From positions 3,382,501-3,446,500 of the forward strand of contig NZ_CP104007.1 in assembly GCF_029201545.1 (NCBI RefSeq): a DNA stretch of 64,000 nt, in the 5' to 3' direction. How positions within the stretch are numbered: position 1 is the stretch's first letter; each line of letters begins with the position of its first letter. Below are positions 1 to 64,000 of this stretch, piece by piece. Below the pieces are notes generated by a model that had not been told where the DNA came from, ran no database searches, and was given only the letters and a program-made list of their open reading frames with translations. Position numbers and translations under genes: made by a program. This DNA is from Devosia sp. FJ2-5-3. GTDB lineage: Bacteria > Pseudomonadota > Alphaproteobacteria > Rhizobiales > Devosiaceae.

Positions 1-544
1 TGAGGATGTTGCTGTCGAAATAGACACCTTCATCGACATATTCATACGTCCAATACCACTGCTCACCGGAGACCTTGACGGTCAGGGCAGCGGCCGGAAC
101 CTCGACATCACCAAACGAGAAGATGTTGGCGCCGAGATATTTACGCTCGCCATCGGGCACGGTCATCTGGTCGGACAGCACGCCGAAGGACGGCACGGCA
201 ATGATGATCAGGACAATGATCGGCAGTACGGTCCACACCACTTCGATGAGGGTGTTGTGCGTAAAGCGCGCAGGAACCGGGTTGGCCTTGGCGTTGAAGC
301 GAACCACAACGATCACAAGAAGAACCAGGACCAGCAGGACGATGGCCGAAATGGCCCACATCAGCGGACCGTCATGGAACGCCACAATGGAGTCCATTAT
401 CGGCGTAACCGATTCCTGCAAGTGAATCTGGCCCGGCGCTGGATGCCCCTTGCCCACTTCCTGGGCTGCAGCCATCGCTGGCGCCAGCGCCAGTGACGCC
501 GCAAATACGGCTCCCAACTTCCTCATGATCTGACCGGTCACCAT
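1..544 (-). CDS. coxB: Cytochrome c oxidase subunit II, N-terminal part (cut by window edge)
   Basis: Subunit II of the aa3-type terminal oxidase carries electrons from cytochrome c to the catalytic subunit through its CuA centre. About 181 codons are visible, with no stop before the window edge. There is a signal-peptide-like start (LGAVFAASLALAPAMAAAQ), a first membrane helix around residues 55-77 and a second around 95-115 (EVVWTVLPIIVLIIIAVP), followed by the start of the periplasmic cupredoxin domain (GEQWYWTYEYVDEG). The CuA ligand motif lies beyond the window. I chose the ATG at 544 because AGGGGA lies just upstream; an in-frame ATG at 526 has no clear ribosome-binding site. The rest of the cox operon should continue to the left. 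Confidence 0.93.
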   Translation of the reverse strand, partial: MVTGQIMRKLGAVFAASLALAPAMAAAQEVGKGHPAPGQIHLQESVTPIMDSIVAFHDGPLMWAISAIVLLVLVLLVIVVVRFNAKANPVPARFTHNTLIEVVWTVLPIIVLIIIAVPSFGVLSDQMTVPDGERKYLGANIFSFGDVEVPAAALTVKVSGEQWYWTYEYVDEGVYFDSNIL

Positions 545-865
545 AAATCCCCTATCGACTTGTTCTGGCGGCATGCACCGAGAAGGAGAGGGGAACAATA
601 GCGGCATAGCTAACGCCGCCCCGACTCAACCTCGGAGCGCAAAACTCATTCGGAGCTAAACCACATTGAAGTGCGGGAGTCTATTGCGGCGTAAAAGCGC
701 GGCGCTGCGGCAAATTGCTGCCTTCGGGGGGGATTGCCTCATGCACGCCGTACTCATCGGGACAAAATAGAGTAGGCTGGGCTTGGTTGACAGGCCTAAA
801 GCTCTGACTGAAACAAAACAATGCGCCTGAAGCGTGCCCGATTCGGCAGGAGAAATGACAGAGTG
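545..865. other. Divergent intergenic region between coxB and the IalB-like gene
   Basis: This 321-bp gap must hold the promoters of coxB (leftward) and the IalB-like gene (rightward). It is less GC-rich around 545-660. No RNA gene, strong terminator or convincing operator was seen. The long reading frame on the minus strand here is antisense to the IalB-like gene and is not credible. Confidence 0.4.
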
Positions 866-1369
866 ATGGACATTGCTAAGCGGCTGGCTGGTGTTGGCGC
901 GATTCTCACAGTTTTGATGACCGCATCTCCCGCCCTGGCTCAGGGCACGGTTCGAGCGGAATATGGCGACTGGCAGATGAGTTGCGACACCCCGCCCGGT
1001 GCGAGCTTCGAGCAGTGTGCGATCATCCAGAATGTCCTGGCCGAGGATCAGCCCAATGTGGGTCTTTCGGTGATCGTCCTGCGCACGGCAGACCGCGAGG
1101 CGCGCCTCCTGCGCGTGCTGGCGCCGCTCGGCGTCCTGTTGCCCAATGGGCTGGGCCTCAATGTGGATGGCACGGATATGGGCCGCGTCGCCTTCGTGCG
1201 CTGCCTGCCCAATGGCTGCATTGCCGAGGTCGAGCTCGACGATGACCTCATCAAGGTCCTCTCCGACGGCACTGACGCTATTTTCGTGGTGTTCAAGACC
1301 CCAGAAGAAGGCGTCGGCATTCCGGTTTCCCTGGACGGTTTTTCCGAGGGCTTTGCCGCCCTGCCCTGA
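866..1369 (+). CDS. IalB-family (invasion-associated locus B) secreted protein
   Basis: This 167-residue exported protein resembles the IalB family, small periplasmic or outer-membrane-associated proteins common in Hyphomicrobiales; their molecular role is not well defined outside Bartonella. It has a Sec signal peptide (hydrophobic stretch ending ASPALAQG), then the typical opening with a Trp and Cys (YGDWQMSCDTPP), a second Cys (QCAII) and a Cys pair near the C-terminal third (FVRCLPNGCIAEV), consistent with two disulphides. An AGGAG motif at 849-853 precedes the chosen ATG. An in-frame GTG at 863 and an ATG at 821 are alternatives; the upstream one would put a charged extension before the signal peptide. 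Confidence 0.8.
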   Translation: MDIAKRLAGVGAILTVLMTASPALAQGTVRAEYGDWQMSCDTPPGASFEQCAIIQNVLAEDQPNVGLSVIVLRTADREARLLRVLAPLGVLLPNGLGLNVDGTDMGRVAFVRCLPNGCIAEVELDDDLIKVLSDGTDAIFVVFKTPEEGVGIPVSLDGFSEGFAALP

Positions 1370-1382
1370 GGGAGTATCGACC

Positions 1383-1640
1383 TTGACCGAGGAACGCCGC
1401 AAAACCTTGAGACGCCGCACCCTCAAGGGCGGCAAAATCGTCATCAACAGCGGCTATTCCACCTTTGACTGTTCGGTTCGGAACCTGTCCGACGAGGGCG
1501 CTAAACTCATCGTCGCCGGCATCATCGGCATTCCCGACCATTTCGACCTGGCGATGGATGACGGGCGGCGGTTCAGCTGCGCAGTCATCTGGCGCACCGA
1601 GGTGGAAATCGGCGTCAAGTTCCTGAGCCTGCCCTCATAA
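1383..1640 (+). CDS. PilZ-domain protein, probable c-di-GMP receptor
   Basis: An 85-residue single-domain PilZ protein with a TTG start; GGGAG lies about 8 bases upstream. The N-terminal arginine cluster (ERRKTLRRR) matches the RxxxR half of the c-di-GMP binding site. NLSDEGAKL matches the D/NxSxxG half. The remainder forms the expected short beta-barrel (IWRTEVEIGVKF). It begins 14 bases after the IalB-like gene and is probably co-transcribed with it. Such stand-alone PilZ proteins usually act as adaptors that respond to cyclic di-GMP; the partner is unknown here. The stop codon abuts a hairpin. Confidence 0.82.
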   Translation: MTEERRKTLRRRTLKGGKIVINSGYSTFDCSVRNLSDEGAKLIVAGIIGIPDHFDLAMDDGRRFSCAVIWRTEVEIGVKFLSLPS

Positions 1641-1671
1641 AAAAACCGGGCAAGTGCACTGCACTGCCCGG
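1641..1671 (-). terminator. Rho-independent terminator read leftward
   Basis: CCGGGC-A-AGTGCA (1646-1658) pairs with TGCACT-GCCCGG (1660-1671) with a single bulged A. The run of seven A at 1639-1645 is the T-tract when read on the minus strand, so it best terminates the DUF1127 transcript coming from the right. The A-run includes the stop codon of the PilZ gene. Confidence 0.75.
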
Positions 1672-1785
1672 CAAGTCGTCAGGAAACAGACCGAAGGCAA
1701 ATTCGGCCTGGGAGATGGAACGAGCACTACGTGTCCGAACCAACAGAATGGCGGTGACCGGAATTGTCCACCGCAAAGGGTAATT

Positions 1786-2049
1786 TCAGCTCCGCGCCGA
1801 TCGCGCCCGGGCCGCGTTGAGCACCATGCCCGCGCTGCGCCCCTTTTCAGCCCTCATCGCCTCAAGAATGTCAGACCGGGTGACACCGAGATCGCGCAGC
1901 CGCGCACTATCGAGTTCGAGCAGGCTTGAGAGGGCTTTGCGCTGACGACGGCGAGCGATCTGCCTCGCCAAAAAGGCGACCAGCGTGCGAACAGGGTTTG
2001 CGGGCGTTGCGGCCGCAAGTGACCGCTCGCCGGGAAGCGAGAGAGCCAT
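1786..2049 (-). CDS. DUF1127 small protein
   Basis: An 87-residue protein whose central section (QIARRRQRKALSSLLELD, then RLRDLGVTRSDILEAMR) is a DUF1127 domain, a small Arg-rich module widespread in alphaproteobacteria. Members have been linked to RNA turnover, phosphate/carbon metabolism and stress responses in rhizobia and Rhodobacter; the role here is not known. The start at 2049 is supported by GGAGAT about 6 bases upstream; a longer frame from 2145 is open but lacks a site. It is divergent from the LysR gene, which may regulate it, and is followed by a leftward terminator. Confidence 0.82.
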   Translation of the reverse strand: MALSLPGERSLAAATPANPVRTLVAFLARQIARRRQRKALSSLLELDSARLRDLGVTRSDILEAMRAEKGRSAGMVLNAARARSARS

Positions 2050-2198
2050 TTCAGATCTCCAAAAGAGCGGCAGGGACGACCGGCGCACCTGGGCCATAGC
2101 GCGTGCCTGCGTTGATGGAAAATGGATATCGCGCTGGACATCCATTCGTCCAACAAATAGATTTCATCTCGCCAATCAATCCGCGTGATGAGGCCGAA

Positions 2199-3086
2199 AT
2201 GACTGCCCCGCTCGATCTCGACCAATTGCAGAGCTTTTGCGCAATTGCCGACTGTGGAAGCTTTACCGAGGCTGCGCGCCGCGTGAACAAGACGCAGTCC
2301 GCTGTCTCCATGCAGATCAAGCGGCTGGAAGAGCGGCTTGGCCAAATCCTGCTTCTGCGCGACGGACGCAGCGTTTCCCTGACTCATCATGGAGAAGTGC
2401 TCTACGAGCGCGCCCGCAAAATGCTGCGCACCAATGCCGAGATCCTCGATCATTTCTCCGAGGGGGACCTTGCCGGGTCGATCCGGTTTGGCGTGCCCGA
2501 CGATTATGCCGTGCGTTTGCTACCGGTGATCCTGTCGAGCTTCCAGCGCACACACCCAAAGATTGCCGTGGATGTCTCCTGCATGGCCTCGGAACTGCTG
2601 CTGGAGGGCATGCGGGCCGGACGCTACGACCTGATCGTCTTCACCCAGGGCACGGGGCACAATTTCGGCGAACTGTTCCGCACCGAAAAGATGTTCTGGG
2701 TGTCGAGCCATGGCGGTCGTGCGCTCGCCAGCGAACCGCTGGCCATTGCCTGCGGGCCCAATTGCTGCATCTGGCGCAAGGACGCCCTCGAGGCCCTGGA
2801 GCGGACCGGCAAGGACTACCGCGTCGCCTACACGTCTTCGAACGCCACGGCCATCTCCTCGGCCGTGCTGTCCGATCTGGCCGTCGGGTTCCTGCCGGAA
2901 AGCGCTCTCCAACCCGGCATGCGGGTTGTTTCGGAGGAACATGGTTTGCCCACGCTCGGGGACGCACAGATCGCCCTGATGCGCTCCAGCCACGCCTATG
3001 GAGGTATCTACGACGCCCTGGCCAATCACATCGTGCAGTCGATGGGCAATCTCGAGCAGATGGACACCGCCGTGGCGGCAGAGTGA
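2199..3086 (+). CDS. LysR-family transcriptional regulator
   Basis: A 295-residue LysR-type regulator. The N-terminal winged helix-turn-helix (residues 1-65) is clear: LQSFCAIADCGSFTEAARR followed by KTQSAVSMQIKRLEERLG. A linker helix and a periplasmic-binding-protein-like effector domain follow (residues ~90-290, including IRFGVPDDYAVRLLPVIL). The start at 2199 places the helix-turn-helix at the usual distance from the N-terminus; the frame is open further upstream to 2103. The ligand is unknown. The only divergent neighbour is the DUF1127 gene, which is a candidate target. Confidence 0.9.
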   Translation: MTAPLDLDQLQSFCAIADCGSFTEAARRVNKTQSAVSMQIKRLEERLGQILLLRDGRSVSLTHHGEVLYERARKMLRTNAEILDHFSEGDLAGSIRFGVPDDYAVRLLPVILSSFQRTHPKIAVDVSCMASELLLEGMRAGRYDLIVFTQGTGHNFGELFRTEKMFWVSSHGGRALASEPLAIACGPNCCIWRKDALEALERTGKDYRVAYTSSNATAISSAVLSDLAVGFLPESALQPGMRVVSEEHGLPTLGDAQIALMRSSHAYGGIYDALANHIVQSMGNLEQMDTAVAAE

Positions 3087-3143
3087 TCATTCCGTTCTCT
3101 GTCCGCACTTGACCGAAGGCGGCAATTCGACCACCAACGAGCC

Positions 3144-4760
3144 ATGGCCGATATCCTTTCCAATGCTGCCGAGTTCACAGTTTCCGAGATTGCCCAGGCG
3201 GTAAAGCGCACCGTCGAGGACGAGTTCGGCCATGTGCGGGTGCGCGGTGAAATCTCGGGTTATCGCGGACAGCATTCGTCGGGCCATGCCTACTTCACCC
3301 TTAAGGACGACGCCGCCTCCATCGACGCGGTGATCTGGAAGGGAAGCTTCGGGCGGCTGACCTTCAAACCCGAAGAAGGGCTTGAAGTCATCGCCACCGG
3401 GCGACTGACCACCTTCCCGCGATCGTCCAAATACCAGATCGTCATCGACAATATCGAGCCTGCCGGCGCCGGTGCGCTCATGGCTCTCCTCGAAGAGCGG
3501 CGCAAAAAGCTGCTCGCCGAGGGACTGTTCGCGCGTGAACGCAAGCGCCCCCTGCCCTATCTGCCTCGCGTGATCGGGGTGATCACCTCGCCGACCGGCG
3601 CGGTGATCCGCGATATTCTCCATCGCCTCGCCGATCGTTTCCCGAGTCATGTGCTGGTCTGGCCGGTACGCGTGCAGGGTGAAGGCTGTGCGCCGGAAGT
3701 GGTCAACGCGATCGAGGGGTTCAACGCGCTACTGCCCGACGGCGCTATCCCCCGCCCGGACCTCCTGATTGTCGCCCGCGGTGGCGGCTCGATAGAGGAT
3801 CTTTGGGGGTTCAACGAGGAAGCCGTCGTTCGGGCCGTCGCCGCATCGCAGATTCCGGTCATTTCGGCCGTTGGGCACGAGACCGACACAACGCTGGTCG
3901 ACTATGCTTCCGACATGCGGGCGCCGACACCGACCGCGGCCGCCGAGGCTGCCGTGCCGGTGCGCGCCGAGCTCATTGCCTATGTGGACGACCAGGGAAA
4001 CCGTCAGCGGCAGGCCGCCCGCCGGAGCCTTGCGACCCTCCGAGACCGACTTCGCGCCGCAGGTGCGGGTCTGCCTCGCCCTGCCGAACTCGTCGCCACG
4101 CAGCGGCAAAGCCTGGACCTGGCGGCGAGCGAGCTTTCAGGGGCATTGCGCCATTTCGTCCAGTCGCGACGGCTGGCGTATTCCCAGCTTGCCAGTGCGG
4201 TGCAGCCACGGCTCGTCCGGCAGCGCCACACCGAACTCGGCGACAAGCTGCGCAATTTCCAGCACCGCTCGGATGCGGGCCTGGCCAAGACCATAGAGCG
4301 CGCTCGACTGACCTGTGACCCCACAACATTACGGCTTGAGCGCAGCATGGCACACTCGCTCGAAGGCAAACGAACGGCGCTCGGACGGCTATCGCCGCGG
4401 CTTTCCACCCAGCCCCTCAAGGCGGAACTACGCCATGCCCAGGGGCAGCTTGCACCCGTGGCCGCGCGCCTTGCGAAGGGGGCCATCTCAATTATTCCCG
4501 AGCGCCGCCATGGTCTCGAACAGACGGGAAAGCTGCTCGCTAGCCTGGGCTATCGGAACGTGCTCGCGCGTGGCTATGTGCTGGTTCATGACGAAAAGGG
4601 CGGACTGATCACGGAAAAATCGGCGCTGCAGCCTGGCGATCTACTGCAGCTGACTTTTGCCGATGGCGATATCGGGGCGTCAGTTGCCGGCGCCCCTCCC
4701 GCCAAGCGCAAGGCATCCCGTTCACCATCGGACGACGGGTCGCAGGAAAGCCTCTTTTGA
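3144..4760 (+). CDS. xseA: Exodeoxyribonuclease VII large subunit
   Basis: The catalytic and DNA-binding subunit of exonuclease VII, which degrades single-stranded DNA from both ends with XseB. The 538-residue protein has the N-terminal OB fold (VSEIAQAVKRTVEDEFGHVRV, residues ~10-110), the central nuclease domain with GVITSPTGAVIRDILHRL, RGGGSIEDLWGFNEE and SAVGHETDTTLVDYASD, and a long helical C-terminal region that binds the small subunit. The DUF2093 gene follows 49 bases downstream, a common alphaproteobacterial arrangement. xseB is not in the window. Confidence 0.95.
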   Translation: MADILSNAAEFTVSEIAQAVKRTVEDEFGHVRVRGEISGYRGQHSSGHAYFTLKDDAASIDAVIWKGSFGRLTFKPEEGLEVIATGRLTTFPRSSKYQIVIDNIEPAGAGALMALLEERRKKLLAEGLFARERKRPLPYLPRVIGVITSPTGAVIRDILHRLADRFPSHVLVWPVRVQGEGCAPEVVNAIEGFNALLPDGAIPRPDLLIVARGGGSIEDLWGFNEEAVVRAVAASQIPVISAVGHETDTTLVDYASDMRAPTPTAAAEAAVPVRAELIAYVDDQGNRQRQAARRSLATLRDRLRAAGAGLPRPAELVATQRQSLDLAASELSGALRHFVQSRRLAYSQLASAVQPRLVRQRHTELGDKLRNFQHRSDAGLAKTIERARLTCDPTTLRLERSMAHSLEGKRTALGRLSPRLSTQPLKAELRHAQGQLAPVAARLAKGAISIIPERRHGLEQTGKLLASLGYRNVLARGYVLVHDEKGGLITEKSALQPGDLLQLTFADGDIGASVAGAPPAKRKASRSPSDDGSQESLF

Positions 4761-4809
4761 TCGGGGCCATTGCGCCTTATATCGGTCCCTGAAGACAAGG
4801 AGCCAGGCG

Positions 4810-5031
4810 ATGAACATCTTCGACAAGGGTTTTGCGCCGGCCGAGGCAACGCTGCGCTATCTCGATGGCGACTATGTGGTGCTCAAGCCCGGCAGCTTCG
4901 TGCGCTGCGCCATATCCGGAAGGCCAATACCTCTCGATGAGCTGACCTATTGGAGCGTCGACCGGCAGGAAGCCTATGCCGATGCCGCAACCGCGCACAC
5001 CGCGTTCGAGCGCTTCGGCCGGGGCAAATAA
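4810..5031 (+). CDS. DUF2093 family protein
   Basis: A 73-residue protein of the DUF2093 family (FDKGFAPAEATLRYLDGDY, VLKPGSFVRCAISGRPI, LTYWSVDRQEAY), found in alphaproteobacteria next to xseA and lipid A genes. AGGAG lies just upstream of the ATG. The function is unknown. The next gene starts two bases after the stop, so the two are probably translated together. Confidence 0.85.
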   Translation: MNIFDKGFAPAEATLRYLDGDYVVLKPGSFVRCAISGRPIPLDELTYWSVDRQEAYADAATAHTAFERFGRGK

Positions 5032-5033
5032 GA

Positions 5034-6185
5034 GTGTCGGGGACGGCGGCGCGTCGACGCTACCTCGTCATTTCCAATGGTCACGGTGAGGATGCAATCG
5101 CCGCAGCGCTGGTGAGGCGCCTGGCCGACGAAGCGAGCGTCGAGGCCTACCCCATGATCGGCGGCGGCAAGGCCTATGACGGGGTTTGCGCCATTGTCGG
5201 CCCCCGCGCGACGCTCGCCTCGGAAGGCTGGCGCAACGTCAAGGGCTCGCTGCGGCGGGACATCGTCAATGGCGGCATCATGACCGTGCCACCTGCCCTC
5301 AAATTTCTCCGCTCGATCCGGAGCCGATATGACCGGATCATCGTCGTCGGTGACATGGTCGGCGTGCTGGCGTGCCTCGCGACAGGCAATCGCGATCTCT
5401 TCTACATCGATGTCTATAAGACTGGGGCCGCGCGACTCTATTCGGCCCTCGAGGCCTGGGCGATTTCCAGGAGTTGCTCAACCGTGTTCTGTCGCGCCCA
5501 GTCGCTCGCCCAATTGCTTGTCGACCGCGGCGTCGATGCGCGATGTGCCGGCAATCTCATGATGGACGCGGTTCCGCGTGGTGAATACGACGCCGGGGCA
5601 CGACGTCAGATGCCGCTCGGGGTCACGCTTCTGCCCGGCAGCCGCGCCCTGACCGGGGAGAGCTTCGCCCTCCAGATCGGTGCGCTCCGCACGCTGCCAC
5701 CGCTCCAACGCCCGGATGTTTTCGTTGCCGTTGCGGGGAGCGTCAATGTCGATGAACTGGCACGCATTTCCGGGCTGCGCCGCACCAGCATGCTCAGCGG
5801 TGAATCGGCAGATCTTGGTCAATTGAGCGATGGCGACCTGACGGTCCACATGGCCCGTGGCGTTGCGATGGGCAATCTGATCGAGGCCTCGGACCTCGTT
5901 CTCAGTCAGGCCGGCACCGCCACGGTGCAATCCCTGGGGATGGGACGGCCGGTCATTACCTTCGTCAATTCCCGCGATCGCCGCTCGCGCTTTGCCGACG
6001 AGCAAAATCTCTTTGGCGAGGCAAGGACGGTCGTGGAGGCAAGCGTGTCAGAAGTCGCCTCGACGTTGCAGAAACTGCTTGAAGACGCCCCGGAGCGCTC
6101 CCGGCGGGCGCAGATTGGCCGGGAACGCATTGGCGGGCCAGGAGCGATGGAGGCAATCCTGGCCGCGCTGCGGGAGCGGAACTAA
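5034..6185 (+). CDS. LpxB-like glycosyltransferase (lipid-A-disaccharide synthase-related)
   Basis: A 383-residue protein with a GTG start two bases after DUF2093. It resembles the lipid-A-disaccharide-synthase-related family (TIGR03492 type) rather than LpxB itself. Features seen are an N-terminal Rossmann-like segment (YLVISNGHGEDAIAAALVRRL), AYPMIGGGKAYDGV, DRIIVVGDMVGVLACL, GNLMMDAVP, LLPGSRALTGESFALQ and a C-terminal donor-binding region (SDLVLSQAGTATVQSLGMGRP) typical of GT-B enzymes. The substrate is unknown. The DUF2093 and DUF4170 neighbours fit an envelope-lipid context. True lpxB is expected elsewhere in the genome. Confidence 0.72.
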   Translation: MSGTAARRRYLVISNGHGEDAIAAALVRRLADEASVEAYPMIGGGKAYDGVCAIVGPRATLASEGWRNVKGSLRRDIVNGGIMTVPPALKFLRSIRSRYDRIIVVGDMVGVLACLATGNRDLFYIDVYKTGAARLYSALEAWAISRSCSTVFCRAQSLAQLLVDRGVDARCAGNLMMDAVPRGEYDAGARRQMPLGVTLLPGSRALTGESFALQIGALRTLPPLQRPDVFVAVAGSVNVDELARISGLRRTSMLSGESADLGQLSDGDLTVHMARGVAMGNLIEASDLVLSQAGTATVQSLGMGRPVITFVNSRDRRSRFADEQNLFGEARTVVEASVSEVASTLQKLLEDAPERSRRAQIGRERIGGPGAMEAILAALRERN

Positions 6186-6211
6186 GGCGCCGCGGCTTTT
6201 GCGCCCCAGAC

Positions 6212-6448
6212 TCAGGCGCCCGCTACTGCCGGGTCGAGAAGGCGATGCAGGTGGACGATGAAATAACGCGTCTGGGCGCTATCCACGGTCATCTGGGCCT
6301 TTTGCTTCCAGGCGACATAGGCGGAAGCGTAATTGGGATAGATTCCGACGATATCGACCTTGTCGAGATCGGTGAACGTCACACCATCCAGGCTCGAAAG
6401 CTCGCCACCGATCACAAGGTGCAGAAGTTGTTTTTCGTTTTCAGCCAT
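6212..6448 (-). CDS. DUF4170 family protein
   Basis: A 78-residue soluble protein matching the DUF4170 pattern: LHLVIGGELSSLDGVTFTD, then IVGIYPNYASAYVAWKQKAQ and TRYFIVHLHRLLDP. In alphaproteobacteria it sits beside an inositol-monophosphatase-like gene, as here, 17 bases after that gene's stop. It is probably co-transcribed with the phosphatase. The function is unknown. Confidence 0.82.
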   Translation of the reverse strand: MAENEKQLLHLVIGGELSSLDGVTFTDLDKVDIVGIYPNYASAYVAWKQKAQMTVDSAQTRYFIVHLHRLLDPAVAGA

Positions 6449-6465
6449 CGGTCATGTCCGGTCTA

Positions 6466-7305
6466 TTAGGGGGTAGAGGGTTCGCTGCTTTCATCGATCA
6501 CGGCCGGGCAGCCGTAGACTTTGATAAGCGCCGCATGAACTAGGGGTTTTAGGCTCATGTCGGCCAGCGCCGCAAGCGCCCCATGACGCACATCTCGTCT
6601 GTTAAATTGTGGGAACCCGACGCAGACGTCGGCGAAATCGAGACCGGATTCCCGAAGAATGAGGGCCGCGGCGGCAATATCCCAATCCTGGCTGCCGCGC
6701 CGCGCGACGGCGGCGTCGAGCTTGCCGGTGGCAACCTGCACCAGCCGATAGGCGAGCGAAGGATAGGCGGGGCCGCGCGTATAAAGGAGCCCGGCGGCCT
6801 GCATTTCCTGGTGAACGGCACCCGGCGCGGGAATCAGGGGTGCGGCACCGGCACGGCGATGGCGCAGGAGCGGCTCGCCATTGAGCCAGGCGCCGCCATC
6901 CTTGGCAGCGCAATAAAGCTCGTCGCGGGCGGGGGCGTAGACGACGCCGGCCACGGGTTCGCCGTGTTCGACCACGGCGATACAGACCGTCCAGCAATCT
7001 TCGCCACGCAGAAAAGCACGTGTCCCATCAATGGGATCGACGACAAAGACACGCTCGCAATCGAGACGGCTGGGATTGTCCGCGGTCTCTTCGCTAAGCC
7101 AGCCATAGGTCGGGCGTGCGCCGAGCAGGCTCGCCGCGAGATAGCGATCGACCACGATATCGGCCTCGCTGACCGGGGACGCATTGTCCTTGGTCCAGCT
7201 TTTGACATCCTTGCGGAAATAACCGCTCGCGATGATGCCCGCCGCGACAGCGCTGGCGCGGAGCAATTCGAGATCGTCTTCTATGGGGGGCATGGCGGCC
7301 GGCAT
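6466..7305 (-). CDS. Inositol-monophosphatase-family phosphatase, CysQ-like
   Basis: A 279-residue Mg-dependent phosphatase. The family metal-binding motifs are present: LSEETADNPSRL, VVDPIDGTRAFLRG and the C-terminal SQDWDIAAAALILRESG. By family, the likely substrate is 3'(2'),5'-bisphosphate adenosine (CysQ) or an inositol phosphate; the sequence does not decide between them. The start is uncertain: ATGs at 7377, 7305 and 7293 are in frame and none has a strong ribosome-binding site. I took 7305 because the residues before it are low-complexity. It is followed by DUF4170. Confidence 0.82.
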   Translation of the reverse strand: MPAAMPPIEDDLELLRASAVAAGIIASGYFRKDVKSWTKDNASPVSEADIVVDRYLAASLLGARPTYGWLSEETADNPSRLDCERVFVVDPIDGTRAFLRGEDCWTVCIAVVEHGEPVAGVVYAPARDELYCAAKDGGAWLNGEPLLRHRRAGAAPLIPAPGAVHQEMQAAGLLYTRGPAYPSLAYRLVQVATGKLDAAVARRGSQDWDIAAAALILRESGLDFADVCVGFPQFNRRDVRHGALAALADMSLKPLVHAALIKVYGCPAVIDESSEPSTP

Positions 7306-7587
7306 GGCGGGGCTTTTAGGCCTCGGCGGCCGATTGGACAAGGGTTTCCTCCCGATCCCCCCATCTTGTGCGGGCATGGCCCCGGCCCCCGCCGCGGATC
7401 AGGGTAAACAGGGTGCAACCGGGTTGTGTTAATTGCTCCCTACCGGGTGCAACACCCTGCTAACCACCTCAAAAAACAACATAAACTTAACCCATCCCAT
7501 TAAGACGGCTGGTAAGGGGACGCGCTAAATTGAGCCACATAAACGGAGCGACATAACAGCTCTCGAAGTTACAGGAAGGCATCAAAA

Positions 7588-8103
7588 ATGGTTCATGGCG
7601 TTGCGATGGAAGGAGCGTCTGTCGTTCTGGCGTTCCGTAAGCCGTCCCTGGCTGAGCGCCGGTTTGTAGCGGCGAACGACAACGGTCCGCGCGATCCGGT
7701 CAAGACCGTTACGGTGCGCAAGCAGCTCGATCAGAGTGGCGTGGCCGTCAAAATCAAGGTTCCGGTGACAGAATTCATCGGCGTGGCGGTGGCCACCAAA
7801 ATTTCCGAGGACGGCGTCCTCACCAGCCTCATCGAACTCGTCCATCCCGATTCCGAGTTGAATTACAAGGTGTTCGAGGAAGAGGGCAATCACAGCGTCG
7901 TCGCCGAATGGCAGAACTGGGGCAAAAAGCTCCGCCTGCCGCTGTTCATCAAGGCCGGCGATGGGGCCTATATGCCCTATAGCCAGCAGGTCGATGGCAT
8001 CATGCTCGGCGAAGTCGCACACCGGCGCAAGCTGGCCGCAGAAGCGGCGCGGCGCCCACGTTTCCTCAACCGGCGCAAGCCGGGCCAGGCCGAAACGAAC
8101 TAA
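7588..8103 (+). CDS. Conserved hypothetical protein
   Basis: A 171-residue soluble protein that I do not recognise. It begins with a Gly/Val-rich segment, then carries FVAANDNGPRDPVKTVTV and a mixed alpha/beta middle (VKIKVPVTEFIGVAVATKI, LIELVHPDSELNYKVFEEE), ending in a basic tail (RRKLAAEAARRPRFLNRRK). There is no signal peptide or membrane segment. AGGAAG lies about 8 bases before the ATG. It is monocistronic: a 200-bp upstream gap with AT-rich stretches (7440-7500) looks like a promoter region, and a strong hairpin terminator follows. Confidence 0.65.
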   Translation: MVHGVAMEGASVVLAFRKPSLAERRFVAANDNGPRDPVKTVTVRKQLDQSGVAVKIKVPVTEFIGVAVATKISEDGVLTSLIELVHPDSELNYKVFEEEGNHSVVAEWQNWGKKLRLPLFIKAGDGAYMPYSQQVDGIMLGEVAHRRKLAAEAARRPRFLNRRKPGQAETN

Positions 8104-8127
8104 TACCTGCCTCCAAAGCATGCTTTG

Positions 8128-8159
8128 AAAGGGTCAACCGGTGGTGCGGTTGGCCCTTT
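8128..8159 (+). terminator. Rho-independent-type hairpin
   Basis: AAAGGGTCAACCG (8128-8140) pairs with CGGTTGGCCCTTT (8147-8159) around a GTGGTG loop, with one G-U pair. Only a short T-rich tail follows (ATTTTGG). It lies 24 bases after the stop of the hypothetical gene and may also serve the convergent ubiA. Confidence 0.7.
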
Positions 8160-8238
8160 AGCATTTTGGGGGCATTCGTTAGCAGACTGCTAGCATTTCC
8201 TCGCCCTCAATGCTGATAGCGGCGCCAACGCGCCACCG

Positions 8239-9174
8239 CTACCAGACCCACTCGGCCATAAGCGCGAGGGTGAGGGCAATGCCCACATAATGGTTGCTGT
8301 CAAAGCGCGGTTTTGGATTGAGCGGATCGGTGGGATCGAGCGTCCACACCTGCCAGGCCATCACCCCTGCCCCGACGAGGGAGAGGATGGCGAAGATGAC
8401 ACCGGCACCCGCCAGAATCGCAGCAGCGAGCCAGAGCACGAAGGCGCCGACATAGAGCGTCGCCACTGCCGGCTTCACATTGTCACCGAAGAGGCGGGCC
8501 GTGGATTTCACGCCGACCAGGGCGTCATCCTCGATGTCCTGGAGGGCATAGATGGTGTCGTAGCCGATGACCCACAAAATGGTGCCGATATACAAAAGCA
8601 CCGGCGGCCAGCCCAGCGTGCCGGTTTCGGCGGTCCAGCCGACCAGCGCGCCATAGGAGAAGGCGAGCCCGAGGAAAAGCTGCGGCCACCAGGTGATGCG
8701 CTTCATGAACGGGTAGATGGCAACCAGCACGAGCGAGAAGACGCCGGCCCAAACGGTGAACCGATTGAACTGGAAGAGAATGACAGCGCCCAAAAGCGCC
8801 TGGATGATAAGAAAGACCAGCGCCTGCGCGGCCGTGACCTGACCGGAGGGAATCGGGCGCGACCGGGTTCGGGCGACCTGCATGTCGATATCGCGATCGA
8901 CGATGTCGTTAAAAGTGCAGCCGGCGCCGCGCATGAGGATGGCACCGGCCAGCATGAGTACGGCGTGCCACCAGCCAAACCCCTGTTCGGGAAAGGCCAT
9001 TGCGGCCAGAGCGATGCCCCAGGCGCAGGGCCAGAACAACAGCCAGAAGCCGATGGGGCGATCCCACCTGGCCATGCGCCCATAGGGCTTGAGCCAGTCG
9101 GGCGCAAAGCTATCGAGCCAATTGCCCTTCTGGGCATCGGCGACGGTTCCGGGCTGGGGAGGAATGTCGGTCAT
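8239..9174 (-). CDS. ubiA: 4-hydroxybenzoate polyprenyltransferase
   Basis: An inner-membrane prenyltransferase that attaches the polyprenyl tail to 4-hydroxybenzoate in ubiquinone synthesis. The 311-residue protein has about eight hydrophobic segments and both Asp-rich motifs of the family: NDIVDRDIDMQVARTRSRP (first Mg/diphosphate site) and YDTIYALQDIEDD (second). Length and motif spacing are normal. It stands alone on the minus strand, convergent with the hypothetical gene. Confidence 0.95.
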   Translation of the reverse strand: MTDIPPQPGTVADAQKGNWLDSFAPDWLKPYGRMARWDRPIGFWLLFWPCAWGIALAAMAFPEQGFGWWHAVLMLAGAILMRGAGCTFNDIVDRDIDMQVARTRSRPIPSGQVTAAQALVFLIIQALLGAVILFQFNRFTVWAGVFSLVLVAIYPFMKRITWWPQLFLGLAFSYGALVGWTAETGTLGWPPVLLYIGTILWVIGYDTIYALQDIEDDALVGVKSTARLFGDNVKPAVATLYVGAFVLWLAAAILAGAGVIFAILSLVGAGVMAWQVWTLDPTDPLNPKPRFDSNHYVGIALTLALMAEWVW

Positions 9175-9270
9175 TGGGCCACGACTCTCACGGTTCTTGC
9201 AGGGTCAGGTGAGGTCTACTGCAATTGCCCCGCGCAGAGGAGAGGTTTTGGGGAAAGGGCTGTCGAACAC

Positions 9271-9738
9271 CTAGCTGGTTGAGCGAAGGTCAAAGGCGGA
9301 ACGCTCCATGCAGAAAGCAATTTCGCCATCAAATTCGAATCCGGCGGGACGAAATCCAGCACGTTCATAAAGGCGAATGGCGGCCGCGTTGTCGGGTTTA
9401 ACGCCCAGCATAATGCGCGGACAGCCCGTATCTACAAAGATCTGGCGCGCCAAGAGGTCCAGCGCCTGTGCGCCGTATCCGCGCCCCTGGTAGCGCTGGT
9501 CGATCATGAAGCGATAGATCCACTCATTGCCGTCATCACTGTCCAGTGCTGCCATGGCAAAGCCAACTGGCACTCCACCGGCAGCGATGATCATCGGACG
9601 GCAGGAGGGATTTTGCGCAGCCTCCGCAAGCGAATCTGCGTTCGTGGCGATAAAGCGCTGCTGTTCCGGCCCAGGGACGAGCCCAATGGCAGCGTCGTAA
9701 TCTTCCGCTGTAACGGCGTGAATGCTGACCTCAGTCAA
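9271..9738 (-). CDS. GNAT-family N-acetyltransferase
   Basis: A protein of about 155 residues with one GNAT domain. The acetyl-CoA binding motif is visible as DQRYQGRGYGAQALDLLAR, followed by the NxxAIRLYERAGF motif (DNAAAIRLYERAGFRPAGF). The substrate is unknown. I prefer the TTG at 9738 because GGAGGGG lies at ideal distance; ATGs at 9750 and 9762 are in frame but with poorer sites. Confidence 0.85.
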   Translation of the reverse strand: MTEVSIHAVTAEDYDAAIGLVPGPEQQRFIATNADSLAEAAQNPSCRPMIIAAGGVPVGFAMAALDSDDGNEWIYRFMIDQRYQGRGYGAQALDLLARQIFVDTGCPRIMLGVKPDNAAAIRLYERAGFRPAGFEFDGEIAFCMERSAFDLRSTS

Positions 9739-9900
9739 TCGCCCCTCCATGAACCTGGGCATGAACTTATCGGCCCCTATTTAGCTTAGGAAGTAAGGCG
9801 CAAGGCTGGTCGGATAGTGAGGTTCAGAGGCAGATCTGCGATGCACCTTACCCAAAACCTGCCACGCACAGTCAAGCTCCAGCGCGAAATCACGGTGAGG

Positions 9901-10401
9901 TCATATTGGGTACGGACGCAGGAGGCCGGGCGGGTCGTAAAGCGCCAACTCCTCGTCCGTGGGAGGCTCGAATAACTCTGACCATCTAAGCAGGTCATTC
10001 CGTGAGATTTCGAAGGTATCGGCTGGACGCGCGGCGTTCCGGTGGGCGACCCTGGCCCAAAGCTGCTCGAACGGGACATCAAGGAAACAGAGGACGACCC
10101 GTGCACCGGCGGCGCGGGCTTCTTCTCGGCAGACATCTCGTTCTGCCCGTGACCACACTCCCCAATCGACGACGACGCTACAGTCAAGGCGAAGGACCTG
10201 CAGCGCGATCTGCCATTGCAACTGCTCCACTCGGCCCCGGCAGGGCCCAAGTTCAGCTTCTGGTGTGGAAAGTCCTGGGTAGAGCCTATGCATCCAGTCG
10301 TCGCCGGTCAGACGGAGGGCGGATAGCTGGTGCTCGATCGTTTTGGCGAGGGAGGTCTTGCCGGAGCCGGGCAGACCGCAGGTCAGGTAAAGTGTGGGCA
10401 T
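9901..10401 (-). CDS. AAA-family P-loop kinase-like protein
   Basis: A 166-residue protein with an N-terminal Walker A motif (LTCGLPGSGKTSLAKTIE) and an overall layout like the zeta-toxin/polynucleotide-kinase-like phosphotransferases: VVVDWGVWSRAERD, then VVLCFLDVPFEQLWARVAHRN. Such stand-alone proteins phosphorylate small molecules or nucleic acids; the substrate cannot be told. No antitoxin-like partner is adjacent, so a toxin role is not supported. The start at 10401 leaves the P-loop at the usual position; the frame extends to 10446. Confidence 0.75.
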   Translation of the reverse strand: MPTLYLTCGLPGSGKTSLAKTIEHQLSALRLTGDDWMHRLYPGLSTPEAELGPCRGRVEQLQWQIALQVLRLDCSVVVDWGVWSRAERDVCREEARAAGARVVLCFLDVPFEQLWARVAHRNAARPADTFEISRNDLLRWSELFEPPTDEELALYDPPGLLRPYPI

Positions 10402-10738
10402 CGGAAATCTCTGATCAGGGTATGGCAGAATGATCCGTCCCCGCATTTCTGCGTGACGGCACTTCGCTCAATGCCGCATATCGCGGCTGATCAGATGTCT
10501 GTTGCCATGCCTCACCTTGGGGCGGCATCACTCTGGGGTCAAGACGGCAGGTATGGGTCGTTTCCAACGAAAAGCGGACTGTCCGTTACCCACCCAAAGT
10601 GGAAGGGCGCGGATTGGCCACGAGAGCAGACCGTCGGAGCTCGACCCCATTGTGGCCGTTCAGATTTTGGCAACAAGTGTCTAAAAGCTGTCCTCAGTTC
10701 CAGCCGCGGGCGTTACTCCACGGCTGAAATAAAGTTTT
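10402..10738. other. Intergenic region holding one copy of a degenerate repeat
   Basis: No credible gene was seen in this 337-bp gap. The only structure found is the repeat copy at 10570-10660, described separately. Small reading frames here are not supported by codon pattern or ribosome-binding sites. Confidence 0.45.
10570..10660 (+). repeat. Degenerate intergenic repeat, copy 1
   Basis: About 90 bases that align with 12020-12109 in the same orientation. Shared blocks include AAAGTGGAA, ACGAGAGCAGACCGTCGG and CTCGACCCCAT. The two copies flank the unknown gene at 10739-11668. Confidence 0.7.
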
Positions 10739-11668
10739 CTATTCTGCCGCTTTGGGCAGCAAAACCTCGTTGAGGTGCTGGATCCAATCCTTGGTGTGGA
10801 CGATCCGGTGCTCGGCCAGCTGATGCCGGATGATCTGAGCCTTTGTCAGTTTTGACAGCTCTTCCCAGTCTTTACCGAGCACATAAAGTGCATTTCCGTA
10901 GTGTACGCTTTCTAAGACCACGATACCGCAATCCTCAAAGATATATGCCACGTAGTCGCTAAAGCCACCAAGGCCACGCCAGGTCACCGATGGCTTGTGT
11001 GCAAGGATAACGTCTTGGCGCTGTAGCACTGCTTTCGCAACCGAGGGTGCTTTTCCAGCGAACACCTTTTTGATGTGCGCTTCAATGCGATCCCAAGGAT
11101 GTTCGCCGGGCGGCAGCATCACCCAGTTTGCCCGCAACTCAGCTGGCGGAGTCAACCGAGCGAGATCATGCAGGACAATCTCGCAACCCTGAAAAAGCTC
11201 GAGCATCATGTTGATGACGTGCTTATTTATCTCTGCATCCGCCGGTAGGAATGTCAGCTCTTGCGAAACGACCAACCGTTGACCTTCGTGCTCCACATAC
11301 GTCAATTCGACAGACGGCGGCTCGATCAGATCGCGAGGATAAGCCCATCGATGAATGTAGATCGTGTCTTCGACCTCTTCCGTCTCATCGCGGCCGCGCC
11401 ATTCTTTACGCACCCATGACCGGCTCCCGACGAAGCGAAGTTCTTTGGGCAAGTCGCGGCGGACAAGCCATTTTCCCTCAGCGTTGTAGCGGGTGGTGCG
11501 GCCAACAGCGGCAGGCAATGCGGTGGCGCCGGGGGGCACCGGTAGTTCAAAGCCCGTTCTTTCCAGCAGATGGTCATCGACCTCGCTGATGACCTTGAAG
11601 GTGCTGCCGGGAGGCAGGACGTTTAGATAACGGTCCAGGTTTCGGATCTGCGTTCGGCTAATACGCAT
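10739..11668 (-). CDS. Hypothetical protein
   Basis: A 309-residue soluble protein that I do not recognise. It starts with a short basic helix (MRISRTQIRNLDRYLNVLP), is rich in beta-strand and charged segments (SWVRKEWRGRDETEEVEDT), contains HPWDRIEAHIKKVFAGK and ends in helices (LTKAQIIRHQLAEHRIVHTKDWIQHLNEV). No catalytic motif, signal peptide or membrane helix is visible. It is bracketed by two copies of a degenerate repeat, which suggests an accessory gene. Flanking genes give no functional clue. Confidence 0.6.
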   Translation of the reverse strand: MRISRTQIRNLDRYLNVLPPGSTFKVISEVDDHLLERTGFELPVPPGATALPAAVGRTTRYNAEGKWLVRRDLPKELRFVGSRSWVRKEWRGRDETEEVEDTIYIHRWAYPRDLIEPPSVELTYVEHEGQRLVVSQELTFLPADAEINKHVINMMLELFQGCEIVLHDLARLTPPAELRANWVMLPPGEHPWDRIEAHIKKVFAGKAPSVAKAVLQRQDVILAHKPSVTWRGLGGFSDYVAYIFEDCGIVVLESVHYGNALYVLGKDWEELSKLTKAQIIRHQLAEHRIVHTKDWIQHLNEVLLPKAAE

Positions 11669-11781
11669 CTGTTAGCGTAGCTCCAAAGCGTCTTGTCGAT
11701 TGGCCCCGGCCCGCGCTACACCCAAGCTGTTCAGGAGAGGGTGTGGCGCTTTTCGTTCGACGAGACGCGTACCGAATCGCC

Positions 11782-11812
11782 GGGGAGTGACTGCGACATG
11801 CTGTCACTCCCC
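11782..11812 (+). terminator. Possible hairpin terminator
   Basis: GGGGAGTGAC (11782-11791) is perfectly inverted at 11803-11812 around an 11-base loop. The following sequence is only moderately T-rich (CATTTTGTTCT at 11819-11829). No plus-strand gene ends nearby, so its role is unclear. Confidence 0.35.
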
Positions 11813-12019
11813 TAAATCTCATTTTGTTCTAATGCGTCGCAAGTCAGAGGCGGTGGTTTTCCACGGTCTAGCTGGTGCTTCGACCATTCAATCGTGCATA
11901 GATACTTCAAGTCGACGTTGCGGTCCGGATATTGGCAGTAGGTTTGGGCAGTTGTTTCGTCGTTCTGTTTGAACGCAGCCTGATTGCAGACCGCTGCCTG
12001 CTTTTCCTACCCGCAAACC

Positions 12020-12109
12020 AAAAGCTGCCAGTCCGCAAGCCACCCCAAAGTGGAACGGCCGGGTTTGGCAACGAGAGCAGACCGTCGGCGCTCGACCCCA
12101 TCTCGGTCA
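12020..12109 (+). repeat. Degenerate intergenic repeat, copy 2
   Basis: The partner of the copy at 10570-10660, in the same orientation. The best conserved stretch includes CGAGAGCAGACCGTCGG and CTCGACCCCAT; the rest has substitutions and one or two small gaps. Confidence 0.7.
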
Positions 12110-12142
12110 TTTGATCGAGGGTTTCACTGAACGCTGCGCAGT

Positions 12143-12703
12143 TCAAGCGATTGGTGGTTTGGCATGCCGAGCATAGATCAGCAGGGTGTGGACGTTATGA
12201 GAAACCAGAAAAACAATCGCGGACGCAAAATAGAGCCAAGAGGCCGTTCGGCGTCCCGCTCCCTCACCTCTTGATCCGACAAGGCCGATGCCGAGCAGCC
12301 AGATGAGCGGCACATAAGCCGGAGCGGCAAAGCCGATGAAAGAGGTGCTCCAACTGGTGTCCGGCAAGACGATGAGTGTCCACCATGCCAGTCCATACAG
12401 GACCAGGCCGAGACTATAGGCCGCGAACCCCCACCGCTGCCGGGAGGTGACTGCCGAAAAAGGCATGATCACAGTGAGCCCGATTAACAGAATACGCGAC
12501 AGGTTTTCGGTCCACGAAATCCACATGGGGATGTCCTGCCAAAACGTTTCGGCCTGAAACACTGGCGGCAGGTCTCCGCCCAGCAAACCGCTTATCGCCA
12601 TGGGTGGCAGCATGAGCCAGAAGCAATTTGCCAGGTAGGCGGGCTTGAAACCTGGATGATCCAAACGGCGGATTGCAGCTACTCCGTCTTGCCTAAATCC
12701 CAT
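12143..12703 (-). CDS. Hypothetical inner-membrane protein
   Basis: A 186-residue protein with about five predicted membrane helices, for example LANCFWLMLPPMAISGLLGG, ILLIGLTVIMPFSAVT, AYSLGLVLYGLAWWTLIV, YVPLIWLLGIGLVG and YFASAIVFLVSHNVHTLLI. I do not recognise a family. The first 20 residues (RQDGVAAIRRLDHPG) are soluble. No charged or catalytic motif stands out within the membrane, and neighbours give no clue. Confidence 0.6.
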   Translation of the reverse strand: MGFRQDGVAAIRRLDHPGFKPAYLANCFWLMLPPMAISGLLGGDLPPVFQAETFWQDIPMWISWTENLSRILLIGLTVIMPFSAVTSRQRWGFAAYSLGLVLYGLAWWTLIVLPDTSWSTSFIGFAAPAYVPLIWLLGIGLVGSRGEGAGRRTASWLYFASAIVFLVSHNVHTLLIYARHAKPPIA

Positions 12704-12786
12704 GGTGCAGCCCGGATCGCACGCCCGACGCGCGATTGAGCCAGGCTACCCCTATGACGCCGACTTTCGTGTGCGGCTGTGCGTCG

Positions 12787-13410
12787 TTAGTGGTCAGCAA
12801 TCAGGCGCGTCGCGAGCTTATATACCTGTTGGACGCCATGCTGAGTCAAATCCCAGCTCTCTACCTCCAGGCGAACAAGATGAGCGTGCTTCTTGCTGAT
12901 ATCCCGCAACGCGTTGCCCACCGACTTGCGCAGGTAATCACTTTCTTCCGCCCGAAGCGCAGAGAGAAGCTCGATAGCGACACCAGGGTTGTCCCGAAAG
13001 TAAGGTCGGGCCGTCCATATTCTTAGTCCTTCGGTCACGGCGCGGCGTGTGTTGGGCAGGGCGGAAGACAGCCAGTCCTTGATTATCGGCAGCGCCGCCT
13101 CATATCCGGTATCGCTGCAAAACTGGTCAAACGCTTTGGCGAGTATCTCCTGAACACGCCAGTCGTCGTCCTGACTTACGCGCTGTTTCAAAATGAGCAG
13201 CGCGTCCGGATCCGCTGCTGCCAAGTGTCCCAATATGAAAGTGGCCACACATCTGGCTTGATGAACTTCCGAGCAGAGAAGCTCCAGCGCAATCTGCTTC
13301 GATTGCGCATTGCCCACGGACGAAATCACTTCAGTCGCCGCAAGCTTCAAATCACTGAAGCCGTGCTCCGTCTTTCTTGATCTTTCGACGATGTCTTCGG
13401 TGATACCCAT
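12787..13410 (-). CDS. AlkD-like HEAT-repeat protein (possible DNA alkylation repair)
   Basis: A 207-residue all-helical protein built of HEAT-like repeats. Repeats such as ALELLCSEVHQARCVATFIL, DDWRVQEILAKAFDQFC and SDYLRKSVGNALRDISKKH resemble the AlkD/AlkC DNA glycosylase-like superfamily. In that family, the YLRKSVGNALRDISK-type segment is characteristic. Assignment rests on pattern only; a non-enzymatic HEAT scaffold is the alternative. It stands alone on the minus strand. Confidence 0.65.
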   Translation of the reverse strand: MGITEDIVERSRKTEHGFSDLKLAATEVISSVGNAQSKQIALELLCSEVHQARCVATFILGHLAAADPDALLILKQRVSQDDDWRVQEILAKAFDQFCSDTGYEAALPIIKDWLSSALPNTRRAVTEGLRIWTARPYFRDNPGVAIELLSALRAEESDYLRKSVGNALRDISKKHAHLVRLEVESWDLTQHGVQQVYKLATRLIADH

Positions 13411-13600
13411 CAGGCCTCACGTTTTGGCGCTAACGATGACAGATTTTGATGGGCCATCCTAAATCACTCACAGCGTCTTTGCCGTCTGTTGTTTGCTGAA
13501 AGTGACCGCTTGCCGCCCCGAAACCGCCTGAGGGGAGTTTGCAGATGTCATTGGGATCATATCTCTCGCCGGTTTCGGGCGTGCCAGGACAGCGTTCTGC

Positions 13601-14185
13601 CTAGGCCAGACCCTCTGCCCTCAGCGTCTTTTTTACGGCTGGCCGCGCCGCGATCCGCTCGGCATAGGCGGTCAGCCTGTGTGGAAGATCGAAGCCAGAA
13701 TCGCGCGCCCAGCGAACCATGACGAAACAGAGCGCGTCGGCGGTGGCGAAGGCGTCGCCGAACAAATAGTCGCCGTCCAGCCGTTCGGCGATCAGCGCCA
13801 GCCGGTCCGCGATCGCCTGTCGCGCCGCCTGTTTCTCGGCGTCTGCCGGCGAGAACATCGAGCGCATGAAGGGCCGGTGGATTTCCGTGGCAAGGAAGGC
13901 CAGCATCTCGACGTTGCGAGACCGCCCGAGCCGGCCTTTTGGTGCAAGGTGCGGCGCCTCTCCCGCGATCCAATCCATGATCGCCACATTCTCGGTCAGC
14001 ATTTCGCCGTCGTCGAACACCAGAGCCGGCACGTAGCCTTTCGGATTGATGGCGGTGAAATCGTCCCCGTGCTCGGTGCGCCACGTTGGCAGATCGACCC
14101 GGATCGTCTCGACGTCGAAGCCGGCTTCGGTCAGTGCAATGTGGTCGGCGAGACTGCATGCCCCTGGCGTGAGATAGAGCTTCAT
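13601..14185 (-). CDS. Glutathione S-transferase family protein
   Basis: A 194-residue GST. The N-terminal thioredoxin-like domain (KLYLTPGACSLADHIALTEAG; VPALVFDDGEMLTENVAIMDWIA) carries the TPGACS segment typical of beta-like bacterial GSTs. The C-terminal helical domain follows (residues ~85-190). Its start overlaps the stop of the SRPBCC gene by four bases, so it is the last gene of an arsR-SRPBCC-GST operon. The substrate is unknown. Confidence 0.9.
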   Translation of the reverse strand: MKLYLTPGACSLADHIALTEAGFDVETIRVDLPTWRTEHGDDFTAINPKGYVPALVFDDGEMLTENVAIMDWIAGEAPHLAPKGRLGRSRNVEMLAFLATEIHRPFMRSMFSPADAEKQAARQAIADRLALIAERLDGDYLFGDAFATADALCFVMVRWARDSGFDLPHRLTAYAERIAARPAVKKTLRAEGLA

Positions 14186-14643
14186 GCCGAAAGATACCTT
14201 TCGAGACTGTCCAGCGTTTCACCCCAGCCCTCGGCATGGCCATCACGCGAGGCTTCGGAGAGAAAGAAGGCCTGGTGGAAGGTCAGTTGCGTCCGGCCAT
14301 CGCCAAGATCCTTGAGGGCGATGGTGACGACCGTCTCGTGTTGTCCGTTGCCCGCCTCATCCTGCCAGGCATGGGTGAAGACGATGCGATCATGCGGCGT
14401 CACCTCCCTATAGGTGCCAGCCACCCAATGATCCGTGCCGTCCGGCGCGCGCAGGCAGGACCGGTAGGAGCCGCCGGTCCGGACGTCGCTCTGGGAATAG
14501 GGCACGGTGAAATCCTTGGGAAAGAACCAGTTTGCCATATGCTTCTCCTGGGTCCAGCAGTCGAAGACGAGTTCCTTCGGCGCATCGAAGACGCGCTTGA
14601 TCGTCAGTTCCGGCCGGGTCTCCGCCTTGTTCGGTGCGTTCAT
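14182..14643 (-). CDS. SRPBCC (AHSA1-like) domain protein
   Basis: A 153-residue START-like lipid or ligand-binding fold protein of the AHSA1 group. Seen are RVFDAPKELVFDCWTQEKHM, the typical WFFPKDFTVP segment, RTGGSYRSCLRAPDG and WGETLDSLERYL at the end. Proteins of this group encoded after a small ArsR regulator are common and poorly characterised. Start and stop overlap the neighbours by four bases each, indicating tight translational coupling. Confidence 0.88.
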   Translation of the reverse strand: MNAPNKAETRPELTIKRVFDAPKELVFDCWTQEKHMANWFFPKDFTVPYSQSDVRTGGSYRSCLRAPDGTDHWVAGTYREVTPHDRIVFTHAWQDEAGNGQHETVVTIALKDLGDGRTQLTFHQAFFLSEASRDGHAEGWGETLDSLERYLSA

Positions 14644-14978
14644 CGCTGGGTGTCCTTGTTCTGGATTTCGGTGAGGTAGGCGTCGAGACTGTCGAGATTT
14701 GCGTCCCAGAACTGGCGGTAGCTCTCCAGCCAGGTTGAGAGATCGCGTAGCGGCTCGGGCTTCAGCCTGCGCGGGCGGAACTGCGCCTCGCGTCCCTTTT
14801 CCACCAGTCCGGCACGCTCCAACACCTTCAGGTGCTTGGAGACAGCGGGGAAACTCATGTCAAACGGCTCGGCCAGTTGCGACACCGTGGCTTCCCCCCG
14901 CGAGAGACGGGCAAGAATTGCGCGCCGCGTCGGATCGGCAAGCGCCGACAGGGTCAGACTGAGGGGATCGGTTGTCAT
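14640..14978 (-). CDS. ArsR-family transcriptional regulator
   Basis: A 112-residue winged-helix repressor. LSALADPTRRAILARLSRG and VSQLAEPFDMSFPAVSKHLKVLERAGLVEKG form the DNA-binding domain. The Cys residues of metal-sensing ArsR proteins are absent, placing it with the non-metal group that precedes SRPBCC genes. It heads the arsR-SRPBCC-GST operon and probably represses it. The ATG at 14978 is preferred; an upstream in-frame start at 14993 would overlap the putative operator. Confidence 0.9.
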   Translation of the reverse strand: MTTDPLSLTLSALADPTRRAILARLSRGEATVSQLAEPFDMSFPAVSKHLKVLERAGLVEKGREAQFRPRRLKPEPLRDLSTWLESYRQFWDANLDSLDAYLTEIQNKDTQR

Positions 14979-14989
14979 TGCGCACGGAA

Positions 14990-15018
14990 CCATTTGGTTA
15001 TGTAACTTTATGGTTTAA
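14990..15018 (-). promoter_or_regulatory. Putative ArsR operator/promoter
   Basis: An AT-rich patch in otherwise GC-rich DNA immediately upstream of the arsR start. Read on the minus strand it contains AACCATAAAG and CCAAATGGTT, an imperfect dyad with AACCAT/ATGGTT ends. Location and symmetry fit autorepression, but no experimental consensus is being matched. Confidence 0.4.
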
Positions 15019-15125
15019 TACGATGGGGGAGGATTGGTCGTCAAGTCCGGCACGGGCGTGATGGGAAGGACGTGTCTGGGAGTGTCAAGCATGGAAGGTG
15101 GACTTCGGCATGGCCGCGGGGAGAG

Positions 15126-15178
15126 CCCCCCTCCCCGGCCCTCCCCTCAAGGGGGAGGGTGCGGTTCGGTGGGTGTGG
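15126..15178. repeat. C-rich palindromic repeat
   Basis: The core CCCTCCCCTCAAGGGGGAGGG is followed by TGCGGTTCGGTGGGTG. It is one of the window-wide family of short C-rich palindromes found between genes. Confidence 0.8.
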
Positions 15179-15239
15179 AAGTCTTGGTGTCGAAACCGGG
15201 GGGCGCCGGACGTCGCGTAGGGTAATGGGGGGATGAGAT

Positions 15240-15614
15240 ATGAGCGACGAAACCGAAATTGTGACCTTGCTCGAGAATTGGGCCGAGGCCGTGCGGGCGC
15301 GGAATATGGAGCGGATCCTGGCCCATCACGACGCCGACATGCTGATGTTTGACGTGCCGGAGCCGCTGTTCAGCCGGGGGATGGACGAATACCGGGCGAC
15401 GTGGGACCTGTTTTTTCAGTATTCGCCCGGTGGTCCGCGATCCTTCGACCTCCGGGATATTGCTGTCACCGCAGACGGATCCGTGGCCTTCGCCACCGCC
15501 TTCATCCACATTTTCGACAATCCGCTGCGCCTGACGGTCGGGCTGCGCAAGGAGGCGGGCCAGTGGCTCATCGTGCATGAGCACCATAGCTATGCGATGA
15601 AATCGGACGGATAG
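15240..15614 (+). CDS. SnoaL-like/NTF2-fold protein
   Basis: A 124-residue protein with the NTF2-like cone fold pattern: ETEIVTLLENWAEAVRARN at the N-terminus, HHDADMLMFDVPEPLFSRG, then alternating strands ending in GQWLIVHEHHSYAM. The family includes small enzymes and binding proteins with unknown specificity. It stands alone between a C-rich repeat and rsmE. Confidence 0.8.
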   Translation: MSDETEIVTLLENWAEAVRARNMERILAHHDADMLMFDVPEPLFSRGMDEYRATWDLFFQYSPGGPRSFDLRDIAVTADGSVAFATAFIHIFDNPLRLTVGLRKEAGQWLIVHEHHSYAMKSDG

Positions 15615-15706
15615 GATTGAGGATTGGGTTGGCCGGTTGGAGGCTACACCTTGGCGCCAAGACGCAGTAGAGAATGGGCAAATGCTGCGTGAGAGTGCCA
15701 AGACAG

Positions 15707-16456
15707 ATGCCGAGATCCCATTCCAGCCTGCCGCGCCTCTATGTGAGCCATGATCTGTCGCAAGGGGCGGCGATCGCGCTCGACAAGGAGCAGTCGCTCT
15801 ACCTCGCGGCGGTGCTGCGCAAGGCGGTGGGGGACGAGGTGGTGCTGTTCAACGGGCGGGAGGGCGCCTGGCTCTGCCGGCTGACGATCGATTCGAAGAA
15901 GGCGGTGGTGCTAGAAGGGGTCGAGCAGATCGGCGCCCAGACGCCGGTATCGGAGCTCTGGTATGGTTTTGCACCGCTGAAATCGGAGCGGCTCGACTAC
16001 GTGATCCAGAAGGCGGTGGAGATGGGGGCCGGCATCATTCAGCCGGTGATGACCCAATATACCCAAATCAATCGCCTCAAGACCGAACGATTGGCCGCCA
16101 ATGCCATCGAGGCGGCAGAGCAATGCGAAGTGCTCAGCGTGCCCGAGATCGCGGCCGAAATCAGTCTGGACCGGCTTCTGGCCGAGTGGACAGACGTGCA
16201 TGGCACGCGAAAACTGGTGTTTGCCGATGAGAGCGCGGCTTCAGCTTCGCCGCTCGACACCTTGAAGGACTTGCGGGGCGAAAAGATCGGATTGCTGGTG
16301 GGGCCGGAAGGTGGATTTTCACCGCAGGAGCGGGAAAAGCTGCACGGGCTCGACTTCGTGGTGCCCATCAGCCTGGGGCCGCGCATCCTGCGGGCGGACA
16401 CGGCGGCGGTCGCCGCAATGGCGGTAATTCAAGCGACCATCGGCGATTGGCGATAA
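15707..16456 (+). CDS. rsmE: 16S rRNA (uracil-1498-N3)-methyltransferase
   Basis: RsmE methylates U1498 of 16S rRNA in the 30S subunit. The ~249-residue protein has an N-terminal PUA-like domain (SRLYV region through LYLAAVLRKAVGDEVVLFNG) and the SPOUT methyltransferase domain with the SAM-binding knot: LLVGPEGGFSPQERE and SLGPRILRADTAAVAAM. The start is uncertain among in-frame ATGs at 15674 and 15707; the latter gives a normal length. Confidence 0.92.
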   Translation: MPRSHSSLPRLYVSHDLSQGAAIALDKEQSLYLAAVLRKAVGDEVVLFNGREGAWLCRLTIDSKKAVVLEGVEQIGAQTPVSELWYGFAPLKSERLDYVIQKAVEMGAGIIQPVMTQYTQINRLKTERLAANAIEAAEQCEVLSVPEIAAEISLDRLLAEWTDVHGTRKLVFADESAASASPLDTLKDLRGEKIGLLVGPEGGFSPQEREKLHGLDFVVPISLGPRILRADTAAVAAMAVIQATIGDWR

Positions 16457-16530
16457 AAGGCGATTGCTTTCCGTCTTGCCCTCGCTATGTTGCCGCACCA
16501 ATCTAGCCCTCAGCACATAAAGAGGACCTT

Positions 16531-17901
16531 ATGGCCGGCCCCGACATTGCATCGCCACTCATCGAATCGCGGGCCGACCTCATCGAGGCGATGGAGCGTG
16601 GCTGCAAGCCTGCCGCGGAATGGCGGGTTGGCACGGAGCACGAAAAGCACGTGTTCCACACCAATCCCCTGCGCCCGGTGACCTATGAGGGCCCCAACGG
16701 GGTCAAGGCGCTGCTCGATGGCATCGAGGTCGACACTGGCTGGCACCCCTTCTACGACGGCGAAAACCCGATCGGCCTGCGCAATGACGCGGTGGCGGGC
16801 GGCATCTCGCTCGAGCCCGGCGGGCAGTTCGAGCTGTCCGGCTCGCCCATGGAAAATTTGCACGAAACGGCCGCCGAAATGGCCGAGCATATGCGCGTGG
16901 CCAAGAAAGTAGCGGCACCGCTCGATATCCATTTCCTCGGGCTGGGCGTCACCCCGCTCTGGGCCGTCAGCGACATCCCGGCCATGCCGAAATCGCGCTA
17001 TGGCATCATGTCGCCCTATATGGACAAGGTCGGCACGCTGGGCACGTCGATGATGTTCCGCTCGGCCACGGTGCAGGCGAACCTCGATTTTTCCAGCGAA
17101 GCCGACATGGTCAAGAAGCTGCGCGTCTCGCTGGCGCTGCAGCCGGTGGCGACGGCGCTGTTTGCCAATTCGCCTTTCGTCGACGGACGCGACAGCGGTT
17201 ATCTCAGCTTCCGCAGCCATATCTGGCTCAATACCGATGACGACCGCACCGGCATGCTGCCCTTCGCCTTCGATGAGGGTTTCGGGTTCGAGCAATATGC
17301 CGACCATGCACTCGACGTGCCGATGTATTTCGTCATCCGCGACGGGCAATATGTGAACGTGGCGGGCGAGAGTTTTCGCGCGTTTCTGCGCGGCGAGCTG
17401 CCACAGCTGCCGGGCGAAAAGCCGACGATAAAGGATTGGGAAGACCACCTCTCGACACTGTTCCCGGAAGTGCGGCTGAAGCAGTTCCTCGAAATGCGCG
17501 GCGCCGATATGGGCGACGAAAAGCATGTGGTGGCGCTGTCGGCCTTCTGGGTTGGGCTGCTCTACGACCAGATTTCGCTCGATGCGGCCTGGGATCTGGT
17601 GAGCAACTGGACCGATGAGGATCGCGCCTATCTCCGCCGCGAAGTGCCGCGGCTGGGGCTGACGACGCCGTTCGACCGGTCGAGCCTGTTCGATGTGGCG
17701 GCGCAGGCGGTGGGCATTGCCGAGGCTGGCCTCGTGCGCCGGGCGCGGCTCGATGCGCAGGGGCGCGACGAAACGATCCATCTGGCGGCACTGGAAGAAA
17801 CGATCCGTTCGGGCAAATCGCCGGCGGAACGGTGGCTGGAAAAGTTCCGCGGCGAGTGGAATGGGGATCTCAGCCGGATTTTTGTTGAAGCCGAGATGTA
17901 G
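16531..17901 (+). CDS. gshA: Glutamate-cysteine ligase
   Basis: Catalyses the first step of glutathione synthesis, ATP-dependent joining of glutamate and cysteine. The 456-residue protein belongs to the plant/alphaproteobacterial class: WRVGTEHEKHVF near residue 33, then GGISLEPGGQFELSGSP. AGAGGA lies just upstream of the ATG. The gene follows rsmE by 74 bases, and a long repeat array lies beyond it. Confidence 0.95.
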   Translation: MAGPDIASPLIESRADLIEAMERGCKPAAEWRVGTEHEKHVFHTNPLRPVTYEGPNGVKALLDGIEVDTGWHPFYDGENPIGLRNDAVAGGISLEPGGQFELSGSPMENLHETAAEMAEHMRVAKKVAAPLDIHFLGLGVTPLWAVSDIPAMPKSRYGIMSPYMDKVGTLGTSMMFRSATVQANLDFSSEADMVKKLRVSLALQPVATALFANSPFVDGRDSGYLSFRSHIWLNTDDDRTGMLPFAFDEGFGFEQYADHALDVPMYFVIRDGQYVNVAGESFRAFLRGELPQLPGEKPTIKDWEDHLSTLFPEVRLKQFLEMRGADMGDEKHVVALSAFWVGLLYDQISLDAAWDLVSNWTDEDRAYLRREVPRLGLTTPFDRSSLFDVAAQAVGIAEAGLVRRARLDAQGRDETIHLAALEETIRSGKSPAERWLEKFRGEWNGDLSRIFVEAEM

Positions 17902-17940
17902 TTTTTTCGAGGGGGGCACCTTCTGGCCTCCTCCTCATGC

Positions 17941-18504
17941 TCGGTGTCATTTCCCGCGCAAGCGGGAGCCTTTGTTTTCCTGCACAGCGATTTCTTACTG
18001 AGGTCCCCGCTTTTGCGGGGATGACGCGGTGGAGGCGAGAGCTATCGCGGCTCACATCCCCCCACCCCAACCCTCCCCGCGAGGGGGAGGGAGTTCGGCC
18101 GGTGGGTGGGGAGGTGCGCGGATGATCCCTCTCCTGGTCGGTGTCATTTCCGCGCACGCGGGAAGCTTTGTTTCCTTGCACTCAGATTTTCAACTGGGGT
18201 CGCCGCTTTTGCGGGGATGACGCGGTGAAGGCGAGAGCTGTCGTGGCTCTCATCCCCCCACCCCAACCCTCCCCGCGAGGGGGAGGGAGTTCGGCCGGTG
18301 GGTGGGGAGGTGCGCGGATGATCCCTCTCCTGGTCGGTGTCATTTCCGCGCACGCGGGAAGCTTTGTTTTCTTGCTCAGCGATTTTTGACTGAGGTCCCC
18401 GCGATCGCGTGGATGACGCGGTGGGGGCGAGAGCTATCGTGGCTCTCATCCCCCCACCCCAACCCTCCCCGCGAGGGGGAGGGAGTTTGGCCGGTGGGTG
18501 GGGG
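17941..18504. repeat. Tandem array of a ~196-bp composite unit (about 2.9 copies)
   Basis: Units start at 17941, 18138 and 18334 (TCGGTGTCATTT). Each unit holds module A, a REP-like pair around GTCATTTCC-CGCGCAAGCGGGA and CCCCGCTTTTGCGGGGATGAC, and module B, the C-rich palindrome CCCTCCCCGCGAGGGGGAGGG with its TTCGGCCGGTGGGTGGGG flank. Modules B are nearly identical; modules A have diverged more. Short reading frames with NPPREGEG-like peptides here are products of the repeat. Confidence 0.9.
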
Positions 18505-18560
18505 AGCCCGTCCTCAGGCAACTGCCTGCCTTCTTGATCTCAACGCCCCTCACTCCAGGC

Positions 18561-18638
18561 AGCCATTCGAGCGCAGTTCTCATAGCCTTCTCGCTCAAAT
18601 CGCGCTTCTGGAGCGATTTGCCGCCGGACGCTGCGAAG
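18561..18638 (+). repeat. Structured ~78-nt repeat element, copy A
   Basis: Homologous to 38337-38417. An inner hairpin is formed by CAAATCGC (18596-18603) and GCGATTTG (18613-18620). The outer ends TTCGAGCG and CGCTGCGAA can pair with one bulge. Copy B has different bases in the same stem. Confidence 0.65.
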
Positions 18639-18704
18639 CATCTTCTGCTTGCCTCCCTTGCCGGTCTCGTGCATCACGCCACCACGTTCAGCACGGAGGC
18701 AGAA

Positions 18705-19979
18705 ATGCGGGTTTTGGTGATTGGGTCGGGTGGACGCGAGCATGCGCTGGCCTGGAAGATCGCGCAGTCGCCACTGCTGACCAAACTCTTTGTGGCGCCC
18801 GGCAATGGCGGCACAGAAGCCGTGGCAGAGAATGTCCCGCTCGATATCAATGACCATGCGGCGGTGATTGAATTTGCCAAGGCGCAGAACGTCGATTTCG
18901 TGGTGGTTGGCCCCGATGCGCAGGTGGTGGCCGGGTTGGGCGATGATGTGCGCGCGGCTGGCATTGACTGCTTCTGCCCGTCCAAGGCGGCGGGGCAGCT
19001 GGAAGGCTCAAAAAGCTTTACCAAGGCGCTGTGCGACGAATTTGATATCCCCACCGCTGGGTATGCCCGCTTTGAGGACGAGGCCTCGGCGCTGGCCTAT
19101 ATCTATACCCAGGGCGCGCCGATCGTGATCAAGGCCGATGGCCTCGCCGCCGGCAAGGGCGTCACCGTGGCGATGAGCGTCGAGGAGGCCGAAGAGGCTG
19201 TCATCGACTGCTTCTCCGGCGCCTTCGGGGAAGCCGGAGCCTCCGTCGTCATCGAGGAATTCATGGAGGGCGAGGAAGTCAGCCTTTTCGTGCTGTGTGA
19301 TGGCGAAAATCTGTTGCCGCTGACCACGGCGCAGGACCACAAGCGCGCCTTTGACGGCGACACCGGGCCGAATACCGGGGGTATGGGCGCATATTCGCCT
19401 GCGCCGGTGATGCGCCGGGAAGAGTACGAATTCGCGATGGACAAGATCGTGGCGCCAACGGCGCGCGGCCTCGCCCAGCGCGGGACGCCCTATCAGGGTG
19501 TGTTCTATGCCGGGCTGATGCTGACCGAGGGGGGCCCGAAGCTCGTCGAGTACAATGCCCGCTTCGGCGATCCGGAATGCCAGGTGATGATGATGCGCAT
19601 GGAAAGCGATGTGCTGCCGCTGCTGCATGCCACCGCAACCGGCACTCTCAAGGGGCATGATGTGGTCTGGAAGGACCAGTTCGCATTGACCGTGATCATG
19701 GCCACCCAAGGCTACCCCGGCAGCTATGGCAGGGGCAGCGAAATTCGGGGCGTCGAAGGGCTCGATAGCGAGGAGCTGACCGTGTTCCACGCAGGAACGA
19801 AGCGCGATGGGCAACGTTTATTGGCCAATGGGGGGCGCGTGCTCAATGTGACGGCGCTCGGTCCCAGCGTGAAAGAGGCCCAGCATCGTGCTTATCGAGG
19901 CGTTGACGCGATTGACTGGCCGGAAGGCTTCGCTCGCGGAGATATCGGCTGGCGAGAGATTTCCCGCGAACGGGGCTGA
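18705..19979 (+). CDS. purD: Phosphoribosylamine-glycine ligase
   Basis: GAR synthetase of de novo purine synthesis, an ATP-grasp enzyme. The 424-residue protein starts with VLVIGSGGREHALAWKIAQS; the ATP-grasp region includes PIVIKADGLAAGKGVTVA and GGMGAYSPAP, and the metal/phosphate end is VEYNARFGDPECQ. GGAGG precedes the ATG at good spacing. The frame is open upstream but repeat-derived there. Confidence 0.96.
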   Translation: MRVLVIGSGGREHALAWKIAQSPLLTKLFVAPGNGGTEAVAENVPLDINDHAAVIEFAKAQNVDFVVVGPDAQVVAGLGDDVRAAGIDCFCPSKAAGQLEGSKSFTKALCDEFDIPTAGYARFEDEASALAYIYTQGAPIVIKADGLAAGKGVTVAMSVEEAEEAVIDCFSGAFGEAGASVVIEEFMEGEEVSLFVLCDGENLLPLTTAQDHKRAFDGDTGPNTGGMGAYSPAPVMRREEYEFAMDKIVAPTARGLAQRGTPYQGVFYAGLMLTEGGPKLVEYNARFGDPECQVMMMRMESDVLPLLHATATGTLKGHDVVWKDQFALTVIMATQGYPGSYGRGSEIRGVEGLDSEELTVFHAGTKRDGQRLLANGGRVLNVTALGPSVKEAQHRAYRGVDAIDWPEGFARGDIGWREISRERG

Positions 19980-20121
19980 ACCCTTTCTCAATGCTCTGCG
20001 CCTAGGCTCGTTGCGGACCGTCTTTGACGGAACGCCGCCGCAACGCCCCCTGACCCCGCTGCAATTGCGGGGCCTGGCTCTCGCGGAGCGGCTGCGCTCC
20101 AAGGGAGTGGAGCGGAGGAGC

Positions 20122-21000
20122 ATGGGCAATAGCGCGGGTCCACGGATCGGCGTGGCTTTGGGGGGCGGCTCGGCGCGGGGGCTGACCCATATTCCCTATA
20201 TCGAGGCAATGGACGAGCTGGGGCTGAAACCAGCCTCGATCTCGGGCACCTCCATCGGGGCGCTGATCGGGGCCGGCTGGGCCGCCGGGATGAGCGGCAA
20301 GGAATTGCGCGAGCATTCCTTTGAGGTGCTGGGCACGCTGAGGACCATCGCATCAAAGCTCTGGGCAACCCAGATTCGCGGGCTCGGAGGGCTGCTCAAG
20401 AACGGCATTTCGATGCAGCTCGACGCGATGAGCGTGGTGGATGCGTTCACGCCGCCGAATTTTCCCAACGAATTCAAGCAACTCAAGGTGCCGCTCTATG
20501 TGGTGGCGACCGATTTCCAGTCCTGGCACCAGGTGGTGTTCAATTCCGGGCTGTTGCGGCCGGCCATCGCGGGATCGCTGGCCATTCCGAGCTTTTTCAA
20601 GCCAGTGGTCTATAATAACCACCTGCTTGTCGATGGCGGGGTGGTCAATCCGCTCCCCCTCGACCAGGCCGATATCGACACCGATTTCCTGATCGCCATC
20701 GACGTGGCGGGGGACCCATCGGCGGGGCTGACCAAGACCGACCACAAGGCGCTCGATATCTGGTTCGGCTCGGCCCAGATCATGATGCACTCGCTGACCG
20801 CGCATATGATCGCCGCCTATCCGCCCGATATCTATATAAGGCCGCGCGTGGCCGCATTCGGGGCAATGGAATTCTGGCGGGTGCGCGAAATCATCACCCA
20901 TGCCGAGGCGGAAAAAGACCGCTTCAAGCGCATGCTGGAGCACAAGGTGGAAGCCTATATCCAGGGCAAGGTGCCGGTGGTGGGCAGCAAGGGCGAGTGA
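20122..21000 (+). CDS. Patatin-like phospholipase family protein
   Basis: A 292-residue patatin-fold hydrolase. The oxyanion-hole motif GVALGGGSARGLTHI is at the N-terminus, the nucleophile elbow GTSIG follows, and the Asp of the Ser-Asp dyad is in VDGGVVNPLP. The family usually acts as lipid acyl hydrolases, often RssA-like. GGAGGAG lies just before the chosen ATG; the frame is open further upstream to 19888, overlapping purD, but that extension is unlikely. Confidence 0.88.
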   Translation: MGNSAGPRIGVALGGGSARGLTHIPYIEAMDELGLKPASISGTSIGALIGAGWAAGMSGKELREHSFEVLGTLRTIASKLWATQIRGLGGLLKNGISMQLDAMSVVDAFTPPNFPNEFKQLKVPLYVVATDFQSWHQVVFNSGLLRPAIAGSLAIPSFFKPVVYNNHLLVDGGVVNPLPLDQADIDTDFLIAIDVAGDPSAGLTKTDHKALDIWFGSAQIMMHSLTAHMIAAYPPDIYIRPRVAAFGAMEFWRVREIITHAEAEKDRFKRMLEHKVEAYIQGKVPVVGSKGE

Positions 21001-21004
21001 GGGA

Positions 21005-21184
21005 TACCCCCTCCTGGCCTCCCCCTGATAGGGGGAGGGATTTATCGAGTTTAGGGCGATGCTGGTGAGCTACCGGCACGCCCCTCCCCCTCTCAGGGGG
21101 AAGCCTGAGAACCGTGATGTTGGCGGCATCTTCCCCCTTCCCAGCCCTCCCCTCAAGGGGGAGGGTGCCGATGGGGGGTGTGGG
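21005..21184. repeat. Three C-rich palindromic repeats
   Basis: Cores CCTCCCCCTGATAGGGGGAGG (about 21018-21038), CCCTCCCCCTCTCAGGGGG (about 21082-21100) and CCCTCCCCTCAAGGGGGAGGG (about 21147-21167) lie between the patatin gene and tadA. Confidence 0.8.
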
Positions 21185-21202
21185 GAGACCAGCGACGACA
21201 AG

Positions 21203-21655
21203 CTAGTCGCGCAGTTTCCGGAAAAAATCGGTGAGCATGGCTTCGGCGCGGGCGGCGGAGAGGCCGGAGATGATTTCGGGGCGGTGGTGGCAGGTGGGTT
21301 GGTCGAAGAGGCGGATGCCGTTTTCCACCGCGCCGGCCTTGGTGTCCTCGGCGGCGAAATAGACGCGCCGAAGCCGGGTGTGGGCGATGGCGCCGGCGCA
21401 CATGGCGCAGGGCTCGAGCGTCACATAGAGATCGCAGCCATCGAGCCGGCCGGTGCCGCGGATGGCGAGCGCCGTGCGCATGGCGAGGAATTCGGCATGG
21501 GCGGTGGGATCGCGCAGGGCCTGCATGCGATTGCGCTCGGCGGCGAGGATGGTCGTGCCCTCGACGATGACGGCGCCGACCGGGGCCTCGCCATGGGCAG
21601 CGGCTTCCTCGGCGAGGGCTAGGGCGATTTCCATGGGTGGGCGGGGGTCGATCAT
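21203..21655 (-). CDS. tadA: tRNA-specific adenosine deaminase
   Basis: Deaminates A34 to inosine in tRNA-Arg(ACG). The 150-residue protein has the zinc-deaminase motifs: HAEFLAMR with the catalytic Glu and PCAMCAGAIAHTRLRRVYF with the two zinc Cys. GAPVGAVIV, near the N-terminus (EAPVGAVIVEG), is typical. It lies alone on the minus strand between repeat blocks. Confidence 0.95.
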   Translation of the reverse strand: MIDPRPPMEIALALAEEAAAHGEAPVGAVIVEGTTILAAERNRMQALRDPTAHAEFLAMRTALAIRGTGRLDGCDLYVTLEPCAMCAGAIAHTRLRRVYFAAEDTKAGAVENGIRLFDQPTCHHRPEIISGLSAARAEAMLTDFFRKLRD

Positions 21656-21715
21656 GGGCTTGGGTTTAGCGTGGCAGGGGATTGGGGGGAAGTGGGGACC
21701 ATAATTGCCCTTCGT

Positions 21716-21792
21716 GTCATCCCCGCGAAAGCGGGGACCTCTGTTGCGGACGGCTCACCATGAACAGAGGTTCCCGCTTGCGCGGGAATGAC
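21716..21792. repeat. REP/BIME-like inverted pair
   Basis: Two 30-nt arms (21716-21745 and 21763-21792) form a near-perfect inverted repeat; each arm itself contains a small palindrome (CCCCGCGAAAGCGGGG and TCCCGCTTGCGCGGGA). They begin and end in GTCAT/ATGAC. The same module occurs inside the tandem array at 17941-18504. Confidence 0.85.
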
Positions 21793-21906
21793 CCGGTGGT
21801 TTGGCAATGGGCAGCCTGCCTCGGAGCGAGGCGGTGGGGGTAACCCGCCTCGGGTCGCATTGGTCTCGGCCCTCCCCTATAATGGGAGCCTTACGGAGAA
21901 TCGCCC

Positions 21907-23733
21907 TTGCCTATTCGCCAGCTGCCCGAAGACCTGATCAATCGCATTGCCGCCGGTGAGGTGGTGGAGCGGCCGGCGAGCGTGGTCAAGGAGCTGGTGG
22001 AAAACTCCATCGATGCGGGCGCCAAGCGCATCGTGGTGACGACCGCCGGGGGCGGGATCGAGCTCATTCGCATTACCGATGACGGCCATGGCATGGATCG
22101 TAACGATCTGATGCTGTCCGTGGAGCGGCACGCGACCTCCAAGCTCAGTGTCGACGATCTCGACGATATCCGCACGCTGGGGTTTCGCGGCGAGGCGCTG
22201 GCTTCGATCGGCTCGGTGTCGCGGCTGAGCGTTGCCTCGCGACCGGCGGCGGCGGAAAGCGGACTCGTGATCCGCGTCGACAATGGCAAGCGTAGCGGAC
22301 CGGTGCCGCAGGCGATGAACCGGGGCACGGTGATCGAGGTCAAGGATATCTTCGGGCAAGTGCCGGCGCGGCGGAAGTTCCTCAAGAGCGCGCGGGCCGA
22401 AACGGGCGCAATCACCGATGTGGTCAAGCGCCTCGCCATGGCCAATCCGGAAATCCACTTCATCCTCGAAGGCACTGACCGCAGCATTTCCAACTGGCCG
22501 GCTGTGACCGGACATGGCGCGCTGGAGGCGCGGCTGGCGCAGGTGATGGGCGGCGATTTCATCGAAAACGCCGTGCCGCTGGCAATGGCGCGGCATGGCG
22601 TGGTGGTGGCCGGCATGGCGGGATTGCCGACCTATACGCGGGCCAATTCGCTTTCGCAGTTCTATTTCGTCAATGGCCGCTCGGTGCGCGACAAGGTGCT
22701 GGTGGGCGCGGTGCGGGCGGCGTTTGCCGATTATGTGTTTCGCGACCGTTTTCCGGTGGTGGCGATCTATGTGGCCATCGACCCGGGGCAGGTGGACGTC
22801 AATGTGCATCCGGCCAAGGCCGAACTGCGGTTCCAGGACCAGGGCGCGGTGCGCAGCGCCGTGATCCAGGCCATCGGTTCGGCGCTGATCGCGGCGGGGT
22901 ACAAAGCGTCGAAGAGCGTAGCGGAGGATATCCTGCAGGCGTTTTCCGTGCCAGATGCGGCCCGGCCGGTGCAGGAGATCCCGGCGCTGGCGCGTCCGCC
23001 ATCGCAAGAGCGTTTTTCCGGCGGCTATTCAAGCTATGGAGCCGGAGCCCGCGCGCCGCTCAATTATGACAGGGAGCCGGGGCGGCTTTCGGGGTTTACC
23101 GAACCCAGCGCCCGGGTGGAGGCCTTTTCGCCCGAGCCCGTCAGTGTGGACTATCCGCTGGGCACGGCGCGGGCGCAGATGTTCGACAATTACATCATTG
23201 CCCAGAACGAGAGCGGCCTCTTGCTGGTGGACCAGCATGCCGCCCATGAACGGCTGGTCTATGAGCGGTTCAAGGCGCAGCTGGCTTCGGGGCCGGTGGC
23301 AAGCCAGGCGCATCTTATTCCCGTGATCGTGGAATTGCCGGAGGAAGACTGCACGCGACTTGAGGAGTGCGCGCCGGAGCTCGAAAAATTCGGGCTTTAT
23401 CTCGACCGATTCGGACCGCGGGCGATTGCCGTGCGGGAGACGCCGGCGCTGCTGGGCAATAGCGATGTGGCGGGGCTGGTGCGCGACCTCGCCGATGGGC
23501 TGGCGGAATGGGACAGCACCGCGGCGCTGACCGACCGGATGGAAGCGATCATCGCGCGCATGGCCTGCCATGGTTCGGTGCGCTCGGGGCGGCGGCTGCG
23601 GGTGGACGAGATGAATGCACTTTTGCGGGACATGGAAGCGACGCCGCATTCGGGCCAGTGCATCCATGGGCGGCCGACTTATGTGGAGCTGAAAAAGGGC
23701 GATATCGAGCGGCTGTTCGGGCGGAGCCGGTAG
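21907..23733 (+). CDS. mutL: DNA mismatch repair protein MutL, endonuclease type
   Basis: The mismatch-repair mediator. The 608-residue protein starts at TTG with GGAGA upstream. The N-terminal GHKL ATPase motifs are ENSIDAGAKRI, DDGHGMDR and TLGFRGEALASIGSVSRLS. The C-terminal dimerisation domain carries DQHAAHERLVYE, the DQHA-x2-E-x4-E signature of endonuclease MutL proteins, with AC(H)GSVRSGRRL and QCIHGRPTYVEL completing the metal site. This fits a MutH-independent pathway. A Pro/Ser-rich linker spans residues ~330-410. Confidence 0.95.
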   Translation: MPIRQLPEDLINRIAAGEVVERPASVVKELVENSIDAGAKRIVVTTAGGGIELIRITDDGHGMDRNDLMLSVERHATSKLSVDDLDDIRTLGFRGEALASIGSVSRLSVASRPAAAESGLVIRVDNGKRSGPVPQAMNRGTVIEVKDIFGQVPARRKFLKSARAETGAITDVVKRLAMANPEIHFILEGTDRSISNWPAVTGHGALEARLAQVMGGDFIENAVPLAMARHGVVVAGMAGLPTYTRANSLSQFYFVNGRSVRDKVLVGAVRAAFADYVFRDRFPVVAIYVAIDPGQVDVNVHPAKAELRFQDQGAVRSAVIQAIGSALIAAGYKASKSVAEDILQAFSVPDAARPVQEIPALARPPSQERFSGGYSSYGAGARAPLNYDREPGRLSGFTEPSARVEAFSPEPVSVDYPLGTARAQMFDNYIIAQNESGLLLVDQHAAHERLVYERFKAQLASGPVASQAHLIPVIVELPEEDCTRLEECAPELEKFGLYLDRFGPRAIAVRETPALLGNSDVAGLVRDLADGLAEWDSTAALTDRMEAIIARMACHGSVRSGRRLRVDEMNALLRDMEATPHSGQCIHGRPTYVELKKGDIERLFGRSR

Positions 23734-23762
23734 GGTTCGCAATATGCGGATAGGGTTGCACC

Positions 23763-23957
23763 TCTCACCCTAGCCCTCTCCCCGGAGGGGCGAGGGGACA
23801 AGATCGGCGGGTGGGAGAGTGTGGTGCAAGAGCATGAAGGCCCCCTCCTAGCCTCCCCCTGGTAGGGGGAGGGACAAGTTCGGTGGGTGGGGACAGGTCG
23901 AGAGAATTCACCCCTCACCCTAACCCTCTCCCCGGAGGGGCGAGGGGATCAGATCGA
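23763..23957. repeat. Three C-rich palindromic repeats
   Basis: Two copies of the CCCTCTCCCCGGAGGGGCGAGGG type (about 23774-23796 and 23925-23947) flank one CCTCCCCCTGGTAGGGGGAGG type (about 23852-23872), between mutL and the dioxygenase-esterase gene. Confidence 0.8.
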
Positions 23958-24000
23958 GTGCGTTGGCGCCGCCACACAAGACCAAAGGCAAAGCAAGACC

Positions 24001-25539
24001 ATGACTTCGGGCATTCACCACGTCACGCTGATCGCCGGGGATGTGCAGGCCAATGTGGATTTTTATGTCGGGCTCCTGGGGCTGCGGCTGGTGAAGAGAA
24101 CCGGCGGCTATGAGGACGCGACGCAGCTGCATCTGTTTTACGGGGATTATGCGGCAATGCCGGGGTCGCTGATTACCTTCCTCATGTGGCAGGGCGGGTC
24201 GCGCGGACAGGCGGGGGCGGGACAGGTGAGCGAGCTGGCGCTGGCGATTTCGCCGGGTTCGATCGGGTTCTGGCTGGAGCGGGCGCTGACCCACGGCGTC
24301 AAGGTGGAGGGCACCGGCCAGGAGTTCGGCGAGACCGTGCTGCGGCTGCGCGACCCCGATGGGGTGGTGGTGAAGCTCGTGAGTGCCGCCCTGCCCGCGC
24401 TCGAGATGCCGGATGGCGATATTCCGGCCGAACACCGGATCCGCCGCATTCGCGGGGTGACGATGCTGTCCGAAGTGCAGGAGGAAAGCGTCGATTTCCT
24501 CTCCCGCTATTTCGGCTTTCGCGCGGAAGCCAAGGAAGGGCCGATCCAGCGGATGGTGTCGGACATTGGTGATGTGATCGATGTGCGGGACGCGGCCGGG
24601 TTCTGGCCCGGGGCGCCGGGGACGGGCACGGCGGACCATGTGGCGGTGCGGGCGCGGGATGCCGAGGAGGTCCAGAGGGTGGAGGCGGAGTTGCGGAAAC
24701 GCAATTCGAGCATGACCAATCTGCATGATCGGAATTATTTCACCTCCCTTTATGTACGCGAGCCGGGCGGGACGCTGATCGAGATGGCCAGCGACGGGCC
24801 GGGTTTCACGCTCGACGAGACGCTGGAAAAGCTCGGGCGCACGCTGTTCGTGCCGCCGGACACGCCGGACCCGGAGGCGGTGAAGGTGATGTTGCCGCAA
24901 TTCGGACTGCCGGGCGAAGAGCGGGTGGTCTATCGCGACCTCATCTACAAGCACCGGTTTTTCACGCCCGCGGAGCCGGATGGGACGACCATCGTGCTGT
25001 TGCATGGGACGGGCGGCAATGAGACCGATCTGATGCCGCTGGCGCACAGGGCAGCGCCGCGCGCGACGCTGCTGGGGATGCGCGGGCGGAGCACGGAAAG
25101 CGGGGTGCAGCGCTGGTTCCGCAGCTTTGGGCCGGCGATTTTCGACCAGAAGGATGTGCGGTTTGAATCGGGAGCGCTGGAGGCGTTTTTCGAGGAAGCG
25201 CGGGGAGCTTATCGGCTCGATCCGGAGCGGGTGATCGCGCTGGGCTATTCCAATGGAGCGAATTTGCTCGGCGCGGCGATGTTGCTGCATCCGGGAATGG
25301 TGAAGCGAGCGGTGCTGATCCGGCCGGTGATGGTGCTGGATGGGGTGACGGACGCGGATTTGTCGGGGGTGTCGGTGCTGGTGGTGCTGGGCGAGAAGGA
25401 CGCCTATCGGGGCGAAGGGGAGAAATTGGCGGCGGCGCTGGAGGCGGCGGGGGCGGATGTGCGCGTGGCGGTGGTGGCCGGCGGTCATGGGCTGGAGGCG
25501 GCTGATGCTGGCGTGATTGGGGGGTGGCTGGGGTCTTAG
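24001..25539 (+). CDS. Fusion of ring-cleaving (VOC) dioxygenase and alpha/beta-hydrolase esterase
   Basis: A 512-residue two-part protein. Residues 1 to ~310 form paired vicinal-oxygen-chelate domains like MhqO-type ring-cleaving dioxygenases: GIHHVTLIAGDVQANVDFY opens the first half, and TADHVAVRARD and FTSLYVREPGGTLIEMASD mark the second. Residues ~320-512 form an alpha/beta hydrolase like MhqD-type carboxylesterases: IVLLHGTGGNETDLMPLA, the nucleophile GYSNGANLLGAAML, and the His in GGHGLEAAD. In Bacillus these are separate genes of the quinone-stress response. A role in quinone/catechol detoxification is inferred. The ATG at 24001 is chosen; upstream in-frame codons are repeat sequence. 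Confidence 0.83.
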   Translation: MTSGIHHVTLIAGDVQANVDFYVGLLGLRLVKRTGGYEDATQLHLFYGDYAAMPGSLITFLMWQGGSRGQAGAGQVSELALAISPGSIGFWLERALTHGVKVEGTGQEFGETVLRLRDPDGVVVKLVSAALPALEMPDGDIPAEHRIRRIRGVTMLSEVQEESVDFLSRYFGFRAEAKEGPIQRMVSDIGDVIDVRDAAGFWPGAPGTGTADHVAVRARDAEEVQRVEAELRKRNSSMTNLHDRNYFTSLYVREPGGTLIEMASDGPGFTLDETLEKLGRTLFVPPDTPDPEAVKVMLPQFGLPGEERVVYRDLIYKHRFFTPAEPDGTTIVLLHGTGGNETDLMPLAHRAAPRATLLGMRGRSTESGVQRWFRSFGPAIFDQKDVRFESGALEAFFEEARGAYRLDPERVIALGYSNGANLLGAAMLLHPGMVKRAVLIRPVMVLDGVTDADLSGVSVLVVLGEKDAYRGEGEKLAAALEAAGADVRVAVVAGGHGLEAADAGVIGGWLGS

Positions 25540-25568
25540 GGCCCTGAACCTCTATTCTGTGAGGGTTG

Positions 25569-25680
25569 CTCCACCCCACCCTCATTCCCTCCCCATCCAG
25601 GGGAGGGATGCGCAAGCACAATCGTCCCGGCTCCATCGTCTCCCTCCCCCTTGTGGGGAGGGATCAAGGGTGGGGGTAGT
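25569..25680. repeat. Two C-rich palindromic repeats
   Basis: CCCTCCCCATCCAGGGGAGGG and CTCCCTCCCCCTTGTGGGGAGGG lie between two convergent genes, 30 bases after the fusion gene's stop. Confidence 0.8.
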
Positions 25681-25705
25681 GGCTCTTACCGAACCCCGAA
25701 AAAAA

Positions 25706-26779
25706 TCACGCCGCTTTGGGGCCGACATAGAGGGATTGCGGGCGGATGAGGCGGCCATTGGTGATCTGCTCATGGGAATGAGCGAGCCAGCCGGCGACGC
25801 GGCCGGTGGCGAAAACGCCGGTGAAGGCATCGCGCGGGAAGCCGAGGGCTTCGAGCAGCAAGGCGGTGAAGAATTCCACATTGGTTTCGAGCGGGCGATC
25901 GGGCTTGGCCAAGCGCAGCAGCGCCAGGGCGTCGCGCTCGACCGTTTCGGCCAAGGCAAGGCGCGCGGCATTCATGCCGCCGGCGGCGCCGAGGCGCGCG
26001 AGGGCGGATTTGAGAGCATCGGCGCGCGGATCGCGGACGCGATAGATGCGGTGGCCAAAGCCCATGAGACGCTCGCCGCGAGCGAGGGCAGCTGAGAGCC
26101 ATGCCTCGGCATGGTCGGGGCTGCCGATGGCATCGAGCATGTCGAGCACCGGGCCGGGGGCGCCGCCATGGAGCGGGCCCTTGAGGGCGCCAAGCGCGGC
26201 GAGAACGGCGGATGTGTAGCCGGCGCGCGTGGAGGCGACAACGCGGGCCGCAAAGGTCGAGGCATTGAGGCCGTGATCGGAGACGGTGACAAGATAGGTG
26301 TCGAGGGCCGCGATTTGGGCGGGGCTCGGCGTCTCTCCGCTGAGCATGAAGAGCATGTCTTCGGCGTGACCCTTTGCGGGATCGGGAGCGATAGCCTCCC
26401 TGCCAGCCTGGCGGCGGATGATGGCCGGCACGAAGACGGCGGGGGCGGCGGCGAGGAGGATCGCAATGTCGACTTCCTCGCCATCGGGCAGGCGAGCCAT
26501 GAGGGCGCGGAGCGCCTCGGTGATGGAGAGGCGCAGGAGATCGGGATCGAGATGCGCGATTTCGGCGAAGGCGCGGGAGCGGGCTAGGCCAAGGCGCGAT
26601 TTGAGCTCGCCAGCCGGCAGCGGCGCGAGATCGGCCAGAAGCAGGCTCAGAAGGGCTTCGAAACTGGTGCGGCCGGCCAAATCGTCGAGGGTGTGCCCGC
26701 GGATGACGAGGCGGCCGCGCGCGCCATCGACTTCGGACAGACTGGTTTCAGCGGCAATGAAATCATCGAGGCCGGACAT
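25706..26779 (-). CDS. Citrate synthase-family enzyme (citrate/methylcitrate synthase-like)
   Basis: A 357-residue citrate-synthase fold protein without an HTH. It has SDHGLNASTFAARVVAST and GALKGPLHGGAPG with the oxaloacetate/acetyl-CoA His residues, then MGFGHRIYRVRDPRAD. At the catalytic Asp position, normally NVDF, it reads NVEFFTALLLEALGFP, a Glu. C-terminal VFATGRVAGWLAHSHEQ is typical. It is divergent from a paralogue fused to an HTH domain, with a perfect palindrome between the two. The substrate may be an acyl-CoA other than acetyl-CoA; this is not resolved. Confidence 0.85.
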   Translation of the reverse strand: MSGLDDFIAAETSLSEVDGARGRLVIRGHTLDDLAGRTSFEALLSLLLADLAPLPAGELKSRLGLARSRAFAEIAHLDPDLLRLSITEALRALMARLPDGEEVDIAILLAAAPAVFVPAIIRRQAGREAIAPDPAKGHAEDMLFMLSGETPSPAQIAALDTYLVTVSDHGLNASTFAARVVASTRAGYTSAVLAALGALKGPLHGGAPGPVLDMLDAIGSPDHAEAWLSAALARGERLMGFGHRIYRVRDPRADALKSALARLGAAGGMNAARLALAETVERDALALLRLAKPDRPLETNVEFFTALLLEALGFPRDAFTGVFATGRVAGWLAHSHEQITNGRLIRPQSLYVGPKAA

Positions 26780-26816
26780 GTTGCGTCTCCATTGGTCTTG
26801 ACGCTAGATTGGCATT

Positions 26817-26840
26817 ATCAAGATTGACGTCAATCTTGAT
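26817..26840. promoter_or_regulatory. Perfect 24-bp palindrome in a divergent promoter
   Basis: ATCAAGATTGAC is followed directly by its exact reverse complement. The centre reads TTGACGTCAA, which gives a -35-like TTGACG on each strand (plus 26824-26829); -10-like sequences lie 17 bases away on each side but match poorly. It sits between the two citrate-synthase-family genes and is a strong operator candidate. Confidence 0.75.
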
Positions 26841-26864
26841 GTAATTGATCAATGTGAGGCTGGG

Positions 26865-28049
26865 ATGGGATGGCTATCCGCAGAGGCAGCGCTGGCGCTG
26901 CTAGGGACCAAGCCGCAGACGCTCTATGCCAATGTCAGCCGCGGGCGGATCGCGGCGCGGCCTGATCCCGAGGATTCACGGCGCAGTCTTTACAAGCAGG
27001 ACGATGTCGAGCGGCTGGCCGGGCGGCAGCGCGGGCGGCGGCCGGCGCAGGCTGTGGCAGCGGAAACCATTGCATGGGGCGAGCCGGTGCTGGAAACGGC
27101 GATATCGACCGTGGCCGGGGGGCGGCTTTTCTATCGTGGGCAGGATGCGGCCGCGCTGGCGGAGCATGCCGGGCTGGAAGCGGTGGCAGCGCTGCTTTGG
27201 GCTTCGGGTTCTGGTGGAGGCTTCGGGGCTTCCTCACCCCCTCCCGGCCTCCCCCTGGAAGGGGGAGGAGTTGGGCCGGTGCGCTTTGGTGGGCATGAGG
27301 GGCTATCCCAAGTCTATGTCGATATGGCCATGCTCGCGGCCACGGACATGCCGACGGCGGGACGGACGCGCGCGGTCTTGCTCAGGGACGCCGAGCGCGT
27401 CGTCGGCACAGTGGCCAACGCCCTGGCGGGGCCGGGTGAGCAGGCGTTGCATGAACGATTGGCGCAGCGATGGGCGCGGCCCGAGGCGGCCGATGTGATC
27501 CGCAGGGCGCTGGTGCTGCTGGCCGAGCACGAACTCAATGCCTCGACCTTTGCCGCACGGGTGACGGCCTCGACGGGCGCGCCGCTCTCGGCGGCCGTGC
27601 TGGCGGGGCTGGCGGCGCTGTCCGGGCCGCTCCATGGCAATGCCAGCCAGAGCATGGCCGGGCTTCTCGAACAGGCAGGGCGGCTGGGGGTGGAGGCGGC
27701 GCTCGCCGCCCATCTGCGGCAAGGACAGGCCCTGCCCTGCTTCGGGCACCGGCTCTATCCGGACGGCGACATCAGGGCCAGGACGCTGATGGCAGCGTTT
27801 GAGGTGCCGGCGGTGTTTGCGCAGCTGGCGGAGGCGGGCGAAGGGCTGAGCGGGGAAAGACCCAATGTCGATTTCGCGCTGATGGCGATGAGCGCGGCGT
27901 TCGATCTGCCCAGGGATGCGCCGCTGCAGATTTTTGCGCTGGGGCGGAGCGTTGGGTGGATCGCCCATGCGCTGGAGCAAGTCGAGACCGGGACGCTGAT
28001 CCGGCCACGGGCGCGGTATGTGGGGAACCCCCACCCGGCCTCCCCCTGA
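26865..28049 (+). CDS. Citrate synthase-like protein with N-terminal MerR-type HTH
   Basis: A 394-residue protein. Residues 1-55 are a helix-turn-helix of the excisionase/MerR type (LSAEAALALLGTKPQTLYANV, RSLYKQDDVERLAGR). Residues ~65-390 are a citrate synthase fold keeping HELNASTFAARVTAST, GPLHGNAS, CFGHRLYPDGD and the catalytic-Asp motif NVDF. Such HTH-citrate synthase fusions are known in bacteria and may act as metabolite-responsive regulators; that role is inferred here from the adjacent palindrome. Residues ~123-143 (SSPPPGLPLEGGGVGPVRFGG) come from a C-rich repeat inserted in frame. The last residues, NPHPASP, and the stop codon also come from a repeat. Confidence 0.85.
   Translation: MGWLSAEAALALLGTKPQTLYANVSRGRIAARPDPEDSRRSLYKQDDVERLAGRQRGRRPAQAVAAETIAWGEPVLETAISTVAGGRLFYRGQDAAALAEHAGLEAVAALLWASGSGGGFGASSPPPGLPLEGGGVGPVRFGGHEGLSQVYVDMAMLAATDMPTAGRTRAVLLRDAERVVGTVANALAGPGEQALHERLAQRWARPEAADVIRRALVLLAEHELNASTFAARVTASTGAPLSAAVLAGLAALSGPLHGNASQSMAGLLEQAGRLGVEAALAAHLRQGQALPCFGHRLYPDGDIRARTLMAAFEVPAVFAQLAEAGEGLSGERPNVDFALMAMSAAFDLPRDAPLQIFALGRSVGWIAHALEQVETGTLIRPRARYVGNPHPASP
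27235..27293 (+). repeat. C-rich palindromic repeat inserted in frame in the HTH-citrate synthase gene
   Basis: Core CCTCCCCCTGGAAGGGGGAGG (about 27248-27268) plus a GTTGGGCCGGTGCGCTTTGGTGGG flank that matches intergenic family members. It is read as LPLEGGGVGPVRFGG without a stop. Confidence 0.85.
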
Positions 28050-28165
28050 TAGGGGGAGGAGAAGATTGGGGCTCTCGCCCCTGATAGGGGGAGGAGAAGA
28101 CTGGGGCTCTCGCCGGGCGGGGCCTCACACAAGATTTCCTCCCCCTTCCAGGGGGAGGTCAGGTG
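28025..28165. repeat. C-rich palindromic repeats providing the stop codon of the upstream gene
   Basis: Palindromes with cores CCTCCCCCTGATAGGGGGAGG (about 28039-28059) and TCCTCCCCCTTCCAGGGGGAGG (about 28137-28158), plus a near-duplicated half element between them. The TGA of the HTH-citrate synthase gene (28047-28049) lies inside the first core. Confidence 0.85.
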
Positions 28166-28179
28166 GGGGGCGGGGCGGC

Positions 28180-29994
28180 TCAGCTGAAAACGCTGGCACC
28201 GCGGTCGGCGGGGCCGACGAGGTTGCGGAAGCCGGCGAAGAGTTCGCGGCCCATGCCGAACTGGGAGGGGCGGAGATCTTCGGTGGCGGGGGTGCGGGAG
28301 AAGAATTCCTTCTCGTCGCCGAGGAACATCAGTATCCCCTCATTGGCGTCGAGCCGGATCATGTCGCCATCGCGGATCTTGCTGATCGGGCCGCCATCCT
28401 TGGCTTCCGGGGTCATGTGAATGGCCGCCGGGACCTTGCCCGAGGCGCCGGACATGCGGCCATCAGTGAGAAGGGCGACCTTGAAGCCGCGATCCTGCAG
28501 ATTGGCGAGCGACGGCGTCAGCTTGTGCAGCTCGGGCATGCCCATGGCCTGTGGGCCGGAGAAGCGCACGACGGCGATGACGTCGCCATTGATCTCGCCG
28601 GACTTGAAGGCGGCCTGGAGGCCATCCTGGCTATGGAAGACGCGGGCGGGCGCCTCGACGACGCGGTGCTCGGGCTTGACTGCCGAGACCTTGATGACGG
28701 AGCGACCGAGATTGCCCTTGAGCAGTTTCAGGCCACCCGTGGGCTGAAACGGGGTCTTGGCGCTGGCGAGAACCTTTGGCAGTGCGCTTTCGGCCGGGGA
28801 TGGCTCGAAGGCGAGTTTTTCTTCGATCAGCTTGGCCTCGACCGCGTAATTGGAAAGGCCCGCACCCCAGACGGTTTTCACGTCTTCGTGCAGATAGCCT
28901 TCGTCCAGCAATTCGCGGATGAGGAAGCCCATGCCGCCGGCGGCGTGGAAATGGTTCACGTCGGCCACGCCATTGGGATAGACGCGGGCGAGCAGAGGCG
29001 TTGCGTCCGAAAGGTCGCTCATATCGTCCCAGGTGACCTGGAGACCGGCGGCAGCCGCCATGGCGATGAGGTGCATGGTGTGGTTGGTCGAGCCACCGGT
29101 GGCGTGGAGGCCCACGAGACCGTTGACGATGGCCTTTTCGTCGAGGATGTGGCCGATGGGCGTATAATCATTGCCCTGGGCGGTCAGCGAGAGCGCACGG
29201 CGCGTGGCCTCGCGGGTCAGCGCATCGCGCAGCGGGGTGCCGGGATTGACGAAGCTGGCGCCGGGAAGGTGCAGGCCCATGATTTCCATGAGCATCTGGT
29301 TGGAATTGGCGGTGCCGTAGAAGGTGCAGGTGCCGGCCGAATGATAGGACTTGCTCTCGGCCTCGAGCAGTTCGGCGCGGCCGACCTTGCCCTCCATATA
29401 GAGCTGGCGGATCTTTGACTTTTCGTCGTTGGGCAGGCCCGAGGGCATGGGGCCGGCGGGCACGAACACGGCAGGCAGATGGCCGAAGGCCAACGCGCCG
29501 ATAACGAGGCCGGGGACGATCTTGTCGCAAATGCCGAGATAGACCGCGGCGTCGAACATGTTGTGGCTGAGCGCGATGGCCGTCGACATGGCGATGACGT
29601 CACGCGAGAACAGCGACAAATCCATGCCCGGCTGGCCCTGGGTGACGCCATCGCACATGGCGGGCACGCCACCGGCAACCTGGGCCGTCGCCCCGATCTC
29701 GCGGGCCGCTTCCTTGATGATTTCGGGGTAGAATTGATAGGGCTGATGAGCGCTCAGCATGTCGTTATAGGAGGTGACGATGCCCAGATTGAGCGTCTTG
29801 TCGCCGGCCAGCGCCGCCTTTTCGGAGGGGGTGCAGGCGGCAAAGCCGTGGGCGAGATTGCCGCAGGAGAGCGTCGAGCGATAAACACCGGCCTCGCGGG
29901 CGGCCTCGAGGCGGTCGAGATAGTCGCGGCGGGTGTCGCGGCTGCGCGCGGCAATGCGGTCGGTCACGTCCTTGATGGCCTGGCGGACGGTCAT
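28180..29994 (-). CDS. edd: Phosphogluconate dehydratase
   Basis: Converts 6-phosphogluconate to KDPG in the Entner-Doudoroff pathway. The 604-residue IlvD/Edd-family iron-sulphur enzyme has [38 protein letters not shown] and [19 protein letters not shown] with the cluster cysteines, and [17 protein letters not shown] near the C-terminus. The ATG at 29994 gives normal length. It is the last gene of the kinase-zwf-pgl-edd group; eda is not adjacent. Confidence 0.96.
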
Positions 29995-30116
29995 GATTGG
30001 TCTCCATAATTCGCAAGGTCGCGCCAAAGGGGGGCCGCTGGCACGGGCATTCCTTGCATTGACGACTGGCTTCCGTCAGCGGCCAGGGCGGTCGATTGGG
30101 GACCGCCCCAGGGGCA

Positions 30117-30812
30117 TCATGGGCACCAGTAAACTGAGAGTGGCGCTCCGGAGCGCAGCACGGCACGGATCGGCAAATCTGCAACCGGCCCGTCGCCCAG
30201 CGCCGCTTCGAGAACCGCAGCCTTCTCCTCTCCCTCGATATGGAGATAGAGGCCCTCGGTTTGAAGCAGGCGCGGCAGGGTGAAGGTGACTCGCGGCTCG
30301 CCGGCGTCGGGCGCGCGGATGGAGAGGGTCGGCCCCTCCTCCGTCAACGCTGCGTCCAGGGTGTCGCCACCGGGGAAAAAGCTTGCCGTATGCCCGTCAT
30401 TGCCCATGCCGAGAATAACGGCGGCAAAGGGCTTTGGCAGCTCGGCCATGAGCGCATTGGTCTTGGCAATGGCCTCATCGGTCGGGGCTTCGCCGCCCGA
30501 ATAGAGGGGGAAGAACCGGGCCACGGCCGCGGGACCCTGCAGCATCTTCTCGTTGACGAGCAGCGCATTGGACCGCTTGCTGGTTTCATCGACCCAGCGC
30601 TCGTCGACGAGGGTGACGATGACCTTGTCCCACTCGATGTCCTTAGTCTTGCCCAGGGACGAGAAGAATTTCGCCGGGGTTGAGCCACCGCTGACGGCGA
30701 TGGCGGCGACGCCCCGCTCGGCAATGGCGGTGCGGATGCGGTCGGCAACGGCCTCGGCCAGTTCCTTGGCGAGGGTGACCTTGTCGGCAAAGGTGCGGCG
30801 GTCGATGGTCAT
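30117..30812 (-). CDS. pgl: 6-phosphogluconolactonase
   Basis: Hydrolyses 6-phosphogluconolactone to 6-phosphogluconate. The 231-residue protein has the DevB/SOL-type motifs: AIAVSGGSTPAKFFSSLG, VTLVDERWVDETSKRSN and AVILGMGNDGHTASFFPGG. It lies between zwf and edd, with a repeat pair separating it from zwf. Confidence 0.94.
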   Translation of the reverse strand: MTIDRRTFADKVTLAKELAEAVADRIRTAIAERGVAAIAVSGGSTPAKFFSSLGKTKDIEWDKVIVTLVDERWVDETSKRSNALLVNEKMLQGPAAVARFFPLYSGGEAPTDEAIAKTNALMAELPKPFAAVILGMGNDGHTASFFPGGDTLDAALTEEGPTLSIRAPDAGEPRVTFTLPRLLQTEGLYLHIEGEEKAAVLEAALGDGPVADLPIRAVLRSGAPLSVYWCP

Positions 30813-30848
30813 GGTCTTAACTTTCAGAGCGCGTGCGGTGGATGGGTC

Positions 30849-30964
30849 AGTACCCCCACCTAACCTCCCCCTGGGAGGGGGAGGAACAGATCGAGTGGGT
30901 CGAGATGTCTGTGAGCCACATGCCCGCCCCTCCCCCTCTCAGGGGGAGGCTGGGTGGGGGTGCC
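30849..30964. repeat. Two C-rich palindromic repeats between zwf and pgl
   Basis: CCTCCCCCTGGGAGGGGGAGG (about 30864-30884) and CCCTCCCCCTCTCAGGGGGAGG (about 30928-30949), the second with a CTGGGTGGGGG flank. They interrupt an otherwise continuous operon. Confidence 0.8.
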
Positions 30965-30992
30965 ACCGCAATTGGGCCGTGTCCTCTTTCCA

Positions 30993-32477
30993 TCACGAAT
31001 TGGTACCCTCATACCACGTCCGGCCGTCGCGTTCGATGAGGGCGATGGCGCCGCTGGGGCCCCAGGTGCCGGCACTGTAGTTCTGGGGCGGTTCGCTGGC
31101 GCGATCCCAGGCTTCGCGGATCGGATCGACCCAGGACCAGGCGGCCTCGAGCTCGTCGCGGCGCATGAAAAGGGTCTGGGAGCCACGAATGACGTCCATA
31201 AGCAGGCGCTCATAGGCCTCGGGCGTGCGCTCGGAGAAGGTCTCGGCGAACGACAGATTGAGCGGCACTTCGCGCAGGCGCATGCCGCCGGGACCCGGGT
31301 CCTTGATCATCATCATCAGCTTGACGCCCTCATCGGGCTGGAGGCGGATAATGAGCTTGTTCGGCTTGGATGCGCCCTCGGCGTGATCGAAGATCGAGTG
31401 CGGGATGGGCTTGAACTGGATGCAGATTTCCGAGACGCGCTCGGCCATGCGCTTGCCGGTGCGCAGATAGAAGGGCACGCCGGCCCAGCGCCAATTGTCG
31501 ATATTGGCCTTGAGCGCCACGAAGGTCTCGGTGCGGCTGCCCTTGTTGGCCTCGGGCAGCTCGTCCTGATAGGAGGCGACTTCGGCCGTTTCGGACTTCA
31601 CGCCGCGATACTGGCCGCGCACGGTCATCTTGGCGACTTCGCCATTGGTGATCGGACGCAGGGCGCGCAGCACCTTGAGCTTTTCGTCGCGCAGGGCATT
31701 GGCGTCGTCGCTGGCGGGCGGCTCCATGGCCACAAGGCAGAGCAGCTGCAGCATGTGGTTCTGGATCATGTCGCGGAGCGCGCCGCTCTCGTCGTAATAG
31801 CCGCGCGTGCCGGCACCGACCGATTCCGCCACGGTGAGTTGGACGTGGTCGATATGGGCAGAATTCCACACCGGCTCGAACAGCGTATTGGCAAAGCGCA
31901 GGGCCAAGAGGTTCTGGACCGTTTCCTTACCGAGATAATGGTCGATGCGGTACACCTGATCTTCCTTGAAGATCTTGGCGACGCCGTCATTGATCTCCTG
32001 GGACGAAGCAAGATCATGGCCGAGCGGCTTTTCGATGACCACGCGGGCATCGCGCCGATAGAGCTTGTTGGAGTGAAGATATTCGGCGATGGGCTCGAAC
32101 AGGTCCGGCGCCACGGCGAGATAGAAGGCGCGGATGATCTTGGGATCGTCGCGAAGGGCCTTGCTGAGATCGCCCGATTCCTCGGGCTTGCTGGCGTCGA
32201 CCGGCACATAGGTGCAGATCCCGACGAAGCGCTCGATGACCGCGGCGTCCTGGTATTCCTTCTCCACGAAGGCCTCGATGGCCTCGCGGGCGGCCTTCTG
32301 GAAATCGGCTTCGGAGAGCTTGGAGCGCGAGGCGCCGATGATGCGGCTCTGCTCGTCGAACTGGCCATCCTTGAAGCGATGATAAAGGGCCGGAATGAGT
32401 TTGCGCTTTGTCAGATCGCCCGTGGCGCCGAACACCACATAGTCAAAAGGCTGGACGGGAATAATGCGGCTGGACAA
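30993..32477 (-). CDS. zwf: Glucose-6-phosphate 1-dehydrogenase
   Basis: First enzyme of the Entner-Doudoroff and pentose phosphate routes. The 494-residue protein has the N-terminal nucleotide motif FGATGDLTKRKLIPALYHR, the substrate motif RIDHYLGKETVQNLLALRF and EKPLGHDLASSQEIND. Length is typical. It starts 24 bases after the stop of the BadF-type kinase and is probably co-transcribed with it. Confidence 0.97.
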   Translation of the reverse strand: MSSRIIPVQPFDYVVFGATGDLTKRKLIPALYHRFKDGQFDEQSRIIGASRSKLSEADFQKAAREAIEAFVEKEYQDAAVIERFVGICTYVPVDASKPEESGDLSKALRDDPKIIRAFYLAVAPDLFEPIAEYLHSNKLYRRDARVVIEKPLGHDLASSQEINDGVAKIFKEDQVYRIDHYLGKETVQNLLALRFANTLFEPVWNSAHIDHVQLTVAESVGAGTRGYYDESGALRDMIQNHMLQLLCLVAMEPPASDDANALRDEKLKVLRALRPITNGEVAKMTVRGQYRGVKSETAEVASYQDELPEANKGSRTETFVALKANIDNWRWAGVPFYLRTGKRMAERVSEICIQFKPIPHSIFDHAEGASKPNKLIIRLQPDEGVKLMMMIKDPGPGGMRLREVPLNLSFAETFSERTPEAYERLLMDVIRGSQTLFMRRDELEAAWSWVDPIREAWDRASEPPQNYSAGTWGPSGAIALIERDGRTWYEGTNS

Positions 32478-32501
32478 TGGAACAGTCCTTTTCAGGCGGG
32501 A

Positions 32502-33440
32502 TCAGGCGGAAAAATTCTGCTTGGCGAGGATGATTGCACCATGCAGCGGTTCGAATTTTGGCAGGGCGACGAAATCGCCGTGGCGCTCCTGCAGGCGCGG
32601 GAAAAGGCGCTGGCCCAGCCCGCCGACAATGGCCATGATCTCGGCGCCATGGGATTTGAACCAGCGCACATAGGTGTCGATGTAGCCAAGCTGGATATCG
32701 AGCAGTTTCAGCGCCACCGGGTCGTTCTGTTCGAGATAGTCGAACCAGAGCGGCATGAGCTTGCCGAACTCGCCGGGGGCCCGGCCGATAAGGGCATCGT
32801 CGCACCCCTCCGAGCCATCGCGGCTGAGGAGTTTGAGATCCATTTCGGTGGCGAAGGACCAGGTCATGATGGCCTGGTTGTCGCCGCCCAGCGCTGCGCT
32901 GACGGCTTTGGTGAGGGGCGAGCCTTCGACCAGGCCATCATTGGCCTCGACGGCATAGCGAACGAGTGCGCGGCCCAGAATGGCGCCCGACATCTGGTCG
33001 CCAATGTGAAAGCCCCAGCCGCCGGCCTGATAGCGCTCGCCGCCGACAATGGACATGGCAGCCGAGCCGGTGCCGATGATGACGACGCCGCCCTCTGCGC
33101 CACCCAGGGCGCCGGCATGGGCAATGTCGATATCGTCATATACTCTAACGCCGGCAAAGGGCCAGGGGCGGGCGGCGAAATCGGCGCGGGCGGTGTCCAT
33201 GCGTCCACCGGCCATGCCGAAGCAGGCATGGGTATTGGCGGTCTCGGCATAATCGAGGCCGGCAGCCGCAAAAACGTCGCGCGTGCCATCGAGAATCGCC
33301 TTGTAGGCGGGTTCGCCGCCATCGATCTGCAGATTGGAGCGACCGTTCTTGACCTCGGCCAGCGTCACCAGATTTTCGTCGGCCAGACGAATGCGGCAAT
33401 TGGTGCCACCACCGTCAACGCCAAGATAATATCGGGTCAC
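32502..33440 (-). CDS. BadF/BadG-type ATPase, probable (N-acetyl)glucosamine kinase
   Basis: A 312-residue ASKHA-fold kinase. The phosphate-1 loop is YYLGVDGGGTNCRIRLAD, and the second phosphate loop and adenosine motifs are GVVIIGTGSAAMSIVGG and IMAIVGGLGQRLFPRL. The family includes N-acetylglucosamine and glucosamine kinases. Placement directly upstream of zwf argues for an amino-sugar or sugar kinase feeding the Entner-Doudoroff pathway, but the substrate is inferred. Confidence 0.8.
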   Translation of the reverse strand: MTRYYLGVDGGGTNCRIRLADENLVTLAEVKNGRSNLQIDGGEPAYKAILDGTRDVFAAAGLDYAETANTHACFGMAGGRMDTARADFAARPWPFAGVRVYDDIDIAHAGALGGAEGGVVIIGTGSAAMSIVGGERYQAGGWGFHIGDQMSGAILGRALVRYAVEANDGLVEGSPLTKAVSAALGGDNQAIMTWSFATEMDLKLLSRDGSEGCDDALIGRAPGEFGKLMPLWFDYLEQNDPVALKLLDIQLGYIDTYVRWFKSHGAEIMAIVGGLGQRLFPRLQERHGDFVALPKFEPLHGAIILAKQNFSA

Positions 33441-33726
33441 GCGTCGTTCTCCATGCGCTGGGGGAATGCCGAAAGCGGAGGCGATGGGCCAAACCCTGCC
33501 CGACGCCTTCTACCCTAAGCTGTCGTTTCGGCGCGGACCATAATGCGAAAGCTGCTAAGACGAAAGTAGCAGGAACCACAATTTCGACCAGTTCGGCGCG
33601 GGATTTTAAGGCGAGAGGCGGGCCGGGCCGCGCGCGCAGGAACATGTTGCGGCACGGGCGGGTTAGAGCTAGCTGGACTGGGACAGATCGGCGCCGATGG
33701 CCCTTGCCGTGCGGAAGGAGGGAAAT

Positions 33727-34254
33727 ATGCGACACACATTGGTTCTGGGTGGTGCACGGTCGGGCAAGACCGCTTTTGCAGAGCGACTGGTGCTGCGCTC
33801 GGGCGCAAAGCCGGTCTATCTCGCCACGGCGCAGGCGCTGGACAAGGAAATGCGGGACCGCGTCTCCAGCCACCAGGCCAGCCGGGCGGGACGTTTCGCC
33901 ACGATCGAGGAGCCGATCGCCCTGCCGCGCGCCATCGTCAAGGCCGGGCAGAGCCATGACGCGATATTGGTCGACTGCCTGACCCTATGGCTGACCAATC
34001 TGCTGATCGCCAATGAGGATGTGGCCAGCGCCGTGAGCGAATTGTGCGCAACGCTGGTGGAATTTCGCAGCGCAAAGGTGGTGCTGGTGTCCAATGAGGT
34101 CGGATTGGGGATCGTGCCCGACAATGCCATGGCGCGGACATTCCGCGATCTGGCCGGCTCGGCGCACCAGCGGCTGGCCGAAATCTGCGACGACGTTTAT
34201 TTCGTCGCCGCCGGGCTGCCGATGACGATGAAGGGTGAGGCGCCGGGGATTTAG
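33727..34254 (+). CDS. cobU: Bifunctional adenosylcobinamide kinase / cobinamide-phosphate guanylyltransferase
   Basis: Activates adenosylcobinamide to GDP-cobinamide in nucleotide-loop assembly (cobP in Pseudomonas denitrificans naming). The 175-residue protein starts with the Walker A LVLGGARSGKTAFAERLV; SSHQASRAGRF supplies the family His, and the Walker B-like LVDCLTLWLTNLL follows. GGAGGG lies a few bases before the ATG. It is the only plus-strand gene at this edge of the cobalamin island. Confidence 0.94.
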   Translation: MRHTLVLGGARSGKTAFAERLVLRSGAKPVYLATAQALDKEMRDRVSSHQASRAGRFATIEEPIALPRAIVKAGQSHDAILVDCLTLWLTNLLIANEDVASAVSELCATLVEFRSAKVVLVSNEVGLGIVPDNAMARTFRDLAGSAHQRLAEICDDVYFVAAGLPMTMKGEAPGI

Positions 34255-34267
34255 GGTTATTTAGGGG

Positions 34268-34490
34268 TATACTTCCCTTCCCCCCTGAGGGGAGAAGGTG
34301 TCGCGCAGCGACGGATGAGGGGTTCAGATTTGCAATGGACCCGATAGGTCTGCACCCCTCACCCCAGCCCTCTCCCCTGAGGGGCGAGGGGGCGCAAGAG
34401 CCGAGAGGCCAGTGAAGAGCCGTCAGCGCAATAAAAGGCCCCCACCCGGCCTCCCCCTGGTGAGGGGGAGGAGGAGATCGGGGCTCTCGC
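34268..34490. repeat. Three C-rich palindromic repeats
   Basis: Elements with cores TTCCCCCCTGAGGGGAGAAGG (about 34278-34298), CCCTCTCCCCTGAGGGGCGAGGG (about 34369-34391) and CCTCCCCCTGGTGAGGGGGAGG (about 34450-34471) fill the gap between the convergent cobU and cobD genes. Confidence 0.8.
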
Positions 34491-34492
34491 CG

Positions 34493-35455
34493 TCAGGCGG
34501 CCCAGACCATGATGGCGATGCAGGCGCTGAGCCAGAAGAGGACGCTGAGGGTGGCGCCGTAGAGCGAGACGGCGCGGAGGATGTCGCGGGCGCCGAGCGC
34601 GGATTTGCCTGTGCCGAAAGCGGGGAGATCGACCAGTTCACCATCATAGGAGCGCGGGCCGCCGAGCTGGAAACCGAGCGCGCCGGCAAAGGCGGCTTCG
34701 GGCCAGCCGGCATTGGGGGATTCGTGCTTTTTCGCGTCGAGCCGGGCCGTGGCCCAGGCGGCACTGGGGCTGGCGCCGGGGACGAAGAAGCAGCCGGCAG
34801 TGACGAGCACGGCCGAGAGGCGCGCCGGGATCCAGTTGACGACATCATCGAGCTTGGCGGCGGCCCAGCCATAATCGCGGTAGCGGTCGTTGAGGTGGCC
34901 GATCATGCTGTCGGCGGTGTTGATGGCCTTGTAAGCGGCAATGCCGGGGAGGCCGAAAAGCACAAGGAAGAACCAGGGCGCGATGACGCCGTCCGAGGTG
35001 CTCTCGGCCAGGGTTTCCACCGCGGCGCGCGCGACGCCGGCTTCGTCGAGCGCCTGGGGATCGCGGCCGACGATCTGACTGACGGCTTCGCGGCCTTCTG
35101 AGAGAGAGACGCGCAGGGCATCGGAAACGGCGGCGACGGCGCGGCCGAGTTCCTTCTGGGCAAGGAAGGCCGTGGCGATGAGCATTTCGAGCACCCAGCC
35201 GAAGGGCAACCAGGAGAGCATGGTGCGGATGCCCACCGTCACGATCAGCACGGCAAGGAGTAGCAAGGCCAGCGCGACAATGCCGGCCAGCTTGCGCTGT
35301 TGCGGCGTGCGCTCGGGCGTGTTGAGGCGGGTTTCAAAGAAGGTAATGAGCGCGCCAAACCACATGACCGGGTGGCCGATGCGGGCAAGGAGCGAGGCGG
35401 GATAGCCGATGCGGCGCTCGATGAAGAGCGCGAGCGAGGCGATGAAGGGGTCCAT
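34493..35455 (-). CDS. cobD: Adenosylcobinamide-phosphate synthase
   Basis: Membrane enzyme (CobD/CbiB) that attaches the aminopropanol arm to cobyric acid. The 320-residue protein has several membrane helices (IVALALLLLAVLIVTVGIR) and the family regions RIGHPVMWFGALITFFE, SDGVIAPWFFLVLFGLPG, NTADSMIGHLNDRYRDYGWAAAKLDD and PSAAWATARLDAKKHESPN. The start at 35455 overlaps the cobQ stop (TGATG). The reading frame is open upstream but antisense to nothing real there; that extension is spurious. Confidence 0.93.
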   Translation of the reverse strand: MDPFIASLALFIERRIGYPASLLARIGHPVMWFGALITFFETRLNTPERTPQQRKLAGIVALALLLLAVLIVTVGIRTMLSWLPFGWVLEMLIATAFLAQKELGRAVAAVSDALRVSLSEGREAVSQIVGRDPQALDEAGVARAAVETLAESTSDGVIAPWFFLVLFGLPGIAAYKAINTADSMIGHLNDRYRDYGWAAAKLDDVVNWIPARLSAVLVTAGCFFVPGASPSAAWATARLDAKKHESPNAGWPEAAFAGALGFQLGGPRSYDGELVDLPAFGTGKSALGARDILRAVSLYGATLSVLFWLSACIAIMVWAA

Positions 35456-36921
35456 CAGGGGAGCTCCACGGGGCCGGCGAGCCTGAGCAGGCCGTCTATG
35501 TCGAGGTGGGTTTCGAGGTGTGCGGCCAAGGCATCGAGCGCTTGTTCGATGCCGGCCTCGTAGGAAAGATCGGGGCTGGCGGCATTGCCGAGAAAGGCGC
35601 GGCGGAAGGGATCGGCGGCAAAAAGGCCGTGGAGATAGGTGCCCATCACGCGGCCATCGGCGGAGACGGCGCCTTCGGGGGCGGTGTCGACATTGGCGAA
35701 GGGGCGACCGCAGTCGGGGCCGGAGGTTACGCCCATATGCATGTGGTAGCCGGAAATGCTGGCGCCGGTGGCCGCGTGGACGGCATTTTCGGTGCGCAGC
35801 ATTTTGGTGGGCGTGAGGATGGTGTCGACGGCGAGAAGACCGAGGCCCGGGCTGGTGCCGGGGGGCCCTTCTAGGCCATCTGGATCGGCAATGGTGTGGC
35901 CGAGCATCTGATAGCCGCCGCAAATGCCGAGGACAGAGCCCCCGGCGCGGTGGTGGGCGAGGATGTCGATGTCCCAGCCATTTTGACGGAGGGCATCGAG
36001 ATCGGCGCGGGTGGATTTGGAGCCCGGCAGGAGGATGAGATCGGCTTTGCGCGGGATCGGATCGCCCGGTTGAACGAGCGTGACGGTGACGCCGGGCTCG
36101 GCGCGAAGCGGATCGAGATCGTCGAAATTGGCAATGCGCGGCAGGCGGGGCACGGCGATGTGGAAGGAACCGCCCTGCCCTGTGCGCGCGATATCATCGA
36201 GCGCGAGCGCGTCTTCGGCGGGGAGTTTTGCCGCATCAGCAAAATTCGGGACGGGGCCGAGGCTGGGCACGCCCATCTTGTCGGCGAGGAAGGCTTTGCC
36301 GCTGTCGAAGAGGGCCGGATCGCCGAAGAAGCGGTTGACGAGGCTGGCGCGGACGAGCGCGGCATCTTCCGGGTCGATGACGGCGAGCGTGCCGACAAGA
36401 GAGGCGATGACGCCACCGCGATGGATATCGCCGATCAGCACGACGGGAATATTGGCGGCGCGGGCAAAGCCGAAATTGGCAATGTCATTGGCGCGGAGAT
36501 TGACCTCGGAGGCGCTGCCGGCGCCTTCGACGAGGATGTAATCGCTGTCGGCGGCAAGCTCGGTGAAAGCGGCGAGGACTTCTGGCAGAAGCTGGCCGCG
36601 GTCGGCCCAATATTGGCGGGCGGAGAGGCTGGCGCGACGTTTTCCGCGCACCACAACCTGCGAGCCGGTTTCGCCTTCGGGTTTTAGGAGCACCGGGTTC
36701 ATGGCGGTGATGGGGTCGCGACGGGACGCGCGGGCCTGCAGCGCCTGGGCGCGACCGATCTCGCCACCATCGGCGGTGACGGCGGCATTGTTGCTCATGT
36801 TCTGCGGCTTGAACGGGGCAACGCGCAGACCGCGATTGGCCAGGGCGCGGCAAAGCCCCGCCACGATCAGCGATTTGCCGACGTCGGAGCCGGTTCCCAT
36901 GAACATGAGTGCGCGTGTCAT
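35455..36921 (-). CDS. cobQ: Cobyric acid synthase
   Basis: Amidates cobyrinic acid a,c-diamide at positions b, d, e and g. The 488-residue protein has an N-terminal synthetase domain ([60 protein letters not shown]) and a C-terminal triad-type glutamine amidotransferase domain with the nucleophile in [11 protein letters not shown] and the His in MGTYLHGLF. It starts 8 bases after cobB stops and is followed by cobD in a TGATG overlap. Confidence 0.95.
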
Positions 36922-36929
36922 AGGCGGTC

Positions 36930-38228
36930 TTATGGCGCAGAGATGACGTGAGCGTAAGAGCCCATGACGCGGTTGAGTTGGGCACCCATGGGGGGCTGGC
37001 GGATGGCTTCGGCGTCGAGGGCTTCGAACAGGGGGGGCAGGCTCGCTCCCTTGGCGGAGGAATAGTGGAATTCGTGGCCATTGAGTCCAGCGGGCCAAGG
37101 CAAGGGGCTGTCGTGGAGGAGACGGCGATAGCCGAGGACGCGCTTGGGGCGGTCGATGCGGGTGGTGGTGGGCAGAAGGCCGGTCATGGCGTGGCTGGTG
37201 CCGGATTTGTCGACCAGGGCCTCGCCCAAGACCATAAAGCCACCGCACTCGCCGTAAATGAGCGCATTGCGGTCGCGGGCGGCGATGAGGCCGGATCTAA
37301 AATTTTGCGCGGCGGCGAGAGCTGGGCCGTGGAGTTCGGGATAGCCGCCGGGGAGGAATATGGCGTCGGAATCCGTTGAGGGCGCTTCATCGGCAAGCGG
37401 GGAGAAGAAGGAGAGCTCGGCCCCGGCGGCGCGCCAGCCATCGAGGAGATGGGGATAAAGGAAGGCGAAAGCAGCATCGCGGGCGATGGCGATGCGTTGG
37501 CCGAGGGGAGCCAGGGCACGCGGCGCGGCGTTCGCCGGGGGGAGAGGCGCGGCGAGATGGGCCAGTGTGGCGAGATCAATATAGTCGGCCATGGCGGTCG
37601 CGGCGGCGGTTAGAAAGCCATCAAAGCCGTCGATTTCGCCGGGAAGAACGAGGCCGAGATGGCGCTCGGGGACGGTGAGATCGGTGCGGCGGGGAATGGC
37701 GCCGAGGACCGGGATATCGAGGGCATTGAGCGCCGTGGTCAGCATGCGCTCGTGGCGCGCAGAGGCAACGCGATTGATGATGATCCCCGCGACGCGCACG
37801 CCGGGGCGCCAATGGGCAAAGCCGGCAACAAGCGGGGCGATGGACTGGCTCTGGCGATCGGCATCGGCGACGAGAATGACGGGGAGTTTTAGGGTTTCGG
37901 CGAGATCGCCGGTGGAGCCCTTGCCATCGGCGGCGCCATCGAAAAGGCCCATGACACCCTCGACGAGGAGGAGATCGGCGCCAGTGGCCTGCTGAGCGGC
38001 AAGGGCGCGCAGCTGGGTGGCGTCCATGGCCCAGGGGTCGAGGTTTATGGCTTCGCGGCCGGCGGCGCGGGAGAGATAGATGGGATCGATATAGTCCGGG
38101 CCGGTTTTGGCGGGCGCGACGATTTTGCCCTGCTGCCGAAGGGCGGCGAGGAGGCCGAGAGTGATGAGGGTTTTGCCCGAGCCCGAACGTGGGGCGGTGA
38201 TGAGGAGGCCGGTGGGGTTAGGGTTCAT
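36930..38228 (-). CDS. cobB: Cobyrinate a,c-diamide synthase
   Basis: Amidates the a and c carboxylates of hydrogenobyrinate. The 432-residue protein has a P-loop-like N-terminus ([20 protein letters not shown]), [32 protein letters not shown] and a class I glutamine amidotransferase domain with [14 protein letters not shown] and the C-terminal GHEFHYS. The chosen ATG at 38228 precedes MNPNP; an upstream start would run into a C-rich repeat. Confidence 0.95.
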
Positions 38229-38237
38229 GGCGTGCTT

Positions 38238-38520
38238 GGAAACCCCCACCTAGCCTCCCCCTGGTAGGGGGAGGGACACATCGTGGTTGTGGAGAGGTCT
38301 GAGCGCCATTGATAGCATTCACCCCTCACCCTAGCTAGCCGTTCGAGCATAGCTCTCACGGCCTTTCTTACTCGAACTGCTCCACTGGAGCAGTTCGCCC
38401 TTCGGGACGCTCGAAAGTCCCCTGAGGGGCGAGGGGACTGGTCCGAGTTTGTGGAGACATTTGAGCGCCACCGGAGGGCCCCTCCCCCTGACAGGGGGAG
38501 GTTGGGAGGGGGTGATTGCG
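38238..38520. repeat. C-rich palindromic repeat cluster enclosing a structured element
   Basis: Cores CCTCCCCCTGGTAGGGGGAGG (about 38253-38273) and CCCTCCCCCTGACAGGGGGAGG (about 38480-38501) flank a third element. The halves of that third one (CACCCCTCACCCTAGC and CCCTGAGGGGCGAGGGG) are separated by the structured repeat at 38337-38417. Confidence 0.8.
38337..38417 (+). repeat. Structured ~80-nt repeat element, copy B
   Basis: Homologue of 18561-18638. The inner hairpin has perfect 11-bp arms GAACTGCTCCA (38374-38384) and TGGAGCAGTTC (38386-38396). The outer ends TTCGAGC (38342-38348) and GCTCGAA (38409-38415) can pair. It lies within, and appears to split, a C-rich palindrome. Confidence 0.7.
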
Positions 38521-38525
38521 CAAGC

Positions 38526-39344
38526 CTAGCCAAACACATGTCTGCGCACTTCTTCGACGTACCAGTCGAGGCTTTGTCGGTAGTTGGCTACGGCGCCGAG
38601 GACGACGATGGCGGGGGTGGGGATGTCGGTGAGGGTGCCGGCTTCGCCGAGGGTGGTTTCGAGGACCGACTGGTCGGGATTGGCGGCGTGGGAGACGATG
38701 GTGAGGCGCTCGTCGGCGCGGCGGCCGGCAGCGAGCAGGCGCTCGGTGATGGCGGGGAGATGTTTTACCGCCATGAACATGACGATGACCGGCGCGGCCT
38801 GGGCCACGGCAGGCCAATCGACGCCGCCGGGGACGGCGCCGCTTTCGTCGTGGCCGGTGAGGAAGATGACGGCGTGGTTGGTATCGCGATGGGTGATGGG
38901 GAGGCCCGCATAGGCCAGGCCCCCAAGCCCCGAAGAAATGCCGGGCACGATGCGGAAAGCAATGTTCTCACGGGCCAGCGCGCCGGCTTCTTCGCCGCCG
39001 CGGCCAAACATGAAGGGATCGCCGCCTTTGAGGCGCAGGACGCGCTTGCCGGCCCTGGCAAGGGCGATGAGCTGGAGGGAAATGTCGGACTGCAGCGGCG
39101 AAGGTTTTCCACCGCGCTTGCCGGCATGGATGCGCTCGATATGGGCTGGCGCGAGCGCGAGGGTTTGCGGAGACACCAGGGCATCGTGGACGATGACATC
39201 GGCTTGCCCCAGCGCATGATAGGCCAGAAGCGTGAGGAGGCCCGGCCCGCCGGGGCCCGCACCGACGAGCCACACACTGCCGGGTTCAAACACAGGAAAA
39301 TCGGCGCCGTCGAGACGCGAAAAATGGGAGAGTGGCAGGCTCAT
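38526..39344 (-). CDS. cobA: Uroporphyrinogen-III C-methyltransferase
   Basis: Makes precorrin-2 by methylating uroporphyrinogen III at C-2 and C-7. The 272-residue SAM-dependent tetrapyrrole methylase has VWLVGAGPGGPGLLTLLA, DVIVHDALVSPQTL, VLRLKGGDPFMFGRGGEEA and GISSGLGGLAYAGLPITHR. There is no CysG-like siroheme domain. Its promoter region faces that of cobK; the two ATGs are 66 bases apart. Confidence 0.94.
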   Translation of the reverse strand: MSLPLSHFSRLDGADFPVFEPGSVWLVGAGPGGPGLLTLLAYHALGQADVIVHDALVSPQTLALAPAHIERIHAGKRGGKPSPLQSDISLQLIALARAGKRVLRLKGGDPFMFGRGGEEAGALARENIAFRIVPGISSGLGGLAYAGLPITHRDTNHAVIFLTGHDESGAVPGGVDWPAVAQAAPVIVMFMAVKHLPAITERLLAAGRRADERLTIVSHAANPDQSVLETTLGEAGTLTDIPTPAIVVLGAVANYRQSLDWYVEEVRRHVFG

Positions 39345-39410
39345 GCGCGCACGCCTTGAGAGAAAGCCGATCTGCAGGCACATTGGCGCAAATCAGGGAA
39401 TGCGGAAGCC

Positions 39411-40133
39411 ATGAAAATCCTCATTCTGGGCGGAACGACCGAAGCCCGGGAACTTGCCAACCGCCTCGTGGCGGAGGGGCACGACATTACTACATCCCTG
39501 GCCGGCAGGACGCGCGACCCCAAACTGCCGCAGGGCGGCATTCGCATGGGCCGGTTCGGCGGCATTCCAGGCCTTGCGGCCTATCTCAACGCGGCGGGGA
39601 TCGAGGCCCTTGTGGACGCTACGCATCCTTATGCCGGGCAAATCTCGGTCAATGCGGTTGCGGCGGCGGGGGCCGGTGGCGTGAAGCTGGTGCGGGTGAT
39701 GCGGCCGGCCTGGGAGCCCCTGCCCGGCCAGCGCTGGACCATAGTCGACACCATGGCGGAGGCCGCGCGCAGCATTCCCACCGGCGCCGATGTGCTGCTG
39801 ACGACGGGCCATAGCGGGCTGGAGATCTTTCTTGAGCGCGACGATTGCCACTTTATCGTGCGGCTGATCGAGCCGCCGGAATTCAAGGTGCCCGGCCATG
39901 CGGAAATCCTGCTCTCCCGGCCGCCCTATGACGTCGACAGCGAAATCCAACTGATGCAGCGCCATGGGGTGACGCATCTGGTCAGCAAGAATTCGGGCGG
40001 GCGGCAGACGGCTGGCAAGCTCGAAGCCGCCCACAGACTGGGCGTGACGGTGATCATGATCGGGAGACCGCATTACGGGCCTGCGCTGGAAGTGGCGAGC
40101 GTGGACGCGGTGGTGGCGGCGCTGGGGCTGTAG
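39411..40133 (+). CDS. cobK: Precorrin-6A reductase
   Basis: NADPH-dependent reduction of precorrin-6A in corrin ring synthesis. The 240-residue protein has the family start ILILGGTTEARELANRLV, then LVDATHPYAGQISVNAV, VLLTTGHSGLEIF and LVSKNSGG at the C-terminal third. It is divergent from cobA and its 3' end overlaps the 3' end of cobE by about 60 bases on the other strand. Confidence 0.94.
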   Translation: MKILILGGTTEARELANRLVAEGHDITTSLAGRTRDPKLPQGGIRMGRFGGIPGLAAYLNAAGIEALVDATHPYAGQISVNAVAAAGAGGVKLVRVMRPAWEPLPGQRWTIVDTMAEAARSIPTGADVLLTTGHSGLEIFLERDDCHFIVRLIEPPEFKVPGHAEILLSRPPYDVDSEIQLMQRHGVTHLVSKNSGGRQTAGKLEAAHRLGVTVIMIGRPHYGPALEVASVDAVVAALGL

Positions 40134-40543
40134 GCGAGACGCGAAAGGGCGCAGGTGGCGCCGGCGGAGGCGATTTTCTCGAGAAGTAGCGGGCCGAATG
40201 ACTGGGCGGCGGCCTCGGCAATGGCGGGAACGCCGAAGAGGCGCGTGACCCTGGTCGAGGGATTGGGGACGGGGCGTGAAAACTCGACGGGGTCGGCGGC
40301 GCGCAGCTCAACGCCCAGCCTGACAGCGGCGGCAAAGAGGCCGGGATGATCGAGCTTGTCGGGATGCGTGACGCAGAAGGCTATGGAGCGGGCGGCAAGC
40401 CCCTGACGCGCGAGTGCCGTCTCGATAAGCGCCAGGATTTCATCGGCTCCCGTATCGCGGCGCGCACCGAGCCCGACAACAATAACGGGCCTATCCTGGT
40501 GCTCTAGAGTGGGCGCGAGCCCGGAAGTCCAAATTCTCATCAT
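40073..40543 (-). CDS. cobE: Cobalamin biosynthesis protein CobE (CbiG C-terminal domain type)
   Basis: A 156-residue protein matching the CbiG_C/CobE family: VIVVGLGARRDTGADEILALI, ARSIAFCVTHPDKLDHPG, LFAAAVRLGVELRAADP and GVPAIAEAAAQSFG, ending in ALSRLAYSPSAATTA. CobE is needed in the aerobic pathway; its exact reaction is unclear. It runs convergently into cobK with overlapping 3' ends. Two adjacent ATGs (40543 and 40540) could start it. Confidence 0.85.
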   Translation of the reverse strand: MMRIWTSGLAPTLEHQDRPVIVVGLGARRDTGADEILALIETALARQGLAARSIAFCVTHPDKLDHPGLFAAAVRLGVELRAADPVEFSRPVPNPSTRVTRLFGVPAIAEAAAQSFGPLLLEKIASAGATCALSRLAYSPSAATTASTLATSSAGP

Positions 40544-40817
40544 CGCCTCGCTGCTACGAGGCAGGTTCGCTCAAAACCGGAGCAGCTTCCGGGATTGGTC
40601 CCGCTCTTGGGTCGACCGCACCGGAGTCTGTTTCATTCCGTCGCGGGAACGCTGCACAGTTTTCTTTCTAGGACGGGGAAAGCATGTGGTCAATCAATGG
40701 CTTGCGCGGCAGATCGCCCCGATGGGAATGCTTCTGAAAATCGTTCGCAAATTCAAGGGGTTGATGGAACCCGGACGAGGGTCTATGGCCAGAGATCAAC
40801 AGCGAGCGGAGCCAGCA

Positions 40818-41714
40818 ATGGCCATCACGAACAAGACCCTGGCCGTGGCCGCGGCCAGCCTGGCTGTCGGCCTCATCGTCTTGGGAATCAAGTTTTTTGC
40901 CTGGCGGCTGACCGGCTCGATCGCGCTTTATTCCGATGCGCTGGAATCCATCGTCAATGTGGTGACGGCCCTCGTGGCGCTGGTCGCGGTGCGGTTCGCA
41001 CAAAAGCCGGCGGATGCCGCCCTGCCCTATGGCTATCACAAGGCCGAGTATTTTTCGGCCGTCGTGGTGGGGGTGATGATCATCATTGCGGCCATACTTG
41101 TCGGTCGCGAAGCCTATCTGGGGTTTCTCGCGCCGAGCCTGCCCGAAGCGCCGATGGAGGGTATTGCCCTCAGCCTCGTGGCGACGTTGATCAATCTGGC
41201 CTGGGCGCGTGTGCTGATCCGCCAGGGACAAAAGGCCCGTTCACCCGCGCTCGAGGCCGATGGCAAGCATCTGATGACCGATGTGGTGTCCACGATTGGC
41301 GTCGTGATCGGACTGGGGCTGGTTTACCTGACAGGCTTTGCGCTGCTCGATCCCCTGCTGGCGGCGCTGGTTGCGCTCAACATCCTGTGGTCGGGCTGGG
41401 GCGTGATCAAGGATAGTGTCGGCGGGCTGATGGATGTGGCGGTGGATCCCGAAACGCGGAAGCTGATCCGCGAGGTTATTGCCACCAATGCCGATGGTGC
41501 CATCGAGGCGCACGATATTCGCACGCGGCAGGCCGGCAAGCTGACCTTTATCGATTTTCACCTGGTGGTGCCGGGAACGATGAGCGTGGATGAGGCGCAC
41601 ACGATCTGCGACTGCATCGAGGCGAAGCTGCGCGAAGCGGTGAAAGATGTGCAGATCACCATCCATGTGGAGCCGGAAAACAAGGCCAAGCACTCCGGCA
41701 TTGTGGTGGTTTAA
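40818..41714 (+). CDS. Cation diffusion facilitator family metal exporter
   Basis: A 298-residue proton/metal antiporter with six membrane helices. The first metal-site motif is SIALYSDALESIVNVV (Asp residues in TM2), and the second is ALEADGKHLMTDVVSTIGV in TM5. The C-terminal cytosolic dimer domain has DAVAVDPETRKLIREVI-like and VHVEPE-type segments (QITIHVEPENKAKH). The substrate could be Zn, Co, Fe or Mn. The neighbouring cobalamin genes make cobalt worth considering, but the sequence does not settle it. I prefer the ATG at 40818 (GGAG upstream); 40785 is an alternative. Confidence 0.87.
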   Translation: MAITNKTLAVAAASLAVGLIVLGIKFFAWRLTGSIALYSDALESIVNVVTALVALVAVRFAQKPADAALPYGYHKAEYFSAVVVGVMIIIAAILVGREAYLGFLAPSLPEAPMEGIALSLVATLINLAWARVLIRQGQKARSPALEADGKHLMTDVVSTIGVVIGLGLVYLTGFALLDPLLAALVALNILWSGWGVIKDSVGGLMDVAVDPETRKLIREVIATNADGAIEAHDIRTRQAGKLTFIDFHLVVPGTMSVDEAHTICDCIEAKLREAVKDVQITIHVEPENKAKHSGIVVV

Positions 41715-41823
41715 TTCGACACACCCGATGGTCTTCACCCTGAGGGGCGAGGGGGCGGTAGAGCCGACGGGCTAGCGCGCCCCCCTCTTGCCCACGCGGC
41801 GCGACGCAGGCAGAATCGCCGCT

Positions 41824-42303
41824 ATGCGTCTCATTTTCATTTTTCTCGCCCTGTTCGCTCTTTCCGTGCCCGCTTCGGCGCAGGAATGGGGGCGCTATGA
41901 CAATGGGCGGTTTGGCTATTCGATTGCCGTACCGCCCGGCTTTGTCGGCCAAGGCGAGAGCGACAATGGCGACGGGCAGGTTTTCGTGCTGCCCGGGCGG
42001 GTCACCAGCCTCACCGTGTGGGGTGGGCTGACGGGCGTCGTCAATAACGGGTTTGAGGTGCAGGCCGAGGCCAGTATCGGGCACGATATCGACGAGGGCT
42101 GGAATATCACCTATCGGGCGACGACGCCGAAATGGGCCAGTTGGAGCGGCACGAAGGGCGGAAACATCCTTTATCGGCGGATGGTTCTGCTCTGCGATGG
42201 CAGCGCCTATGCGGCGTTCGAGATGAAATATGGGCAGATTGACCGGCCGAGCATGGACCCGGTGGTGGAGCGGCTGGTGGGCTCGCTGCGGGGCGATTGT
42301 TGA
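41824..42303 (+). CDS. Secreted hypothetical protein
   Basis: A 159-residue protein with a clear signal peptide (LIFIFLALFALSVPASAQ). The mature part begins EWGRYDNGRFGYSIAVPPGF and carries a Cys pair (LLCDGSAYAAFEM and the terminal RGDC). It resembles small periplasmic proteins of Hyphomicrobiales with no assigned function. It lies between the CDF gene and cobO without evident functional link. Confidence 0.7.
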   Translation: MRLIFIFLALFALSVPASAQEWGRYDNGRFGYSIAVPPGFVGQGESDNGDGQVFVLPGRVTSLTVWGGLTGVVNNGFEVQAEASIGHDIDEGWNITYRATTPKWASWSGTKGGNILYRRMVLLCDGSAYAAFEMKYGQIDRPSMDPVVERLVGSLRGDC

Positions 42304-42317
42304 AGCTGCTCTCGCAT

Positions 42318-42440
42318 ACCCCCTCCTAACCTCCCCCTAAAGAAGGGGGAGGGACAGATCGCGTTCGGGGCGCGGTCGGCCGTCAGCCACGATGCGCCCC
42401 TCCCCCTTATTCAGGGGGAGGTTGGGTGGGGGTTGCCTCC
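42318..42440. repeat. Two C-rich palindromic repeats
   Basis: Cores CCTCCCCCTAAAGAAGGGGGAGG (about 42331-42353) and CCCTCCCCCTTATTCAGGGGGAGG (about 42398-42421), the latter with a TTGGGTGGGGGTT flank, fill the gap before the convergent cobO. Confidence 0.8.
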
Positions 42441-42445
42441 CAGCC

Positions 42446-43087
42446 TTAAAACTCGATGCCCTTTTGGGCTTTTACGCCGGCGCGGAAATGGTGCTTGATC
42501 TCGGTCATTTCGGTGACGAGGTCGGCGATTTCGATCAGTTCGTCCTTGGCGTTGCGGCCGGTGACGATGACGTGCTTTTCAGCAGGCTTGTTGGCGAGGG
42601 TTTCGACGACTTCCTCGATGGGGAGATAGTCGTAGCGCAGGCAGATGTTGAGCTCGTCGAGCAGGACCATGTCGTAGCTCGGGTCCATGATCAGCGCCTT
42701 GGCCTGGTCCCAGGCCTTGCGGGCGGCGGCGAGGTCGCGCTGGCGGTCGGCGACGTCCCAGGTAAAGCCTTCGCCCATGGCGTTGATGGTCACCTGATCG
42801 GGGAATTTGTCGAGCACGGTGCGTTCGCCGGTGTTCCAGACACCCTTGACGAATTGCACCACGCCCACACGCATGCCATTGCCCAGGGCCCGGAAGACCA
42901 TGCCGAAGGCGGCGGTGGACTTGCCCTTGCCCTTGCCGGTGTGGACGACAAGAAGACCCTTTTCCTCGGTCTTGGTGGAGAGGATCTTGTCGCGGGCCGC
43001 CTTCTTCTTCTTCATTTTTTCGGCGTGATAGGCGTCGCGTTCGGCCTCGGACATAAGATCGGTTTTCTTGAGGGGCTTTTCGGTCAC
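42446..43087 (-). CDS. cobO: Cob(I)yrinic acid a,c-diamide adenosyltransferase
   Basis: Adds the 5'-deoxyadenosyl ligand to cobalt (CobA/CobO/BtuR family). The 213-residue protein has the P-loop VVHTGKGKGKSTAAFGMVF, the family stretch GWNTGERTVLD-like (GVWNTGERTVLDKF), and DMVLLDELNICLRYDYL followed by HVIVTGRNAKDELIEIADLVTEM. It overlaps the end of the P-loop kinase gene by four bases, so it is the last gene of the riboswitch-controlled operon. Confidence 0.95.
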   Translation of the reverse strand: MTEKPLKKTDLMSEAERDAYHAEKMKKKKAARDKILSTKTEEKGLLVVHTGKGKGKSTAAFGMVFRALGNGMRVGVVQFVKGVWNTGERTVLDKFPDQVTINAMGEGFTWDVADRQRDLAAARKAWDQAKALIMDPSYDMVLLDELNICLRYDYLPIEEVVETLANKPAEKHVIVTGRNAKDELIEIADLVTEMTEIKHHFRAGVKAQKGIEF

Positions 43088-43650
43088 TGAAGGCGCTCCG
43101 CGTGTTCGATGATCAATTGGGCCGCGCGCTCGGGCGGCAGAATGGTGGTGTCGAGATCGAACCGGTTCGGGTGGTCGATCCGCAACAGGGGACGACGCTG
43201 GCGCACGAGGGCCGCGCCGGCGGCATCGGTCATCTTGAGACGATCCTCACGCTCGGGGCTGGGAATGCGTTCGTCGTGAGCCGCGTCAGACGCAGTGAGG
43301 ATGACGGGGGCGAAGGTGGCGCCGCGTTTTCGCGACACTTCAACCACCTCGGCAAAAGCCTCGTGGTCGAGCGGATCGTCTTCCATCAGCGCATTGGTGA
43401 GCACGAAGCTGGCTTCGGGCCGGGCGATCTCGGTCATGGCCCGTAGCGCCTCGCGGCGGATGGTCATGATGATATCCCAGGCGCTGTCGGGGATCGGGGT
43501 CGATCCATCCTCCCGGATCAGCGAGAAGACGATGTTGTTGGCGAGGTGATTGTCGAAGAGGCGCGCATTGGTAAGCGCGCAGATCTGCCTCGCGATCGTC
43601 AGCTTGCCGACCCCGTAGTGGCCGATGAGATAGATGATGGTGTTGTTCAT
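43084..43650 (-). CDS. P-loop NTPase of unknown role inside the cobalamin operon
   Basis: A 188-residue protein with an N-terminal Walker A-like loop (IYLIGHYGVGKLTIARQIC) followed by FDNHLANNIVFSLI and a helical lid region. It resembles shikimate-kinase-like or nucleotide-kinase-like P-loop proteins. The loop ends in K-L-T rather than K-S/T-T. It overlaps both cobN (start at 43650, cobN stop at 43647) and cobO by four bases, so it is translated with them. No known cobalamin step is assigned to it. Confidence 0.72.
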   Translation of the reverse strand: MNNTIIYLIGHYGVGKLTIARQICALTNARLFDNHLANNIVFSLIREDGSTPIPDSAWDIIMTIRREALRAMTEIARPEASFVLTNALMEDDPLDHEAFAEVVEVSRKRGATFAPVILTASDAAHDERIPSPEREDRLKMTDAAGAALVRQRRPLLRIDHPNRFDLDTTILPPERAAQLIIEHAERLQ

Positions 43651-46600
43651 GCCTCCCCCTCGAGGAAAGCATAGACGGAGTTGGAACGGGGCGACCAGAG
43701 ACCGCGCTGGCGGGCGTCCCGGAATTTTTCGATGAGCTCGTCATAGCCATAGCGATTGACCGATTTCAACCAGTCACGGATGGCGTCGTTTTCGACGAAG
43801 GCTTCGAAGGCCAGATCGAAATGGTGGGTTTTCACCGCGCCGGTGGTGGCGGCGTAGGCGAACATGAAATCGACTGTGGCGATGATTTCGAAGGCGCCGC
43901 GATAGCCATGGCGCTGCATGCCGGCAATCCATTTGGGATTGACGACGCGCGAGCGCATGACATGGGAGATTTCCTGTTCCAGCGTCCGGATCTTTGGGGT
44001 TTCGGGGCGGGAATGGTCGTTGTGATAAGCCGCCGGTTTGTGGCCGGAGAGGGTTTCGGCGGCGGCGGAGAGGCCACCCTCGAACTGGTAGTAATTGTCA
44101 CTGTCGAGCAGATCGTGCTCGCGATTGTCCTGATTGTGGAGGACGGCGTCGATCTGGCCGAGGCGGGCGGCGAAGCGGTCGTGGAGGGCAATGCCGTCGG
44201 CCTTTGCGCCATAGGCGTATTGGCCCCAGCGCAGGAACTGGTCGGCGAGATCGGCCTTCTCGGACCATTTGCCATTGTCGATGAGTTGGCCGAGACCGGC
44301 GCCATAGGTGCCCGGCTTTGAACCGAAAATGCGGGCGCCGGCTTCGAGGGAGGCCTCGGCTTCGGTCTTGCCAGCCGCCATGAGGCCAAGGGCTTCGGCG
44401 CGCATGCGAGCGGCGATGGGGTTATCTTCTTCGGGCTCATCAAGCGCCCCGACGGCGCGGATGGCACGATCGAACAGGGCGATCTGGGCCGGGAAGGCGT
44501 CGCGGAAGAAGCCGGAAATGCGCAGGGTGACATCGACGCGCGGGCGGCCGAGCTTGGCCAGCGGCACGATTTCATAGCCGGAGACGCGGAGGGAACCGGG
44601 GTCCCAGGTGGGTTTGGCGCCGATGAGCGCGAGGGCCTGGGCGATATCGTCGCCGCCGGTGCGCATATTGGCCGTGCCCCAGACGGAGAGGGCAACGGAT
44701 TTGAGATAATGCCCGTGATCCTGGAGGTGGCGGAGCACGAGGCTTTCGGCGGATTTCCGGCCGAGTTCCCAGGCGCTCGGCGTGGGGACGGCGCGGGCAT
44801 CGACGGAATAGAAATTGCGCCCGGTGGGCAGGACATCGAGCCGGCCACGGGACGGTGCGCCGGAGGGACCGGGGGCGATGAATTTGCCGTCGAGGCCGGC
44901 GAGGAAAGCGGCCATTTCAGAGGGGCCGGATGCGGCAAGTCGCGGCAGGATGAGAGTTTTCACCGTGTCGAGGACGGCGTTGGTGGCGGTCCACTCGGGG
45001 GGACAGGTTCGGGTGCCGGTAATGAGCTCGGCGGCGAGGGCTTCGAGGTACTCGAGGATGTCACCGATGGTGCGGGGATTTACCCCCCTCCCAGCCTCCT
45101 CCTCAAGGGGGGAGGTGCCGAGCGGTGTTCGTGGAGGCAGCTGGGGGCCCGTCCAGGGCGCACCGAGTTCAGCCGTCAGTGGATCGACGCCGAGTTTGAG
45201 GTCGTCGGCGAGGGCGCGGATGAGGGAGTTTTCGGAGGGGCTTTCGCCGCGGGGAATGCGGGCAAGGGCGACGGCGAGATCGCGCTGGAGATCGCCCGCT
45301 GGCGACTGGCCAAAGATGTGCAGGCCATCGCGGATCTGGGCTTCCTTGAGGTCGCAGAGGAAGTTGTCGATCTTGATCAGGGCCTCGGTCTCGTCCTCGG
45401 GCAGTCCGATATCGGTGTCGAGGCGGCTGTCGCGGGTGAAGTCGAGAATGCGGCTTTTGAGATCGGCCAGACGGCGGCGATCCATGCCGGAGGCGGCGTA
45501 ATATTCATCGAGCAGCGCTTCGAGGTCTTTTAAGGGACCATAGGTTTCGGCGCGGGTGAGCGGGGGTACGAGGTGGTCGATGATGACCGCACCGGTGCGG
45601 CGCTTGGCCTGGGTGCCCTCGCCGGGATCGTTGACGATGAAGGGATAAAGATGGGGCAGCTGGCCCCAGAGCGCGTCGGGATAGCAATCGGCGTCGAGCG
45701 CCGTGGCCTTGCCGGGCAGCCATTCGAGCGTGCCATGTTTGCCATTGTGCACCAGGGCATGGGCGCCGAATTCGTGGCGGAGCCAAAGATAGGCGGCGAT
45801 ATAGGCGTGGGGCGGGACCAGCGCCGGATCGTGATAGCTCTCGGTCTCGTCGAGCTGGTAGCCGCGCGCAGGCTGGAGCAGGAGCACGATATTGCCGAAA
45901 CGGTGCGCCGGAAGATGGAAGGCATTTTCGCGAATGAAGGGATCGGTCGCGGGATCGCCCCAACGGGTGGTGACGGCCTCGCGGGTTTCTTCGGGGAGCG
46001 CGGCGAAGAGTTCGGCATAGCGCGCGAGCGGGAGGATGGCGGCGGAAGTGCCGCGCTGGGGACTGGCGTTGGTGGGGCCGGACTGGAGGAGATTTATGAG
46101 GTCGGCTGAGGTGGAGGGGAAGGCCCCCTCATCCCAACCGAATTCGGATGCGAATTCGGTGACCCTTCGGGCACCTTCTCCCTCGAGGGGAGAAGGGGAC
46201 GGAGCCGAGAGATCGTAGCCGGCGCGCTCGAGTTCGGCGAGCATACGCACGGTGCTTTCGGGGGCGTCGTAGCCGACGCCGTTGGCGAGGCGCCCGTCGC
46301 GGATGGGGTAGTTGGCGAGGACGATGGCGATGCGGCGGTTTTCGCGGCTGGTGGCGCGGAGGATGGCCCAGTTTTTCGCGAGGGTGACGGCGCGGGCGAT
46401 GCCCGAATGATCAGGGGCGTAGGCGGTAAGCGGGCACTGGGTGCGCTCGTGCCAGACAGCGTCGGCCTTATGGCCGACGAGCAAGCCACCGATGCGGCCA
46501 TCGACTTCGGGCATGACGAGATACATCGCCATGTCCTTTGACGAGAGGCCGAGATTATCGGCCTGCCATTGCGCCTCGGAGCGGCCGGACTGGATGAGCT

Positions 46601-47582
46601 GGATGACAGGGGCATCGGTGCCGGCGAAGGGGTTTGATTTGTCGTCGAGATCAGCGATGCCCAACGCGAAGGCGGTGAGGTTGAGGATGACGGACGGCGG
46701 AAAGGCAGCCAGAGCATTCTGGACGAAGCGGACGCAGGCGGCTTCCTTGAGTGAGGAGACCAGTAGCGGCACGGGGGCGAGACCCTGGGCTTCAAGCTCG
46801 GCGATCAGGGCTTCGAGCGTGGCGGTGCCGGCACCTTCGAGGGCGGCGCGGTAGAAAAGGATGGGGGTGTAACTCGGGCCGATGTGCTCCGCGAGAACGC
46901 CCCCCACCCCAGCCCTCCCCGCGGGGGGGAGGGAGTGCGGCCGGTGGACGTGGATGGAGCGCAGGCCCACTTCGTCGGTCATGCCGGTTTTGGGGTGCCA
47001 GAGGCCGAAGCGGGGGAAGGGTTGCGGCGCCGCCAGCCCTGTGTCAGCACCGCCCCCCACCCCAACCCTCCCCTCGAGGGGGAGGGAGTGAGATCGAGGC
47101 TGCTCCGACAGAAACGAAAGCGCCGCAAGGATTGCGTCGGAATTGTCGGGGCCGCCGGCGACGAAGAGGTGGTGGAGGGCCAGCCAGTCGTCGGGGGGAA
47201 TGGTCGAGCGGGACTGCAGAATGGGGTCGGGATTGGCATCGCCCGGCAGGAGGACGAGCGGGATTTTGCGGTTGGCGCAGAGGGCGGTGATTTCGTCGAC
47301 GCCATATTGGAAATAGGCGACGCCGCCGATGAGGCGGAGGACGACGAGGCGGGCATGGGCGACTGTCTTGTCCAGCCACATGTCGACGGAGAGATTATTG
47401 GCGAGGCGCAGCGTGTTGGCGAGGCGGAGTTGGTCTTCCCCTGCCCGGTCGGCGGCGGCGGCGAGCATGGCCAACTCGCTGTCGGCAGCGCTGGCGAAGA
47501 TCAGCGCGCCGGGGCGCTGGGCGAGGTCGATGGCCTCGCCTTCCTGCTGGATGGCGCCGGCCTGGGCGGAGAGGAGGTGCAT
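43647..47582 (-). CDS. cobN: Cobaltochelatase subunit CobN, with four in-frame repeat insertions
   Basis: Large subunit of the ATP-dependent aerobic cobaltochelatase, which inserts Co into hydrogenobyrinate a,c-diamide with CobS and CobT (not in this window). The 1311-residue protein is a CobN/magnesium-chelatase H-type protein. Segments seen are ILFYRAALEGAG, IAIVLANYPIRDGRLANGVG, ALVHNGKHGTLEWLPGKA, YDELIEKFRDARQRGLWS and EVDGRIGGLL. Four peptides read from C-rich palindromic repeats interrupt it near residues 161-177, 212-228, 458-486 and 815-834 (LPLEGRVGVGG, LPPAGRAGVGG, SPLEGEGARRV, SPLEEEAGRGV). The frame stays open throughout. The start overlaps the PhnA-like stop (TGATG). Confidence 0.93.
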   Translation of the reverse strand: MHLLSAQAGAIQQEGEAIDLAQRPGALIFASAADSELAMLAAAADRAGEDQLRLANTLRLANNLSVDMWLDKTVAHARLVVLRLIGGVAYFQYGVDEITALCANRKIPLVLLPGDANPDPILQSRSTIPPDDWLALHHLFVAGGPDNSDAILAALSFLSEQPRSHSLPLEGRVGVGGGADTGLAAPQPFPRFGLWHPKTGMTDEVGLRSIHVHRPHSLPPAGRAGVGGVLAEHIGPSYTPILFYRAALEGAGTATLEALIAELEAQGLAPVPLLVSSLKEAACVRFVQNALAAFPPSVILNLTAFALGIADLDDKSNPFAGTDAPVIQLIQSGRSEAQWQADNLGLSSKDMAMYLVMPEVDGRIGGLLVGHKADAVWHERTQCPLTAYAPDHSGIARAVTLAKNWAILRATSRENRRIAIVLANYPIRDGRLANGVGYDAPESTVRMLAELERAGYDLSAPSPSPLEGEGARRVTEFASEFGWDEGAFPSTSADLINLLQSGPTNASPQRGTSAAILPLARYAELFAALPEETREAVTTRWGDPATDPFIRENAFHLPAHRFGNIVLLLQPARGYQLDETESYHDPALVPPHAYIAAYLWLRHEFGAHALVHNGKHGTLEWLPGKATALDADCYPDALWGQLPHLYPFIVNDPGEGTQAKRRTGAVIIDHLVPPLTRAETYGPLKDLEALLDEYYAASGMDRRRLADLKSRILDFTRDSRLDTDIGLPEDETEALIKIDNFLCDLKEAQIRDGLHIFGQSPAGDLQRDLAVALARIPRGESPSENSLIRALADDLKLGVDPLTAELGAPWTGPQLPPRTPLGTSPLEEEAGRGVNPRTIGDILEYLEALAAELITGTRTCPPEWTATNAVLDTVKTLILPRLAASGPSEMAAFLAGLDGKFIAPGPSGAPSRGRLDVLPTGRNFYSVDARAVPTPSAWELGRKSAESLVLRHLQDHGHYLKSVALSVWGTANMRTGGDDIAQALALIGAKPTWDPGSLRVSGYEIVPLAKLGRPRVDVTLRISGFFRDAFPAQIALFDRAIRAVGALDEPEEDNPIAARMRAEALGLMAAGKTEAEASLEAGARIFGSKPGTYGAGLGQLIDNGKWSEKADLADQFLRWGQYAYGAKADGIALHDRFAARLGQIDAVLHNQDNREHDLLDSDNYYQFEGGLSAAAETLSGHKPAAYHNDHSRPETPKIRTLEQEISHVMRSRVVNPKWIAGMQRHGYRGAFEIIATVDFMFAYAATTGAVKTHHFDLAFEAFVENDAIRDWLKSVNRYGYDELIEKFRDARQRGLWSPRSNSVYAFLEGEA
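45081..45139 (-). repeat. C-rich palindromic repeat in frame in cobN (insert 4)
   Basis: CCTCCTCCTCAAGGGGGGAGG-like core between TACCCCCCTCCC and GTGCCGAGCGGTGTTCGTGG. It is read as TSPLEEEAGRGVN. Confidence 0.8.
46124..46210 (-). repeat. C-rich palindromic repeat in frame in cobN (insert 3)
   Basis: This element contains CACCTTCTCCCTCGAGGGGAG and, beside it, the perfect 9-bp inverted repeat CCGAATTCG/CGAATTCGG (46138-46159). It is read as SPSPLEGEGARRVTEFASEF. Confidence 0.8.
46900..46948 (-). repeat. C-rich palindromic repeat in frame in cobN (insert 2)
   Basis: CCCTCCCCGCGGGGGGGAGGG core with a GTGCGGCCGGTGG flank, nearly the same as module B of the tandem array at 17941-18504. It is read as HSLPPAGRAGVGG. 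Confidence 0.85.
47052..47100 (-). repeat. C-rich palindromic repeat in frame in cobN (insert 1)
   Basis: CCCTCCCCTCGAGGGGGAGGG core preceded by CCCCCCACCCCAAC. It is read as HSLPLEGRVGVGGG. Confidence 0.85.
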
Positions 47583-47800
47583 CAGGCCTTCTTGAGGAAC
47601 TCGGTGCGCAGGACCAGTCCCTTTACCTTTTCGGCATTGCACTCGATTTCGGCGGTGTCGCCGGTGAGGCGGATGTTCTTGACCAATGTGCCGCGCTTGA
47701 GAACGACAGAGGTGCCCTTGACTTTGAGATCCTTGATGAGGGTGACCGCATCGCCATCATTGAGCTCGTTGCCGTTGGAATCACGGGTGATTTCGGTCAT
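47582..47800 (-). CDS. PhnA-like (alkylphosphonate utilisation-type) small protein
   Basis: A 72-residue protein matching the C-terminal domain of PhnA/YjdM proteins: DSNGNELNDGDAVTLIKDLKV, VLKRGTLVKNIRLTGD, and ECNAEKVKGLVLRTEFLKK. The N-terminal zinc ribbon of full-length PhnA is missing. Despite the name, this family has no proven role in phosphonate use. Its stop overlaps the cobN start, so it is translationally coupled to cobN. A GAAGGA motif precedes the ATG. Confidence 0.78.
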   Translation of the reverse strand: MTEITRDSNGNELNDGDAVTLIKDLKVKGTSVVLKRGTLVKNIRLTGDTAEIECNAEKVKGLVLRTEFLKKA

Positions 47801-47854
47801 TTTTTGGTCCTTCAACCGAGCGCGTAGACTGCAGGTTTGGTGAAAGTCCCAAAG

Positions 47855-47892
47855 ACCCCCACCCTTGATCCCTCCCCACTAGGGGGAGGGAG
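47855..47892. repeat. C-rich palindromic repeat
   Basis: CCCTCCCCACTAGGGGGAGGG core with a CCCCCACCCTTGAT flank, between cobW and the PhnA-like gene. Confidence 0.75.
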
Positions 47893-47915
47893 ACGATGAA
47901 CATGAGCGTCCGTGA

Positions 47916-48974
47916 CTAGGCCGCGAGAGCGGCGGCGCGCTGGAGGCTCTGGGTGATCGCGGCGCGATCGAGCGGGCTTTCGCCGATGACGACGAGGCTG
48001 GTCTGGCGGGTTTCGTCAGCCTTCCACGGGCGGTCGAAATAGGCCGTAACGCGGGGGCCGACGGCCTGGATGGCCAGACGCGCGGCGGCGCCGGGAACAG
48101 CGGCAAAGCCTTTGAGGCGCAGCACATCGTGGGCCTTGATCGTGTCGGCGATGATGGCGAGCAGCTGGTCCTTGCCCTCGATGGCGGGCAGGTGGATCGA
48201 GAAGCTGTCGAAATCGTCGTGCTCGTGGGTCTCCCCGCCGTGCTCAAGCTCGTGATGGCTGGGGCGGTTGGCGATGTCGTCTTCCGAGCCCATGCCCATG
48301 CCGAGCAGCGCGGTGATGTCGACATGGCCATTGGCGGCGCGGACGATACCGACGCCGGGGCGCAGCTCGGCGCGGATATTGGCTTCCACCTTTTCGAGCA
48401 TTGCGGGATCAACAAGATCAGTCTTGTTGATGATGATCATGTCGGCGGCCGAGAGCTGATCTTCGAAGAGTTCGCCCAGCGGGGTTTCGTGATCGAGCAT
48501 TTCGTCCTGGCGGCGCTGGGCATCGACGGCGGCTTCGTCGGAGGCGAAACGGCCCTCGGCAAGCGCGGCCGCGTCGGCGACGGTGACGACGCCATCAATG
48601 GTGACCTGGGCCTTGATCTCGGGCCAGTTGAAGGCGCGGATCAGCGGCTGCGGCAGAGCGAGGCCCGAGGTTTCGATGATGATGTGATCGAACTTGTCGG
48701 GGCGGGCCAGGAGGGCCTGCATGGTGGGAATGAACTCATCGGCCACGGTGCAGCAGATGCAGCCGTTGGAAAGCTCGACCATATCCTCTTCGCGGCAGGT
48801 CTCGTCGCCGCAACCGGCGAGGATATCCTTGTCGACACCGAGATCGCCGAACTCATTGATGATCAGCGCGATGCGCTTGCCCTTGGGGGCATGGGCCAGC
48901 ATGTGGCGCACAAGCGTGGTCTTGCCGGCACCGAGAAAGCCGGTAATGACAGTGGTGGGGATCTTGGTGGTCAT
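47916..48974 (-). CDS. cobW: CobW-family GTPase
   Basis: A G3E-family GTPase and metallochaperone associated with cobalt delivery in aerobic cobalamin synthesis. The 352-residue protein has Walker A VITGFLGAGKTTLVRHML, the metal-binding CxCC motif (LSNGCICCTVADEF) and the GTP-specificity motif MIIINKTDLVDP. A His/Glu-rich loop (HHELEHGGETHEHDD) lies before the C-terminal CobW_C domain. It overlaps cbtA by four bases. Confidence 0.95.
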   Translation of the reverse strand: MTTKIPTTVITGFLGAGKTTLVRHMLAHAPKGKRIALIINEFGDLGVDKDILAGCGDETCREEDMVELSNGCICCTVADEFIPTMQALLARPDKFDHIIIETSGLALPQPLIRAFNWPEIKAQVTIDGVVTVADAAALAEGRFASDEAAVDAQRRQDEMLDHETPLGELFEDQLSAADMIIINKTDLVDPAMLEKVEANIRAELRPGVGIVRAANGHVDITALLGMGMGSEDDIANRPSHHELEHGGETHEHDDFDSFSIHLPAIEGKDQLLAIIADTIKAHDVLRLKGFAAVPGAAARLAIQAVGPRVTAYFDRPWKADETRQTSLVVIGESPLDRAAITQSLQRAAALAA

Positions 48975-49705
48975 GCGAGGGCTCCAGTGCGAACGCCGAC
49001 GCGAGCGGCGAGATAATCATTGATGCGGCCGAAGGCGAGGCCGAGGGCCACCCAGAACAGGGCGCCGTTGAAGATGACGGCGGAGACGAATTCGGCCGTC
49101 ATGCGCGGGGGAACGCTCGTGGGCTCATCGGGCGCGACCGGCGCCTGAATGAGATGGGGCAGGATGATCAGCGCGACTGCGACGGCCAGCGCCCAGGGCG
49201 CGCGGATTTTTGCCGCAAGCACCAGCGCCGCGCCGGTCGAGATGGCCGCGCCGGCCCACCAGAGCTGACGGGCAAGCGTGTCGGCAACGGGCATGCCCGG
49301 CATGCCGGGCGGCAGGCCGAGAGCGGGCGCGAGGGTAAAGGCGGCAAAGCCACCCAGCCCCCAGAGGACGCCATTGGCGAATGTGATGGGCAGGTTGAAG
49401 ACGACCGAAACCGCGCCGATGATCAGCGCATAGCCGGCGGCCATGAGGAAATTGGCGAGGACAGTATAGGCGGTGCGCTCGAAGCCGTCCTGGGGCATCC
49501 ACTCATCTTCGTCGTGTGAATGGGCCGGAACAGCTGCTGCGGTCGCGTCGCCGGCCTCTTCCTCGTGATGATGATCTACTTCGCCGCCCTCGAACGCCTC
49601 GGCGGCAAAGATCAGCGGGGTGACGCGCCAGGCCTGGAATGCGGACGTGACGAGGCCAGCACAAAGCGCTGCGACAAGCGCAGCGAAAAACAGATTGCGG
49701 AACAT
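48971..49705 (-). CDS. cbtA: CbtA, predicted cobalt transport membrane protein
   Basis: A 244-residue membrane protein of the CbtA family, found next to CbtB under cobalamin riboswitches and proposed to take up cobalt. The start FRNLFFAALVAALCAGLVT and the helices LIIGAVSVVFNLPITFANGV and WALAVAVALIILPHLIQAP are typical. A His-rich loop (EVDHHHEEE, HSHDEDEW) sits between the first two helices and could bind metal. The ATG at 49705 lies a few bases after GAGAGA. An upstream extension would overlap cbtB. Confidence 0.9.
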   Translation of the reverse strand: MFRNLFFAALVAALCAGLVTSAFQAWRVTPLIFAAEAFEGGEVDHHHEEEAGDATAAAVPAHSHDEDEWMPQDGFERTAYTVLANFLMAAGYALIIGAVSVVFNLPITFANGVLWGLGGFAAFTLAPALGLPPGMPGMPVADTLARQLWWAGAAISTGAALVLAAKIRAPWALAVAVALIILPHLIQAPVAPDEPTSVPPRMTAEFVSAVIFNGALFWVALGLAFGRINDYLAARVGVRTGALA

Positions 49706-49736
49706 TTTTTCTCTCTGAAGCTTGGTAGCGCCCGCC

Positions 49737-49919
49737 TTAGTGGCAGGGGAAGCCCATGGCGTGACGCGTGTCGTGAGCACCATTGTGCAGGCGATAATCG
49801 CCGGCAAAGCCGGTGCCAACCAGGAGCGTCATACCCAGGAACAGGGCGAGAAGCCCGGCCATGAGGCGCTGGGACAGCGAGAGAGAAGACGGGGAAGAGG
49901 AAACAGTGGTCGTGGTCAT
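49737..49919 (-). CDS. cbtB: CbtB, small His-rich cobalt transport protein
   Basis: A 60-residue single-span protein of the CbtB family. One membrane helix (LMAGLLALFLGMTLLVGTGF) is followed by a short metal-ligand tail with the family pattern HNGAHDTRHAMGFPCH. GGAGGG precedes the ATG. It is the first gene downstream of the cobalamin riboswitch, whose B12 box ends 40 bases before the start. The frame extends upstream into the riboswitch, which is not coding. Confidence 0.9.
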   Translation of the reverse strand: MTTTTVSSSPSSLSLSQRLMAGLLALFLGMTLLVGTGFAGDYRLHNGAHDTRHAMGFPCH

Positions 49920-49948
49920 GCAGGCACCCTCCGTGCGCAGGATTGATC

Positions 49949-50162
49949 GGCGTGTGTCGGCAGGTCTCCTGGCTGGCGGTGGATAAAGCCCCCTCGCCTT
50001 CCCGGTGCCCGCGGGCACCAGTGGCGAAATGAGGGGGCGCACCGCTTACAGTTGCGGGGGCAGCCACGGAATTGGTCCCTTATGGGTACGCCGCACCGTG
50101 TTCCCTTTTGATCCCCTTGTGCCCTTGCACGCGGGGAACCGTCACGGGATCACCTGTACGCC
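49949..50162 (-). promoter_or_regulatory. Cobalamin (adenosylcobalamin) riboswitch
   Basis: Read on the minus strand, the conserved core is present. GCTGCCCCCGCAACTGTAAGCG (plus ~50045-50066) and the B12 box AGCCAGGAGACCTGCC (plus 49959-49974) are near-consensus, and AAAAGGGAACACGGTG lies upstream of them. The terminal stem can form from GGCGT (plus 50158-50162) and ACGCC (plus 49949-49953), with CAGGT/ACCTG inside it. It should repress cbtB-cbtA-cobW-PhnA-like-cobN-kinase-cobO when B12 is plentiful. Confidence 0.93.
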
Positions 50163-50178
50163 CTTGGAGGGCGCGGGG

Positions 50179-50829
50179 TCAATATTCAGGCAGGGCTATG
50201 TGATCGGGCCAGGGATAACCGACGCTGACATTGGTGACGCGCGTGCCGATCTCGTCGAGCAGCGGCAGGTCGGAATCAAGGGTGGTGTCACCTGCAACCG
50301 AAGTGGTGTCGATGGTTTCGGGATAGTCATCGGCGGGCGAGAAGCGATAGCTGACATGGCAAAGGGGATCCCGCTCAAGGAGATTGCCGGCTTCGATCCA
50401 GGCATAGCCGCCATAATCCCACCAGAAGCCGCCCAGCTTGAACGACTGGCCATTGAGAGCTTCCACGTCGTCTATGCTCATGCCCACCTGAACCCCGCCC
50501 GGAGCGATGTGGCTGGGCGAAAGGTCGATGTTGTTGGGAAAAGCGAGGTTTTCCTCATCGGCCCATAGGATTTCCATCTTGCGCGCGGGGTCGTCGGGAT
50601 AAATGGTCGTGCCGAGCATCTCAATGCCTTCCGGGCCATAGATGGTGCCGGTGACCACATTGTCGGCGCCAAAATGCGCGCGGAGACGCGCCTCGGTGGT
50701 GTCGGCACCAAAAAGGCCTTCGCAGAGGAATTGCTCGGCCGGAGCGGATTCTACCTTGTCCTTGGCGGCAGAGGGCAGGACGGCAATGAGAACGGCGCTC
50801 AGCGCCAAAAGTCCGATGCGGACAGGCAT
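50179..50829 (-). CDS. Secreted hypothetical protein
   Basis: A 216-residue protein with a signal peptide (IGLLALSAVLIAVLPSAAKDK). The mature part contains FLCEGLFGADTTEARLRAHF, VVTGTIYGPEGIEMLGTTIY and GMSIDDVEALNGQSFKLGGFW, a pattern seen in small exported proteins of Hyphomicrobiales with no assigned role. The ATG at 50829 is preferred because it leaves a normal signal peptide. It is upstream of the riboswitch on the same strand; read-through is possible but the riboswitch probably has its own promoter in 50163-50230. Confidence 0.7.
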   Translation of the reverse strand: MPVRIGLLALSAVLIAVLPSAAKDKVESAPAEQFLCEGLFGADTTEARLRAHFGADNVVTGTIYGPEGIEMLGTTIYPDDPARKMEILWADEENLAFPNNIDLSPSHIAPGGVQVGMSIDDVEALNGQSFKLGGFWWDYGGYAWIEAGNLLERDPLCHVSYRFSPADDYPETIDTTSVAGDTTLDSDLPLLDEIGTRVTNVSVGYPWPDHIALPEY

Positions 50830-50933
50830 AATGATCAATCTCCCCCTGGATGCGGCCATTGTGTCGCAAGCAAAGACGGCCCGCAATCTCCGACTCAGCG
50901 TATGAAAGGCTGGCTGAAAAGAAGGATTTTGCG

Positions 50934-51185
50934 ATGAAGCCGATCAAATTCGACCGCGACGAAACCAAGGCCATCGTCGCCGAAATCCAGGACTATTTTC
51001 GTGTCGAGCTCGACCAGTCGATCGGCGCCATTCCCGCCGAGATGCTGATGCAGTTCTTCGCCGACAAGATGGGCGCTTATTACTACAATCGCGGCCTGCA
51101 CGACGCGCAGGCACTGGTGCGCAAGAAGATCGACGACGTCAGCGACGATATCTTTTCGCTCGAGCAGCCAACCAAGGCGCGCTGA
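50934..51185 (+). CDS. DUF2164 family protein
   Basis: An 83-residue protein matching DUF2164: IKFDRDETKAIVAEIQDYFR, LDQSIGAIPAEMLMQFFADK and YYNRGLHDAQALVRKKIDD. The function is unknown. GAAGGA lies before the ATG at 50934. It is followed 71 bases later by the DUF486 gene. Confidence 0.87.
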   Translation: MKPIKFDRDETKAIVAEIQDYFRVELDQSIGAIPAEMLMQFFADKMGAYYYNRGLHDAQALVRKKIDDVSDDIFSLEQPTKAR

Positions 51186-51256
51186 GCAGAAAGCACCCAC
51201 TTCCGCCGATTGAACTTCGCAGCTAAAGCAGGCTGTCTCGTCTTGAGGAGGAAGCC

Positions 51257-51613
51257 TTGGGCTTCAATATTGCCACGCTGGCCCCGATCGGGCTGCTGAT
51301 TGCGTCCAATCTGTTCATGACCTTTGCCTGGTATGGGCACCTCAAATTCCCCGGCGCGACGCTGTGGGTGGTGGTGCTGATCAGCTGGGGCATTGCGTTT
51401 TTCGAATATTGGCTGGCGGTGCCGGCCAACCGGATCGGCTATGGCGTCTATTCGGGGGCAGAGCTCAAGACCATCCAGGAGGTGATTTCCCTCTCGGTCT
51501 TCGTGCTCTTTGCGGTGTTCTATCTCGGCGAAAAACTGACGTGGAACCACGGGATCGGGTTCGGGCTGATCGCGCTTGGCGCCTTCTTCATTTTCAAGGG
51601 GCCGCTGAAGTAG
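51257..51613 (+). CDS. DUF486 (DMT-like) membrane protein
   Basis: A 118-residue protein with four membrane helices, matching DUF486 (distant DMT relatives): LIASNLFMTFAWYGHLKF, LISWGIAFFEYWLAVPANR, TIQEVISLSVFVLFAVFYL and GIGFGLIALGAFFIFKG. The start is TTG, supported by GAGGAGGA just upstream. Function unknown; a small-molecule transporter is assumed for the family. Confidence 0.85.
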   Translation: MGFNIATLAPIGLLIASNLFMTFAWYGHLKFPGATLWVVVLISWGIAFFEYWLAVPANRIGYGVYSGAELKTIQEVISLSVFVLFAVFYLGEKLTWNHGIGFGLIALGAFFIFKGPLK

Positions 51614-51634
51614 CGACCCCGTTCCCCGGCCTGA

Positions 51635-52648
51635 TTAGTTGAGGCACTCGGCTATGCTGGTGGCGAGGCCGCGGAGGAGCTCGGCGTAGAGGCCGGGACC
51701 TTCGCTGAGGGCGCTCGCCTCGGGGTCGAGCGTGCCGACCCGTGCGTCAGTCCCCTCGACGATGGTGTTGACGATGGCCGGCTGGAAATTTGGCTCGGCA
51801 AAGACGCAGGTGGCGCCGAGTTCGGAAACCTTGGCGCGCAATTCGTCGATGCGGCTGGCGCCGGGCATGGCCTCAGGTGAGACGGTGACCGTGCCGGCCA
51901 GGCTCAGGCCGAAGCGCGCCTCGAAATATTGGTAGGCGTCGTGGAAGACGATGAAGGGTTTGGTACCTACCGGATCGAGGATTGCAGCGATCTCGGCCTC
52001 GAGGGCTGAGAGGTCGGCGCGCGTCGTCTCGGCATTGGCGGCGTAGGCAGCAGCGTTTTCGGGGTCGGCTGCGACCAGGACTTGCTCGATGCGGGAGACC
52101 ATGAGGACCGCATTTTCCGGATCAAGCCAGAAATGCATATCGGCTTGGCCCTCTGGAGCATGGTGCTCGTGGGCGTGCTCGTGCTCGTGGGCGTGATCAT
52201 GATCTTCATGATCTTCATGGTCGTGGGCCCCCTCGTGGCGATGATCATCGCTGTGATCGTGGGCCTCGTGATCATGGGCGTGCGCTTCGAAGGCTCCGCC
52301 TTCACGCATGGGCAAGAGCGACAGGCCCTCGGTTTCAGAGAGCGTCACGATCTCGGCCCCGGTGGAAAGGGTCTTGAGCGCGTCAGACAGGAACATCTCG
52401 AAGCCAGGCCCGGTCCAGAACACAAGATCGGCACTCTCCAGCGCGGCGGCATCGGAGGGGCGCAGGGCATAGTCGTGGGGAGAAGCCGAGCCTTTGACCA
52501 GCAGGGTGGGGGTGCCCGCGTCCCCCATGACGGAGGCGACGAGGGAATGGACCGGCTTGGTCGATGCGACCACGCTGGGAGCCGCCAATGTCGTGCTGCT
52601 CAGCAGCAGAATCGCGGCGGCGGCGAGGGGAAAGGCGGTCTTGTGCAT
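51635..52648 (-). CDS. znuA: Zinc ABC transporter, periplasmic binding protein
   Basis: High-affinity zinc-binding lipoprotein-like receptor of the Znu system. The 337-residue protein has a signal peptide (FPLAAAAILLLSSTTLA) and the three metal-ligand regions of cluster 9 binding proteins: TKPVHSLVASVMG, MHFWLDPENAVLM and FHDAYQYFEARFGL. A long His/Asp/Glu loop (residues ~125-170, e.g. HDHEDHEDHDHAHEHEH) is typical of zinc-specific ZnuA. It is divergent from znuC across a region with Zur-like boxes. Confidence 0.95.
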   Translation of the reverse strand: MHKTAFPLAAAAILLLSSTTLAAPSVVASTKPVHSLVASVMGDAGTPTLLVKGSASPHDYALRPSDAAALESADLVFWTGPGFEMFLSDALKTLSTGAEIVTLSETEGLSLLPMREGGAFEAHAHDHEAHDHSDDHRHEGAHDHEDHEDHDHAHEHEHAHEHHAPEGQADMHFWLDPENAVLMVSRIEQVLVAADPENAAAYAANAETTRADLSALEAEIAAILDPVGTKPFIVFHDAYQYFEARFGLSLAGTVTVSPEAMPGASRIDELRAKVSELGATCVFAEPNFQPAIVNTIVEGTDARVGTLDPEASALSEGPGLYAELLRGLATSIAECLN

Positions 52649-52672
52649 CGTCTGGCCTCTTAAGGATGATGT

Positions 52673-52690
52673 GATATGTTATGTTATTAC
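52673..52690. promoter_or_regulatory. Putative Zur box 1
   Basis: GATATGTTATGTTATTAC, an AT-rich imperfect palindrome 25 bases upstream of the znuA start. It resembles the GTTATAACAT-type boxes of alphaproteobacterial Zur regulators. Confidence 0.55.
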
Positions 52691-52702
52691 GCTTGCCGCG
52701 GT

Positions 52703-52715
52703 GTTATGCTATAAC
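52703..52715. promoter_or_regulatory. Putative Zur box 2
   Basis: GTTAT-GCT-ATAAC, a symmetric site inside GTGTTATGCTATAACGTAT. It lies in the shared znuA/znuC promoter region and is the better palindrome of the two. Confidence 0.6.
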
Positions 52716-52862
52716 GTATTTACGAGCGTCAAGAGAGGCTCCGGCAAAAAATGCGCGTGCTGCATTTGCCTGGATCCTCACCAATTCTGGCGGCTGCCCC
52801 CTGCCCCTTGCGCTCTCACCGGAGCGCGGACGCGGATGGCAACGCAGACCGACCGAGGCAAG

Positions 52863-53678
52863 ATGAACGCAGTTGCGCAGCGCGAAACCCTGATCTCCCT
52901 CCGCGGTGCCGGCGTGCGCAGCGGCGGGCGCGTGCTCGTGGAAGGGGTTGATCTTTCCATCGCGCGTGGCGAGATCGTGACGCTGATCGGGCCCAACGGC
53001 TCGGGGAAGTCGACGACCGCCAAGATGGTGACGGGTGTGCTGCGGCCGAGCATGGGCAAGGTCGAGCGCAAGGCCGGGCTCACCATCGGATATGTGCCGC
53101 AAAAGCTGGCCATCGACTGGACGCTTCCGCTGACCGTCGAGCGGCTGATGACGCTGACCGGGACATTCGGCCAGGACGCCATCGAGGCGGCGCTCGAGGC
53201 GGTCGGGGCAAGGCGGCTGCGCAAGGCGGCGGTGCAGGAGCTTTCGGGAGGAGAATTCCAGCGCGTCCTCTTCGCCCGGGCGATGATCCGCAAGCCGGAT
53301 TTGCTGGTGCTGGACGAGCCGGTGCAGGGCGTCGATTTTTCCGGTGAAGTGGCGCTCTATCAGCTGATCCGCGAAATCCGCGACACGACGGGCGCGGGGA
53401 TATTGATGATCAGCCATGATCTGCATGTGGTGATGGCGGAAACCGACACTGTGATCTGCCTCAATGGCCATGTGTGCTGCCGGGGAACCCCCAGCACGGT
53501 CAAGCGGGATCCGGCCTATCTGCGGCTCTTCGGGGCACGCGCGGCGTCGGCACTGGCGATTTACGAACATCACCACGACCATGAGCATCACGACGACGGA
53601 TGCGTGGTGGGGGCCGAGGTGGGGCATGAGCATGCGCACCATCATCATGAGCATGAGGGGCACAGCCATGCCAAGTGA
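52863..53678 (+). CDS. znuC: Zinc ABC transporter, ATP-binding protein
   Basis: ATPase of the ZnuABC importer. The 271-residue protein has Walker A LIGPNGSGKSTTAKMVTG, the signature QELSGGEFQRVLFARAM, Walker B DLLVLDEPVQGVDF and the switch His in MISHDLHVVM. An unusual His-rich tail of about 35 residues follows (HHHDHEHHDDG, HEHAHHHHEHEGHSH), suggesting zinc binding at the cytosolic face. The ATG at 52863 has GAGG nearby; 52836 is an alternative. A repeat-rich gap of 188 bases separates it from znuB. Confidence 0.94.
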   Translation: MNAVAQRETLISLRGAGVRSGGRVLVEGVDLSIARGEIVTLIGPNGSGKSTTAKMVTGVLRPSMGKVERKAGLTIGYVPQKLAIDWTLPLTVERLMTLTGTFGQDAIEAALEAVGARRLRKAAVQELSGGEFQRVLFARAMIRKPDLLVLDEPVQGVDFSGEVALYQLIREIRDTTGAGILMISHDLHVVMAETDTVICLNGHVCCRGTPSTVKRDPAYLRLFGARAASALAIYEHHHDHEHHDDGCVVGAEVGHEHAHHHHEHEGHSHAK

Positions 53679-53684
53679 CGTGAT

Positions 53685-53862
53685 TACCCCCTCCCGAGCG
53701 TCGCTAAGGCCCAAAGGGCCTAGCTTTGCTACCCTCCCCTCAAGGGGGAGGGTGAGCGCCAGTTCGTGGCAAGGTCGTGCCGTATCCACCAAATCACCCT
53801 CCCCCTTGAGGGGAGGGCAAGCGGAGCTTAGCCGCAGGCTTAGCGCAGCTCGGGAGGGGGTA
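53685..53862. repeat. 178-bp large inverted repeat between znuC and znuB
   Basis: Two ~70-base arms (53685-53754 and 53794-53862) are imperfect reverse complements. Each starts at its outer end with TACCCCCTCCCGAGC and contains at its inner end the palindrome CCCTCCCCTCAAGGGGGAGGG. The middle of each arm (GCTAAGGCCCAAAGGGCCTAGC; GCTAAGCCTGCGGCTAAGC on the other strand) has diverged but stays palindromic. It ends four bases before the znuB ATG. Confidence 0.85.
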
Positions 53863-53866
53863 TCCC

Positions 53867-54685
53867 ATGTTCGGTGATTTCTTTTCGCGGGCGCTGATTG
53901 CGGGCGTGGGGCTGGCGACGGTGACGGGGCCGCTCGGCTGCTTCGTCATCTGGCGGCGCATGGCCTATTTCGGGGACACGATGGCCCATTCGGCGCTGCT
54001 GGGCGTGGCCATTTCGATCCTCCTATCGATCAACATGACGCTGGGGGTGTTTGCCGTAGCAGCGATGGTGGCCGGCGCGCTGCTGCTGCTGCAGCGGCAG
54101 AACAATCTCTCGACCGACGCGCTGCTGGGCATTCTGAGCCATTCCTCGCTGGCTGTGGGGCTGGTGCTGGTGGGACTTTTGACCAGCGTGCGCATCGATC
54201 TGATGGGGTTCCTCTTCGGTGACATCCTGGCCGTGTCCGTGGAGGACATCGCCATAATCTATGGTGGCGGCGCGGCGATATTGGCCATGCTGTGGCTCAA
54301 CTGGCGGCCCCTGCTGGCGGCGACGGTGAGCCCCGAACTGGCCGAAGCCGAAGGCCTGCGCCCCGATGTCAGCCGCATCATCCTGATGCTGCTGATGGCA
54401 AGTGTCATCGCCATTGCCATGAAGCTCGTGGGCGTTATGCTGATCACGTCGCTGCTGATCATTCCCGCTGCGACAGCGCGCCGGCTGAGCACCACGCCGG
54501 AAATGATGGCGATCGTGGCGGCCGTGCTGGGCGTGGCCGCTGTGGTGGCCGGGCTCTTCGGCTCGCGCACCTGGGACAGCGCCTCCGGGCCCTCGATCGT
54601 GGTCGCGGCCTTGCTGATTTTTCTTGTTTCCCTGACGGTCCCTGTCGATCGTCTCTTTGGCAGGAGGGAACGCCATGGCGCATAG
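53867..54685 (+). CDS. znuB: Zinc ABC transporter, permease
   Basis: Membrane permease of the ZnuABC importer. The 272-residue protein has about eight helices and the ABC-3 family regions ATVTGPLGCFVIWRRMAYFG, DTMAHSALLGVAI, LSTDALLGILSHSSLAVGLVL and VGVMLITSLLIIPAATARRL. The zur start codon lies inside its last codons. Confidence 0.95.
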   Translation: MFGDFFSRALIAGVGLATVTGPLGCFVIWRRMAYFGDTMAHSALLGVAISILLSINMTLGVFAVAAMVAGALLLLQRQNNLSTDALLGILSHSSLAVGLVLVGLLTSVRIDLMGFLFGDILAVSVEDIAIIYGGGAAILAMLWLNWRPLLAATVSPELAEAEGLRPDVSRIILMLLMASVIAIAMKLVGVMLITSLLIIPAATARRLSTTPEMMAIVAAVLGVAAVVAGLFGSRTWDSASGPSIVVAALLIFLVSLTVPVDRLFGRRERHGA

Positions 54686-55088
54686 CCACGAGATGCCGAC
54701 CGATCTGACGCGCAACCAGGAACTGGTGCTGGGCACGCTCAACCGCTCCAACGGGCCGCTGAGCGCCTATGACATTCTCGATCGGCTGCGGGAAGACGGA
54801 TTGCGAGCGCCGCTGCAGGTCTATCGAGCGCTCGACAAGCTGGTCGATCGCGGTCTCGCCCATCGGCTGGAATCGATCAATGCCTTCGTGGCCTGCGCCG
54901 ATGAACATTGTCACCGCAAGGGGCTGATCGCCTTCGCCATCTGCAGCGGCTGCGGAAAGGTCGACGAATTTGCCGATCCAATCATCGAAGGGCGGCTGGG
55001 CGAATGGGCGAACGGCACCGGTTTTCTCGTCGAACGCACGACGATGGAAATCCGCGGCCGCTGCGCCGAGTGCAAGCAGGCCGCGTAA
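54675..55088 (+). CDS. zur: Zinc uptake regulator, Fur family
   Basis: Zn-responsive repressor of the zinc importer. The 137-residue protein has the Fur winged helix (LSAYDILDRLREDGLRAPLQVYRALDKLVDRGLAHRL) and the metal-site features ACADEHCH, ICSGCGKVDEF and the C-terminal CAECK pair that forms the structural zinc site. GGAGG precedes the ATG at 54675, which overlaps the end of znuB, so the repressor is made together with the transporter. Zur-like boxes lie upstream of znuC. Confidence 0.94.
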   Translation: MAHSHEMPTDLTRNQELVLGTLNRSNGPLSAYDILDRLREDGLRAPLQVYRALDKLVDRGLAHRLESINAFVACADEHCHRKGLIAFAICSGCGKVDEFADPIIEGRLGEWANGTGFLVERTTMEIRGRCAECKQAA

Positions 55089-55092
55089 GGTT

Positions 55093-55470
55093 TTACGGAT
55101 CGCGGGGATACATGGGCATGCCAGGAAGGATGGGCAGCCATGGCTCGCGCCTTATGCACCAGCCCTCGAATTGCGGAACAATGTCGGTGGGCGCATCGTC
55201 GAGACTGCCGAGATAGATCTCGACCTGGTCTTCGCCGAAGCTGAAGACGCGCGAACCGCAGCGCGGGCAGAAGCACCGGCCGTCATAGGTCGAATATTCG
55301 CCCGTTTGGGCGAACTGGCCCGGGCGCCAATCGGCGAAGGCGAGGAAGGATGAGCCAGTGATCTTGCGGCAATCGGCGCAATGGCAGAGGCCGGATTTGA
55401 AAGGCGCGCCGCGCACCTGATAGCGCACGGCGCCGCATAGGCAACCGCCGGATCTTGTCTCTTCTGGCAT
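55093..55470 (-). CDS. GFA family zinc-binding protein
   Basis: A 125-residue protein of the glutathione-dependent formaldehyde-activating (GFA/Mss4-fold) family. The zinc ligands are in GGCLCGAVRYQV, GLCHCADCRKITGSSF and RCFCPRCGSRVF. Most family members have no proven enzymatic role. It ends four bases from the convergent zur gene. Confidence 0.9.
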   Translation of the reverse strand: MPEETRSGGCLCGAVRYQVRGAPFKSGLCHCADCRKITGSSFLAFADWRPGQFAQTGEYSTYDGRCFCPRCGSRVFSFGEDQVEIYLGSLDDAPTDIVPQFEGWCIRREPWLPILPGMPMYPRDP

Positions 55471-55516
55471 GTCGATTGTCCTCCCCTGGATATGGGAGGA
55501 CAAAGTGCCAGCAGCG

Positions 55517-56089
55517 CTAAAGGTTCACCGGGGCGACCTCAAAACTCAGGAACCGGACTGCGGCAGCGCCATATTCGCGCGTGTCCTCAAGCGTGAAGCC
55601 ATCCGGCACGGTCACCGGAGCATCGGCGGATTCTTCCCAGACCAGCGTGGCGCCGGGCTTGAGCCAGCCATTGGCAGCGAGCTCGACAAGGGCTTTTTCG
55701 CCGAGTTGCTGACCATAGGGTGGATCGAGGAAAACGAGATCGAACTCGCCAAAGGTGCCAGGTGCACCAAGCCCCGTCGCGTCGCGGCGCAAAAGCTTGG
55801 TGATACCCGCAACGCCAAAAGCCTGGATGTGGTCACGGATGATGCCGCGGGCCTCGGCGCCGATATCGACGAAGGTGACATGGGCCGCACCGCGCGAAAG
55901 TGCTTCAAAGCCCAGGGCGCCAGTGCCCGCAAAGAGGTCGAGCACCCGCTTGCCCTCGAGCACCGGGCCGAGCCGGGAGCCCAGAATGTTGAACATGCTC
56001 TCGCGCACCCGATCCGCCGTGGGACGAATGGAATCGTCCGACGGCGAGATCAGCTGCTTGCCGCGGAATTTACCGGCAACTATGCGCAT
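55517..56089 (-). CDS. rsmD: 16S rRNA (guanine-966-N2)-methyltransferase
   Basis: RsmD methylates G966 of 16S rRNA. The 190-residue Rossmann methyltransferase has RIVAGKFRGKQL, RPTADRVRESMFNIL, the SAM motif LDLFAGTGALGFEALSRGA and the catalytic LVFLDPPYGQQL (DPPY). It begins three bases after the rluB stop and is co-transcribed with it. Confidence 0.95.
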   Translation of the reverse strand: MRIVAGKFRGKQLISPSDDSIRPTADRVRESMFNILGSRLGPVLEGKRVLDLFAGTGALGFEALSRGAAHVTFVDIGAEARGIIRDHIQAFGVAGITKLLRRDATGLGAPGTFGEFDLVFLDPPYGQQLGEKALVELAANGWLKPGATLVWEESADAPVTVPDGFTLEDTREYGAAAVRFLSFEVAPVNL

Positions 56090-56092
56090 GGC

Positions 56093-57979
56093 CTAGCCCC
56101 GCGGCTTGCGCGGACCCGTGGGACGGGCACCGCCCGAAGGACGAGCACCGCCCGTGGGACGTGGGCCGCCCGTGGGACGAGCACCGCCTTGCGGACGACC
56201 ACCGCCACTCGAGGGGCGACCACCACCGGAGGGACGACCACCACCACCGGCGGGGCGACCACCGCCCGACGGGCGATTGCCGCCATCAAAGGGACGCCCG
56301 CCACCGGACGGACGCCCGCCCGTCGCGGGACGGCCACCATCGAACGGACGAGTGCCGCCTGCAGGGCGACCGGCACCGGAGGGGCGTGGACCACCCGACG
56401 GACGGGCACCGAAGGGCTTGTCGCCAAAGGACTTGTCGCCACGTGGCTTGCCCTCGAACGGACGACCGCCACCCGGCTTGCCGGCGAACGGCTTGCGGTC
56501 GGCACCGGGACGCCCCCCTGCCGACGGCCTGCCCTGCCCCGGACGATCGTCACGGCGGGGGCCGCGATTGTCATCAAAGGAGCGCTGCGGACGCTCGCCA
56601 CGCGGGCCATTGGAAGGACGGTCAGAAAAGCCACCCCGGGCCGGGCGGTCACCGAAACCGCCGCGGGCAGGACGATCGCCGCCATCGCGAGACGGACGAG
56701 CCTCAAAGCTGCGCTGCGGACGATCACCGAAGCCGCTACGGGCCGGACGATCGCCACCATCGCGGGACGGACGACCTTCGAAGCTGCGTGCCGGACGGTC
56801 ACCATCGGGACGCGGGCCACGCTGCGGGCGGTCGCCGAAGGATTTGCGCTCGCCAAAGGGTTTGTCACCATATGGCTTCTTATCGCCATACGACTTCTTA
56901 TCGCCGTAGGACTTCTTGTCGCCAAAGGATTTCTTATCGCCGTAAGGCTTCTTGTCGCCAAAGGACTTCCGGTCCGGCGCGGCGGCGTCGCGAGGCGGAC
57001 GGGGCGCGGGCTTGCCGTAGGTGCTGATGGGCTGGTCGTCACGGTCACGGCGCGGCTTGCCCGCACCCTTGGGTTCGTATTCCTCGGGCGCACGGCCGTC
57101 TTCCTCGAAGTGGACGCGACGCGGGCGACCGGTACGCGGCGCATCGCGACCGCCACGGGCGGAACGGAAATCTTCGCGCGGTGGCGGCGGCGCCGTATCG
57201 GGCATTTCGCTGTCGAAATCAACGCCGGCCGCTTCGGCCAGTTTCTTGCCGAGCTGATCTTTCAGCATCTTGGCGCGAACCATCTCGACGGCGCCTTCTG
57301 CAAGGTCGCCGAGCTGGAACGGACCATAGGACACGCGGATAAGGCGGTTCACCTCGAGGCCGAGCGCGCCGAGCACGTTCTTGACTTCGCGGTTCTTGCC
57401 TTCGCGCAGGCCGAGCAGCAGCCAGACATTGCTGCCCTGGGAACGTTCGAGCGTGGCCTCGATCGGGCCATAGGTGATGCCTTCAACTTCGATGCCATCC
57501 TTGAGGGCATCGAGCTGGGCCTGGGTGACGTGACCATAGGCGCGGACGCGATAGCGGCGCAGCCAGCCGGTGGAGGGCAGCTCGAGCACGCGCTTGAGGC
57601 CGCCATCATTGGTGAGGAGCAAGAGCCCTTCGGTGTTGATGTCGAGACGGCCGACGGTGACGACGCGGGGAAGCCCCTCTTCGAGCAGGGCTTCGAAAAT
57701 CGTCTTGCGACCCTCGGGGTCCTTCTCGGTGACGACCAGGCCCGCAGGCTTGTGGTAGAGCCAGATGCGCGTGCCCTGGCGAGCGGCAAGCTGTTCTCCA
57801 TCAACGACGATCTTGTCGCGGCTGGTGACGTTGAATGCCGGGGTCAGCACTTTCTTGCCGTTGACGATCACGCGACCGGCGGTGATCCAGGCTTCTGCGT
57901 CGCGGCGGGAGCAGAGGCCGGCGCGGGCCATGACCTTGGCAAGACGGTCAGCGGTTTCGGGTTTTTCAGTTTCGCTCAT
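56093..57979 (-). CDS. rluB: 23S rRNA pseudouridine synthase RluB with a long Gly/Arg-rich tail
   Basis: The N-terminal ~250 residues are a complete RluB/RsuA-type enzyme: S4 RNA-binding domain (LAKVMARAGLCSRRDAEAWI), catalytic Asp in VGRLDINTEGLLLLTNDGG, and LREGKNREVKNVLGALGLEV. The remaining ~360 residues are low-complexity: FGDKKSYGDKK-type repeats (residues ~345-385), then RPSRDGGDRPARGGFGDRP units, then GGRPSGGGRP and GGARPTGG units to the end. Such tails occur in alphaproteobacterial RluB but vary in length. The 628-residue protein is over twice the size of E. coli RluB. The tail is probably disordered and RNA-binding. Confidence 0.93.
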   Translation of the reverse strand: MSETEKPETADRLAKVMARAGLCSRRDAEAWITAGRVIVNGKKVLTPAFNVTSRDKIVVDGEQLAARQGTRIWLYHKPAGLVVTEKDPEGRKTIFEALLEEGLPRVVTVGRLDINTEGLLLLTNDGGLKRVLELPSTGWLRRYRVRAYGHVTQAQLDALKDGIEVEGITYGPIEATLERSQGSNVWLLLGLREGKNREVKNVLGALGLEVNRLIRVSYGPFQLGDLAEGAVEMVRAKMLKDQLGKKLAEAAGVDFDSEMPDTAPPPPREDFRSARGGRDAPRTGRPRRVHFEEDGRAPEEYEPKGAGKPRRDRDDQPISTYGKPAPRPPRDAAAPDRKSFGDKKPYGDKKSFGDKKSYGDKKSYGDKKPYGDKPFGERKSFGDRPQRGPRPDGDRPARSFEGRPSRDGGDRPARSGFGDRPQRSFEARPSRDGGDRPARGGFGDRPARGGFSDRPSNGPRGERPQRSFDDNRGPRRDDRPGQGRPSAGGRPGADRKPFAGKPGGGRPFEGKPRGDKSFGDKPFGARPSGGPRPSGAGRPAGGTRPFDGGRPATGGRPSGGGRPFDGGNRPSGGGRPAGGGGRPSGGGRPSSGGGRPQGGARPTGGPRPTGGARPSGGARPTGPRKPRG

Positions 57980-58038
57980 GCGAACAGGACTTCCATGACA
58001 TGCGGGACCCATGAATGGGCGGCGCGGGGAAAGCGAAA

Positions 58039-58070
58039 GCGGCCGGACAATTCCGGCCGCCGCATTTTTT
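58039..58070. terminator. Hairpin terminator between the lipoprotein and rluB genes
   Basis: GCGGCCGGA (58039-58047) is perfectly inverted at 58052-58060 around a CAAT loop. Six T follow on the plus strand (58065-58070), while on the minus strand, the direction of both flanking genes, only a mixed T-rich run (TTTCGCTTTCC) follows. It could still end the lipoprotein transcript. Confidence 0.6.
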
Positions 58071-58091
58071 GGATCGTATTAGACCAGACGA

Positions 58092-58793
58092 TTATTGCTG
58101 GCCGATATCCGATTTGGTGAGGCGTGCGCCAGCAGTGCCGAGCGCACCGCCCGCCTGCGGACCGCGTGGGCCAAAGGCCTTGCGGACTTCCTCGGGACAG
58201 CGCGCATCGGCCAGAGGCACGAGTTCGCCAGTGGCGGCGCGGCAGACGAGGTTGGCATCGCCGACGCGGGTGAAATATTCATCGGGCGGCAAATAGAGCG
58301 GACGGCTACCCGAAGCGGTGACCTGCATGCCCGACGCGGTCATGCGGGCGGTCAGCGCACGCGATTCCTCGGCGGTCAGCGGGCGGCCGGAAAGCGAGCG
58401 CAGATCGACCACGCGCGCATTGCGCAGGCGGGCCAGATCGGCTTCGCTGAGACTGGAGGTGTCGATCTTGACGGTATTGCTGTCCGCAGGAAGCTGCGCT
58501 GCGGCGGACTGGCTGGCCGGGACCGGCAGCTCATTGCCCGAGCGTGGCAGGGCCAGCGGCGCGCGCGCCTGGGTAAGATCGGCCTTGGGCGCCTCGCCGG
58601 GGATGAGCCCGATGCCGCGCGCCGTGGTGTTCATCACATCGCGTTCGAAGGTGCCGAAATCGGTCAGGGCATTGGTGCCTTCAACCGTGGTGCAGGCGCC
58701 GAGGGCCAATGTCGCCAGCAGCGCTACGGCCATCATACCTGCGCGCGCGGCGACGGAAACTCGGCTCTGTCGGCCTGTCAATCCAATACGCAT
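58092..58793 (-). CDS. Conserved lipoprotein of Hyphomicrobiales type
   Basis: A 233-residue protein with an N-terminal signal and a lipobox (LLATLALGAC), followed by TTVEGTNALTDFGTFERDVM and GLIPGEAPKADLTQARAPLALP. Two more Cys are in LVCRAATGELVPLADARCPEE. A similar lipoprotein opening (TTVEGTNA) occurs in rhizobial proteins of unknown function. It precedes nothing obvious and follows lspA, whose enzyme would process it. Confidence 0.75.
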   Translation of the reverse strand: MRIGLTGRQSRVSVAARAGMMAVALLATLALGACTTVEGTNALTDFGTFERDVMNTTARGIGLIPGEAPKADLTQARAPLALPRSGNELPVPASQSAAAQLPADSNTVKIDTSSLSEADLARLRNARVVDLRSLSGRPLTAEESRALTARMTASGMQVTASGSRPLYLPPDEYFTRVGDANLVCRAATGELVPLADARCPEEVRKAFGPRGPQAGGALGTAGARLTKSDIGQQ

Positions 58794-58877
58794 GTAACAT
58801 CCCTTACGATCCTGGCGGCGCTTATAGCGCATTCCCGGCCCTAAGACCAGATTTTGGCAGCACAATGATTTGTATCG

Positions 58878-59435
58878 TCAGACCGGGCGATCCGCAGGCT
58901 TGCGCGTGAAGCCGAGCAGGTCGACCAGAAGCAGTATGACGCCTAGCGTGATCGCCATATCGGCGATGTTGAAAATGTAGAACGACCAGCTTCCCCAATG
59001 GAAGTGGAAGAAATCGGCCACGCCACCATAAATTAGTCGATCGAGCGCGTTGGAGAGCGCGCCGCCGATGCAGAGCGCGAGACCGAGGCGCACCAAGGGC
59101 TCACGGGCGCGGACCCACCAGACCGAAAGCGCGGCAATGGCCACCAGCATGATGGCGCCAAGCACCCAGGTGGGCAGGCCATCGAGCAGACCATAGGAAA
59201 TGCCGGTATTCCAGACGAGCACGTAGTCGAAGAACGGGGTGACCGGGACGATCTCGCCGCCGCGCCACCCCTGCATGGTGAAGGGGATGTAGTTGGCGAA
59301 AATGTCGATGCACTTGGCCTGGGCGAAGCCGATGCACTCTTCGGCCACGTGATAGGCTTTTTGCGCGCGATCAATGCCGAAGGCGAGGATTGCGGCAACG
59401 AGGGAGGTGTAGAGGGAAGAGGCGCGGGACTGCAT
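58878..59435 (-). CDS. lspA: Lipoprotein signal peptidase
   Basis: Cleaves prolipoprotein signal peptides in the inner membrane. The 185-residue protein has four membrane helices and the two catalytic-Asp motifs: GGALSNALDRLIYGGVADFF and FNIADMAITLGVILLLVDL. VWNTGISYGLLDG is the conserved periplasmic loop. It lies between ileS and the lipoprotein gene on the same strand; the ileS-lspA pairing is widespread. Confidence 0.95.
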   Translation of the reverse strand: MQSRASSLYTSLVAAILAFGIDRAQKAYHVAEECIGFAQAKCIDIFANYIPFTMQGWRGGEIVPVTPFFDYVLVWNTGISYGLLDGLPTWVLGAIMLVAIAALSVWWVRAREPLVRLGLALCIGGALSNALDRLIYGGVADFFHFHWGSWSFYIFNIADMAITLGVILLLVDLLGFTRKPADRPV

Positions 59436-59448
59436 CGATCTCTCCGTT

Positions 59449-59570
59449 TCCCTTCTCCCCTTGAGGGAGAAGGTGGCGCATAGCGCCGGATGAGGGGTCG
59501 TGGTGTCGGGAAATACCCCTCACCCGCCCTTCGGGCACCCTCTCCCGCAAGGGGAGAGGGGAAGGAGCCG
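59449..59570. repeat. Two C-rich palindromic repeats
   Basis: CCCTTCTCCCCTTGAGGGAGAAGG with a GCGCATAGCGCCGGATGAGGGG flank, and CCCTCTCCCGCAAGGGGAGAGGGG with a CACCCGCCCTTCGGG flank. They lie between ileS and lspA, so they are within the transcript if the two are co-transcribed. Confidence 0.8.
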
Positions 59571-59616
59571 AAACTCCGGGCGCGCCATGCGGGCGTTAAC
59601 CGCATGGCTTCTCGAA

Positions 59617-62607
59617 CTAGAGACCTGCGGCGGCGCGTTCGCGCAGGGCCTGGGCGTCGCGCGGTGTGACGTCCGGGTATTCCGGATCGCTGCCAACTTC
59701 GGGAAGAACCTTCCAGGAGCGGGCGCAGCGTTTGCCTTCGGCAAGAGCCGGAACGACGGAGATGCCGGGCACGTCGTCGAGGCGGAAGGCCTCGAGCGAG
59801 CCTTCGTTCTGCTTGATCGAAATTGCCGAGGTGATGGCGATCTCGGCGAGATCCTGGCCTTCGAGCGCCACGATATAGCGGGCGTCGGAGACAAAGACGG
59901 TCGGAGCGGCCTCGAGAGAGGAGCCGATGCGCTTTTCACGGCGCTCGATTTCGAGCGCGCCGGTGACGACGCGGCGCACCGAGCGGATGAGCTGCCACTT
60001 GCTGGCCAAGTCCTCGTCGATCCACTCGTCCGGGATTTCCGGGAAGAGGCGCAGATGCACCGAGGACGCGTCGCCCGGGTGACGCTCCAGCCAGCATTCT
60101 TCCATGGTGAAGACGAGGATGGGTGCGAGCCACGCAGTGAGCGCGTTGAAGAGGTGATCGAGCACGGTCAGCGCCGAACGACGCTTGATCGAGGAGATCG
60201 GGTCGCAATAAAGCGCATCCTTGCGGATGTCGAAATAGAACGCCGAGAGCTCGATGTTCATGAAGTTGGTGAGGAGCGTGACGACCTTGCGGAAGTCATA
60301 TTCCTTATACGCGGTCCGAACGCCGGCATCGAGCTGGGCGAGGCGATGCAGCATCAGCCGCTCGAGTTCGGGCATGTCGCGCGGGTCGACGACGTCCTCG
60401 GCCTTGAAGTGGGCGAGATTGCCCAGCAGCCAGCGCAGCGTGTTGCGCAGCTTGCGATAGCTGTCGACCGTGGTCTGGATGATTTCCTTGCCGAGGCGCA
60501 GGTCTTCCGAATAGTCGGACGAGGCCACCCAGAGACGCAGGATGTCGGCGCCGAACTGCTTGATGATGTCCTGCGGGGCAACGGTATTGCCCAGGGACTT
60601 GCTCATCTTGCGGCCTTCGCCATCCATGGTGAAGCCATGGGTGAGGACGCTGTCATAGGGCGCATGACCGTTGGTGGCACAGCTTTCGAGCAGGGACGAA
60701 TGGAACCAGCCGCGGTGCTGGTCCGAGCCTTCGAGATACATCGAGGCCGGGAATTTCAGATGCGGCCATTTCTGCTTGTTGCGCAGCACGAAGGAATGGG
60801 TCGAGCCCGAATCGAACCAGACGTCGAGCACGTCGCGGATCATCTCGTAATCGTCGGCCTTGTAGGCGGTGCCGAGATAACGCTGGGCAGCGCCGTCCTT
60901 GTACCAGGCGTCGGCGCCTTCTTCCTCGAAGGACTGGGCGATGCGCTCGTTGACCACTTCGTCGCGGAGGATCTCGCCGGTTTCGCGATTGACGAAGACG
61001 GTGATCGGCACGCCCCAGGCGCGCTGGCGGGACAGCACCCAGTCTGGGCGATCGGCGATCATGGCGCGCAGGCGGTTCTGGCCGGCGGCGGGATAGAATT
61101 TTGTGGCATCGATGGCGTTGAGCGCCCGGTGGCGCAGCGTATCGCCTTCGGCACCCTCAATGGCCTTGTCCATATAGACGAACCATTGCGGGGTGTTGCG
61201 GAAGATGACCGGCTTCTTGGAGCGCCAGGAATGCGGGTATTGGTGCTTTACGCGGCCACGGGCGATGATGTTGCCCGCCTCGGCCAGAGCGGCGATGACG
61301 CGATTGTTGGCGTCGCCCTTCTTGCCGTTGTCGTCGATGACGCGGGCGCCGTCGAAGCCGGGGGCCTGATCGGTGTAGAACCCGTCGTCGCCCACTGCGT
61401 AGGGAATGGCCGGATCGATGCCGCGGTCCTGCAGGAGGCGGGTCGATTCCATCCAGATGCCAAAGTCATCAAGGCCGTGGCCCGGAGCGGTGTGGACGAA
61501 ACCGGTACCGGCGTCGTCGGTGACATGCTCGCCATCGAGGAGCGGCACGTCGAAAGTGTAGCCGCCGGCGAAGCCGCGCAGAGGGTGGGCAGCGGTGATC
61601 TGCGACAGAACATTGTTAGGCAGGATGCTGACTTCACGGTAGCCGGTCACCTTGGCCTTGGCCATGACGTCGGCGGCCAGCGCGCTCGCGATGATGTACC
61701 GGTCGCCCGTCTTCGCCCAATTGCCATCAGGCGCGGAGGTGACCTCATAGACGCCGTAGTCGATCCGCGACGAGAAACTGATCGCCCGGTTGGCGGGGAT
61801 GGTCCAGGGCGTCGTGGTCCAGATCAGCACCGAAGCGCCGCTCAGCCCGATATCCTCTAGGGCCTTGGCAGACAGAGGAGCTGGGCGGCCGCCATCGGTC
61901 AAATCCTTGCCAAGGAGCGAAGTCACCGGGAATTTCACCCAGATCGTGTCGCTCTCATAGTCGGCATATTCGATCTCGGCCTCGGCCAGCGCGGTGCGTT
62001 CGACCACCGACCACATGACGGGCTTGGAACCACGATAGAGCTGACCGGTCATCGAGACCTTCATCAGCTCGCGGGCGATCTGGGCCTCGGCGTCAAAGCT
62101 CATGGTGAGATAGGGATTGTCCCACTCACCCAGAATGCCGAGTCGCTTGAATTCCTCGCGCTGGATATCGACCCACTGCTCGGCAAAGGTGCGGCATTCC
62201 TGGCGGAATTCGACCACCGGGACCTCGTTCTTGTCCTGCCCCTTGGCGCGGTACTGCTCTTCGATCTTCCATTCGATGGGCAGGCCGTGACAATCCCAGC
62301 CCGGCACATAGGCCGAGTTGTGCCCCAGCATCTGCATGGAGCGCGAAATGATATCTTTCAGCGTCTTGTTGAGCGCGTGACCGATATGGATGTTGCCATT
62401 GGCATAGGGAGGGCCGTCATGCAGCGTAAAGAGCGGACGATCCTTGGCCTGCTCGCGCTGGAGGGCGTAAATATCCATGTCTTCCCAACGCTGGAGCCAG
62501 ATGGGCTCGCGCTGGGGCAGGCCCGCGCGCATGGGGAATTCGGTTTCCGGCAGGAAAAGCGTGGCCGAGTAATCGGTTTCGGTCGCGCTGGAAGCGGTAT
62601 CGGTCAT
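59617..62607 (-). CDS. ileS: Isoleucyl-tRNA synthetase
   Basis: Charges tRNA-Ile. The 996-residue class I enzyme has the HIGH motif ([18 protein letters not shown]), the KMSKS motif ([17 protein letters not shown]), the editing CP1 domain (e.g. [35 protein letters not shown]) and the [10 protein letters not shown] segment. The C-terminal zinc-binding cysteine cluster of some IleRS proteins is not obvious. The start at 62607 gives normal length. Confidence 0.97.
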
Positions 62608-62700
62608 GGATCGGCGTTTCGTTCGGGAAGATCGGGCTGCCTTTTAGCAAGGCAGGACGCAAGGGGCAAAGGTTGATTTGCCGCGCGTGTCGGCGGAGGG

Positions 62701-62762
62701 CCCTCCCCTCATCCGTCTCGCGCGCTGCGCGAGCCACCTTCTCCCTCGAGGGGAGAAGGGAA
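62701..62762. repeat. C-rich palindromic repeat
   Basis: CCCTCCCCTCATCCGTC and CTTCTCCCTCGAGGGGAGAAGGG flank the palindrome TCGCGCGCTGCGCGA. It lies between ribF and ileS. Confidence 0.75.
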
Positions 62763-62787
62763 GAAAGGAGGATGGACGCGCTGCAGC

Positions 62788-63759
62788 CTAGGCGAAAAAG
62801 CCGAGCTTTTCGTCGACGGGGCCGAGGGGGGCGCATTCGGCGATGAGAGCCCGTGCCTTGCCCGAGTCGCGATCCATGGCGGCGATCAGTTCGTCGAGGC
62901 CCTTGAACACTTCCTGGCCGCGGATGTGACCGACAAGGGCAACCTGCAGGGTCTGGCCGTAAATGTCTTCGTCAAAATCGAAGAGGTGAGTCTCAAAGGG
63001 CGGACGGTGATTGTCGAACATGGGCTTGCCATAGGCGGCGACACCATCGAGGAGACGCGTTCCCAGCCGGGCGCGGACGGCATAGACGCCCTGGGCAAGC
63101 TGGAAACCATTGGGGGTCATCGTATTGGCGGTGGGATAGCCGAGATCGCGGCCGCGCTGATCGCCCTTGACCACGCAGCCCTCAAAAAACCAGTGGTAGC
63201 CCAGCAGACGGTTCGCAGCCGTAACCGCGCCTTCCGAGAGGGCAGCGCGAATGCGGGAGGAGGAAATGACCTCGTCGCCTTCATCCATGAGATCGAGGGT
63301 TTCGACGGCAAAGCCAAGCCGCGCGCCTTCGTCGCGCAGAAACGCGGGCGTACCGCGGCGCTGGCGGCCGAAATGGAAATCGGAGCCCACGATGACGCCG
63401 CGCACACCCAGATCGCGCACCAGCATGTCGCCGACAAAATCCTCGGCCTCGATCTGGGAGAAGGGCCTGTCGAAGGGCAGGATGATGATGCCGTCGAGCC
63501 CGAGGGCCTCGGCCAGCCGCGCCTTGGCATCGCCCACGGTCAGACGGAAGAGATGGGGCGCCGGGGCGAAGACGTCGCGCGGATGCGGTTCGAACGTCAG
63601 GAGGATGGCCGGCACGCCCGCCGCCTGAGCGCGCTGGCGCAGGGTCTCGATAACGGTCTGGTGGCCGCGATGCATGCCATCGAAATTGCCGATGGCGACA
63701 TAGGCTCCACGCATGGAGGCAGGCAGATCGGACAGATTGGACAGGCGGATGAAGGTCAA
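62788..63759 (-). CDS. ribF: Bifunctional riboflavin kinase / FAD synthetase
   Basis: Makes FMN and FAD from riboflavin. The 323-residue protein has the N-terminal nucleotidyltransferase domain (VAIGNFDGMHRGHQTVIETL, VGSDFHFGRQRRGTPAFL) and the C-terminal kinase domain (GYPTANTMTPNGFQLAQGVYAV, PPFETHLFDFDEDIYGQTLQV). It is upstream of ileS on the same strand and 29 bases after the HAD gene. Confidence 0.95.
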   Translation of the reverse strand: MTFIRLSNLSDLPASMRGAYVAIGNFDGMHRGHQTVIETLRQRAQAAGVPAILLTFEPHPRDVFAPAPHLFRLTVGDAKARLAEALGLDGIIILPFDRPFSQIEAEDFVGDMLVRDLGVRGVIVGSDFHFGRQRRGTPAFLRDEGARLGFAVETLDLMDEGDEVISSSRIRAALSEGAVTAANRLLGYHWFFEGCVVKGDQRGRDLGYPTANTMTPNGFQLAQGVYAVRARLGTRLLDGVAAYGKPMFDNHRPPFETHLFDFDEDIYGQTLQVALVGHIRGQEVFKGLDELIAAMDRDSGKARALIAECAPLGPVDEKLGFFA

Positions 63760-63788
63760 ATCAGCAGGCTCCAGACGCCAGGGCGAGA

Positions 63789-64000
63789 TTACCAGGTGAG
63801 GCGCGGCAGAAATCCGGCGACGCGCGCACGGCTGGGGGAGATGAGATCGGCGATGGCCTGCGGGTCGGGCTTGCCGAAGGCGTCGAGTTCCGCGGCATGG
63901 ATCGAGCCGGTGATGAACAGGATGTCGATGCCGAACTGGGCGGCGCCGGTTGCGTCCGTCCGTACGCTGTCGCCGATGGCGAGCACACGCGATTTGTCGA
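63789..64000 (-). CDS. HAD-superfamily class IIA phosphatase, C-terminal part (cut by window edge)
   Basis: Only the last 70 residues are visible: DKSRVLAIGDSVRTDATGAA holds the HAD motif IV-type acidic pair (GDSVRTD), followed by FGIDILFITGSIHAAELDAF. The pattern fits the NagD-like class IIA hydrolases (TIGR01459 type) found upstream of ribF in alphaproteobacteria. Catalytic motifs I-III are outside the window. Confidence 0.85.
   Translation of the reverse strand, partial: DKSRVLAIGDSVRTDATGAAQFGIDILFITGSIHAAELDAFGKPDPQAIADLISPSRARVAGFLPRLTW

Follow-up and report, generated by a model that had tools for sequence, protein, structure and literature searches.

How does a conserved enzyme come to carry, in frame, four copies of a palindrome that mostly lies between genes, and what might spread such palindromes? 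The cobN gene of Devosia sp. FJ2-5-3 raises both questions. Our answer starts from the repeats in the window, by which we mean the whole stretch of DNA analysed, 64,000 nucleotides long, and leads from there to a family of small nuclease-like genes, DUF559, beside which the same kind of repeat is found across Pseudomonadota.

The palindromes of cobN and their relatives

Domain searches identify cobN clearly: it scores 1155 bits with Pfam PF02514 and exceeds the cut-off of NCBIfam TIGR02257. Its open frame, from 47582 to 43647, runs through four C-rich palindromes just as a preliminary description of this DNA had stated; all four segments are present, and the peptides read from them contain PLEE or PLEG in three cases and PPAG in the fourth, all in the same phase (Table 1).

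Table 1. cobN and the palindromes (candidate triplex motifs, TMs) of the window
Feature	Position	Strand	Hairpin core	Remarks
cobN, cobaltochelatase subunit CobN	43647..47582	minus		1311 aa, intact ORF
TM palindrome 1	47052..47088	minus	~47065-47088	loop N1, ~residues 165-177, pLDDT <50 at 168-178; peptide SLPLEGRVGVGG (HSLPLEGRVGVGG for the copy at 47065); purine tail ends near 47052
TM palindrome 2	46899..46935	minus	~46912-46935	loop N2, ~residues 216-228, pLDDT <50 at 220-232; peptide SLPPAGRAGVGG (HSLPPAGRAGVGG for the copy at 46912); purine tail ends near 46899
TM palindrome 3	46124..46197	minus	~46174-46196	mid loop M, ~residues 462-486, pLDDT <50 at 461-467; peptide PSPSPLEGEGARRV for the copy at 46174; purine tail ends near 46124
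TM palindrome 4	45081..45117	minus	~45094-45116	C-terminal loop C, ~residues 822-834; peptide TSPLEEEAGRG; purine tail ends near 45081
Fifth in-frame TM	27235..27269	plus	27247-27269	citrate-synthase-like gene 26865-28049; peptide PPPGLPLEGGGVGPVRFGG
Inverted TM pair	42315..42437			not in any called gene; beyond ORF 42446-43087 (presumably cobO-like)
TM between genes	47855..47894			upstream of cobN; adjoins ORF 47916-48974 (which we take to be cobW-like)
Three near-identical TMs, 196-bp spacing	18055..18510			array outside called genes

By its geometry the repeat appears to be a G/C-rich intrastrand triplex motif (TM), laid out as a pyrimidine arm, a loop, a purine arm and a mirror purine tail, and in all four cobN copies the coding strand reads hairpin first, then purine tail. 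The copies are not identical: three have CTCCCC-type stems (that at 45094-45116 imperfect), and the one at 46174-46196 has a CTTCTCCC-type stem and, ahead of its tail, an inner stretch that is itself palindromic. A scan for the full hairpin plus mirror tail returned 36 sites in the window and none in one base shuffle, a count in which a palindromic site can score on both strands; it lists three of the cobN copies (45095/45115, 46932 and 47085), and in the fourth, at 46174-46196, the hairpin is present and the tail lies beyond the spacing that the scan allows. Across the strain's own genome a 31-base motif, with one mismatch allowed, has 120 matches versus 0 for its reversed control, and a looser hairpin core has 293 sites versus 3. 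Such counts argue that the cobN palindromes are not chance.

Most copies lie elsewhere than in genes. A sample of 864 kb contains 146 hairpins, of which 135 fall outside called genes, four are in cobN and one is in the citrate-synthase-like gene (PF00285, 2.1e-56); the four in-frame copies first noticed in cobN stand, and the total for the window rises to five. The five remaining in-gene hairpins, flanked by coding sequence left and right, are weak and show no tail on visual inspection, so cobN is an outlier in this sample, and the idea that other genes are as loaded as cobN was rejected. Nor do TMs stand out as unusually translatable: 4.3 of 6 frames are open in 50-bp TM segments and 3.8 in other intergenic segments, a small difference. 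One further TM in the sample is close to the beginning of an ORF at 177585 that is itself doubtful.

Is cobN simply a gene in decay? The genome holds a single copy, the core of which has a dN/dS of 0.09 in comparison with the sister genome L001, and the gene is conserved and under purifying selection; a decaying or duplicated cobN is thereby ruled out. The preliminary description had named two findings that would speak against insertion, namely a decaying gene replaced by another copy and orthologues that carry the same peptides in genomes lacking the repeats, and with cobN single and under selection we found neither. Its proposal of lineage-specific, in-frame insertions into loops is borne out by the alignment: most outgroup CobNs are short at these places, L054 and L065 have longer loops of their own, and the loops are short, and free of palindrome-coded peptides, in two Devosia genomes that have 0 and 5 palindromes. 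In a predicted structure of CobN residues 1-560, TM-coded stretches make up three of the five regions with pLDDT below 50, the other two being residues 1-13 and 424-438. Our best reading is that the disordered CobN loops are tolerated landing sites. Nor is the large load a peculiarity of this strain, for CobN is a recurrent host across Devosia.

DUF559 genes and their flanking palindromes

What accompanies these palindromes outside cobN? Palindromes lie beside the gene at all 83 Pseudomonadota loci tested of DUF559 (PF04480 by profile search), which Pfam lists as of unknown function; these loci are best-scoring matches, not a random draw, and one of them, L140, is a domain embedded in HsdM and not a free-standing gene. 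A polypyrimidine hairpin was found within 350 bp of the domain at 34/34 loci in Devosia, 25/25 in the order and 24/24 in the phylum, versus 0/28 for HNH and 0/29 for ParE in the same Devosia genomes (0/57 together), where the flank tests omit loci of less than 3,000 bases and so keep 25 of 29 order loci, 28 of 30 HNH loci and 29 of 30 ParE loci. A stricter hairpin lies within 300 bp at 33/34, 22/25 and 22/24 loci, respectively, and its density is 3.5-3.7 per kb near DUF559 versus 0.02-0.14 farther away. To judge from their appearance, the HNH loci represent a single orthologous gene, and several of the ParE matches lie next to that gene; because these controls hold few independent sites, we added an own-genome comparison, in which a hairpin is nearby for 30 of 256 genes of at most 200 aa and for 69 of 256 isolated genes. 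Hairpins stand on both sides at 17/34 DUF559 loci in Devosia, versus 2/256 and 7/256 for these two sets of genes. Long hairpins of any composition with 12-base arms behave differently, occurring at 7/34 DUF559 and 6/28 HNH loci in Devosia, where neither generic long hairpins nor generic exact hairpins mark DUF559; since they fail to separate DUF559 from HNH, the link is specific to polypyrimidine hairpins.

The arrangement also has a direction. Every one of 80 DUF559 loci has at least one hairpin, 47 on both sides and 33 on one, and where TMs on both sides could be oriented (35 loci) they face inward, '><', in 29, with five '>>' and one '<>', 30 being inverted. Neighbouring TM pairs in the genome sample (n = 43) are distributed otherwise, 25 '<>', 10 '><' and 8 '<<', and a DUF559 gene between TMs thus has a preferred inward-facing geometry. 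On plasmids, hairpins adjoin the DUF559 gene at all ten loci fetched, three of them from Deinococcus.

The association can also be read from whole genomes. Of 47 genomes with DUF559 (best E < 1e-10), 24 have at least five CCCTCTCC palindromes, versus 10 of 153 others, phylogeny ignored and with 21 of the 153 having weak matches only; within the genus, palindrome and DUF559 abundance have a rank correlation of 0.55, again with phylogeny ignored. Three TM-rich genomes, G056 (272), G028 (195) and G033 (100), have no DUF559 match at E ≤ 0.001, and for these either loss of the nuclease or another mover is therefore needed. We found no earlier report of a DUF559–TM link in the literature searched, most subscription journals lying outside its reach; that DUF559 loci are tied to TM palindromes across Pseudomonadota appears to be new.

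DUF559 domains within CobN

In nine Devosia-type genomes the mid loop of CobN holds, in frame and framed by palindromes, a complete DUF559 domain, which we also take to be new; HsdM of G205 likewise holds an embedded DUF559. Most DUF559 matches sit in short open frames of their own. Among 20 long open frames around DUF559 that we read, six are CobN (L254, L256-L260) and one is HsdM (L271), in L263 a helicase-like protein ends in a weak DUF559 match, and the remaining twelve were judged to be read-through or antisense and not embedded domains; the frames of L255, L264 and L272 continue into apparent alaS, pheT and murB. For L259 CobN the N-terminus was not found and the stop-to-stop frame was used, the cobN frame of L260 is broken in the assembly, and L308 and L309 come from different strains of the same species. 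An intein was considered and rejected: the embedded host L030 CobN gives PF02514, PF04480 and a sub-cut-off PF18741 only, with no splicing domain at E ≤ 0.001. With an embedded DUF559 as query, 12 of 72,556 plasmid records matched.

Is the embedded domain a working nuclease or a relic? The DUF559 fold matches 3hrl and the homing endonuclease I-Bth0305I (3r3p) and, more weakly, Vsr (1cw0), and E16, D44, E55, D57 and H61, among other residues, are invariant in the nine embedded and 80 other rows (a readable domain came from 80 of the 87 loci L066-L152). Among the 12 closest embedded pairs, six allowed an estimate of dS, and in these dN/dS is 0.10-0.24. Palindrome type follows the nuclease as well: on a DUF559 tree of 74 loci the stem type changes 12 times versus a shuffled mean of 28 and a minimum of 23 in 200 shuffles, and within Devosia 6 times versus 12 shuffled, minimum 8, with types assigned by majority at loci many of which hold two.

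The embedded domains fall on one side of a branch of the DUF559 tree (85/94, not starred), and the embedded label changes seven times on the CobN tree. For DUF559, the grouping implied by the CobN tree was rejected (p-AU 0.018) in a test over 108 columns with a group named after the first DUF559 tree had been seen; that tree includes L114, which the second omits for its very long branch. Sporadic presence at one CobN site and tree incongruence are consistent with homing. Turnover at the same loops is visible even between close relatives: in the window and in L001, at 94.8% core identity, all four CobN loops are filled, the N1 and M stems belong to different subfamilies, and the N2 and C sequences differ with related stems. 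The type letters in our survey of CobN loops take in the hairpin loop as well and mislabel some CTCCCC stems (e.g. N2 of L001), so that its presence counts alone were used. Neither a target-site duplication nor a clean empty site was found, and in the closest filled/empty pair, L024/L035, the linkers differ.

A candidate mobile system and its alternatives

Taken together, we think it probable that TMs and DUF559 are one mobile system, with DUF559 a small nuclease of the Vsr/EDxHD homing-endonuclease fold and the CobN palindromes copies of the dispersed TM repeat. In a complete unit a short DUF559 gene would stand between two TMs of inverted orientation, and solo TMs would be its non-autonomous derivatives. 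Most likely the nuclease makes nicks or cuts at TMs, or at hairpin or triplex structures like them that single-stranded DNA exposes, and repair that uses another TM-bounded unit as its template would then spread, swap or remove TMs. The sequences themselves show the geometry, the linkage, the residence in frame, the turnover within the same loops and the conserved nuclease residues; from them we infer DUF559 activity, TM cutting, repair copying, nuclease-driven spread and a direction of movement. Within a gene an event would survive only if it kept the frame and fell in a disordered loop, and CobN, having four such loops, would therefore collect TMs. In some Devosia the mid loop holds the entire unit in frame, with the nuclease as an intein-free embedded domain. 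Whether there is, more broadly, a widespread and unnamed class of mobile system, in which DUF559 and triplex-forming palindromes propagate together, DUF559 is the missing TM mobility gene and CobN loops have been homed into repeatedly, we regard as evenly balanced.

Might the nuclease be a passenger instead? The linkage leaves room for DUF559 inserting into TMs rather than moving them: TMs may spread by replication slippage, gene conversion or host repair, with a free-standing, homing-type DUF559 landing on them, as the TM-rich genomes that lack a match, the 3r3p fold match and the assignment of DUF559 to a homing-endonuclease family (PMC9403480) would allow. From a random visitor we would expect a less clear picture than inward-facing pairs at 29 of 35 loci, unlike the commoner '<>' pairs, and a TM type that tracks the DUF559 tree, and we consider this account unlikely. 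Still less probable is that TMs are regulatory parts of DUF559 genes, terminators or attenuators copied elsewhere by chance; hairpins do lie near ORF ends, but a Devosia genome has up to hundreds of TMs versus 0-9 DUF559 matches, copies lie in frame within genes, and Holder et al. (PMC4666352) cite an earlier study that found no promoter or terminator activity of TMs.

Two accounts concern cobN itself. Its loops, predicted to be disordered and fast evolving, could be ordinary low-complexity linkers with C-rich palindromes raised by slippage and unrelated to the intergenic repeats, an idea already contradicted and now very hard to sustain: the hairpin-plus-mirror-tail motif is common to hundreds of other copies, the loops carry whole DUF559 units and, in L256, tandem arrays of TM pairs, and they are short in the two genomes with 0 and 5 palindromes. 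The resemblance to Rickettsia palindromic elements (RPEs) drawn in the preliminary description is real in that both are palindromic, lie in frame in proteins and occur between genes, yet membership of those families is scarcely credible, given triplex-motif geometry and the tie to DUF559 genes. A search of NCBIfam, which should hold RPE models, returned no RPE-named family at E ≤ 1. The repeats here are also shorter, 37-74 bp versus 105-146 bp for RPEs (PMC2229807), which likewise lie in conserved proteins.

If the one-system reading is true, propagation would resemble that of REP/RAYT with an unrelated enzyme, TMs that fill many bacterial genomes would have a mobility gene, and disordered CobN loops would be a protein-level safe harbour in Devosia, entered in frame without splicing. 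TMs have entered unrelated proteins in frame, CobN and the citrate-synthase-like one, and the DUF559 unit also HsdM; the CobN case illustrates how elements of this kind can become part of a conserved enzyme and lengthen it while leaving it intact. The DUF559–TM tie makes nuclease and repeats testable together and suggests which enzyme may lie behind a class of bacterial repeats that is common yet unexplained.

How does the candidate system compare with known ones? Like REP/RAYT (PMC2817692), it has dispersed solo palindromes and a palindrome type that tracks the protein tree; the inverted palindromes that flank RAYT genes on both sides have a counterpart at part of the DUF559 loci, 47 of 80 having hairpins on both sides and 30 of the 35 oriented ones being inverted. 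The enzymes differ, RAYT being a transposase of the IS200/IS605 type and DUF559 a PD-(D/E)XK/Vsr-like nuclease, with PF04480 and not a Y1 transposase (PF01797) as the partner gene, and none of the TM copies read by eye showed the GT(A/G)G head that RAYT-linked REPs carry. EDxHD/Vsr-like homing endonucleases such as I-Bth0305I have the same fold and conserved acidic and His residues, but the CobN unit is TM-framed and its host has no intein domain that we could find, whereas a DUF559 gene of Thermosynechococcus is named among intein-containing genes, there too with the domain inside a host protein (PMC9403480). Caulobacter VsrA, a DUF559 protein likened to Vsr and required for a DNA-damage response in cells lacking a cytosine methyltransferase, is read as a mismatch-repair enzyme, in a main text from which the string 'palindrom' is absent (PMC12907096). 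Compared with RPEs, the present repeats have another geometry and come with a candidate partner enzyme.

Among known repeats the nearest in kind is TM_ECO, a G/C-rich class II intrastrand triplex motif (Holder et al. 2015, PMC4666352), which shares its arm-loop-arm-mirror tail, its many copies, some of them inverted pairs, and loci that vary between relatives. The same source reports G/C-rich triplex palindromes from more than 260 bacterial genomes, links them to genome instability, and describes the E. coli K-12 TMs as always intergenic, with transposase or integrase remnants never found around them; the Devosia copies differ in lying also in frame in CobN and in their link to DUF559. In E. 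coli K-12 we find a TM in the gap between fabI and the DUF559 gene ycjD.

Occupied loops in CobN

Four C-rich palindromes lie inside cobN, all translated in one phase, as the preliminary description had stated and as the sequence and its reading frame confirm (see table). They are built of a pyrimidine arm, a short loop and a purine arm, which is mirrored by a purine tail beyond it; this geometry matches the G/C-rich intrastrand triplex motif (TM) of PMC4666352. The 4.19-Mb, single-contig genome, whose closest CobN relatives are from Devosia, holds 293 sites of the simple TM form versus 3 of the reversed pattern. Is a gene carrying such a load sound? The genome encodes no second CobN, the protein scores above the NCBIfam CobN equivalog cut-off, and its core dN/dS is 0.09 against its sister L001 and 0.13-0.15 against three other relatives; this CobN is sound, and the concern that cobN might be decaying or replaced by another copy falls away. 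CobN relatives with solved structures are 9uk9 and 7c6o. A structure prediction for residues 1-560 has five stretches of pLDDT below 50, three of them TM-coded.

Features discussed, in window coordinates unless a locus is named
Feature	Location	Strand	Remark
cobN	43647-47582	minus	1311 codons, no internal stop
Palindromes in cobN	45081-45139, 46124-46210, 46900-46948, 47052-47100		in frame
Fifth in-frame TM	27235-27269		in citrate-synthase-like gene 26865-28049, +
DUF559 embedded in CobN	L020, L024, L025 (Rhizobiales bacterium), L026, L028, L030, L256, L259, L260		mid loop
DUF559 unit in HsdM (type I DNA methyltransferase)	L271 (G205:C2), about 3001-3324		in frame between HNW and YQDIPGFCKSA

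When CobNs of Devosia and outgroups are aligned, length variation is concentrated at four places: two N-terminal loops (N1, N2), a mid loop (M) and a C-terminal loop (C). These loops are short in most outgroups (L054 and L065 are exceptions, each with longer loops of its own) and in two Devosia genomes that contain 0 and 5 palindromes, where they are also TM-free, and the in-frame segments can accordingly be described, as first proposed, as lineage-specific loop insertions. In an alignment of 30 CobNs, one of them from Pelagibacterium (L017), 18 have a TM-type hairpin in N1, 10 in N2, 17 in M and 9 in C. Summed loop length correlates positively with palindromes per genome (Spearman 0.48, n=22). 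The window and L001, with a core identity of 94.8%, have all four loops filled. The stems in N1 and M belong to different subfamilies, and those in N2 and C are related but differ in sequence; loop occupants therefore turn over. As judged from sequence, TMs thus reside in frame within loops predicted to be disordered and are exchanged between close relatives.

Two further peptide types, HGEPVEPRGRA and one centred on PGLTGQSMDH/PGLSRQSMDHR, occur in CobN loops (L003, L008, L009, L012, L013, L026); they seem to be different repeat families, and several unrelated repeats may be using these loops. A third insert, about SLQRSDLRQEGQESYARLD, is common to N1 of L002 and L045 (two species) and resembles one in the L259 mid loop; the equivalent N-terminal loop of a cyanobacterial CobN (L054, Roseofilum) carries tandem PAPTGWEIQNIAEPQ-type repeats.

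Within an 864-kb sample, a fifth of the genome and not blind in that it includes the window, which was picked for in-gene palindromes, 135/146 hairpins lie outside called genes. The other 11 are in cobN (4), the citrate-synthase-like gene (1) and close to the start of a doubtful ORF (1), or are weak and without visible tail (5); the 800 kb beyond the window yielded no convincing in-gene TM. The citrate-synthase-like gene also has a weak N-terminal helix-turn-helix match.

DUF559 nucleases beside triplex motifs

DUF559 (PF04480) genes and TMs co-occur in every locus set examined. The window's own genome has five such genes, and at least one match is found in 47/61 genomes of the genus. A polypyrimidine hairpin lies within 350 bp of the domain at 34/34 loci from the genus, 25/25 from the order and 24/24 from the phylum, versus 0/28 HNH and 0/29 ParE controls in the same Devosia genomes. 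Because these controls represent few independent sites, genes of the window's own genome were sampled: such a hairpin accompanies 130/790 of all genes, 30/256 of those up to 200 aa and 69/256 isolated genes, and flanks both sides of 7/790, 2/256 and 7/256, versus 17/34 Devosia DUF559 loci. A stricter hairpin within 300 bp is present at 33/34, 22/25 and 22/24 loci of genus, order and phylum, and hairpin density is about 3.5 per kb close to the gene and 0.02-0.14 per kb farther off. Hairpins of any composition did not separate DUF559 from HNH loci in Devosia; the link is therefore to the TM-type motif.

The motifs are also oriented. Where TMs are oriented on both sides of DUF559 (n=35), the tails face the gene at 29 loci, the reverse holds at 1 and 5 are tandem; neighbouring oriented pairs in the genome sample (n=43) are tails-inward in 10 cases, reversed in 25 and tandem in 8. 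Stem type tracks the DUF559 tree far better than do shuffled labels, within Devosia alone as well. At least five CCCTCTCC palindromes occur in 24/47 genomes with DUF559 versus 10/153 without, uncorrected for phylogeny and with matches of E above 1e-10 scored as absent. Across Pseudomonadota, then, sequence comparison reveals a tight and oriented linkage, and hairpins adjoin the gene at 10/10 fetched plasmid loci, three of them from Deinococcus. The annotated DUF559 gene ycjD of E. coli K-12 has a triplex motif in the gap to fabI, and three Sphingomonas units lie within gene clusters, e.g. between sufB and sufC. The units of three Deinococcus plasmids (L304, L307, L310) sit in the same 4-hydroxyphenylacetate cluster with differing neighbour genes, and on a Photobacterium plasmid (L313, 1757-3044) 13 TM-like hairpins form a long array after the DUF559 match.

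A nuclease domain within CobN

In nine Devosia-type genomes a whole DUF559 domain lies in frame in the CobN mid loop with TM-coded peptides on either side, so that, on the evidence of the reading frames, TM-framed nuclease units reside in a CobN loop that also hosts TMs; L260 and L056 are one and the same contig, from a D. ginsengisoli MAG with a disrupted cobN frame in its assembly. In L256 (G044; CobN ~1698 aa) the mid loop also contains alternating TM pairs, arrayed in tandem and read in frame. By Pfam search, PF04480 interrupts PF02514 in L030, and no intein domain was detected there. The embedded domain is predicted with moderate confidence (pLDDT blocks about 69-84), its TM-coded flanks at <50; the nearest solved folds are 3hrl and the homing endonuclease I-Bth0305I (3r3p), with Vsr weaker. 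E16, D44, E55, D57 and H61 (L030 domain numbering) are invariant in the 9 embedded and 80 other rows, and dN/dS is 0.10-0.24 in 6/12 closest embedded pairs, dS not being estimable in the remaining 6. A second host, outside the window's class, is HsdM of genome G205.

How did the domain come to be there? In the tree of sampled DUF559s, one branch has all nine on the same side (support 85/94, not starred), which suggests that DUF559 entered cobN once. On the CobN core tree, the embedded label changes seven times, as few as in 118/500 shuffles, and is therefore hardly clustered; L024, with its mid loop filled, and L035, with it empty, are sisters. The grouping implied by the CobN tree is rejected (p-AU 0.018, for a group named after the first tree was seen). 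Such a conflict is what repeated, homing-like transfer into one cobN site would give; the pattern may alternatively reflect one ancient entry combined with numerous losses and a pair of old variants.

Relation to known systems and a possible mechanism

The arrangement resembles REP/RAYT, as far as the consulted part of PMC2817692 describes it, in that a gene lies, at part of the loci, between inverted palindromes, solo copies occur elsewhere and types co-vary, although the DUF559 enzyme is unrelated to that of REP/RAYT. The suggested likeness to Rickettsia palindromic elements holds for in-frame residence in proteins but not for size, geometry or partner gene (PMC2229807, in part). DUF559 has already been presented as a homing-endonuclease family (PMC9403480, in part), and YcjD was assigned earlier to the PD-(D/E)XK superfamily (PMC1189080, in part). 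In the literature searched, we found no prior report of a link between DUF559 and triplex palindromes or of in-frame DUF559 in CobN; these two features appear to be new, whereas the homing-family and PD-(D/E)XK placements were known before.

We propose that DUF559 would cut at TMs and that repair would then copy the TM-bounded DNA. Against this mechanism stand the one-sided hairpins at 33/80 DUF559 loci, the failure to find a clean target-site duplication, and the palindrome-rich genomes of the genus that have no DUF559 match (G056 with 272 palindromes, G028 with 195 and G033 with 100), which are possibly relics left after nuclease loss. The Caulobacter DUF559 protein VsrA is described, in the part of PMC12907096 consulted, as required for a DNA-damage response in cells without cytosine methyltransferase, and at least one member of the family therefore probably acts on DNA in cells.
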